A DNA stretch of 39,432 nucleotides. Source: Acidimicrobiaceae bacterium. Its GTDB lineage: Bacteria > Actinomycetota > Acidimicrobiia > Acidimicrobiales > Acidimicrobiaceae. Each line of letters starts with the position of its first letter. Position 1 is the first letter of the stretch. Made by a program: the position numbers and the translations under genes. Location of the stretch: contig JABEUN010000055.1 of NCBI GenBank assembly GCA_013044385.1, forward strand, positions 1 to 39,432, read 5' to 3'. The notes under the pieces are model-generated. The model was not told where the DNA came from, ran no database searches, and was given only the letters and a program-made list of their open reading frames with translations. Shown here piece after piece: positions 1-39,432 of this stretch.

Positions 1-177
1 ACTAAGGCACGAACTCTTCGTCAAATCACTCAAAAAGAGGCAGTGAAATCTAGACCAAAGACTGCAAAGGCAGGTCTCGCCTCGTCCATCTGGCGCGGAC
101 CCGCTGAGCAGACCGTTGCAGACGCTAGCCGTCAAAGAGGTTGGCTTTGGTTGATCCAGAGACCGAGTACTAAGTGA
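1..177 (+). CDS. C-terminal end of an unidentified ORF (partial, runs off left edge)
   Basis: Frame 1 is open from the window edge for 58 codons and stops at TGA 175-177. The translated tail is basic (many Arg and Lys) and includes two Trp close together near the end. No family is recognised. It converges on rnd and overlaps its last 8 bases, a 3' overlap also seen at other convergent pairs in this window. It could equally be a chance open frame, because 177 bases is short and there is no start codon to judge. Real coding is therefore only a possibility. Confidence 0.35.
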   Translation, partial: TKARTLRQITQKEAVKSRPKTAKAGLASSIWRGPAEQTVADASRQRGWLWLIQRPSTK

Positions 178-1372
178 CGAGGTCTTCGGGTCGAACAGGT
201 ATCGCCACAACGGTCCCGCCCCTGCCACCCGTGAGGCAAAGCTCGCCAGCTGCAACCTTGAGCAACTCCTTACCAACCATGTCGAATCGCCAGCCGTGTC
301 CCAGCCTCGCATCTTTCTCGCCAGCAATTAGACAGGCCACGTCGTCCCTGGTCCCAACAATTTGGGGATCGAGTTTCTCATCACTACACCGCTGCGCAAG
401 CCAAGAAATGCAGAGCGATACAACAGCGCCATTCCCCCGAATCGACTCCTCTTGCCCTTGAGGATATTCCGGGACCTTGTCCATCTCGATTCCCTGCTTG
501 ACAGCTTCCAAAAGCTCTGCGTCAAGTCCGTTGGCGAGCTGACGCGAGTCGAGCCCGCGGACCTTCAAAAGGTCGGCCTTAGTGTTCGGTACGAGCTGGG
601 CAATAGCCGCCACTGTGAGATCGCCAAGAATGTAACGAGGTGGAACATCTTGCTCCATCGCACGCTCTTCTCTCCATTCAGCCACCGATTTGGCTACTTT
701 TCTAGTCGTGCCTCGCAGTCCCCTGCACTCCTTGATCTTCAGCCATGCGAACTCGGGATCGGTGGGACCCTTACGCTTTGACGCAGATATGTCAAGTTCC
801 TCATATACCCAATCAAGCCGATCGGCGGCCGCCAGCTGGTCGGATATGACCCTTTTCAGGTCCAGTAGGTGGGCCACGTCTGATGCGGCGTACCTTTTCT
901 GGGCCTCTGAAAGGGGTCGTTGCGTCCAGTCAGAAAGTCGATCTGCCTTAGGAAGCTCGACGGAAAGAATTCGATCAGCTAGATGAGCAAGCGATGGTCT
1001 AGATAGGCCGATGAAGCTCGCCGCCAACTGTGTATCGAAAACACGCTTAGCTCGTTCTCCGGTGGCCCTCTCAAGAATGTCAAGATCCTGTTCGAGCGCG
1101 TGGAATACCAACTCTGCACCGCTACTCATTAGCGGGGCCAGCTTCGAACAGTGCACCGCGAATGGATCAACTAGAAAAGCTTTACCCGGCACGCCAAACT
1201 GCACAAGCGCCAACCTAGGGAAGTAGGTTTTCTCTCTGTGGAACTCAGTGTCCACAGCGATCTCTTGTTGGTCCGCAAGGTAGTCAACCATCTCTGTAAG
1301 GTTTCTGTCGTTACCAATCCAGACAATCTCCGGGGCTGGCGAGACACTCTTAGGGTTACCTGTTTGACTCAT
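170..1372 (-). CDS. rnd: Ribonuclease D (DEDDy 3'-5' exoribonuclease with HRDC domain)
   Basis: RNase D trims the 3' ends of tRNA precursors and other small RNAs in the cytoplasm. The N-terminal half carries the DEDDy exonuclease signature. Motif I is DTEF with D41 and E43, motif II is H91-x4-D96-L, and motif III is YAASD with Y161 and D165. The second half, from about residue 210, fits the helical HRDC region, including a segment ILGDLTVAAIAQL typical of that domain. The length of 400 residues is close to the usual 370-430. The ATG at 1372 is kept because the exonuclease domain begins about 15 residues in. It stands alone and converges on the fragment at the left edge. Identification is by recognised motifs, and the family assignment is firm. 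Confidence 0.93.
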   Translation of the reverse strand: MSQTGNPKSVSPAPEIVWIGNDRNLTEMVDYLADQQEIAVDTEFHREKTYFPRLALVQFGVPGKAFLVDPFAVHCSKLAPLMSSGAELVFHALEQDLDILERATGERAKRVFDTQLAASFIGLSRPSLAHLADRILSVELPKADRLSDWTQRPLSEAQKRYAASDVAHLLDLKRVISDQLAAADRLDWVYEELDISASKRKGPTDPEFAWLKIKECRGLRGTTRKVAKSVAEWREERAMEQDVPPRYILGDLTVAAIAQLVPNTKADLLKVRGLDSRQLANGLDAELLEAVKQGIEMDKVPEYPQGQEESIRGNGAVVSLCISWLAQRCSDEKLDPQIVGTRDDVACLIAGEKDARLGHGWRFDMVGKELLKVAAGELCLTGGRGGTVVAIPVRPEDLVT

Positions 1373-2077
1373 TACAGCCCCAGCCTAGCTGCGATTATTC
1401 GTTAGCTGATTTCTAGTCATCATGGCAAATTCGGGTACTGAAATACGTAGCACCTACGACCTCAGCTGGTTTGTCTTTTCCGACACCACCTAGGAGTCAG
1501 CTAGCACATTAGGAGTATCGAGGGAATTGGCCCGTCACTCCAAGATCACCATCAAATCGACGGCAATATCCATTTGCGATGGTTGTCGAGCCGCTTTAGC
1601 CACCTAGACAACATCGAAAAGCACCTTGTGCAGTATTCGCTGCTTGCTTGCTGGCTCTGCCGATGGAACAGCAAGTGAAAGTACTGACGAGATTGTTAGG
1701 AAACATCATTGGAAAAGAGAACGCTCCAAACAAGCTGCTGAACACCTGCAAACCTAATCACCAACCGCTGGGGAATCGCTCTCTTCGGCTTTTGACCAGC
1801 GATGTGGGCCTGTCAGTGTTGGTTAGGATCAACTGCTATTGCTGATGAGACCGGTCAATTTTGCTGCAGTGGCATCCACAGCCCCACTTGGGTCCAACGT
1901 TTTATTCAAAACCAACAACTGCAGCTTCGGTGAGACCCCGCCACTTCAATGTGATGTCGAAGAACTTCGGAGGCGAACTGAAGGGAACCTTCTGGCTTAT
2001 GCCTCGCTATCGGAACGGAGTCGCCGAGCTGTTTGCGAAAAGCATACGAAAATCGGCCTGCCCTGCAATGAAATTCC
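1373..2077. other. 705-base stretch without a recognisable gene
   Basis: This stretch lies between the rnd start and the tyrS stop. Several short plus-strand frames are open (for example from 1648, 1839 and 1861), but none has a convincing ribosome-binding site or a recognisable protein. A short stretch around 1662-1760 in a third frame reads as hydrophilic, protein-like sequence, which might be a decayed gene. I see no tRNA, riboswitch or strong terminator hairpin. The promoter of rnd should lie just above 1373, but I cannot place it confidently. Confidence 0.4.
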
Positions 2078-3355
2078 CTATCTACGTTCGACCTCTACCA
2101 AGCAGTAGTCTCTCTTTCCCTTTCTAAGCACCAGTATCTTCTCAAATATCAGATCAGACGTGCCCGCCACTTTATCTTGGCTGAGTCGCTGATCGTTCAT
2201 ATATCCACCCCCCTGTGACAGGATACGCCTAGCATCGCTCCTGGAGGTAGCCAGACCAGAACTAAGGAGAATCTCCTCAGCTGGAATACCTTTGGCTAGC
2301 TGATCCCAATCCAGCTTGATTGTGGGGGCCTCCGACAGGGCAAGCTTTATGATTTCCTCATCCTTGTCAAGAAGGCTTCCCGCGAAGAGCGCATCAGATG
2401 CCTCCTCAGCTCGAATCGCCTGGTCTACACCGTGCACCATCTCTACAATTGCCCGGGCGAAGACCTTCTGTCCGATCCGACCTTCAGGAGTCCGACTCGA
2501 CTCCCGCTCGACCTCTTCGATCTGACTCAAAGGGATAAGGGTCAGCATCCGTAAGTAGGATCCGACCATATCATCCTCCGTTCGCACGCAGAACTGGTAG
2601 AGCGAATATGGCGACGTCTTCTCTCCGTCCAACCAGATCGTGCCGGACTCGGATTTGCCGAACTTCTTTCCGTCCGCCTTGGTGACAAGTGGAAGAGTCA
2701 GTCCATACGCCTGCCGTTGTCGCATCCTCCTGATAAGGTCAACCCCGGAAACAATGTTCCCCCACTGGTCTGAACCGCCAATCTGCAGTTCGCAGTTGTA
2801 CAAGTCGTTCAATCGCAGGAAGTCATAGGCCTGAAGGACCTGATACGAGAACTCGGTGTAGGAAATACCTTGTTCACGCTCTTCGAGACGAGCTCTAACC
2901 GAGTCTCTCTGGATCATCTGATTTACACTGAAAAACTTACCAACGTCCCGCAGAAATTCTACGACCTTGAGTTCACCGAGCCAGGTCCTATTATCCAGAA
3001 TCCGAGCTCCACCAGCACTTTCGGACACTTCCACAAATCGCTCTATCTGTGCTTTAATCCCAACGAGATTCCGATCAAGGACCTCATCTGTTAACAAATT
3101 GCGCTCCTCGGACTTGCCTGACGGGTCTCCAATCATCCCGGTTCCGCCTCCCGCAACAGCAATGGGAGTGTGTCCGCCAATCTGCAGTCTTCGAAGCATC
3201 ACCAAAGGAAGCAAGCTGCCCAAGTGCAGGGAATCAGCTGAGGGGTCAAAACCGATATAGGCAGTCATCCCTCCGACATCTAACCGGTCGAGCAGTTCAT
3301 CGGAGCTGAATTGGTGGACCAGTCCACGCGCGCGAAGGTCCTCAATAAATTTCAC
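2078..3355 (-). CDS. tyrS: Tyrosyl-tRNA synthetase
   Basis: A class Ic aminoacyl-tRNA synthetase that charges tRNA-Tyr with tyrosine in the cytoplasm. The HIGH-type signature appears as HLGS at residues 44-47 after FDPSADSL. The tyrosine-binding stretch QIGGSDQWGN is at 191-200, and the KMSKS-type loop appears as KFGKS at 231-235. The C-terminal 75 or so residues fit the S4-like RNA-binding domain (SRSDARRILSQGG and following). The length of 425 is normal for the bacterial TyrS subfamily. Translation starts at GTG 3355, supported by GGAGG seven bases upstream. A hairpin lies just above that ribosome-binding site (separate entry). No T-box specifier or antiterminator sequence is visible. Confidence 0.96.
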   Translation of the reverse strand: MKFIEDLRARGLVHQFSSDELLDRLDVGGMTAYIGFDPSADSLHLGSLLPLVMLRRLQIGGHTPIAVAGGGTGMIGDPSGKSEERNLLTDEVLDRNLVGIKAQIERFVEVSESAGGARILDNRTWLGELKVVEFLRDVGKFFSVNQMIQRDSVRARLEEREQGISYTEFSYQVLQAYDFLRLNDLYNCELQIGGSDQWGNIVSGVDLIRRMRQRQAYGLTLPLVTKADGKKFGKSESGTIWLDGEKTSPYSLYQFCVRTEDDMVGSYLRMLTLIPLSQIEEVERESSRTPEGRIGQKVFARAIVEMVHGVDQAIRAEEASDALFAGSLLDKDEEIIKLALSEAPTIKLDWDQLAKGIPAEEILLSSGLATSRSDARRILSQGGGYMNDQRLSQDKVAGTSDLIFEKILVLRKGKRDYCLVEVERR

Positions 3356-3367
3356 AAGATATCCTCC

Positions 3368-3390
3368 GGGCCTAGAAGTGTCCTAGGTCC
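3368..3390 (-). promoter_or_regulatory. Hairpin in the tyrS leader, directly upstream of the Shine-Dalgarno
   Basis: CCTAG (3371-3375) and CTAGG (3383-3387) are perfect complements around a 7-base loop. The arms extend by two more G-C pairs beyond one mismatch (3368-3369 with 3389-3390). In the tyrS mRNA this stem ends about five bases before the GGAGG that serves GTG 3355. It could influence translation or mRNA stability, or be a DNA operator. Function is inferred from position only. Confidence 0.35.
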
Positions 3391-3443
3391 CTAAACAAGA
3401 TCACATTACCGGAACACAACATATCCCAGAGTCACGATGGCAG

Positions 3444-5174
3444 TCACCATTCACTTTCTATCAGCGAATCAACGGCTTGCACACATGTAGAACTGAGCAT
3501 CTTGTGCAACTCAAGATTGGACTGTCGGTCGCTTTGGACGACTCCAATCTTGAGTGAAGAGCCCTCTCTTGCATCGTCAATAAGTGTCATCAATTCACAA
3601 CTATTGGAGACTCGGCGAGCTGAGAGGCCGACTCCGATCAGAATATCGAGCAAGTTAGAGCCGTGTGGGGTACCGAACACCCGTTCAAACTCCGTATGGC
3701 CGACCTGCTCTTTTTGTGCAAGAAATGAGAAGATAGAGCCTCCATCGTTGTCATTGACTAGGAGTAATCCTTTAGGTAACTCCGCTGGGCGCCAAGTCAG
3801 AGACCCGAAATCGTGAAGAAGCGCTAGATCTCCTAGAAGCCCAACCACAAGTGATTGTGGTCCGCCAACTGCAGCCACTCCTAGGAAGGTTGAAACGACA
3901 CCGTCTATACCGTTAAGCCCTCGATTGGAGATAACTCGTGGAAACCCAGATCGCTTCCCGGCATACCACTCCAGATCCCTAACCGGCATCGAGGAGGACA
4001 CCACAATACAGTCGCTCGGCCCTAGCGACGATGCAAGCATGCGAGCTACCCCCACTTCTGTGAGAGAGTCAGCTGAATCGACATTCACCTCGATCTTCGT
4101 AGCCACTGCTTCATCGAGTGCAAGCCAACGATCAAGATAACCCGAGTTTCGCCCATTGCTTAGCCGGCCGACTCGTTCCAGAACCTGATCGAGCATCAAT
4201 TCAAGGTCACAGCTCAGGCCGACCTCCACGATTCGATCTGGATCAGCTATGACGCCGCCCTGGTTGAACCCGGCCACGACTACCGTCGGATCGTTTGCGC
4301 ACTTGGACAGGAAGCTACCGAGAACTTTGGAACTTGGGACGTCACCGAAGCGGACTACCCGTTCAGGCAACAGCACGCCAGAAGCTCGTTCTGAACGTAG
4401 TATCGAATCGAAGTATCTTATGCAGTTCGGGTGTTCAGATATTCCGCCAGAAAGTGGGTCAGCAAGTAGAGGCCAGCCGAGCAACTCAGCGAGACGAGTG
4501 GCACTCCCGCCAATGTCGGATCCGCCTCCCAGAATTATAACTCCGTTGCGTTTAGGGTCGAAGATTGAGTCGAGTACCCTGCCATCTGGAACTCCAAGCG
4601 TTACCCCACGAGTCGACCAAGGCATACCGGCCGGACGGCCAACAGTGGGCACAGCCGGTCCGTCAATCAGCGGCTCGTCAAAAGCTAGATTGACTTGAAC
4701 GGGACCCGGGGAGAGCTGAAGGGTGCTCGAGTACGCATGGCACGCAAGGCTCCTCCAGTGGCCCGATTTGCCGAGGTCTGGGACACCGGGATCATAAACT
4801 TCTTTGACACTGGTTCCCAAGATGCCAACTTGAGCCATCGTCTGCGGAGCACCAATGCCTTGGAGGCGCGGTGGGCGATCTGCGGTTAAAAGTAGTAGAG
4901 GCACCTTTCCATACAGTGCCTCAGAAGCGGCTGGTAATAACTCTGCAACGGCTGTTCCCGACGTTACGAGAACCGCCACGGGAATCCCGGTCGAACGGGC
5001 GATACCCAGAGCATAGAAACCGGAGGACCGTTCATCAAGTCTAAGGTGCACTTCAAGTTCAGCTCTAGCGATCATCGATATCGCCATCGGAGTCGATCTC
5101 GATCCAGGACTTATGACCACCTGCTTGAGTCCACACCTAATCCACTCATCAACGAGAGAGGCACAGAAGCTCAT
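3444..5174 (-). CDS. menD: MenD, 2-succinyl-5-enolpyruvyl-6-hydroxy-3-cyclohexene-1-carboxylate synthase
   Basis: A thiamine-diphosphate enzyme of menaquinone synthesis that joins isochorismate with 2-oxoglutarate and releases CO2. The N-terminal pyrimidine-binding domain contains the ISPGSRSTP stretch typical of MenD and the conserved LDERSSGFYALG glutamate region. The C-terminal domain carries the GD...N thiamine-diphosphate/Mg motif, GDLALLHD followed about 25 residues later by LLVNDNDGGSIFSF. The frame is open up to GTG 5210, but ATG 5174 is preferred: AGGAG lies five bases before it and MSFCASLVDEW matches the usual MenD N-terminus. That gives 576 residues. It diverges from menH across 68 bases that hold a palindrome. 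Confidence 0.95.
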   Translation of the reverse strand: MSFCASLVDEWIRCGLKQVVISPGSRSTPMAISMIARAELEVHLRLDERSSGFYALGIARSTGIPVAVLVTSGTAVAELLPAASEALYGKVPLLLLTADRPPRLQGIGAPQTMAQVGILGTSVKEVYDPGVPDLGKSGHWRSLACHAYSSTLQLSPGPVQVNLAFDEPLIDGPAVPTVGRPAGMPWSTRGVTLGVPDGRVLDSIFDPKRNGVIILGGGSDIGGSATRLAELLGWPLLADPLSGGISEHPNCIRYFDSILRSERASGVLLPERVVRFGDVPSSKVLGSFLSKCANDPTVVVAGFNQGGVIADPDRIVEVGLSCDLELMLDQVLERVGRLSNGRNSGYLDRWLALDEAVATKIEVNVDSADSLTEVGVARMLASSLGPSDCIVVSSSMPVRDLEWYAGKRSGFPRVISNRGLNGIDGVVSTFLGVAAVGGPQSLVVGLLGDLALLHDFGSLTWRPAELPKGLLLVNDNDGGSIFSFLAQKEQVGHTEFERVFGTPHGSNLLDILIGVGLSARRVSNSCELMTLIDDAREGSSLKIGVVQSDRQSNLELHKMLSSTCVQAVDSLIESEW

Positions 5175-5213
5175 ATTTGCTCCTGCTAGAGTTTCGGAAC
5201 CGCTCACCACACC

Positions 5214-5230
5214 CCTTTAGCCCTTAAAGG
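5214..5230. promoter_or_regulatory. 17-bp inverted repeat in the menD/menH divergent intergenic region
   Basis: CCTTTA, five bases, then TAAAGG form a perfect dyad with 6-base arms. It sits 40 bases from the menD ATG and 13 bases from the menH ATG. Such a position fits an operator controlling both divergent genes, but its right arm also supplies the AAAGG that may act as the menH ribosome-binding site, so part of the match may have that simpler explanation. The regulator is unknown. Confidence 0.35.
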
Positions 5231-5242
5231 TAGACCAACACG

Positions 5243-6148
5243 ATGCTACCAAGACACAACAACGACGTTCCAGACAGCACAAACCAAGCCCAGCCGAAAA
5301 AGAACTCCAACCCGTCCGGCCTCACCTGGAGTGCGGTCGAATCTGCAGGCTCTGGTGAGACCATACTTCTGCTTCACGGTTTCAGCCAAGGTGGTTGGTT
5401 CTGGGAGCCCTACTTAGCTCAAATGAGTGAACTCCTAAAAGCCAACGTAGTCGCCGTCGATCTACCCGGCCATGGAAGGTCACCAGACCTCTTGGTGGAC
5501 GCACCGACATTCTCCGAACTGCTCAATGAACAGTTCGGACCCATCCACATTGTCGGTTACTCCATGGGCGCACGGCTAGCAATGATTCACGCTGCAATAC
5601 ATCCGGAGTCTGTCAAGTCCTTGGTCTCCATATCTGGCCACCCCGGTATCAGAGACGAGCAGGAGCGAAGAGCCAGAGTGCAATCTGACGCGAAGATATC
5701 AGAGCGTCTGCGCAGATGCGAAGTTGTCGGCAATCCACAGGACACAAAACTGCGGTTTACCGAATTCCTACGGTGGTGGATCTCCCAACCGATCTTCGGG
5801 CAGATCGGCGAGGGCGAGTCACAACTTGATCTCCGGCTGACTAATACACCCATCAGCTTGGCCCGCGTGCTAGAACTTTTTGGCACAGGTGTCCAGGTCC
5901 CGGTATGGGACGAGATATCACAACTCTCCTCACCGCTTCTATACATGGCGGGCGAGATGGACATCAAGTACGTCGCAATCGGAACCGAACTCGCTACCAT
6001 CAGGCTAAAGAACTCCAACTATCCGACGTTACTCGAGGTGGTCCCGTCGACATTCCACTCGGTGGTCTCTCAGGCGCCCGATCATGCCATCAGGACGACC
6101 GTCCGCTTTATCCACCAGGCGATTGCAGCACGCTCTCCTTCTAACTAA
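5243..6148 (+). CDS. menH: MenH, SHCHC synthase (alpha/beta hydrolase fold)
   Basis: MenH eliminates pyruvate from the MenD product to give 2-succinyl-6-hydroxy-2,4-cyclohexadiene-1-carboxylate. The alpha/beta-hydrolase landmarks are LLLHGFSQGG (oxyanion region), DLPGHGRS, the nucleophile elbow GYSMGAR (the MenH form is usually GYSMGGR), and a late His in STFHSV. Cap-domain stretches such as FLRWW...PIFG and FGTGVQVPVWDE, and the GEMDIKY segment, resemble known MenH proteins rather than generic hydrolases. At 301 residues it is longer than the usual 250-270 because of about 35 extra polar N-terminal residues, so a later start is possible. It diverges from menD and overlaps the convergent menA by 8 bases. 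Confidence 0.85.
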   Translation: MLPRHNNDVPDSTNQAQPKKNSNPSGLTWSAVESAGSGETILLLHGFSQGGWFWEPYLAQMSELLKANVVAVDLPGHGRSPDLLVDAPTFSELLNEQFGPIHIVGYSMGARLAMIHAAIHPESVKSLVSISGHPGIRDEQERRARVQSDAKISERLRRCEVVGNPQDTKLRFTEFLRWWISQPIFGQIGEGESQLDLRLTNTPISLARVLELFGTGVQVPVWDEISQLSSPLLYMAGEMDIKYVAIGTELATIRLKNSNYPTLLEVVPSTFHSVVSQAPDHAIRTTVRFIHQAIAARSPSN

Positions 6149-7010
6149 GAGCGAGTCCTGCACCTATTAGCACGGCCTGTAAGAGCAGGAGTCGGGAGGT
6201 TCCTGCAAGCACGGGTAGGAGGTCACGTCCAGTCGCGCCCGATCTAACAGTCTTGATTGGCACCAGGGCCGCCAGGACTGAGATCAGTGCGCCAAGTGCG
6301 AATCTAAACTTTAGGCCGAGCACGAGGACGCAAACAAACGATAGTGCCACCACTGCGGTGTAAAGGAGCCGAGTCCTTTCAGCGCCAAGCCTCACAGCTA
6401 GCGTGTGCTTGTTATTGATCTTGTCTCCGTCGATATCCCTCAAGTTATTGGCCACAAGGATCGCAACTGACAACAAGCCCATCTCGGCTCCAACGAGCAG
6501 CGACCAGGAGTCGATCGACCTCGCCTGCACATAGTAAGTTCCACAAGTTGCAACCAGTCCGAAGAAGACGAAGACGAAGACTTCGCCTAGACCGTAATAT
6601 CCATATGGTTTGGGACCACCTGTGTATAGCCAGCCTGCGGATATCGAAGCCGCACCAACGAGTATCAACCAGGGCGAGACAATGACAGCAAGTGCAATGC
6701 CTGCAATACCGGCCACCAAGAACGACAACACAGCTGCTCTTTTGACCGCTGCGGCGGTAGCGGCCCCAGATGCCACGAGCCTCATTGGCCCAACACGCGT
6801 GTCATCGGTCCCACGGATACCGTCTGAATAGTCATTCGCGTAGTTCGTTGCCACCTGGATCGCAAGGGCAACCACCAATGCAGCTGCAGCAGTACCTAGA
6901 TCAAACCGCTTCGCAGCTGCAGCAAGTCCTGTACCTGCTATCACGGGTGCGATTGCCGCCGGCAGCGTCTTTGGACGCGCTCCTAAGTACCACTCCCTCG
7001 TACTGGTCAT
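6141..7010 (-). CDS. menA: MenA, 1,4-dihydroxy-2-naphthoate polyprenyltransferase
   Basis: An integral-membrane UbiA-family prenyltransferase that attaches the polyprenyl tail to dihydroxynaphthoate and yields demethylmenaquinone. The first aspartate-rich motif is NDYSDGIRGTDD at residues 59-70 and the second is NNLRDIDGD at 188-196, followed by NNKHTLAVRLG as in MenA. The rest consists of about eight or nine hydrophobic helices (for example 40-56, 92-128, 143-157, 210-225). The length of 289 is normal. The ATG at 7010 directly abuts the menB stop codon (TAAATG), so the two are very probably co-transcribed and translationally linked. Confidence 0.94.
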   Translation of the reverse strand: MTSTREWYLGARPKTLPAAIAPVIAGTGLAAAAKRFDLGTAAAALVVALAIQVATNYANDYSDGIRGTDDTRVGPMRLVASGAATAAAVKRAAVLSFLVAGIAGIALAVIVSPWLILVGAASISAGWLYTGGPKPYGYYGLGEVFVFVFFGLVATCGTYYVQARSIDSWSLLVGAEMGLLSVAILVANNLRDIDGDKINNKHTLAVRLGAERTRLLYTAVVALSFVCVLVLGLKFRFALGALISVLAALVPIKTVRSGATGRDLLPVLAGTSRLLLLQAVLIGAGLALS

Positions 7011-7868
7011 TTACGGACGCTTAGGGAATTTGCTGAAGTCCGGTTTGCGCTTCTGAACATAGGCATCCCTGCCCTCTTGTGCCTCTTCTGACATGTAGTA
7101 CAAAAGCGTGGCATCTCCGGCCAGCTGCTGAATTCCTGCCAGTCCATCATCGGCTGCATTAAACGAAGCTTTCAACATCCGGAGAGACAAAGGCGATAGC
7201 TCTAATATCTCATTCGCCCAACCGACCGTCTCCTCTTCGAGCATCTCTAACGGCACAACCTTGTTGACGAGTCCCATATCGAGTGCCTCCTGGGCGCCGT
7301 ACTGGCGACATAGGAACCAGATCTCCTTGGCCTTCTTGAGGCCCACTGTCCGAGCCAGGATGCTCGACCCATACCCGCCATCGAAGCTACCTACTCTGGG
7401 TCCAGTCTGACCAAAGCGGGCGTTGTCCGCAGCGATGGTGAGGTCGCACACGAGGTGAAGAACGTGTCCCCCTCCGATTGCGAATCCCGCAACCATCGCT
7501 ATGACCGGCTTCGGAAGTCTCCGAATTTGGATCTGAAGGTCTAGGACGTTGAGCCTCCCGATACCAGCTTTGGCCACGGCGTCATCTCCGATGTAGCCGT
7601 CATCGCCCCTAATTCGCTGATCGCCTCCGGAGCAGAATGCCAAAGGTCCTTCTCCACAAAGGATCACTACTCCGACCGACGGATCATTCCTGGCCGCCTC
7701 GAACGCATTCGCAAGCTCGAACAATGTCTGTGGACGAAACGCGTTTCTGACCTCGGGCCTATTTATAGTAATCTTTGAAATGCCACCCGACAGCTGATAC
7801 TTGATGTCAGAATAGCTACCAGCGTCTATCCAATTGACACTCAAATCGCCACTTCCTTCCGCAGGCAT
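7011..7868 (-). CDS. menB: MenB, 1,4-dihydroxy-2-naphthoyl-CoA synthase
   Basis: A crotonase-fold enzyme that cyclises o-succinylbenzoyl-CoA into dihydroxynaphthoyl-CoA. The entry motif [11 protein letters not shown] (36-46), the oxyanion segments FCSGGDQ (78-83) and [10 protein letters not shown] (128-137), and the MenB-specific [10 protein letters not shown] (160-169) are all present, as is the C-terminal [12 protein letters not shown] signature. The length of 285 fits. ATG 7868 is used, though no clear ribosome-binding site precedes it. A TTG nine codons in has GGAAGGAAG upstream and is an alternative start. It heads a menB-menA operon and diverges from menE across 41 bases. Confidence 0.96.
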
Positions 7869-7909
7869 CAGCCCGTATTTTGTGATCGCTTCCGAATTAG
7901 CGTATTGCT

Positions 7910-9040
7910 ATGGCAAAGTTAGTCGCACTCGATCAACCGCAAGGACCATTCACACCTTCACTGATTTCTGAGATTTGGGAACGGGGTAACGCAGTCTGTG
8001 TTCTCGACCAACGCTTTAGTACTTCGATCAAGAAGCGCTACGTCGATGCACTACTCCCCGACGAGATCTGGCATGAAAACGGAGAGGTAACCCAGCTGCC
8101 CGGTGGAGTAGAGCTCATCGATGGTGCAGCTCTTGTAGTGGCGACATCTGGCACTACCTCCAGCCCAAAAGCCGTGGTGCATACGATGAAGAACCTAATC
8201 GCTTCCGCAAACTCCACATCGCAGTCGCTCGGTGTTGATCCTTCGCTTGACCATTGGATCTGCCCTCTGCCGATTAGCCACATCGGTGGAATGAGTGTTA
8301 TCACTCGATCGCTACTGACCTCTACGCCCATAACAGTTCTAGGGGCAATGGATCCAACGGAAGTTCGGTCCCTTGTTATCCAAGGGGCGAACCTGATATC
8401 GGTTGTAACTCAGATGCTCACCAAGATGGATATCGCTGACTTCAAAACTGTCCTACTCGGTGGGCAGAATCCGCCGCCAAATCTCCCTCAAAATGTCGTA
8501 GCTACCTACGGTATGACTGAAACTGGTAGTGGCGTCGTATACGGCGGCAGACTTATTCCTCAGGTCGAAGCACGGATTTTGAATGGAGAGATCTTGCTCA
8601 AGGGACCCATGATCGCGTCTGGCTACCGAAATGGCGACCCGGTGACTGATAACCAAGGCTGGCTCCACACTGATGATTATGGAAGCATCGACGACGCGGG
8701 TCTCCTCCATGTAGAGGGAAGGATCTCCGAGTTGATCAATACCGGCGGGGAGAAGGTTTTCCCACACGAGGTGGAGGTGGAGCTACAGAAGATTAAAGGT
8801 GTACTCGACTGCTGCGTGGTAGGGGTACCCGACACCTACTGGGGTGAAGCCATCGTCGCAGTTATCGTGATGAACACAGACCACCGGCGGCTCGACCTCT
8901 CAGATCTAAAATCTGCCTTGTCGGATCGGCTACCTCCATGGGCGCTTCCAAAGAGCATTCAATTTGTCGACGCCATACCAAGAACGGCCCTCGGCAAGCC
9001 CCAGAGGACACTGGTACGCAAAACATTGCTGGCCCGCTAA
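7910..9040 (+). CDS. menE: MenE-like o-succinylbenzoate-CoA ligase (ANL superfamily)
   Basis: Activates o-succinylbenzoate with ATP and then CoA, the step before MenB. Adenylating-enzyme motifs run in order: P-loop TSGTTSSPKA (79-88), YGMTETGSG (200-208), LHTDDYG (252-258), GRISELINTGGEKV (270-283), and the C-terminal lysine motif RTALGKPQR with K363. At 376 residues it is a short-form ligase, as is common for actinobacterial MenE; most of the N-terminal subdomain is reduced. The specific substrate is inferred from the adjacent menB, menA and menD. The ATG at 7910 lacks a strong ribosome-binding site. A hairpin terminator follows immediately after the stop codon. Confidence 0.88.
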   Translation: MAKLVALDQPQGPFTPSLISEIWERGNAVCVLDQRFSTSIKKRYVDALLPDEIWHENGEVTQLPGGVELIDGAALVVATSGTTSSPKAVVHTMKNLIASANSTSQSLGVDPSLDHWICPLPISHIGGMSVITRSLLTSTPITVLGAMDPTEVRSLVIQGANLISVVTQMLTKMDIADFKTVLLGGQNPPPNLPQNVVATYGMTETGSGVVYGGRLIPQVEARILNGEILLKGPMIASGYRNGDPVTDNQGWLHTDDYGSIDDAGLLHVEGRISELINTGGEKVFPHEVEVELQKIKGVLDCCVVGVPDTYWGEAIVAVIVMNTDHRRLDLSDLKSALSDRLPPWALPKSIQFVDAIPRTALGKPQRTLVRKTLLAR

Positions 9041-9056
9041 AGACAGGCCCCTGTCT
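9041..9056. terminator. Bidirectional hairpin terminator between menE and the SDR gene
   Basis: AGACAG-GCCC-CTGTCT is a perfect 6-base stem with a four-base loop starting one base after the menE stop codon. On the plus strand it is followed by GGATTTT. On the minus strand it lies just beyond the SDR stop and is followed by TTTA. It fills almost the entire 21-base convergent gap, so it probably serves both genes. Confidence 0.6.
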
Positions 9057-9061
9057 GGATT

Positions 9062-9847
9062 TTAAAACACCACCGATCCACCAGAGACGAGTGCGCCCCC
9101 GTCGACCACGAGGTTATGTCCCGTCATCCAAGTGGAGAGTTCACTTGCCAAGAAGAGTGCTGCACCAGCGATGTCGTCTGGTTCGCCGATCCGCTTCAGC
9201 GGAAGACTTCTAGCCACCTTCTCCTCGTGAGGCTCCCACAAAGCTTTGGCGAACTGGGTCCGCACCAAACCCGGCGAGATGCTATTCACCCTAACTTTCG
9301 GGGCGAACTCGTAAGCCATCTGACGGGTGAGGTGTATCAGGGCTGCCTTGGACACGTTGTAGTAACCAATGCCTGCTTCAACCGACATTCCACCAATTGA
9401 TGCGATATTGACAACGCTTGCCCCGTTCGATTCGACTATGTTCCACTGCTGTTCCCAGCACGCCTGCGTCCAGAGAAGCGCGGCCCTTAGGTTGATCGCC
9501 ATAATCTTGTCGGCCCGGCTAGGGTCCAACCCGGCAAGTGGCCCGTAGTACGGATTCGTAGCGGCGTTGTTCACGAGAATGTCCACGGAACCAAGTTTTG
9601 ATATGGTCTCGCTGACAACAGCTGAGGGAGTCTCGTGCTCCCCAGCGTTCGCGGCAATGTACTCCACCTGAGTACCTCGCATAGCGGTGGCCATGATCTC
9701 GGATTGGGCCAGCTCCAACCCTTCCTTCTTTCTCGAAGTGATCATCACAGACGCACCAGCCTGCGCAAAGATCGACGCTATTGCCTGACCGATGCCCCGG
9801 GACCCTCCGGTCACTAGGGCAACCTTTCCCTTTAGTGAAATCTCCAT
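9062..9847 (-). CDS. Short-chain dehydrogenase/reductase (classical SDR)
   Basis: A cytoplasmic NAD(P)-dependent oxidoreductase with a Rossmann fold. The cofactor motif TGGSRGIG is at residues 13-20, NNAAT at 93-97, and the catalytic triad is S150, Y163 and K167 in YNVSK. The C-terminal signature ISPGLVRT and GDDIAGAALFLAS...TGHNLVVDGG region are typical of FabG-like SDRs. The basic residues after the glycine motif (TSRKK) hint at NADPH preference. The substrate cannot be told. It is next to the menaquinone genes but convergent with menE, so a link to that pathway is not implied. The length of 261 is normal. Confidence 0.9.
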   Translation of the reverse strand: MEISLKGKVALVTGGSRGIGQAIASIFAQAGASVMITSRKKEGLELAQSEIMATAMRGTQVEYIAANAGEHETPSAVVSETISKLGSVDILVNNAATNPYYGPLAGLDPSRADKIMAINLRAALLWTQACWEQQWNIVESNGASVVNIASIGGMSVEAGIGYYNVSKAALIHLTRQMAYEFAPKVRVNSISPGLVRTQFAKALWEPHEEKVARSLPLKRIGEPDDIAGAALFLASELSTWMTGHNLVVDGGALVSGGSVVF

Positions 9848-10149
9848 ACATGCAACCTAGACCAAAATCACGTGCTGTTACTGACAGCAGGCCGATCGAC
9901 ATCCTTCGATCGAGTCAGCTAGAACGTCGCTATTTGGCCAAGATGACGGGTTTGGATCTCAGGCCACCTGATTCACTCAGCAAAACTGACTGAATTACCC
10001 CAGCCAGTCGCTGACAGAATTACGACTGCTCGAAACTATTTTCGACATTTGTTCTGTTCATTATCTGTAAAGACGCGGGCCATGGGTGCCAACATCAGTT
10101 CAGTGAGCGACGGTCAAAGGTTAGGATCTCTCCGACCGGGAGTGTGAGA
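9848..10149. other. 302-base divergent intergenic region, no gene seen
   Basis: It separates the SDR gene (minus) from the DUF255 gene (plus) and must contain both promoters. The visible structure is a strong dyad near 9881-9918, described separately. The heptamer GAATTAC occurs twice (around 9993 and 10017). I cannot assign -35 and -10 boxes confidently. Confidence 0.4.
9881..9918. promoter_or_regulatory. Nested inverted repeat upstream of the SDR gene
   Basis: CGATCGA (9893-9899) and TCGATCG (9906-9912) form a perfect 7-base dyad around six bases. Outside it, CTGAC (9881-9885) pairs with GTCAG (9914-9918), leaving a one-sided bulge. It lies 34-71 bases above the SDR start, where a regulator-binding site or leader hairpin would sit. 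There is no U-tract, so it is not an intrinsic terminator. Confidence 0.35.
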
Positions 10150-12171
10150 ATGCCGAATCGTCTTAGTCGAGAATCGAGCCTGTATCTGAGACAGCACGCA
10201 GACAACCCCGTGGATTGGTGGCCCTACTGCGACGAAGCCTTCGAGTTAGCTCGAACAAGAGATGTCCCCGTCTTCATCTCGATCGGATACTCGGCTTGCC
10301 ACTGGTGTCATGTGATGGAGAGGGAGTGCTTCGAAGACCATGCGGTCGCCGCGGTGCTTAATCGGGAATTCGTACCAATCAAGGTCGACCGAGAGGAGCG
10401 ACCCGATATTGATGCGGTCTACATGGAGGCACTGCAAGCATCAACCGGCGGAGGAGGCTGGCCAATGTCTGTCTTCACTACCCCAGACGGCCGCCCTTTC
10501 TACACAGGAACATACTTCCCAAAACTCCCTGGGCGCGGAATGCCTGGATTCCTCCAAGTACTAGATGCAATTACCAACGCCTGGCGAGACTCTCGTGTTG
10601 AACTTGTCACAACTGCTGACCAGCTCATAGACGCAATGAGGGCCAGAACCACGATCCCTAAGGGTCATCACAAGTTAAGTGAACTGGACACCTCGGCCTT
10701 GATGGACCACGTCGCCTTGGACTTGGCAAAAAAGGCCGATCGAGATTGGGGAGGTTTTGGGGCCGCACCCAAATTCCCCCAACCTCACCTCATCTCATTC
10801 CTGCTGCGTCATTACTACCTTACGGGTGACCGAACGAGCCTCGAAATTGCGTGTTCCACCCTCGACCAGCTTGCTTCCGGTGGAATTTTCGATCATCTGG
10901 GTGGTGGATTCTCCAGATATTCCGTCGATCGATTCTGGACGGTCCCCCACTTTGAAAAGATGCTCTATGATCAGGCCGGCTTGATCAAGGCATATTCCGA
11001 GGCTTACCTGCTGACCGGAAGTTCTGAGTACGCCTACGTAGTCGAAAAAGTCATCGACTATGTGAGAGAGGTGCTAACCCTCCCCTCCGGGGGCATCGCA
11101 ACCGCCCAAGACGCCGACTCAGACGGAGAGGAAGGCGCGTACTACATCTTCCGGCTTGAAGAGATCAAGGAGATTTTGGGCAACGCATCTGAGCCATTCG
11201 TTTCGTATTATGGCGCAACCAAATCTGGAAACTTCGAAGGCCGTAACATTCTGAGAAGACCATCCGGATCGTCTATCGTTCCAAGTCCGGAAGTCAAACA
11301 TTTGGCTGGCAAGATACACGATTATCGGTGGAAAAGAAACCCCCCGGCAATTGATGACAAGGTCGTGTGCGAATGGAATGCAAAGTATGCCTCGAGCCTC
11401 CTTTTCGCCGCATCTTCCCTCGGTCGACCGGATTGGGCCGAAGAAGCGATCTCACTGATAACTTTGCTTAACACGAGGCTCTGGGACCCCTCCACCGGGG
11501 AACTCCGGAGGATACTCTTTGGATCTGAGGCAACAGTGCAGGCCATGGCCATCGACTACGTCGAGCTTGCCTCAGCCAACTTCGCCGCTTTTTGCCACAC
11601 TGGTTCGATCTCTTTCCTTGAAGTATCCAGAGGGATCCTCGACACCGCAGTTCAACTTTTCTGGGATAGCAGCACGGCTGGCTTCTTCACCTCCGCTCCA
11701 ACGCCCGGACAGACCCTCCCTCCCACCAAGGACATCTATGACACTGCCACTTTGTCCACCAACTCAGTCGCAGCCGAATTGATGGTACGGGTGGGAGTAG
11801 TGATGTCTGACAACCGACTACTGAGTCTCGCACAGGACCTGATAGACCTGCTCATAAATGCGGTAGCTGCTTCGCCACCCAGCTTTAGCTGGATTGCGTG
11901 GTCTGCGGTCCAATTGAACGGTGGCCTAAGGGAACTGGTCATACCGGGGGAGCCCGGACCAATGTGGGAAACAGCTAAGAGGACGTTCCTGCCTGATACA
12001 GTGACTCTGATAGGTTCAGGCACGGGAATCGAACTTTTTAACGAAAGAAGCCAAGGCAGCGCCTACCTTTGCGTAGGATCCACGTGCGATCTCCCAGCCC
12101 AGGATCAGACACAGCTTCTGAACCAGCTTCGAAATAGACGGTGGACCTCAGCCGATTGGAATCAGAGATGA
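10150..12171 (+). CDS. Thioredoxin-domain protein, DUF255 / YyaL-SPATA20 family
   Basis: A large cytoplasmic protein with an N-terminal thioredoxin-like (DUF255) domain and a C-terminal (alpha/alpha)6-barrel resembling sugar epimerases. The family hallmark N-RLSRESSLYLRQHADNPVDW opens the protein, followed by the redox-type motif CHWC at 50-53 within SACHWCHVM. The ERPDIDAVYM and GGGGWPMSVF blocks follow. The barrel region contains GGIFDHLGGGFSRYSVD and PHFEKMLYDQA, both typical. The biochemical function of the family is not settled. The frame is open from GTG 10144, but ATG 10150 is chosen because GGGAG lies seven bases before it, giving 673 residues. It overlaps the next gene by four bases (ATGA), indicating translational coupling. 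Confidence 0.92.
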   Translation: MPNRLSRESSLYLRQHADNPVDWWPYCDEAFELARTRDVPVFISIGYSACHWCHVMERECFEDHAVAAVLNREFVPIKVDREERPDIDAVYMEALQASTGGGGWPMSVFTTPDGRPFYTGTYFPKLPGRGMPGFLQVLDAITNAWRDSRVELVTTADQLIDAMRARTTIPKGHHKLSELDTSALMDHVALDLAKKADRDWGGFGAAPKFPQPHLISFLLRHYYLTGDRTSLEIACSTLDQLASGGIFDHLGGGFSRYSVDRFWTVPHFEKMLYDQAGLIKAYSEAYLLTGSSEYAYVVEKVIDYVREVLTLPSGGIATAQDADSDGEEGAYYIFRLEEIKEILGNASEPFVSYYGATKSGNFEGRNILRRPSGSSIVPSPEVKHLAGKIHDYRWKRNPPAIDDKVVCEWNAKYASSLLFAASSLGRPDWAEEAISLITLLNTRLWDPSTGELRRILFGSEATVQAMAIDYVELASANFAAFCHTGSISFLEVSRGILDTAVQLFWDSSTAGFFTSAPTPGQTLPPTKDIYDTATLSTNSVAAELMVRVGVVMSDNRLLSLAQDLIDLLINAVAASPPSFSWIAWSAVQLNGGLRELVIPGEPGPMWETAKRTFLPDTVTLIGSGTGIELFNERSQGSAYLCVGSTCDLPAQDQTQLLNQLRNRRWTSADWNQR

Positions 12172-12788
12172 ACAGTGCTCTCAAATATCTGGGTCGTATT
12201 GGAAAGGAGCTGATAGCTCTAGACCAAACACGGATAAGGTTCGTGAGGATTCAGCTGGCAAGCGACATTCCGGAGGGCCTCACCCTATTCACACCCTTCG
12301 TCCTCAACGACTGGATCCCCGCGGACCCATTCGACCCAGCACGACCAGAGCTCGTAGAGGCAGAATCGATTTCGCCACTACCCCTAAAACGCAGCTCCCG
12401 CAAGATCAAACATACCCTGGCCAAGATGACAGCTCCCGAAGACCTACCCCCGCTCTGGCTCGCAGGGCCGTCAGTCAAATACTCGACCATGACCGGCGAC
12501 TCCCCCTCTGTGGCCCTACTCCACGTTGGACGAAAACTGGCCCTGGTTTCAGAACACCGTAACCATGAACTACAAATCGGCTTCCCATGGCGTGGTGGAT
12601 TTCACAGCTTTCCCTTCGCCGAGGAGTATGCCGACCTTCACCTTCCCGATGGTGTCGAGACGGTTGCAGGAAGAAGGAAGCTCAAACCGTATTTCAACCT
12701 TAACCCTGGATCACTTTTGATCGCATTCTCAGCGCCGGAAGATGGCTACTGCCGAAAGCTTGTGGTCAAAGTTCTTCCCAAGCTATAG
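12168..12788 (+). CDS. Unknown protein translationally coupled to the DUF255 gene
   Basis: I do not recognise this 206-residue protein. The ATG at 12168 overlaps the preceding TGA in an ATGA junction, which decides the start over the in-frame GTG at 12141. No signal peptide or membrane helix is visible. There is a proline-rich middle (FDPARPE, PEDLPPLWLAGP) and a lysine/arginine patch (LKRSSRKIKHTLAK) around residues 77-90. The C-terminal half looks beta-rich, with aromatic and glycine turns (GFPWRGGFHSFPF). It has a single cysteine, near the C-terminus. Codon use looks like that of its neighbours. Coupling suggests it works with the DUF255 protein. Confidence 0.8.
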   Translation: MNSALKYLGRIGKELIALDQTRIRFVRIQLASDIPEGLTLFTPFVLNDWIPADPFDPARPELVEAESISPLPLKRSSRKIKHTLAKMTAPEDLPPLWLAGPSVKYSTMTGDSPSVALLHVGRKLALVSEHRNHELQIGFPWRGGFHSFPFAEEYADLHLPDGVETVAGRRKLKPYFNLNPGSLLIAFSAPEDGYCRKLVVKVLPKL

Positions 12789-13030
12789 CACGCTGTACAG
12801 AGCGAATTCAAACACCAATAAATTGCAGCCGCAATAATCCCTACCGTCCTACTTGCCCAGATTAGATAGCGATCCTTAGAGGCAAAGAGGCTGGATTAGA
12901 CTCCCGATATCGAGCCTGCATGAGTTTCACAACCAGTTCGGTATAGCCTAACTTTCAAGCACGCTGGTCTCTAACTGGTTTCTCCTGTTTGTTCAGACAG
13001 GACCACGAATTGACAGAATTGAGGGTACAG

Positions 13031-13609
13031 GTGGACAACAAGGTTCCAGAGTGGTTCGGCAGAACGGAGATCGCTCCCAACCTGCCCCATGACATCGAAG
13101 AGATCATAAACGACGTGGCCGAACGGAGTGGATTCATTCCTAATGTCTTCTCGGCTTTGTCTCATATGCCTGCGGAATTCCGGGCTTTCTTCGGCTATCA
13201 CGATGCCCTGATGGGTAAAACGGGATCCCTGAGCCGGGCCGAGAAGGAGATGATCGTCGTTGCAACTTCCTCAGCCAACAGCTGCACCTACTGCGTCGTT
13301 GCCCACGGCGCCATTCTCAGGATACGGTCCAAAAGCTCTTCCATCTCGGAACTCGTGACTGTTGACTACAAGCTCGCCGGTCTACCAGACAGGCAGATTG
13401 CTATTTTGGACTTCGCCATGAAAGTTGCACTAGAAGCGCATCGAATCGTGGAATCCGACTTCGAGCCGCTCTATCGTGCCGGCCTGGACGATAGAGACAT
13501 CTGGGAAGTTGGCGCCATCGCCGCATTTTTCGCGATGTCGAACCGAATAGCAGGATTCGCGAGGATCCTACCCAACAGCGAGTTCCACGCTATGGGGCGG
13601 GACTTCTAG
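13031..13609 (+). CDS. AhpD-like / peroxidase-related protein (carboxymuconolactone decarboxylase fold)
   Basis: Belongs to the uncharacterised peroxidase-related branch of the AhpD/CMD superfamily. It carries the AhpD-type active-site pattern E72...C85-T-Y-C88-x3-H92 in AEKEMIVVATSSANSCTYCVVAH, consistent with thiol-based peroxide reduction. A second helical repeat follows (DRQIAILDFAMKVAL, DIWEVGAIAAFFAMSNRIA). The frame is open from TTG 12989, but GTG 13031 has GAGGG five bases upstream and leaves a family-sized 192-residue protein; TTG 13010 is another option. It follows the DUF255 gene pair by about 240 bases and may be separately transcribed. Its 3' end overlaps the convergent DUF1707 gene by four bases. 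Confidence 0.85.
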   Translation: MDNKVPEWFGRTEIAPNLPHDIEEIINDVAERSGFIPNVFSALSHMPAEFRAFFGYHDALMGKTGSLSRAEKEMIVVATSSANSCTYCVVAHGAILRIRSKSSSISELVTVDYKLAGLPDRQIAILDFAMKVALEAHRIVESDFEPLYRAGLDDRDIWEVGAIAAFFAMSNRIAGFARILPNSEFHAMGRDF

Positions 13610-14097
13610 TAACGCCTGCCCCGCCTACTGCTCCTACGTCTGATACGAACCACAAGGAGCGAAACGAGGATAATTGGCAGGAAGCGCCCGAGCACGCCAG
13701 CCATCATGAAAGAACCGGCAACGGCAATGCCGAACAAGGACATAGCAAAACTAGAACCGACTGTCCAAAGGCCAACCCAGACGAGCACCCTCACCGGGAA
13801 TGGGAGGGAGGACAACACTCGGCCCGCCCTATAAAGTGGACCCGCAGGAGTTGGGGGCGTACTCCGGTCGTAGGGTGCCGGCGCACCAGCCGTACCCCAC
13901 CTGAACCCAGCGGCAGATGGAAGATCCTCGATAACCTTATAGAGTTCTCCATACGTCTTACCCGACGCTGCCGCATCCATCCGTTCAGACAATTCCGAAT
14001 GGTCTATCCTGCCCTCTTCGAAGGCCTTGGACAGCTCGTCGTAAATCTGATGCCTGTCGGAATCTGAGGCCCTCATCGAAGATCTCGGCTGTGCCAT
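13606..14097 (-). CDS. DUF1707 domain membrane protein
   Basis: The N-terminal part, MRASDSDRHQIYDELSKAF...GRIDHSELSERMDAA...TYGELYKVIEDLP, is a clear DUF1707 (SHOCT-like helical hairpin) domain, found almost exclusively in actinobacteria. A proline-rich linker follows. Two hydrophobic segments (LVWVGLWTVGSSFAMSLFGI and SFMMAGVLGRFLPIILVSLLVV) precede a very basic tail, RIRRRSSRRGRRY, expected to face the cytoplasm. The frame extends to ATG 14211, but the additional 38 residues are not family-like. ATG 14097 (163 residues) begins close to the conserved domain, although it has no good ribosome-binding site. The function of the family is unknown. Confidence 0.8.
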   Translation of the reverse strand: MAQPRSSMRASDSDRHQIYDELSKAFEEGRIDHSELSERMDAAASGKTYGELYKVIEDLPSAAGFRWGTAGAPAPYDRSTPPTPAGPLYRAGRVLSSLPFPVRVLVWVGLWTVGSSFAMSLFGIAVAGSFMMAGVLGRFLPIILVSLLVVRIRRRSSRRGRRY

Positions 14098-14290
14098 GAT
14101 TAAAGTGTAGTCGACTACGCTCGCTGCAAACGGCTCAGAGTGCACCATCGTCTCAGCTGACATTAGTCCCAGCGCATTGAAGCTAGTCAGACCGCATTTC
14201 AAAGGTTTCATAAATCAATGAATTTCTCCGGCTCCGAAGAAATCAAGGCGGTGGTCATCCAAAGGTTTAGTGAAACTCACTGCGGCATTC

Positions 14291-14337
14291 CCCAACTTTT
14301 CCGGAGAGAAATCCCAGCATCTCATGGCAAAGTTGGG
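14291..14337 (+). promoter_or_regulatory. Inverted repeat ending at the response-regulator start codon
   Basis: CCCAACTTT (14291-14299) is perfectly complementary to AAAGTTGGG (14329-14337), 29 bases apart. The right arm ends two bases before the ATG at 14340 and covers the place where the ribosome-binding site should be. It could be a pair of half-sites for autoregulation or an mRNA stem that hides the start. A better purine tract (GGAGAG, 14303-14308) lies inside the loop but is too far from the ATG to serve it directly. Confidence 0.4.
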
Positions 14338-14339
14338 AA

Positions 14340-15035
14340 ATGTCCAAGATACTCGTCGTAGATGATGAACTACACATAACCGAACTGCTCCAAATGGGGC
14401 TCAGCTACAACGGTTTCGACGTCACCACCGCAACTTCTGGTCGATCCGCATTGCAGGTGTTGGACTCCGAAAGACCCGACCTTCTGGTTCTGGATGTGAT
14501 GATGGCAGATTTGGACGGCTTCGAACTCGCCCGACGCATTCGCCAGTCAGAAGGTTCCCGACCGAAACTGCCAATCATATTCCTAACTGCGAAAGACGCT
14601 ACAGCGGACAAGATCAGCGGCTTGGGCCTCGGAGCAGACGACTACGTCACCAAGCCATTCTCAGTTGGTGAGTTGATCGCCCGAATCAGGGCCGTGCTCA
14701 GACGAACCGATGCCGCAACCCAACGGAATACGACACTTTCGATTCTGGATCTTGAAATTGACGAAGCGACTATGGAGGTGCGGCGCGACGGAAGAGTCAT
14801 CGAACTGACTCCAACCGAATATCGGCTCCTTCACTATCTAGTGGCAAACCAGCGAGCGGTGCTAACGAAGGTGCAGATCCTCGAACACATCTGGGAGTAT
14901 GACTTCGATGCAAACGCGAGCGTGCTCGAGACCTACATCAGCTACTTGCGAAGGAAGGTCGATTTTAAAGAGCCACGACTTATCAAGACCATCAGGGGAA
15001 TCGGCTACTCAGTTCGGGCGCCCCAGGAGGAGTAG
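14340..15035 (+). CDS. Two-component response regulator, OmpR/PhoB family
   Basis: A DNA-binding regulator phosphorylated by the adjacent kinase. The receiver domain has the acidic pair D8-D9, phospho-acceptor D52 (LVLDVMMADLDG), T83 and K105 (DYVTKPFS). The C-terminal winged helix spans about 130-228 with LTPTEYRLLHYL, ILEHIWEYDF and SYLRRKVDF...TIRGIGY. The length of 231 is typical. It is followed by the kinase gene with no spacing (TAGATG). An inverted repeat directly at its start suggests special control of expression. The nature of the signal is not evident; overall it resembles the PrrA/TcrX-like regulators of actinobacteria. Confidence 0.95.
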   Translation: MSKILVVDDELHITELLQMGLSYNGFDVTTATSGRSALQVLDSERPDLLVLDVMMADLDGFELARRIRQSEGSRPKLPIIFLTAKDATADKISGLGLGADDYVTKPFSVGELIARIRAVLRRTDAATQRNTTLSILDLEIDEATMEVRRDGRVIELTPTEYRLLHYLVANQRAVLTKVQILEHIWEYDFDANASVLETYISYLRRKVDFKEPRLIKTIRGIGYSVRAPQEE

Positions 15036-16619
15036 ATGTCGCTTCGCCGAAGGCTGATCACTGCGCAATTAATGGCTCTCGTTATTGGATTGAGCATTAC
15101 TTCGACCCTCGTATACCAGCTCTATGCAAGTTCCCTCACAGACCAAATTGATAAACAGCTCACAAGTGCTCTTCCGGCAGTAGAGCAGAGAGGTGGGCTA
15201 TTCCCCGATCTCAACGGTCCACCACAAGGACCACCGGGATTTCAATTCGGCGGATCTTTTGACCAGCACCACTCTCTCCCGTCGGATGCTATCGCCGAGC
15301 GCCTTGCAAACAATGGCGGGAAGATTCAACCGATTGACCTATTTGGGAGCGGTTCATCTGCAACGGTTCGATTTAGTCACCTAGTGCTTCCTACCAACAC
15401 CTCTGCTACGTTCCAAACCAGAGCTGCCTCAAACGGATCGCTCTATCGGATCAGCATCATCCAGACTCCCGACCGGACGAATTACATACTCCTGGCGATA
15501 CCTCTCACCAGCACCGAAAGACAGTTGAGACTGCTTCTGTTGATAGAGACCGGCTCTGGTATCGCCTTGGCTGGACTGGCGGCACTGATAATAACAGTCA
15601 CTCTACGGCGCGGGTTGAAACCGCTTGAGTTGATTGCCGAAACGGCGGACGAGATAGCAGGTGGAAATCTCTCTTTGCGTCTAGAGACGGATTCGACAGA
15701 CGATGAAACGTCTCGGGTCGAGAGGGCACTAAATCGAATGCTGGACGAAATAGAGACCGCTTTTCGAGCTAGAGACGAGACTGAACAGACTCTACGCCAG
15801 TTCCTTGCCGACGCCTCCCACGAACTCAGAACACCACTCACTTCAATAATGGGCTTTGCAGAATTATTCAAACTTGGCGCCAAGGATCGTCCCGAAGATC
15901 TCGAGACCCTGCTATCGCGCATCGTCAACGAGTCACAACGGATGTCCACGCTAGTAGAGGATCTTCTCCTGCTGGCGAGACTCGATGCCAAGAGGGAGCC
16001 GGCCCCAAACCCAATAGACCTGTCTGTAATCGCATCGGAGGTGGTCGAGTCCTTTACTGTTCTAAACACAGACAGACGATTCTCCTTCAAAGCAGGTAGC
16101 CCAGGTCATATGGAAGGTGATTCGACCCATATACGCCAGGCCATTACAAATCTGCTTTCAAATGCGGTCAAGCACACAACAGCTGGAACTCCTATCGAGG
16201 TGTCTTTGACTGAGGAGCCGAGAGATGGACTGTACACCCTCATCGTAGTTGATCACGGTGCCGGACTTCGAAATGACGCCATGACGCACATTTTCGACCG
16301 GTTCTGGCAGGGCGATAGCTCGAGGGGAATCCAAGGAACTGGCCTAGGGCTTTCCATTGTAAAAGCCGTAGCGGAGGAGCACGGGGGCGCAGTATCCGCC
16401 TCGGAAACTATCGGAGGAGGAGCAACTTTTTCATTATCCTTGCCGATGACCTACCAGCCAAGCAGTGCCTCGAATACTCCCAGGAAATCCACTTATCCAC
16501 CTGTCGAGTTCGAACAAAATCGAACGGCCTCGTCTCGGAGTAGGTTCGATCTGCATTTCCTTCACAGACCGAGATCTTCCAAGAAACCGACGAGTTCCGA
16601 CACGAATCTCCCACTTTGA
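15036..16619 (+). CDS. Sensor histidine kinase
   Basis: A membrane-bound kinase partnered with the upstream regulator; the reading frames abut. The first transmembrane helix is at about 8-30, an extracytoplasmic sensor region with a Gly/Pro-rich loop (PPQGPPGFQFGG) at about 31-163, and the second helix at 166-190. A HAMP linker (about 191-243) follows. The H-box FLADASHELRTPLTS holds H262, the N-box is at 370-381 (N372, N376), G1 is DHGAGL, the F-box is FDRFWQGD, and G2 is GTGLGLSIV (434-442). The catalytic domain ends near residue 471. A further 55-residue Ser/Arg/Pro-rich tail follows, whose last 58 bases overlap the convergent hydrolase gene. Confidence 0.94.
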   Translation: MSLRRRLITAQLMALVIGLSITSTLVYQLYASSLTDQIDKQLTSALPAVEQRGGLFPDLNGPPQGPPGFQFGGSFDQHHSLPSDAIAERLANNGGKIQPIDLFGSGSSATVRFSHLVLPTNTSATFQTRAASNGSLYRISIIQTPDRTNYILLAIPLTSTERQLRLLLLIETGSGIALAGLAALIITVTLRRGLKPLELIAETADEIAGGNLSLRLETDSTDDETSRVERALNRMLDEIETAFRARDETEQTLRQFLADASHELRTPLTSIMGFAELFKLGAKDRPEDLETLLSRIVNESQRMSTLVEDLLLLARLDAKREPAPNPIDLSVIASEVVESFTVLNTDRRFSFKAGSPGHMEGDSTHIRQAITNLLSNAVKHTTAGTPIEVSLTEEPRDGLYTLIVVDHGAGLRNDAMTHIFDRFWQGDSSRGIQGTGLGLSIVKAVAEEHGGAVSASETIGGGATFSLSLPMTYQPSSASNTPRKSTYPPVEFEQNRTASSRSRFDLHFLHRPRSSKKPTSSDTNLPL

Positions 16620-17395
16620 GCGAAATGGACTGCGTGTCCGACACCTTCGTAGATGCTCAGCTTGGCTCTGGTCCCAGTCATTAGCTGCCGCGTTGATTCG
16701 GAATCGATAACCGGGTCATTGTTGCCGATAGAAACGAGTAGCGGCTCCTCTATGGACTGGTAGAACTCGTCATAGTCCACTGAGGTCGTGATCAACCTCC
16801 GCCTCGCCGCCAGATCCGATAGCGCCGCCACACCTATCGCAGCTGCGCAAGCCTGAGGATCGACGTCTCCCATAACCTCTTCAGCGAACTCGACAAGGCC
16901 AACGCGCTGGCGAGCAGGGTCGCTGGAGAGTAGACCACTCACTGCTGAGCTGAACCTAGCACCAGAACGGTGTTTAGCCTTTTCATTTCCAACCGAGAAC
17001 GCCGGTGCGATAAGGTTCACACCAGAAACCGAGCCGCCTCCGCGCGCCCGGGTGAGGTACTCAGCTATCCCGATCGTCCCCATTGACCAGCCAACAAGGA
17101 CCTTCGGCTTGCCTCCGACCTCATCCAACACAAGGCTAAGGTCCTCAAACCATGTCAGATCTGTATCACTCACTAGCCCGCTGCTCGCTGATGAACGACC
17201 GTGTCCCAGCAGGTCGAATGTTATGAGGTCGTATCCAGCTAGCTCCGTAGTCGAGAAGAGGTGTGAAAAAAGATCCCCTCCTCCGCAGAATCCATGGACA
17301 AACACCACAGATGGGCCTTCAGCCAACCTCCTCCTGACATGAAGGTCTCCGCCACCAGGACGTTTGAGAAGGTAGGTTTCGCCCATTTTCGCCAT
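16562..17395 (-). CDS. Alpha/beta hydrolase, function unassigned
   Basis: A soluble hydrolase of the alpha/beta fold. It has VVFVHGFCGGGD (oxyanion hole), DLLGHGRSS, the nucleophile elbow GWSMG with S104, an acid in GNNDPVID (D227) and the catalytic His in GVGHAVHF (H254). The length of 277 is typical. The overall pattern is that of esterases, lactonases or C-C hydrolases; the substrate cannot be told from sequence. The first of two nearby ATG codons (17395 and 17386) is used, with AAGGGTGG upstream. It is not closely spaced with ftsX and may be its own unit. Its 3' end overlaps the histidine kinase tail by 58 bases. Confidence 0.88.
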   Translation of the reverse strand: MAKMGETYLLKRPGGGDLHVRRRLAEGPSVVFVHGFCGGGDLFSHLFSTTELAGYDLITFDLLGHGRSSASSGLVSDTDLTWFEDLSLVLDEVGGKPKVLVGWSMGTIGIAEYLTRARGGGSVSGVNLIAPAFSVGNEKAKHRSGARFSSAVSGLLSSDPARQRVGLVEFAEEVMGDVDPQACAAAIGVAALSDLAARRRLITTSVDYDEFYQSIEEPLLVSIGNNDPVIDSESTRQLMTGTRAKLSIYEGVGHAVHFAQSGRFVSELVGFLEDLGL

Positions 17396-17650
17396 TGAAC
17401 CACCCTTTAGAATCCGGCCGACTATTGTCTCCGCAATTGCATACTATGAGCGCCAAGAATACGCAATTTGCAAGACCGGAACCCAGCGCAGTGCTCCACA
17501 ACCACCGAGGAACGCTTTGAACCAGCAACCTCACCTCAGCACATTCGTGGTACTAAATACCTTGCAAGAGTAGGCCGATACATTCGAGTCCTGCAGCGTA
17601 TGCCCTGCCGGCCAACCGAGGGCTCCATCACTCAGTTTTTCCTATAGCAA

Positions 17651-18538
17651 TCAGACTTCGAGATATCTCCTCACAGCGATTGCCGACCCACCTGCCCCGA
17701 CAACTACACCTACAGCTAGTACGAATAACTCCGTCACCAGCACATCATGGGAGGTAATCACAAAGCCACTAAGAAGTTTGACATTGAAGTGATTGATCGC
17801 ATAATTGAAGAGCGCTTGAATACCGAAAACGCCCGCCATAGCGACAAGTGCGCCCACTAGGCCCTGAGCCAAGCCCTCGAGCATAAATGGGATCCGAATG
17901 AACCAATTTGTAGCACCAACGAGCTTCATAACCGACACCTCACGTCGTCTGGCAAAGATACCAACACGGATTACGTTCAGAATTAGCACACTCGCCGAAA
18001 GCAGGAGAACTAGGGCGACCGCAATTATGACGGCCTGAGCTATTGAGCTTAAGTCCAACATTGTACGGATCGCCCCGAAATTGTACTCCGTTGTCTTGAC
18101 GCCCGGCTGCCCCGAGAAGATCTGGCCGATGGAGGGGGCCTCTGCAGGGTCTTTGAGTACCACACGATAAGAAGGAGGAATCTGGGTCTCGGTCACCGCA
18201 TTGAGAAGGTCAGGCTCATTTGCCATCAGGCTCTTGAACTCCTGGTACGACTGTGCTTTGTCGACGTAGAAAAAGCTCTTTACCTGAGAAATCTGACCCA
18301 ATTGCGTGGCAACTGACCGCTTCTCGGTGAGGGTAGCATTCGGCTGAAAGAATATCAGTAGCTGGACACCTCCTTGCCACTGTGAAGTCGCCGTCGACAC
18401 ACCCTGTTTGATCAGCAGAGCAGCACCAACTAGTGAAAGACTGACCGCCACGGTCAGCACAGCTGCCAGGCTCATCAGCCGGTTACGCCAGAGATTTCCC
18501 CCGGTCTCCCTAACGACATATTCAATTGAAATTGCCAA
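17651..18538 (-). CDS. ftsX: FtsX, cell-division ABC transporter-like permease
   Basis: The membrane partner of FtsE. The complex transmits divisome signals across the membrane to activate peptidoglycan hydrolases rather than transporting a substrate. The cytoplasmic N-terminal stretch precedes the first helix (about 21-44), followed by a large extracytoplasmic domain (about 45-165) with a QLLIFFQPNATLTE segment. Three more helices lie at about 168-193, 222-245 and 268-287. The coupling stretch RREVSVMKLVGAT between helices 2 and 3 is the FtsX signature. The length of 295 is normal. It follows ftsE by 78 bases and should be in the same operon. No smpB follows it, unlike in mycobacteria. Confidence 0.95.
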   Translation of the reverse strand: MAISIEYVVRETGGNLWRNRLMSLAAVLTVAVSLSLVGAALLIKQGVSTATSQWQGGVQLLIFFQPNATLTEKRSVATQLGQISQVKSFFYVDKAQSYQEFKSLMANEPDLLNAVTETQIPPSYRVVLKDPAEAPSIGQIFSGQPGVKTTEYNFGAIRTMLDLSSIAQAVIIAVALVLLLSASVLILNVIRVGIFARRREVSVMKLVGATNWFIRIPFMLEGLAQGLVGALVAMAGVFGIQALFNYAINHFNVKLLSGFVITSHDVLVTELFVLAVGVVVGAGGSAIAVRRYLEV

Positions 18539-18616
18539 AGCTGTTTACCTTCTTGATCCCTTCAGAATTTACGTCGCCAACCTCGAACGGGTTCGACGCG
18601 ATCCTCATGGCCGAAA

Positions 18617-19303
18617 TCAGACCCCTAATCCGTATACCCCGCGGGTCTGATCCCTCTGTACAGTTCCATGATCGAGTTCGATCACTCGCCTGCGCATCGA
18701 ATCGACGATACTCACGTCGTGCGTAGCCATCACCACTGTGGTACCGGTCCTGTTGATTCGCTCCAGGAGTCTCATAACTCCCCAAGTGGTATCTGGATCC
18801 AGATTTCCGGTTGGCTCATCCGCCAGCAAAACTAGAGGTCTATTGACGAAGGCCCTTGCAATCGCCACACGTTGTTGTTCACCACCGGAAAGCTCCGAGG
18901 GCAGCCGCCCCATCTTGTCCGACAGACCAACTAGATCGAGGATCTGCGGCACCTGTGTAGCAATCGTCTTCCTAGATTTGCCGATCACTTCCAGAGCGAA
19001 TGCAACATTGTCGAACGCACTCTTGTTCGGCAGGAGCCTGAAATCTTGAAAGATCACTCCAATATTGCGCCTGAAGTAGGGAACCTTCCAAGGAGCCAAT
19101 TGACTCAGCTCCTTGCCTGCAACCCAGATTCGACCCTCGTCGGGCTTATCCTCCCTCAACATCAGCCTCAACAGCGTCGACTTACCCGACCCCGAGGAGC
19201 CAACCAAGAAGACGAATTCCCCCCTGTCGACGTCAATATTCACATCGGTCAGTGCCTTTGGCCCTGCCTTGTATGACTTGCTCACTCCCTCAAGTCGGAT
19301 CAT
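18617..19303 (-). CDS. ftsE: FtsE, cell-division ATP-binding protein
   Basis: The ABC-type ATPase that drives FtsX at the division site. Walker [10 protein letters not shown] is at 35-43, the Q-loop is near Q86 ([10 protein letters not shown]), signature LSGGEQQ at 138-144, Walker B with ADEPTGNLD at 161-169, and the H-loop in VVMATHD. The [20 protein letters not shown] block is typical for FtsE. The length of 228 is normal. It sits between prfB and ftsX on the same strand. The 92 bases between prfB and ftsE could hold a separate promoter. Confidence 0.96.
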
Positions 19304-19395
19304 CGCACCGCACCTCCGCTTGCAAAATGACCGAAGAACCGTAGACGGCAGTGCTCAGTCGTCCCTACAGACTACCGCCCCACGATCCAGTCAGG

Positions 19396-20511
19396 TCACG
19401 ATAACTGTTCGGGCTGTGACCTCCGCCACATCAGATAACTGTTTACAAATCCCTCCAAGTCGCCATCGAGGACTCCCACCACGTTCCGGTTCTCATAACC
19501 AGTCCGTAGGTCCTTGACCATCTGGTACGGCGCCATCACATATGAGCGGATCTGATATCCCCAAGCAACGTCTACAGAGGGACCTGAGATGGCATCTAAG
19601 TGGATCTTTCGATCCTGCCTCTGCTTGTCAGCAAGCTTCGCTGCAAGGATCTGCATAGCCTTGGCCCTATTTTGGAGCTGAGACCTCTCGTTCTGGCAGG
19701 AGACGACAATCCCAGTCGGTAAGTGTGTTATACGAACCGCTGAGTCGGTCTTATTGACATGCTGGCCCCCAGCGCCAGAGGAGCGGTAGGTATCTATCCT
19801 TAGGTCCTTCTCGTCAATATCGACCACACCAGAGAGGTCCTCGATAAATGGGATAACATCCAATCTTGCAAAACCGGTTTGACGCCGTTTTTGTGAATCG
19901 AATGGCGAGATTCTCACCAATCTGTGGACACCCTTCTCGGCTGACAGGATTCCATATGCATAGCGACCTCGAACGATGAAAGTAGCAGAAAGGATCCCAG
20001 CCTCTTGGCCCTCGGTGACCTCGTCAATCTCCACCTCGAATCCGCGCTCTGTGGCATACCTCGAGTACATTCTCAGCATCATCTCGGCCCAGTCTTGAGC
20101 GTCGGTACCTCCGGCGCCTGCGTGAACTTCGCAGACCGCATCCCCCTCGTCGAACTCACCTGAGAGTAACGACCTCGACTCGAGTCCATCCAGTTCATGT
20201 GAAAGCTTTGAAATCGAAGTTTCGATCTCCTCTGTTAGATCCTCCGAGTCCTCTTCAAGGCCCAACTCGATTCCTGCCTCGATATCTGAAAGTTCGGAAT
20301 CAAATCTCTCAAGCAGGGTCAAGTCCTCATTCACCCTATTGAAACGCCGATTCACGTCCTTCGCCCTAACAGGGTCACTCCAAAGGTCGGGATCAGACAG
20401 GCTCTTCTCGAGATCTGCCCTCTCCACCATCAGGCTCTCTACGCCTAAATAGGATTTGGCGTTCTCGACCCGCGCCCTCAGATTCAGAATCTCGTCTGTA
20501 AAGTCTCGCAA
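19396..20511 (-). CDS. prfB: Peptide chain release factor 2
   Basis: RF2 recognises UGA and UAA stop codons and triggers peptide release. The tripeptide codon-recognition motif SPF is at 202-204 (the RF2 form) and the catalytic GGQ at 248-250 in SSGAGGQHVNKT. Helical domain 1 occupies the first 110 residues. The start is TTG 20511, preceded immediately by an in-frame TAG, and the resulting 371 residues are full length. The whole protein is in one frame with no internal UGA, so the autoregulatory +1 frameshift found in many bacterial prfB genes is absent. It lies 38 bases after secA and is probably co-transcribed. Confidence 0.96.
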   Translation of the reverse strand: MRDFTDEILNLRARVENAKSYLGVESLMVERADLEKSLSDPDLWSDPVRAKDVNRRFNRVNEDLTLLERFDSELSDIEAGIELGLEEDSEDLTEEIETSISKLSHELDGLESRSLLSGEFDEGDAVCEVHAGAGGTDAQDWAEMMLRMYSRYATERGFEVEIDEVTEGQEAGILSATFIVRGRYAYGILSAEKGVHRLVRISPFDSQKRRQTGFARLDVIPFIEDLSGVVDIDEKDLRIDTYRSSGAGGQHVNKTDSAVRITHLPTGIVVSCQNERSQLQNRAKAMQILAAKLADKQRQDRKIHLDAISGPSVDVAWGYQIRSYVMAPYQMVKDLRTGYENRNVVGVLDGDLEGFVNSYLMWRRSQPEQLS

Positions 20512-20549
20512 CTATTGCCCCAGTAGGTGAACGGATAAAGGATTTCGGT

Positions 20550-23297
20550 CTATCTGCCGTGGCAGTTCTTGAATTTCATACCACTGCCGCAGTAGCAGGG
20601 GTCGTTGCGACCTATCTTCTCTCTGTCGGACTTGACCAATGGCCTGTTTTCTTCTCCATCCCTAGACAGCAAGGTGAGAGCGGCCGGTTTGGCAATCGAC
20701 TCATCGTCAACTGGCGTAGTTACCGCAGACGGTGCGCTAGCCATCGCGCCTAGCAACGATATATCGCCTGGATCGGTGGCTCCATAGTAGGTGGCGTTCG
20801 CAAGGTCGAGTTGAACCGGATCAGGTTCCACAACCTCGACCTGCATCACATACTGCAGGTAGTCCTCATCCATCCTCTTCATAAGCTCGCCAAACATCGC
20901 GTAGCCTTCTCGTTGCCAAGCTACGAGCGGATCTTGTTGTCCCATTGCACGGAGGTTGATCCCCTCACGCAGATAATCCATGTCAGCGAGGTGTTCTCGC
21001 CACTTCTGGTCAATGACTGCAAGCATGACCTCACGCTCGATCTGCCTTGCCATCTCTTCTCCACCGGGAAGTCGATCCACCTTGTCTTGGTAGCTTCGAA
21101 TGGCGTCGTCCCTCAAAGACTCGGTTAGTTGCTCCTTCGAGACAGCCTCGGCTAGGTCCTCCGGAAGAAATTCAGTCGGCCAGAAGCGCTTGACCGATGC
21201 GACTAGTGCCTCTAGGTCCCAGTCCTCCACATATTCGCCCGGACAGTTGTCTGCGACTATTCCGTCGAGAATCTCGTCGAGAATCTCGACGGTCCTTGAT
21301 CCGAGATCTTCTCCTTCGATTACCTGCAGTCTCCTCCGATAAACAACCTTTCGCTGTTCATTGAGAACTTCGTCGTACTTGAGTACCTCTTTGCGGATTT
21401 CCGCATTTTTTGCCTCAACGGTAGTCTGCGCCTTCTCGATAGCCTTGGACACCATCTTCGCCTCGATTGGAAGATCGTCAGGAAAGGTCTTGTCCATCAA
21501 CCAACCAACTGCAGCACCCGAGAACAACCTCATCAAATCGTCCTCAAGGGAGAGGTAGAACCTCGACTCTCCGGGATCCCCCTGGCGGCCGGACCTACCT
21601 CTCAACTGGTTGTCGATGCGACGGCTTTCATGTCTTTCAGTTCCAAGCACGAATAGACCGCCTGCGAGTCTTACGGTTTCAGCATCGGCATTGCATTGAG
21701 TCTTGTACTTCTCGGTTGATTCGGCGAGATAAGTGATGCCCTCATCGGTGCTGACATCAATACCGTTCGCTAATGCCTCAGCCACGGCTAAGCCTTCGGG
21801 ATTCCCACCTAGGAGTATGTCGACACCACGACCCGCCATATTTGTAGCTACCGTGACCGCACCAATTCGCCCCGCCTGACTGACGATCGCAGCTTCCATG
21901 GCATGTTGTTTTGCGTTGAGTACGCTATGTGGAATCCCCCGACTGGACAGGATCGAAGACACCAGCTCAGATTTGGAGACCGATGCCGTGCCTACGAGTA
22001 TCGGTTGACCTTTGACATTCCTCTCCTCAATCTCGTTTGCAATAGCCTCGTACTTCGCCCGCTCGGTCTTGAATATATAGTCTCCCTGGTCGATGCGTTG
22101 AGGAGGCGCGTTAGTTGGGATCGGAACAACCTGCAGTCCGTAGGTGCTAGCAAACTCGGATGCTTCGGTCTCAGCAGTTCCTGTCATTCCGGACAGTTTC
22201 TCGTAGAGTCTGAAGTAGTTCTGGAGGGTGACGGTCGCCCAGGTGTGATTCTCCTCCTTAATCCTCACCCTCTCTTTTGCTTCTACGGCCTGATGTAGGC
22301 CCTCCGACCAGCGACGTCCTTCAAGTGTTCTGCCGGTGAACTCATCGACGATCTTAACCTCCCCGCGATCAACGATGTAGTCCCTGTCGCGCAGGTATAT
22401 CTCTTTGGCTCGCAGTGCTTGGTTGAGCTGGTGCAAATGCACCATCGCCGAAATATCGTAGAGATTCTCAATCCCGGCCAGCCTCTCTACCTTTGCCATG
22501 CCCTCATCGGTGGGAAGGACTGTTTTCTTCTCCTCGTCCACCTCGTAATCTACGCCAGCTTTGAGTGACCTGACGATCCCGGCAAATTGATAGTAAAGCT
22601 GTGCACCCTCGTCGGACGGACCAGAAATGATCAACGGAGTTCGGGCCTCGTCAATCAGAATCGAGTCCACTTCGTCGACAATCGCGTAGCAATGGCCACG
22701 CTGGACACGGTCATCTAGAGATCTCGCCATGTTATCTCTGAGATAGTCGAAGCCGAATTCAGTGTTCGTCCCATAAGTGATATCTGCCATATAGGCGACT
22801 CTCTTACTGGCAGGATCCTGTACGTCACCACTTACCCTGCCAACCTTGAGCCCAAGGAACTCGTATATCTGGCCCATCCACTGGGAATCCCTAAGGGACA
22901 AATAGTCATTTACGGTAACAACATGCACCCCGTCGCCAAGAAGGGCGTTTAGATAAACTGGGAGTGTGGACACGAGGGTTTTACCCTCGCCAGTTTTCAT
23001 CTCCGCAATGCCACCAAAATGGAGAGCCATGCCACCCATCAACTGCACGTCGTAGTGTCGTTGTCCTATCGTCCTTCGAGCGGCCTCTCTCACCACGGCA
23101 AACGCCTCCACAAGGATGTCGTCTAAGGTCTCGTCGCCCGCCAGTCTCTGTTTGAACTCGACAGTCTTCTCCGCCAACTCCGAGTCTGACAATGCCATCA
23201 TCTCGGGCTCGAGATCGTTGATAAGCGGTACAACCTCTGCGAGTCGCTTGAGCTTTCGCCCTTCTCCGGCGCGCAAAACTTTGGTGAATATACTCAT
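20550..23297 (-). CDS. secA: SecA, preprotein translocase ATPase
   Basis: The motor of Sec-dependent protein export, acting at the membrane with SecYEG. Nucleotide-binding domain 1 has MKTGEGKTLVS (100-110) and the DEAD-like DEVDSILIDEARTPL. The PPXD region, NBD2 with TNMAGRGVDI and GRSGRQGDPG, and the helical scaffold/wing domains follow. The C-terminal zinc-binding tail is complete, with C901, C903, C912 and H913. The length of 915 fits a canonical SecA1, not the shorter accessory SecA2. The ATG at 23297 is preceded by GGATGGG. It lies between hpf and prfB in the same orientation. Confidence 0.97.
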   Translation of the reverse strand: MSIFTKVLRAGEGRKLKRLAEVVPLINDLEPEMMALSDSELAEKTVEFKQRLAGDETLDDILVEAFAVVREAARRTIGQRHYDVQLMGGMALHFGGIAEMKTGEGKTLVSTLPVYLNALLGDGVHVVTVNDYLSLRDSQWMGQIYEFLGLKVGRVSGDVQDPASKRVAYMADITYGTNTEFGFDYLRDNMARSLDDRVQRGHCYAIVDEVDSILIDEARTPLIISGPSDEGAQLYYQFAGIVRSLKAGVDYEVDEEKKTVLPTDEGMAKVERLAGIENLYDISAMVHLHQLNQALRAKEIYLRDRDYIVDRGEVKIVDEFTGRTLEGRRWSEGLHQAVEAKERVRIKEENHTWATVTLQNYFRLYEKLSGMTGTAETEASEFASTYGLQVVPIPTNAPPQRIDQGDYIFKTERAKYEAIANEIEERNVKGQPILVGTASVSKSELVSSILSSRGIPHSVLNAKQHAMEAAIVSQAGRIGAVTVATNMAGRGVDILLGGNPEGLAVAEALANGIDVSTDEGITYLAESTEKYKTQCNADAETVRLAGGLFVLGTERHESRRIDNQLRGRSGRQGDPGESRFYLSLEDDLMRLFSGAAVGWLMDKTFPDDLPIEAKMVSKAIEKAQTTVEAKNAEIRKEVLKYDEVLNEQRKVVYRRRLQVIEGEDLGSRTVEILDEILDGIVADNCPGEYVEDWDLEALVASVKRFWPTEFLPEDLAEAVSKEQLTESLRDDAIRSYQDKVDRLPGGEEMARQIEREVMLAVIDQKWREHLADMDYLREGINLRAMGQQDPLVAWQREGYAMFGELMKRMDEDYLQYVMQVEVVEPDPVQLDLANATYYGATDPGDISLLGAMASAPSAVTTPVDDESIAKPAALTLLSRDGEENRPLVKSDREKIGRNDPCYCGSGMKFKNCHGR

Positions 23298-23325
23298 TTC
23301 CCATCCATCGTAGTCAGCTAGAGCT

Positions 23326-23346
23326 AGCGGCCCGGATTGAGCCGCT
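23326..23346 (-). other. GC-rich hairpin between hpf and secA
   Basis: AGCGGC (23326-23331) and GCCGCT (23341-23346) form a perfect 6-base stem with a 9-base loop in the 65-base gap. No U-tract follows on the minus strand, so it may be an attenuating or mRNA-processing stem rather than a full terminator. Two tandem copies of AGCTAG lie beside it. Confidence 0.3.
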
Positions 23347-23362
23347 CCAACCAGCGTCGAGG

Positions 23363-23911
23363 CTATTCCGCTGCGGCTGTGTCGATCAGGCCGGCTGTGC
23401 CGTCCCGACGCATATAAACCACAGCTGGTTCACCGGTATCTAAGTTTCTGAAGAAATAAAAGCTATGCCCAAGCATCTCCATCTGAAACGCCGCCTCATC
23501 AGCCGTCATCGGACCTATCTTGAAGCTCTTGGACTTGGTTATCTGGGGTGTTCCACCATCTAAGAGGGCATCGGCGTCCATGGCTTTCGAGGTTCTGTGA
23601 TGGGGGTGCGTCCGCATTACTAGTTTGCCCTTGAGCTTCTCAAGACGATGCTCAAGCCTCTCGTAGACTTTGTCGAATGCAGCTATCGCTTCGGTACTTG
23701 CAGCTTTTGCCCGAATCACATGCCCATGGCCGAAAAGTGTCGCCTCGCATAACTGCTTTTCAGCAATCGAAGGGTTGGTCTCGCTCACGAATGCAACTTC
23801 GGCCCTATCGAGCCCATCCAGAAACTTACCCAGACGCTCGGTCCGGTCAATTACCAACTTCCTGTTCTCTTCAGACAGTTCGCACCCTTTGGTTCGGATC
23901 GAAACCTGCAT
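23363..23911 (-). CDS. hpf: Ribosome hibernation promoting factor, long form
   Basis: Binds the 30S decoding region and promotes 100S ribosome dimers in non-growing cells. The N-terminal S30AE domain (residues about 1-105) starts MQVSIRTKGCELSEE and is basic in its second half. A linker follows, then the C-terminal dimerisation domain (about 125-182) with KIGPMTADEAAFQMEMLGHSFYFFRNLDTG, the signature of long HPF. ATG 23911 is chosen over the in-frame start at 23959 because GGAGG lies five bases before it and the protein then begins at the conserved domain, giving 182 residues. It is upstream of secA, an order also found in Firmicutes and actinobacteria. Confidence 0.94.
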   Translation of the reverse strand: MQVSIRTKGCELSEENRKLVIDRTERLGKFLDGLDRAEVAFVSETNPSIAEKQLCEATLFGHGHVIRAKAASTEAIAAFDKVYERLEHRLEKLKGKLVMRTHPHHRTSKAMDADALLDGGTPQITKSKSFKIGPMTADEAAFQMEMLGHSFYFFRNLDTGEPAVVYMRRDGTAGLIDTAAAE

Positions 23912-24038
23912 AGCACCTCCAGTATCAAGAAAGGAATCGAAGGGATCCCCCATGTTCAACGATAACCAACGGAGGGACCAGTTGGCCTTTCCATCTAGGT
24001 CGTTTTCGGTCGATCAGCGGTACGAATGAACCATTTCG

Positions 24039-24056
24039 ATCCACACATAAGTGGAT
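24039..24056 (-). terminator. Possible terminator hairpin after ahcY
   Basis: ATCCAC and GTGGAT pair around a 6-base loop, five bases beyond the ahcY stop. The stem is short and no U-tract follows on the minus strand, so termination efficiency is doubtful. It could instead be an operator for the downstream hpf gene. Confidence 0.3.
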
Positions 24057-24060
24057 TTGA

Positions 24061-25407
<1,347 letters not shown>

Positions 25408-26475
25408 TCAACTGGGCTTCAGTCTCTGCTTCAGATCGGCGAGAATCGGAACCGGCCCAGGATCTACTCCCGCAAGATCGGCAAGGTAGAGCGAAAGGAA
25501 GTCTCCGGCAATGATCAGGTCGAAGAGTTGGGCAAGATCGCCATCGCCTTCTGCTCGGAACTCGCGGTAGACCGCGACCTTCTTCTCGATCAGCTCTCTA
25601 CCAATCTCGAGTCTCCTATAAACCTGTGGGTGCTCACCGTCATGGCGAAGAGCTACCACTGCGAAATCTCGACCGGTAACCTCTGTCAGTGACTCCCATC
25701 CCGTGATCTCGTTATGGCAGTTCTCTGGGTAGACAGAGTAGAACGCTGGCGACTTTACGTTCTCGTTGATCTGGGTTTTCCAACGCTGCGCAGCAGCGAA
25801 ACCTATCGATCCCGCAGAGTGCATTATGGGAACCTTATTGGTCAACTCTTCGGCCAGTCGCTGGATCGCATTGCCCTCTATTAAAAGTTGATCTCTTCTC
25901 CGCCTCAGCTGAGCGGTAGCTAGATCGATCCAGTGAGTTGCACCTGGGAAAAGACCAATGTCTTCCAGTACGACGAGCGGAGGGATAGATAATGCTCCAA
26001 TAGCTGCTCGCGGCTGAGGTATATCCATAGGCACCCTGAGCAGCGGGATGGCAAAGTCATCAGCGAACTTCGCGAGCTCTCCCCCGGTGGTGACGGCAAC
26101 TATAAAAGCGCCCTGCTCGTGCGCCAGTTGCGCTGCTTCGAGGGTCTCCTCGGTGTCCCCGGAGAAGGAGATTGCAAATACAAGTGTCCCATTCGATACG
26201 AATGCGGGAAGGTTATAGCTCTTGACCACCGTCACTGGGACCGGCATGAAAGGTGCGGCGGCTGCGATAAGAACGTCACCTGCGATACCGCTACCACCCA
26301 TGCCCAGGACGACGATGTTCTCGACCTCCTGCCTCTTCGGCAAACCACCAAGCGCGTTCGCCTGGATCTCTGCCTGTGCAACCTGCTCAGGCAGTGACGC
26401 GGTCGCTCCCCAGATGTCCAAACTGTCGACTTTGCTACTCAAGCTCACCTCTCTGGGAACTATTTTGATCGGCAA
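25408..26475 (-). CDS. SIS-domain phosphosugar isomerase (bifunctional phosphoglucose/phosphomannose isomerase type)
   Basis: Likely interconverts fructose-6-phosphate with glucose-6-phosphate and/or mannose-6-phosphate. The first SIS subdomain has VLGMGGSGIAGDVL and FAISFSGDTEETLEAA; the second has the AGSIGFAAAQRWKTQINEN stretch and the ENCHNEITGWE block typical of the bifunctional PGI/PMI family, with the glutamate and histidine expected in the active site. Its position near phosphomannomutase matches the SIS-domain gene next to manB in mycobacteria, whose catalytic role is less certain. The outermost start is TTG 26475, but GTG 26448 or TTG 26442 (GAGAGG five bases upstream) give a more family-like N-terminus of about 344-346 residues. 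Confidence 0.85.
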   Translation of the reverse strand: MPIKIVPREVSLSSKVDSLDIWGATASLPEQVAQAEIQANALGGLPKRQEVENIVVLGMGGSGIAGDVLIAAAAPFMPVPVTVVKSYNLPAFVSNGTLVFAISFSGDTEETLEAAQLAHEQGAFIVAVTTGGELAKFADDFAIPLLRVPMDIPQPRAAIGALSIPPLVVLEDIGLFPGATHWIDLATAQLRRRRDQLLIEGNAIQRLAEELTNKVPIMHSAGSIGFAAAQRWKTQINENVKSPAFYSVYPENCHNEITGWESLTEVTGRDFAVVALRHDGEHPQVYRRLEIGRELIEKKVAVYREFRAEGDGDLAQLFDLIIAGDFLSLYLADLAGVDPGPVPILADLKQRLKPS

Positions 26476-26595
26476 TCAAGATACCGGATGGAACTCGTCA
26501 TTGTACTGGTCAGATCCGAGAGCATCCAATATGCTAGGACCAAACACGATCGATTGCCTAGGTTTTGCGATTAATGAGGGTAACTCAAGAATTGA

Positions 26596-26814
26596 CTACA
26601 AATGACCAAGCTCGCTATGCAGTCGATCGAGTTCCGCCGCTTCGGATTCGTCGAGCACAATAGCCGAGTCAGCCAGCAATACCGGGATCCCGTCCTCGAT
26701 CGGATACTTACGTCGAAGCCTAGGGTTGTATAGAAAACCCTGCTCTTGGAAGTCCCAAAGGGGACCCTTGTCTACTGGGCACGCCAGAATCTCGAACAGT
26801 TCTTTGGAAATCAC
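26596..26814 (-). CDS. Trm112-like / UPF0434 small protein
   Basis: A 72-residue protein of the Trm112/YcaR family. It has LFEILACPVDKGPLW at the start and the family core YNPRLRRKYPIEDGIPVLL at about 29-47. Only one cysteine remains (residue 12) of the zinc-binding set in the Gram-negative and eukaryotic members, which I recall as usual for actinobacterial homologues. Trm112 proteins can act as partners of methyltransferases, but no such partner is evident here. It begins at GTG 26814 in a 4-base GTGA overlap with the phosphomannomutase stop, so it is translationally coupled to that gene. Confidence 0.88.
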   Translation of the reverse strand: MISKELFEILACPVDKGPLWDFQEQGFLYNPRLRRKYPIEDGIPVLLADSAIVLDESEAAELDRLHSELGHL

Positions 26815-28178
26815 TTCGCTTCACTCCCCGAATCGGCTTTAGATATGACCGCTAGCACTTCGGACAGCTTCGACGCTACTTCCACTGAGTTCCTTGCTTC
26901 CAAGTTGAGACGTAGAAGCGGCTCAGTATTAGACGGTCTGACGTTGAACCACCAGTCACCAAGGTCCACAGTCAATCCGTCCAGACGATCCATTTCACCC
27001 CTGTCGCGATACGCGTTCTCGATAAAGGCGATCACCTTACCGGAATCCCTTACCTTGGTGTTCACCTCACCGGAATCGGAGTACAACTCAAGAGGTTCTC
27101 TCAGTTTCGACAAGGGAACATCCGAATTGGAGACCACCTGAAGTACTGTGAGTGCGGCAATCATGCCGCTATCGGCACGGTAGTTGTCCCTGAAGTAGTA
27201 GTGACCGGAGTGCTCGCCGCCAAAGACCGCACCTGTCTCAGCCATTCTTGCTTTGATGAAGCTGTGTCCGACTCTCGTCCTTACGGGCTTACCTTTTGCC
27301 TTTGTGATCAGCTCCGGAACGGCTTTCGAACAGATCAGGTTGTATAAAACAGTTGATCCGGGGTTGCGATCCAGTAATGCCTTGGCTACCAATGAGGTGG
27401 TCAGTGACCCAGATAGAGGAGCCGACTTGTCATCGACAAGGAACACTCTGTCGGCATCTCCATCGAAGGCCAACCCCACGTCCGCCCGTTCTGCAAGCAC
27501 CGTCGCCTTGAGATCAACTAGATTCTCGGGCTGGATCGGATCCGCCGGGTGGTTGGGAAAACTACCGTCCAACTCCGGGTAAAGGACCTTCAATTTGAAT
27601 GGAAGTGCCTCGAATGCGGCTGGCACAACTAGGCCGCCCATCCCGTTTGCCGTATCGGCCACTACAGAAAGTGGCCGCAGGTGATCGATGTCGATGAAGC
27701 TGTGGACATGGCTTACGAATCGATCGAGGATATCCTCTTTCCGGTTACGAGTCAGCGAACCCGAGATTGCTAACCGACCTTCGGAAAACTCAATTGCCAG
27801 CTCGCGAATCTCACTTAGTCCGCTGTCGGAACTGATCGGAGCGGCCCCTCTGTTGCAGAGCTTGATTCCGTTGTACTGGGCCGGGTTGTGAGACGCAGTA
27901 AACATTGCCCCAGGTAGGTCGAAGACCCCGGAGGCGAAGTAGAGCATGTCCGTTGAGCAAAGTCCGATCTCTACAACACCAACTCCTTGAGAGTTGAGGC
28001 CCTCTACAAAAGCAGCCACCAGCTCGGGACTGGTCTCGCGCATATCCTGCCCGACAACCACGTCGCCGCCACCGATGAATGCACCAAAGCCCGCACCAAT
28101 AGCCCTTGCAGTACCTGTATTCAGCTCATCAGGGACTATTCCTCTGATGTCATAGGCCTTGAAGATCGAACCATCCAT
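26811..28178 (-). CDS. manB: Phosphomannomutase / phosphoglucomutase
   Basis: Moves the phosphate between C6 and C1 of mannose or glucose and supplies precursors for GDP-mannose and glycans. The alpha-D-phosphohexomutase motifs are complete: phosphoserine loop TASHNP with S96 (94-99), metal loop DGDADR (239-244), sugar-binding GEHSGH (321-326) and phosphate-binding RPSNTEP near the C-terminus. The GEHSG motif suits a PMM/PGM with dual use. ATG 28178 is chosen because MDGSIFKAYDIRG is the normal start of this family, giving 455 residues; the frame is open to 28250. It heads the Trm112-like and isomerase genes, and follows the GT-C-like membrane protein. Confidence 0.93.
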   Translation of the reverse strand: MDGSIFKAYDIRGIVPDELNTGTARAIGAGFGAFIGGGDVVVGQDMRETSPELVAAFVEGLNSQGVGVVEIGLCSTDMLYFASGVFDLPGAMFTASHNPAQYNGIKLCNRGAAPISSDSGLSEIRELAIEFSEGRLAISGSLTRNRKEDILDRFVSHVHSFIDIDHLRPLSVVADTANGMGGLVVPAAFEALPFKLKVLYPELDGSFPNHPADPIQPENLVDLKATVLAERADVGLAFDGDADRVFLVDDKSAPLSGSLTTSLVAKALLDRNPGSTVLYNLICSKAVPELITKAKGKPVRTRVGHSFIKARMAETGAVFGGEHSGHYYFRDNYRADSGMIAALTVLQVVSNSDVPLSKLREPLELYSDSGEVNTKVRDSGKVIAFIENAYRDRGEMDRLDGLTVDLGDWWFNVRPSNTEPLLRLNLEARNSVEVASKLSEVLAVISKADSGSEAK

Positions 28179-28316
28179 CTTCCAAATGAACCTCTCTGAC
28201 CTTCCGGTCAACGAATTCTCCGCCGTCTCGGCGCCAGAACACCATCCCAATGGCGTAGCAGCTAAACCTCAACCGCGCCCGCCTCACCCTATCAGGCAGA
28301 GATACGGATCTTTCAC

Positions 28317-30782
28317 TTATTGCTCCATTCCGACAGCGGGGGTCCGATGACGCCTTGGACGCAACGGTAGAATCAGGAACCCCACGACGATCACCAACGT
28401 TCCGATCGTTATTAAGTCCGAGACCTTCTCCACAGCCGATACGCCGTAATACATGCGGACGTGTGTGGTGGTCGGGACTACGACCATGAGGTTAGGGGAG
28501 ACCCTATAAGGACCAGATGCTCCTTGCACTTTCCAGTCAGGGAAGTAGGAAGTCTTGACGTATACGGGAACACCGACCCGCGAAACGTCGAAAGTGATAG
28601 TCGATGCTGTGGTTTTGATTGCTGAGACAGTATTGCTTGGCAAGGGTATCTCGGGTGCCTTGACAGACTTCGGGGAGACCCGCGGCCAATTCGCAGGTCC
28701 AGACGCCGCACGCAATACTTGCCACTCGGCCGGGTTCTGATACCAAGCCACCGAGCTGTTGAGCCAAGCGACTCTTGAATTCGAATTAGGGCTCAGTACC
28801 GCTGGTAGATACTTCAGCGGAGCCACCTGAGCCGAATTCTTCACTAAGTAGATGTTCCAGACACGGGTATTTGCAATAGACGAAGCAGCCGGTCCAGCTG
28901 GTCCTACCTGCCTTATCAGTTTCAGATTCGGGTCAGAATTCGCCGCCGACACTACTGCTGGGGTATAGGCCATGAAGTAGCGAACCCCAAGCATCTGGAG
29001 GTGCTCTACTCCCAAAGGCACATTGAGTCCGGCATATGGCAATCCCGACATCGCGTCTGACGGTGCAGCTGAGAGTTCAGACTGGTTCAGAAAATGGTAA
29101 GGCGTAGTTGCTGATGACTCGAAGAAAAGCCCCTCCATCGAGTCGATGCAGTTGTTGGTCCAATACGGAAGGAGCATTAAAGCCATTGGGGTACCGAAGG
29201 CATTCTCCTCCGCGTTGTACTCCCACATCGCCCGACCGCATCCGTAGTTGGTTCCGACATTTTTCATCGCAGCCATGATTGCCGAGTACTCGGGCCAAGC
29301 AGCCTTGCCCTCATAGCCGGAGTAGTTCCATTGGACCCAGTCAGGAAGGAAAGATCTAGACACCTTCGCAACAGGTGCCCACTGAGGAGTCCCGAAGTAG
29401 GGAAATGCAATACCAACCACTGCGATAATTGCGACAAGTAGGGTGAACAGTACTCGAAAGATCAACTCGGAGCGACCCGTTATCGTTCCAATCCCAGGCG
29501 GTCCAGAAACGGTGCTCGGCACGTCATGAGAGTAGGAATCGTCGATATCGTCATATGAATAACTTTGACCAACCTGTGTCGGAGGTGCCAGATAAGAACC
29601 AGCACTGGAGGCATCTAAAACACCGCCTCGCAACCCGTCCTCAAGTAACGCGCCACTTGAATACTTCTGCCCTATCAAGGCAAGCTGGGCAGCCCAAACG
29701 ACACTTTTGACCAGTCCATATGCGCCAATTCCGGCGAGGAGATAGATACATAAAGTCCAGAATGGAAGTGCTCTCGCATTATAGATTGCGCTGTTGGGCA
29801 TAATTATGAACGCCAAGGCGCTCAGAACCGCACCCAGTGACAAGGTAATCCCGAACCAACTCTTTTTTGCAATCGACCAGACGACTCCCACGAGTGCAAG
29901 CAGGATCCATGGCATTAGGGTCGTAGGAAGAAGATTGAGGCTGTATTGAGTGACCTTCTCCCATCCCATCGACGATGAGTATTGGAGAAAGGCAGCAAAC
30001 GGTACGATCCAAAACGCGATCACCCCAATGCCTATAACTCCGACGATCGCTAGACGGAGGAATTCCCTGCCATCCCTTCGAACCAATACATAGATCAAGG
30101 CGAAAGCGGCGACGAAGATTGCCGGCAGTATGTGTGCAAGCGCACAGAGTCCATAGAGCACGCCGGCTAGGACCGAGCGGCGCCTGCTACTTAGGCCACG
30201 CATGACCACGGCGACGAAGAAAAGGCCGATAGATAAGGAGAGCGAAAATGAGAACTCCCCTGCAAGCGTGGACGCTATATTTCCGCCGTCAATGGTGTAG
30301 CTGGTATTGAGGAGGTACTCAAGGGAGAAAATTGAGAGAACAGCCGAAAGGGGACTCGACAGACGACCGGCCTTGGCAAGTGCAAAGACGGCAAAGGGCA
30401 ACATCAATGAGCCCGACACGGTAACCAACTTGAACGCCACTCCATAGGAGAGCACGGTGTTCAAGAGTGCTACAAGCAGGCTTGGCAGGGGAAAGTAGAA
30501 TGTGAGGATCGGATATCCGTCGTACCATTGAGGAGACCAGCCAGTAATCCTTAAGTGCGGCAAGAGGTTGTGCTCTACAAAGTAGGGCACCATGAAATGG
30601 GCACCCGTATCGCCACCAGCCGTTGTGGTATTCGCAAATAGTAACTTGGGATCCAGCTGGATAAATACGAATACAGATATCAGAACCGGGACCAGCCACC
30701 ACCAATCGAAGTGGTTATGGACCTCCGCAATTTCTGGATCTCCCTCTACAGCAGAGATCCTTTCCGTCGTCAGAACCGACAC
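28317..30782 (-). CDS. Large multi-pass membrane protein, PTPS-related domain / GT-C-like fold
   Basis: An 821-residue membrane protein. A first helix near residues 28-43 is followed by an acidic loop GDTGAH, then SPQWYDGYPILTFYFPLPS, which resembles the '6-pyruvoyl-tetrahydropterin synthase-related' membrane domain and the catalytic loop region of GT-C glycosyltransferases. About eleven to thirteen hydrophobic helices follow. A long hydrophilic section (about 480-780) contains an RVWNIYLV stretch and is probably extracytoplasmic. A final helix near 788-808 leads to a basic tail. The start is GTG 30782 with AGGGGGG just upstream. Position next to mannose/glucose phosphate enzymes suggests cell-envelope glycan assembly; this is inference. 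Confidence 0.8.
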   Translation of the reverse strand: MSVLTTERISAVEGDPEIAEVHNHFDWWWLVPVLISVFVFIQLDPKLLFANTTTAGGDTGAHFMVPYFVEHNLLPHLRITGWSPQWYDGYPILTFYFPLPSLLVALLNTVLSYGVAFKLVTVSGSLMLPFAVFALAKAGRLSSPLSAVLSIFSLEYLLNTSYTIDGGNIASTLAGEFSFSLSLSIGLFFVAVVMRGLSSRRRSVLAGVLYGLCALAHILPAIFVAAFALIYVLVRRDGREFLRLAIVGVIGIGVIAFWIVPFAAFLQYSSSMGWEKVTQYSLNLLPTTLMPWILLALVGVVWSIAKKSWFGITLSLGAVLSALAFIIMPNSAIYNARALPFWTLCIYLLAGIGAYGLVKSVVWAAQLALIGQKYSSGALLEDGLRGGVLDASSAGSYLAPPTQVGQSYSYDDIDDSYSHDVPSTVSGPPGIGTITGRSELIFRVLFTLLVAIIAVVGIAFPYFGTPQWAPVAKVSRSFLPDWVQWNYSGYEGKAAWPEYSAIMAAMKNVGTNYGCGRAMWEYNAEENAFGTPMALMLLPYWTNNCIDSMEGLFFESSATTPYHFLNQSELSAAPSDAMSGLPYAGLNVPLGVEHLQMLGVRYFMAYTPAVVSAANSDPNLKLIRQVGPAGPAASSIANTRVWNIYLVKNSAQVAPLKYLPAVLSPNSNSRVAWLNSSVAWYQNPAEWQVLRAASGPANWPRVSPKSVKAPEIPLPSNTVSAIKTTASTITFDVSRVGVPVYVKTSYFPDWKVQGASGPYRVSPNLMVVVPTTTHVRMYYGVSAVEKVSDLITIGTLVIVVGFLILPLRPRRHRTPAVGMEQ

Positions 30783-30802
30783 AACCCCCCTAAAGCAGTC
30801 AC

Positions 30803-30823
30803 GACCTTGAAGGTCAGACCTTC
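30803..30823. repeat. Alternating direct/inverted repeat forming two exclusive hairpins
   Basis: GACCTT (30803-30808), AAGGTC (30810-30815) and GACCTT (30817-30822) follow each other. The middle copy can pair with either neighbour: a 5-base stem on the left or a 6-base stem (with G30809 and C30823) on the right. It lies in the leader of the membrane protein, about 20 bases before its start. Confidence 0.4.
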
Positions 30824-30871
30824 GTGGTTCACCTTACCAGAGGTAGTTATAAGGGGATGACCCTGGGGTAG

Positions 30872-31039
30872 CTAGCGCTTGGAAGCCGCCTCAAGAATGC
30901 CGGTAACAGCCATCTCCACGCCGTCTTTGGTCCAACTCCTACTATCGCAGATAGAGCAGCTCTTCATCACGACGACGTGCGAATTTACCACGAGACGAAC
31001 CTCGACCACCGTTGATTCGTTGCATACCGAGCACCTCAT
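30872..31039 (-). CDS. Small zinc-ribbon protein (55 residues, two CxxC knuckles)
   Basis: The frame runs ATG 31039 to TAG 30872. The protein has CSVC at residues 3-6 and CSIC at 28-31, separated by a beta-like VVEVRLVVNSHVVVMKS stretch, followed by DSRSWTKDG and a helical end (MAVTGILEAASKR). This fits a single treble-clef or zinc-ribbon fold. GAGG lies seven bases before the ATG, a good ribosome-binding site, and an in-frame stop lies just upstream, which fixes the start. Small zinc-ribbon proteins of this build occur in actinobacteria without a known function. It sits between the CPBP protease and the GT-C-like protein on the same strand. Confidence 0.82.
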   Translation of the reverse strand: MRCSVCNESTVVEVRLVVNSHVVVMKSCSICDSRSWTKDGVEMAVTGILEAASKR

Positions 31040-31216
31040 ATTGATGCCTCACTCCCAAAGCCCCACGTTCCGATCCACCCATGTACGGAACCGGATTAAG
31101 CATCGGCACAGAATGACAATCTCTTTAGGATGTTCTTATCTTCAATTTAAGTTCAGACGCCTTTGAACAAGATGACCCGGCAATTCACCCGACCAATAAC
31201 GAGCAGCAGAGTCTAC

Positions 31217-32038
31217 TCAGCGATGAACTAGAGCAACGAAACTCACCAAATTGAAGCTTGCGTGGGCAAAGACAGTTGCCCCGATCCGGCCCGACCTTGC
31301 GGCCATGTAGCCGAGGATTAGACCAAGGGCAAAGAGGCCAAAACTCTGGAGACCCTCTAGGTGGGCAACTGTAAAGAGGAGGGCGCTACCCACTACGGCG
31401 ACAAATGTCGAAGCGCGGCCGCCGAAAGCGGATGTCCGTCCTAGCAGACTGCGAAGCACCAAGCCCCTAAAGAATATCTCCTCCACCAATGGCGCCCCAA
31501 TTACGATGAGAAAGCCCACCAGGACAGTACTCGCACCTTGACCCGCATTAACTAGATTCTGGGCTGGTGCCGACAGATTTCGGATCGAGCTTCCAGTAAG
31601 AGTCTGATAGATGAGATAGATCAAGGGGACCAGAAGTAGTTGTCCTGCGACACCAACAATTGACCCCACAATCACATCCGAGGCACGAAAGTAGAGGCCC
31701 AAATCCTTCTTAAGCGATCCAGTTCCCCAATGCCTACTGCAGAAGTAGCTGCCCCCGAGGAGCACGACCCACAGCCCCGCGAGGTCTCCAAAAAGTTCCA
31801 CCGCAGATAAGTTGCTCGTCGCAATAGAACTCGACGATCCGGAAACGTACGACGCCAAGTCAAGACCTATCAACGAGCCGACAATCGCCAAAGCGAAAAT
31901 AAGCACGGGCACTAGAACTGGCACCTTTATTGCCACGGCCCGCCCCAACACCGCGTCGCCGGTGCCAGATCCTTGACCTTCCTCGGGGCTATCCCCGTGC
32001 GGCGTCACCTCATGCATTGGTTCATCGTGATTATCCAC
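31217..32038 (-). CDS. CPBP-family intramembrane metalloprotease
   Basis: A polytopic membrane protein of the CPBP (Abi/Rce1-like) family. The hydrophilic N-terminus of about 35 residues is rich in Asp, Glu and Gly. Hydrophobic helices follow from about residue 38. The putative metal/catalytic motifs are EEIFFR (186-191), the FTVAHLEG histidine H226, and HASFN with H259 and N263, in the order expected for the family. The start is GTG 32038 with GAGG close upstream; an ATG seven codons further in is an alternative. It diverges from ftsH, so both membrane proteases share a promoter region. The substrate is unknown; family members range from prenyl-protein proteases to bacteriocin immunity factors. 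Confidence 0.88.
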   Translation of the reverse strand: MDNHDEPMHEVTPHGDSPEEGQGSGTGDAVLGRAVAIKVPVLVPVLIFALAIVGSLIGLDLASYVSGSSSSIATSNLSAVELFGDLAGLWVVLLGGSYFCSRHWGTGSLKKDLGLYFRASDVIVGSIVGVAGQLLLVPLIYLIYQTLTGSSIRNLSAPAQNLVNAGQGASTVLVGFLIVIGAPLVEEIFFRGLVLRSLLGRTSAFGGRASTFVAVVGSALLFTVAHLEGLQSFGLFALGLILGYMAARSGRIGATVFAHASFNLVSFVALVHR

Positions 32039-32170
32039 TACCTCAAACTAGTTCGATAGCCAACACGCCTAACTGCAAGGCAAATCACAATTCACGCCGA
32101 ACCTTGGACTTTGCTGGGACTATACGTCGATTCAAACGCTTATTTCCTCAGTTCGCCTAGCATTGGCGGA

Positions 32171-34120
32171 ATGAGTCGTCAAGCGCCAGATCTACGCCCG
32201 GGTAAGGCAAGCAAGCCCCAGAGTTCACCAGACCAATCTTGGCGGTGGATTGTTGCAGTACTAGTTATAACACTTGGGGTCGGCCTGCTCTACTCGGTAC
32301 TATTCTCCAAGCCCGCCCAGCAACAGCTGAACTACAACACCTTCCTGAAGGATGTCAATTCTCAGCAGGTGGCCAGTGCAACTGTTGACAATTCGACCGG
32401 CCTGATCACCGGAAACCTCACCAACGGTGCTACCTATTCCGTCTCTGGCCCTCAACCGCTTGTCAGCAGTGATGTTCAGACCCTCGAAAAGGGGGTCCCC
32501 GACCTCAAGTTCATCACGCCACAGCAGGGTCTACTGAATTCGCTCCTCTTTTACCTACTACCGGTTGGACTTTTCCTTGCAGTGTTGATCTGGTTCAACC
32601 GTAGGGCTCAGGGTCAGATGTCTGGCATTATGTCCATCGGAAAGTCGAGAGCCCGCGTATATTCCAGCGAGCGCCCCAAAACAACTTTTGACGATGTTGC
32701 CGGCTACAACTCCGTAAAAAAGGAGATCAAAGAAGTCGTTGACTTCTTGAGGAATCCTGGCCGCTTCAAAGAGATCGGAGCGCATATACCAAAAGGCGTT
32801 CTACTCGTAGGACCTCCCGGAACTGGTAAGACCCTTCTCGCAAGGGCCGTTGCCGGCGAGGCAGGGGTGCCATTCCTATCGGTAAGCGGATCAGACTTCA
32901 TGGAAATGTTCGTTGGTGTGGGTGCCTCACGAGTTCGTGATCTCTTCCAGACCGCTCGCAAGCAGGCTCCGGCCATCATCTTCATCGACGAGATCGACTC
33001 AATCGGAAGAAAGCGTGGGGCCGGCCTTGGTGGCGGTCACGACGAGCGTGAGCAGACACTGAACCAGATGCTCTCCGAAATGGACGGTTTCGATACCGCC
33101 GAGGGAGTCGTGATCATGGCAGCGACCAACCGACCCGACATCCTCGACCCGGCACTGCTGCGGCCTGGTCGGTTCGATCGACAGGTTGTGGTTCCATTGC
33201 CCGACCTTGAGGAGCGCCTGCCGATACTGAAAGTGCACTGCCGAGGCAAGAAGATCGGCGAAGATGTCGATCTTGAGATAGTCGCCCGCGGCACACCTGG
33301 CATGTCGGGTGCCGACCTTGAGAATCTCGTCAACGAAGCCGCTCTCCACGCTGTTCGACGTGGTTCAGCGGAGATCGCAATGGCAGACTTCGAAGCTGCG
33401 CGAGATCGCGTGCTAATGGGACAGAGTCGCGATTCCATGGTGCTGTCGGACGAAGAAAAAGAGAGGGTGGCATACCACGAAGGCGGACACGCGGTGCTTG
33501 CCTATATCCTCCCCTATGCCGACCCAGTTCACAAGGTAACCATCCTTCCTACTGGAATGGCATTAGGGGTCACCCAACAGCTCCCACTTCAAGAGAGGCA
33601 CATCTACCCCCGTGAGTACATCGAGGACAGCCTTGCGGTGAGGATGGGTGGGCGAGTCGCTGAACTCATCATCTATGGTGACCTATCGACTGGTGCGAAC
33701 AACGACCTCGTCGGCAATACCGAACTAGCGCGCAAAATGGTGCGAGAGTGGGGCATGTCAGACCGAATTGGTCCAATGGCATGGGGCTCCCAAGGAATGG
33801 TATTCCTGGGCGAGGACCTGATGCACTCTAGGGACTACTCGGAAGATACCTCAAGGGTGATCGACGAAGAGGTCGAGAGAATTCTTCGAGAGCAGGAGGA
33901 GCGTGCCACCGAACTCCTTGTCCTGCACAAGGAAGGTCTAAAGAAGGTGGCTCACTCTCTTTTGGAGTCGGAGACGGTTGACGGCGCCGCTGTGGGCAGA
34001 ATGATCGACGAGGCATTTGGCAAGCCAGTACACCCGGGTGGCATCAAGCGTGCGATTGTTCCCAGGCTCGACCAAGGCAACGCCTTAGACTCAGACGAAC
34101 TCAATCGGTCTGATCAGTAG
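32171..34120 (+). CDS. ftsH: FtsH, ATP-dependent membrane zinc metalloprotease
   Basis: A membrane-anchored AAA+ protease that degrades misfolded membrane proteins and regulators. Two helices (about 26-45 and 122-141) flank a small extracytoplasmic domain. The AAA module has Walker A GPPGTGKT (214-221), pore-region [11 protein letters not shown], Walker B FIDEID (271-276) and the second region of homology ATNRPDILD...RPGRFDR. The zinc site is HEGGH (436-440). The C-terminus is short. ATG 32171 is preferred (649 residues) over the outer TTG 32111, because the additional residues are not FtsH-like; its ribosome-binding site GGCGGA is weak. It diverges from the CPBP protease gene. Confidence 0.96.
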
Positions 34121-34216
34121 ATCGATTCCGCTCTCGGGGTTGGTCACCGAAAGTCCATCGTGTTGCTCGATTTGGACCACAACAGTTCTGTCACAGGTGC
34201 AGGTAATAGTTAGTGC

Positions 34217-34378
34217 ATGACGGTAAAGCAGTTGCGAATAATCGAGGAATCCAGTGATGGTGCTGAGGTAGTGACCTACAGGAAACTGGATGAACGCACT
34301 CGGCGGATCGGGATCAACGGAGTGAGAAGGGCTAGGGCGGCCATGTACGCTTCCAACTCGGTGGCAAAAGGAGCCTGA
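34217..34378 (+). CDS. Possible small protein, 53 residues
   Basis: The frame runs ATG 34217 to TGA 34376-34378, with an in-frame TAG six bases above the ATG. The product is basic and hydrophilic: a beta-like first half (VKQLRIIEESSDGAEVVTYRKL) followed by an Arg-rich helix-like half (RTRRIGINGVRRARAAMYAS). Codon choice looks like that of neighbouring genes. The ribosome-binding site is poor, with the nearest AGG about 14 bases upstream. No family is recognised. It lies between ftsH and the YdjC-like gene, in the same direction as both. It could be a spurious ORF. Confidence 0.4.
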   Translation: MTVKQLRIIEESSDGAEVVTYRKLDERTRRIGINGVRRARAAMYASNSVAKGA

Positions 34379-34496
34379 GCCGGAAGTTTACTAGAAATCA
34401 ACCAGCCGCATTCCAGACCACTTCGCCTTGAGGCAGATCGACCTAAGATCGAATCAAGCTCGTTAAGAGATCTGATCCTTTACCAGTAGGAGCGGT
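34379..34496. other. Intergenic region upstream of the YdjC-like gene
   Basis: Two copies of AGATCGA separated by four bases lie near 34436-34453, and CAGATC/GATCTG flank the same area. These could be regulator half-sites. No promoter boxes or terminator can be placed with confidence. Confidence 0.25.
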
Positions 34497-35354
34497 GTGT
34501 CAAATTCACGGCTGTTCACTAAAACCAGTTCGCAGGGCGAAGATCGTTCCGTGATACTAACTGTGACCCATCTCGGCTTTTCTAACTCGACAACAATTGG
34601 TTGCTTTGATGCACTCAGGTCCGGATTAGCCACCTCCTCACGCCTAGTAATACCTGGTCCATGGTCTAGGGGTGCTGGCTCTTCGTATCGAGGCGATGAC
34701 GTCGGTATCGACTTAGTCGTCTCATCCGAACATCCTATCTTTGTTATGGCCCCGATCACTTACTCCCCATCCCTAGTCGCGGGACATGGCGGTTTTGCAG
34801 GATCATACGAGGATTTCTGGGAACACGCAGACATAGACGAGACCAAGAGGGAGGTACGGGCCCAGATCGAACGTTCGATCATTTGGGGATTCGACCTAAG
34901 CCATATTGCCTGCTGGAACGATGCCATGATCGGTAGACCTGAATTCTTTGACATCCTGGTTGATCTGGCACTCGAATTCAAGTTACCACTCAAGATCACC
35001 AAAGAGCAGTGTGAAGCAAAGCTGGGCTTCCCTGCTTACGCCCTCGCAGTCGATGCCGGTGTCACCGTTATCGATCACTCCATTGATCTGTGGAGCGGTA
35101 GCTGGGCGAGGATTGCCAACCCGGAAGAGGCACTCGAGGAGGCCGCCTCACAACTTGTAGAGGGAGTAAACGAGATCAGCTTTAGAGTAGCGCCTGACAC
35201 CCGAGAACTCAGAGCGCTTATGTCAGACTGGCCCCGTTACGTATCGTTCCACGGCGTCATCAATCGGGTGACTCAGATCAGGTCAATGTTCGACAAGCTT
35301 GGTATCCGAATTATCGGCTACCGGGAACTGCGTGACAATTGTCGACCACATTGA
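34497..35354 (+). CDS. YdjC/ChbG-family carbohydrate deacetylase homologue with substituted metal ligands
   Basis: The overall sequence follows the YdjC/ChbG/HpnK deacetylase family of actinobacteria: a first strand with GFSNSTTIGCFDAL...GLATSSRLVIPGPW, then GDDVGIDLVV, PSLV..GGF, DFWEHADIDETKREVRAQIER, and a C-terminal IRIIGYRELRD. The residues that bind the metal in active members are changed. The ADD-F/L-G motif reads THLG (24-27), the VGxH histidine is D72, and HLDSH reads HIACWND (136-142). Either it is a pseudoenzyme or it uses a different site. The start is GTG 34497 with AGGAG four bases upstream, giving 285 residues. No sugar-metabolism genes adjoin it. Confidence 0.82.
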   Translation: MSNSRLFTKTSSQGEDRSVILTVTHLGFSNSTTIGCFDALRSGLATSSRLVIPGPWSRGAGSSYRGDDVGIDLVVSSEHPIFVMAPITYSPSLVAGHGGFAGSYEDFWEHADIDETKREVRAQIERSIIWGFDLSHIACWNDAMIGRPEFFDILVDLALEFKLPLKITKEQCEAKLGFPAYALAVDAGVTVIDHSIDLWSGSWARIANPEEALEEAASQLVEGVNEISFRVAPDTRELRALMSDWPRYVSFHGVINRVTQIRSMFDKLGIRIIGYRELRDNCRPH

Positions 35355-36466
35355 ACCTCGGCCCTGAAGTCACGTCGAAGCGGGTGAACCTAGATGAAGC
35401 GGGTTGCTCTCGCTCTGGCTTCCTCAGGACAATTTACGTGAGTCGTCGAACACATTAAGCCACAACGACACATCAATGATCACAAAATGAGCACAATACT
35501 TGCAGCTGCGACCAGTATGAACCTCGTCAACTATCTGGCGGTCGGCCCGTGTCCTGCTGGTCGCCACCTAGTTGTCAGGGTTCGTCAGTCTGCTCAGAAA
35601 CGGCTGATATCCGAGCCAGATAAAAGATGCTCTCCGATCACATAATTGAACTGAGCCAATTGATCCGTAGCGATGAACTCGGCCTCGCTGGGACTGCCGG
35701 TCCAGCCCAGGTCTCTCCAATCACTAAATCCCCTAGATGCCCCAAAAGCGGTTGCAACAGTTGGACCTCATGTTCTACACGACGATCCCACTATCTGACT
35801 CCGCCAGAACACAACAAGGTCGATGCCATTTAGTTCCGAATTGCAATTACAGTTCTCAGAACCGTACACGTGACTGCGCTGGCGTTTAGGTCGTCATTTT
35901 CACAGCTTGGATTCCGGGTCCTCGCCACTCCCACGCCGCTGTACGCCGATAAACTGACGGGACACCGATCTCAAGGGATTCTCATTCTTGCGGTTAGGAG
36001 CCTTAGTGCTCCATTTGCCGCTATCCCGTCTCTGTTTGCCATACCTCGGATCGGTACGCTGTGAGGCTTAGGCGTGCCAAGTGGCAGTGGGAAGGGCCAT
36101 TTTTCATGGAGCCAAATTCGAAACCTGGGCCCTAGTGTCGTCGTTGCGCCTGCTGCGGGCAACTAAATCGACCTTTGGTTCGGCTTCCTCCTAGCTTCGC
36201 CAGTACCAAATAGCACGCGATCAACTTTAATTCATCAGAGATTTAGTCTGAGGTTTCAACACCACATGAGTTGCCACCGTGGCAGCTCCATCCAGATTTT
36301 TAGTCATTCAACTCGGCTAGAACGACCGCTTCGCGTAAGGGCCGATCCACACTCTGTCAGCCCTAGTCACGTGGTTACTGTCTCAAGAGGTCATTTGCCA
36401 CGCGCACAGATCACCGGACTTCCGCCGCCGAAACGACTAAGAACCGAACGCTACCGACGAGCGTTG
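35355..36466. other. 1.1-kb stretch without a recognisable gene
   Basis: This is the longest apparently non-coding stretch of the window. Short frames exist (for example plus strand 35487-35645, 35627-35833, 35870-36064), but none has a ribosome-binding site and a family-like sequence. Visible structure comprises a direct repeat GAAGCGGGT at 35377-35385 and 35396-35404, and a dyad TGCCAC-C-GTGGCA at 36272-36284. It could hold decayed genes or an unrecognised RNA. No tRNA T-loop, RNase P or SRP signature was seen. Confidence 0.4.
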
Positions 36467-36856
36467 TCAAAACTCGGTAAGCTCAGCCAACTTCGTCTCC
36501 AAAGTACGATACTCCGGCGACGAGGTGATTGGAAGTAGCTGGAGAAGCTTGCTCATATCACTACCTGTAACCTTCAGCTTGCCCTGCATAAAGGCTGTAT
36601 TGGCATCAAGTGAACCTGTCTGAATCGATCTAGCGTCTTCGTAGGTCATGGTCATCTGAAGTTCCGCACCTTCTAACTCCCCTAAACCGGCGTCTGACAG
36701 CCTTCCATCCTCCACTACCCAAAAGTACTGTGCGTCACCTTCGGGCCCATCGGTGACCAGATAGTTAATCTTCGCGCCAAGACCGGGCCTCACCGGCATA
36801 TCTCCGCCCAACGCCTTGGTATCGTCTATCCACTCCTGCGACAGCCACTTACCCAT
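36467..36856 (-). CDS. SCP2 sterol-binding domain protein
   Basis: A single-domain 129-residue member of the sterol carrier protein 2 family, which binds lipids or acyl-CoA in a hydrophobic tunnel. Recognisable parts are the central strands (YFWVVEDGRL, LQMTMTYEDARSI) and the helix-plus-strand signature NTAFMQGKLKVTGDMSKLLQLLP-like segment at about 93-115. The ATG at 36856 is preceded by AAGGAG six bases upstream, an excellent ribosome-binding site. Position near an acyl-CoA dehydrogenase is compatible with lipid metabolism. The ligand is unknown. Confidence 0.9.
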   Translation of the reverse strand: MGKWLSQEWIDDTKALGGDMPVRPGLGAKINYLVTDGPEGDAQYFWVVEDGRLSDAGLGELEGAELQMTMTYEDARSIQTGSLDANTAFMQGKLKVTGSDMSKLLQLLPITSSPEYRTLETKLAELTEF

Positions 36857-36946
36857 TTAGAACTCCTTGGAAGCTAACAATTGCACCCGACCACTGTATC
36901 GTAGCCTTCCTAGTTGGCACGGCCACGACGGACGGAGTCAAACCCA

Positions 36947-37804
36947 CTATGGCAGGCCAGCAAACAGATCCGTCTCCATGACCGGTTCGTAGTCAGGTAT
37001 TCGAGTCCTAGCCAGCTGAAAGTCTTCGTATGGATACGCAATTCTCTGGTCGTCCGCATCGAGCCCGAACCACCACTTCGAATCTGGTTCAATCTGTGTT
37101 CGGTGAGCTAGCAACGCCTTCAGTCGTCGATCTATGTAAGCACCTACATCGATCGAGGTAGTAATCAGGCTATCCTGTCCCTCTCTTGCCAGCACTTCTT
37201 CAGTAAATGGCGATTCCAAACCGACTTCGACAAAGCGTTGGTGAAGTGCGGTGACCCTTTTGGCCGCCCACAACGAGTAGTAAAGCTTTGACACCGCATG
37301 TGCGGTGCCCAATTCGGGATGGTAGTCGGGATCTGCGGCATAGTTGAAGGCCATTACAGAAATATCGTGGACACGCAGGTGATCAGGATGAGGATACCTC
37401 GACTGATCTTCACCGTAGGTTATAAGTACATCCGGCCTATAGTGCCTGATTAGCGACACCAACTTTCTGGAAGAATCTTCAACATCGACGTTCCAGAATG
37501 CCTCAGGACGAGAATTTGCTTCCGAATCAGGCATGCCCGAATCCCGGTAACCGAGCATCTCCACATCTGTGTAGCCGATGATTGAGGTGGCTTCGGACAG
37601 CTCCTGTGCTCTGACCTTGGCAAGATCGGCCCTCACCTCATCGACATCCATTACGGGATTTATTATGTCGCCTTCCTCGCCTCCCGTCGCGCATACCAGA
37701 ACGGACCTATAGCCCATTGCTGAATAGAGCGCGACCGTACCAGCCCCTTTTGAGGACTCGTCATCGGGGTGTGCATGTACCGTCATCAAGCATCTTCTGC
37801 TCAT
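36947..37804 (-). CDS. mca: Mca-like mycothiol S-conjugate amidase / PIG-L family deacetylase
   Basis: A zinc-dependent amidase or deacetylase of the LmbE/PIG-L family. The N-terminus HAHPDDESSKG contains the zinc and catalytic residues (His, Asp, Asp, Glu) and is the form found in Mca rather than MshB. The third zinc ligand is in YPHPDHLRVH. The C-terminal segment ending ETDLFAGLP also matches Mca. Mca cleaves mycothiol conjugates into a mercapturic acid and GlcN-inositol in detoxification. ATG 37804 is chosen (285 residues) because MSRRCLMTVHAHPDD starts as in the family; the frame is open to TTG 37834. If correct, the organism probably makes mycothiol. A related deacetylase with another substrate cannot be excluded. 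Confidence 0.82.
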   Translation of the reverse strand: MSRRCLMTVHAHPDDESSKGAGTVALYSAMGYRSVLVCATGGEEGDIINPVMDVDEVRADLAKVRAQELSEATSIIGYTDVEMLGYRDSGMPDSEANSRPEAFWNVDVEDSSRKLVSLIRHYRPDVLITYGEDQSRYPHPDHLRVHDISVMAFNYAADPDYHPELGTAHAVSKLYYSLWAAKRVTALHQRFVEVGLESPFTEEVLAREGQDSLITTSIDVGAYIDRRLKALLAHRTQIEPDSKWWFGLDADDQRIAYPYEDFQLARTRIPDYEPVMETDLFAGLP

Positions 37805-38015
37805 CGCTTCTGAGAACCTCTCCAACTCCGTCAACGGGCGATCAACCTGACTGATGGAATGAATCCTGAGCCACTCCAGTCTCCAAGGTCCTTATACAGG
37901 CTAGATCCGGATAAAGGATTCGCACTCGCATGAATGACCACAACTACTTCCAGAGTCGGCGATCCTAGAGTGGGTGCACCAAATTCAAGGCTCTGACATA
38001 TGTGCCAAAAGCTTC

Positions 38016-39314
38016 CTAGTAGCTGATCTCCAACTCATCAAGGAGGTCGGCAAATTTTCTCCTGGCCTGCTCGGTTCGGGTTGGAATGTGTTCAGACGGT
38101 ATGTCAACCCTCGCGTACCCCTTGAGAACTCTCTTTGCCACAGTAACTTTGTGGACTTCATCAGGTCCGTCATATATCCTGGCAGCTCTGGCCGCACGAT
38201 ACATGTGCTCGAGTGGCATATCGGTGGAGTATCCCAGTCCACCGTGCACCTGTATGGCCCTGTCGATAACGTTGTACAAGACTTGGGCACCGTAATACTT
38301 AATCATTGCTATCTCGACCCGCGAATTCTCAGCACCGACTTGATCCATGCGCCATGCGGCATGAAGAGTCATTAAGCGGGCCGCACTCATCTCCGCCATG
38401 GAGTCTGCGATCCAGTTCTGGACAGTCTGCTTCTCAGCGAGATAGCTTCCGTGTGTATAGCGCGATACCGCCCTCTCACACATCATGTCAAAGGCACGCT
38501 GAGACTGTCCGAGCCAACGCATGCAGTGATGTATTCTGCCGGGACCAAGACGCTTCTGGGCCAGAAGGAATCCCTCGCCTTCCCTCCCTACGATGTTGTC
38601 GTAGGGAACTCTTACGTCGTGATATTTGATCTCTGCGTGGTTGCCGAATCTGCCAAATTTCGTCTCGGGATCCTCCATCGAGGATACCTCCCGAACTATC
38701 TCCACCCCCGGGGTATCGCTCGGTACGACGATCATCGAGCAACCTTGGTAACGGTGCACATCGGGGTTGGTCACAGCCATCACGATCAGGATGTCTGCAA
38801 TCGAACCGTTAGTCGTGTACCATTTGTGGCCGTTGATTATCCAAGTGTCGCCGTCACGCACTGCCCGTGTGGTGATTAGAGTCGGATCCGCTCCCGCTGA
38901 AGGTTCGGTCATGGAAAAACCGCTTCGGATCTTCCCGTCCAGTAGTGGCTGGAGCCACTTCACCTTGTGCTCGTGATTTTGCGAACTCTCCATGCCAATA
39001 GCAAGAAGTTCCGCATTGCCTGAATCCGGAGCATTGTTCCCGAAGACCACGGGAGCATAACCACATCGGCCGAGGATTTCGTGCATAAGCCCTAGCTTGA
39101 GCTGACCAAATCCGCCGCCCCCAAGTTGAGGTGGAAGATGTGCTGCCCACAAACCCTGTTTGCGCACTTCAGCCTGTAAGGGTTCGATCACCTTGATTAG
39201 TTGATCACGGTCAAGCCGTAGCGTCTCCAATGGGATGATCTCATTCTGGACGAACTCTCTCATCCATGCGAGTTTCTCCTCGAATTCGGGTTCAGTTGAA
39301 AAATCCCAGGCCAC
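38016..39314 (-). CDS. Acyl-CoA dehydrogenase
   Basis: An FAD-dependent enzyme that introduces a double bond into an acyl-CoA. The N-terminal helical domain is followed by the FAD/substrate motif GFSMTEPSAGADPT and WIINGHKWYTTNG. The C-terminal helical domain has HHCMRWLGQSQRAFDMM, QVHGGLGYSTDMPLEHMYRAAR, and ARIYDGPDEVHK, which places it near the ACAD10/11-like subfamily where the catalytic base position reads D rather than the E of YEGT. The length of 432 is slightly above the usual 380-400. GTG 39314 is the start, with GGAGG four bases upstream. The same frame stays open above it to the window edge. Confidence 0.93.
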   Translation of the reverse strand: MAWDFSTEPEFEEKLAWMREFVQNEIIPLETLRLDRDQLIKVIEPLQAEVRKQGLWAAHLPPQLGGGGFGQLKLGLMHEILGRCGYAPVVFGNNAPDSGNAELLAIGMESSQNHEHKVKWLQPLLDGKIRSGFSMTEPSAGADPTLITTRAVRDGDTWIINGHKWYTTNGSIADILIVMAVTNPDVHRYQGCSMIVVPSDTPGVEIVREVSSMEDPETKFGRFGNHAEIKYHDVRVPYDNIVGREGEGFLLAQKRLGPGRIHHCMRWLGQSQRAFDMMCERAVSRYTHGSYLAEKQTVQNWIADSMAEMSAARLMTLHAAWRMDQVGAENSRVEIAMIKYYGAQVLYNVIDRAIQVHGGLGYSTDMPLEHMYRAARAARIYDGPDEVHKVTVAKRVLKGYARVDIPSEHIPTRTEQARRKFADLLDELEISY

Positions 39315-39432
39315 TAAACCTCCAGCTACTAAGCCGTAGTTCCCCCTCTCCGAAGTAAGCCCTGCTCCGTCACCTGCTCTTTTGGTGCTGTAGGGTTGGA
39401 ATCTTATGACTACAGGTAGCCCATTTTGTGTG

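Follow-up and report, generated by a model that had tools for sequence, protein, structure and literature searches.

A single-copy YdjC-fold gene of Acidimicrobiaceae as a probable pseudo-deacetylase formed in place

Pseudoenzymes usually arise following gene duplication. In Acidimicrobiaceae, a family of acid-loving bacteria, the only copy of a YdjC-type carbohydrate deacetylase gene appears to have been stripped of its chemistry, and this seems to have happened repeatedly in the order, while the gene itself is nearly universal there. The case described here comes from a window of 39,432 nucleotides (contig JABEUN010000055.1 of assembly GCA_013044385.1). Its ydjC gene probably encodes a maintained pseudo-deacetylase that arose at the original locus out of a single-copy enzyme and serves a non-catalytic, probably protein-binding role, a reading to which we give a probability of about 0.6. 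The wider proposal, that a single-copy, order-specific core gene turned into a pseudoenzyme in place, many independent times and unduplicated, is more tentative, its chances falling a little short of even, and it would imply an important ancestral non-catalytic function. If it is true, that function would be the real reason for retention of the gene.

The gene and its replaced active site

The reading frame is intact from a GTG start to the end of a protein of 285 amino acids, and AGGAG, a likely ribosome-binding site, stands before the start, as the preliminary description of the locus had said (Table 1). The protein is a member of the YdjC fold family (PF04794) by both sequence and fold. Its Pfam score is 61 bits against a cut-off of 29.7, with profile positions 9-236 of 266 covered, and it aligns by profile with four YdjC proteins in the PDB; the HMM score is low for the window protein. 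An AlphaFold2 model based on 75 aligned orthologues has a mean pLDDT of 87.7 and a pTM of 0.88, and pLDDT falls below 50 at residues 1-14 only. When the model was compared with the PDB by VIA-align, the best five entries were all YdjC proteins (Z 31.3 to 27.6 across 244-273 residues), and the first non-YdjC match came at Z 16.9. The predicted barrel is intact, and the family match claimed beforehand is borne out by these values.

Table 1. Features of the ydjC locus and of its active site (positions in the window)
Feature	Position	Strand	Basis and remarks
ftsH, ATP-dependent zinc protease, upstream neighbour	32111..34120	+	TIGR01241 785 bits
AGGAG, likely ribosome-binding site	34488..34492	+	direct reading; 4 nt 5' of GTG start
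YdjC-fold gene (probable pseudo-deacetylase), 285 aa	34497..35354	+	PF04794 61 bits; AF2 pLDDT 87.7; Z 31.3 to CmCBDA 8jqe; sole YdjC found in genome
T24-H25 (= ChbG D10-D11, general base and metal ligand)	34566..34571	+	alignment; roles PMC9402603; T24 codon ACC 34566-34568, H25 codon CAT 34569-34571
D72 (= metal ligand H61)	34710..34712	+	alignment; codon GAC
HADxxE/AQxER helix region, H110-A-D112..E115..E119..Q123-x-E125-R126	34824..34874	+	common to active and dead orthologues; model helices
A138-C139-W140 (= D-S-H125; H125 metal ligand)	34908..34916	+	alignment; W140 codon TGG 34914-34916
R230 (= H206, proposed general acid)	35184..35186	+	alignment; codon AGA; role PMC9402603
SCP2-like protein gene, downstream neighbour	36467..36856	-	PF02036; conserved neighbour
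mca, mycothiol conjugate amidase (PIG-L/LmbE family), downstream neighbour	36947..37834	-	TIGR03446 283.9 bits, over cut-off

The full-length fold is shared with the ChbG/YdjC chitooligosaccharide deacetylases (kpChbG 7VI8, TTHB029 2E67, EF3048 2I5I and CmCBDA 8JQE; Z 27.6-31.3), and sequence likeness to them is recognisable. Unlike these enzymes, the window protein lacks D10, D11, H61, H125 and H206, and it has a HAD helix motif typical of its own orthologous group. In ChbG, zinc is bound by D11, H61 and H125, D10 is the proposed base and H206 the proposed acid, and activity was abolished by H61A and likewise by H206A, each introduced singly (PMC9402603). In an alignment of 135 rows, the five residues correspond to Thr24, His25, Asp72, Trp140 and Arg230, so that all five are replaced and neither the ligands nor the base and acid of a ChbG-type deacetylase are present; no canonical ligand was seen displaced elsewhere in the protein. 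The three replaced metal positions (THLG, D72 and ACW, aligned to D10-D11, H61 and D-S-H125) had already been noticed, and the change of the general acid H206 to R230 is a further, fifth loss. Because all five residues are gone and a single alanine substitution at H61 or H206 kills ChbG, the window protein is read as catalytically dead: very probably, it neither binds a catalytic metal nor deacetylates sugars. A second, intact YdjC copy that could compensate was not found in the genome, which is 95% complete. That these genes score as YdjC deacetylases by HMM is no warrant for listing them among active enzymes.

Loss of the site in the family and in the order

The loss is not confined to the window species. 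All 32 orthologues that were examined in Acidimicrobiaceae lack the full site; H61 and H206 are absent from every one, D11 is present in two and H125 in one, and all five residues are gone in 11. A sequencing error or a recent decay of the window gene is rejected, as the site is missing from its congeners and throughout the family. Close relatives with ADD, H and DSH, or canonical ligands elsewhere in the protein, the two findings named beforehand as contrary to a true replacement, were looked for in the orthologues and in the alignment and were not found.

The loss in the family was further compared with the general drift of the protein, using 96 columns with a conservation of 95% or more among full-site orthologues; the full-site rows were themselves defined by the catalytic columns. 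Only 7 of 100,000 random five-column sets were retained as poorly in the family as the five catalytic columns, relatedness among the rows being ignored. The losses thus cluster in the active site, are not evenly spread, and do not reflect chance divergence. The window protein itself retains 66 of the 96 canonical-invariant positions and has lost all five catalytic ones.

On the tree of the order, the full five-residue site is present in 37 of 124 orthologues, a proportion that is not to be read as a population frequency, as rows outside the family were picked for their likeness to an alignment made up largely of dead members. All five residues are present in the five more distant YdjC paralogues that serve as outgroup, and DD, DSH and HP in one copy found in a different order of the class; because these retain catalytic residues, the site was most likely complete in the ancestor. 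In other parts of the order, the orthologues at this locus often retain the five residues. Canonical orthologues of other families (L042, L059, L063, L141), for example, fall in the same orthologous group as the window gene and keep D10, D11, H61, H125 and H206, whereas the window gene does not. More losses are seen outside Acidimicrobiaceae, affecting a single residue (DDHHR) or most of them (AEQHR, NNRYH). By parsimony, 12 or more switches between the full state and an incomplete one are needed for the five residues, and 13 for the three ligands; these counts are undirected and come from a quick tree in which several deep branches have weak support. The resulting natural series within one orthologous group (for example DDHHH, DDHHR, DEHHR, EEQAR, THDWR) offers a way to tell the catalytic and the non-catalytic functions of YdjC proteins apart. 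Two genomes outside the family, G038 (L067, L169) and G047 (L062, L166), combine a partly degraded copy with a second YdjC paralogue that has all five residues; a second paralogue of this type is absent from Acidimicrobiaceae.

CE4/NodB pseudo-deacetylases belong, as far as is known, to multi-gene families, whereas in the window lineage the sole genomic copy appears to have become inactive at its ancestral locus. Those proteins (BA0150 4M1B, BA3943 7BKF and Encephalitozoon 2VYO) also have deacetylase folds without metal-binding or catalytic residues, but they are of a different family, and their structural likeness to the window protein is weaker (Z 11-12). Dead carbohydrate deacetylases thus have a precedent in CE4/NodB (PMC10967932). 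A literature search found no paper covering both Acidimicrobiaceae and YdjC.

A conserved helix region and the possible non-catalytic role

Positions kept in active and dead orthologues alike lie in region 86-131 (P91, G96, H110, D112, E115, E119, Q123, E125 and R126), together with W56, and the model places helices at residues 104-110 and 113-129. Region 86-131 with its HADxxE...AQxER helices is the best candidate for a binding surface, though it may be merely structural. We propose that the ancestral YdjC of the order had a non-catalytic role besides its chemistry, and that the gene would have been kept for this. The role would most likely be that of a dimeric scaffold or regulator gripping a protein partner through the HADxxE...AQxER surface, a suggestion drawn solely from the pattern of conservation. 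In lineages no longer needing the chemistry, the non-catalytic role would have been sufficient alone, and the active site could then have been lost in place, many times, without gene duplication. Dimerisation is known for kpChbG, not for the window protein.

Another role that would not need catalysis is carbohydrate binding, as a lectin or a sensor, with the sugar groove kept and the zinc gone. Dead carbohydrate enzymes can serve as sugar binders, and the barrel fold is intact. However, several canonical residues other than the ligands, which may line the groove, are retained in the family as poorly as the ligands (W84 0.00, Y154 0.00, E78 0.12 and R248 0.16), although the window protein itself retains E78. 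The sugar-binding role raised in the preliminary description is weakened by this drift, and we consider it rather unlikely.

Is a replacement site built?

It is also conceivable that catalysis persists through a rebuilt site with new chemistry. In the window protein, H25 and D72 could each act as a ligand, and it had been suggested that a reciprocal Asp/His exchange might preserve part of a metal site. In sister genus g6 (L036-L041, L089-L096), the three ligand positions are constantly Cys-Glu-Glu, and metal might be bound there. However, the replacements vary by genus, with 17 different ligand triplets among the 32 family rows. Where the window protein has H, D and W, its four congeners carry E/Q, Q and A/S, so that the THLG/D72/ACW pattern is not conserved even in these relatives. 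No column that is conserved in the family yet variable in active orthologues was found, and the canonical signature residues W84, Y154 and R248 drift too. The family conserves no substitute site, which makes a swapped metal site unlikely. The Asp/His exchange is most likely a private coincidence of the window species, and the reciprocal metal site was rejected for this reason. A new enzymatic activity common to the family has no positive support, and persistence of catalysis through sites rebuilt as H25/D72 here and as Cys-Glu-Glu in the sister genus is improbable.

Retention and selection

A search with the single sequence gave no relative; relatives were found by an alignment-based contig search. 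The protein was present in 55 of 60 related genomes, including all 40 of good quality, and Acidimicrobiaceae have one YdjC gene per genome. A profile search of the order found it in 267 of 298 genomes, or 262 of the 292 good ones (about 90%). Among 149 genomes across the phylum, a strong match was obtained in one only, from another order of the class, besides a few weak matches. The contrast between about 90% of the genomes of the order and near-absence elsewhere in the phylum identifies the YdjC gene as lineage-specific and nearly universal.

The ratio dN/dS is 0.03-0.22 in close, unsaturated pairs within the family, and in most of these pairs the adjacent mca has a similar value. The pairs exclude the window gene, for which synonymous sites are saturated against the nearest relative (about 55% identity). 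One ftsH value, for the pair G008-G014, was discarded as an artefact of two ftsH copies with only 260 codons aligned. The ydjC gene of the window species is 52-56% identical to those of its congeners, and mca 60-62%; the slightly lower value for ydjC argues against a recent collapse of the window gene. A homologous fold without catalytic residues and, in the family pairs, purifying selection are both found, as expected of a pseudoenzyme. The view that the gene is maintained as one is well supported by the family-wide loss, low dN/dS, conserved locus and intact fold. A decaying relic kept by inertia on its way to loss would fit the long branches of the family and the low HMM score of the window protein, but it is very unlikely, given that dN/dS lies far below 1, that the frame is open in those family members that were inspected, that all good family genomes have the gene and that the window protein keeps 66 canonical-invariant positions.

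Gene neighbourhood

The gene order in the window is CAAX protease (reverse), ftsH and ydjC (both forward), and the SCP2-like gene and mca (both reverse). An ftsH gene lies upstream of the orthologue in 24 of the 28 family loci with enough sequence, and it is not there in the four congeners of the window species. In genera g4, g5 and g7 (L072, L075, L078-L082, L073-L074), ydjC follows ftsH after 3-18 bp or overlaps it, which suggests co-transcription in these genera. In the window species, the gap is 379 bp (34120-34497), so no operon is evident. From the close spacing in several genera, FtsH might be guessed as the first candidate for the protein partner.

On the other side, 25 of 27 family loci have mca no more than 4 kb downstream, as do 29 of 35 full-site loci from other families, and this shared adjacency supports orthology. 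In most of the order, families with an intact ydjC among them, the SCP2-like gene and mca are found beside ydjC. As both are convergent with ydjC, their position may reflect inherited synteny and no functional link. About 1.1 kb (35355-36466) separates ydjC from the SCP2-like gene in the window, the congener gap being about 225 bp; neither a conserved gene nor an Rfam match was found in this interval, and Rfam and tRNA scans of the whole window were both empty. At 28317-30782 on the reverse strand, a protein of 821 amino acids with multiple membrane spans is encoded; it has no Pfam or NCBIfam match, and its place next to the CAAX protease is conserved in some ten related genomes. Finally, Acidimicrobiia-type copies of the ydjC gene occur in L110, L123 and L151, whose records bear the titles Bifidobacterium breve, Acidobacteria and Acidobacteriota, and these metagenome bins therefore look mislabelled or mixed.
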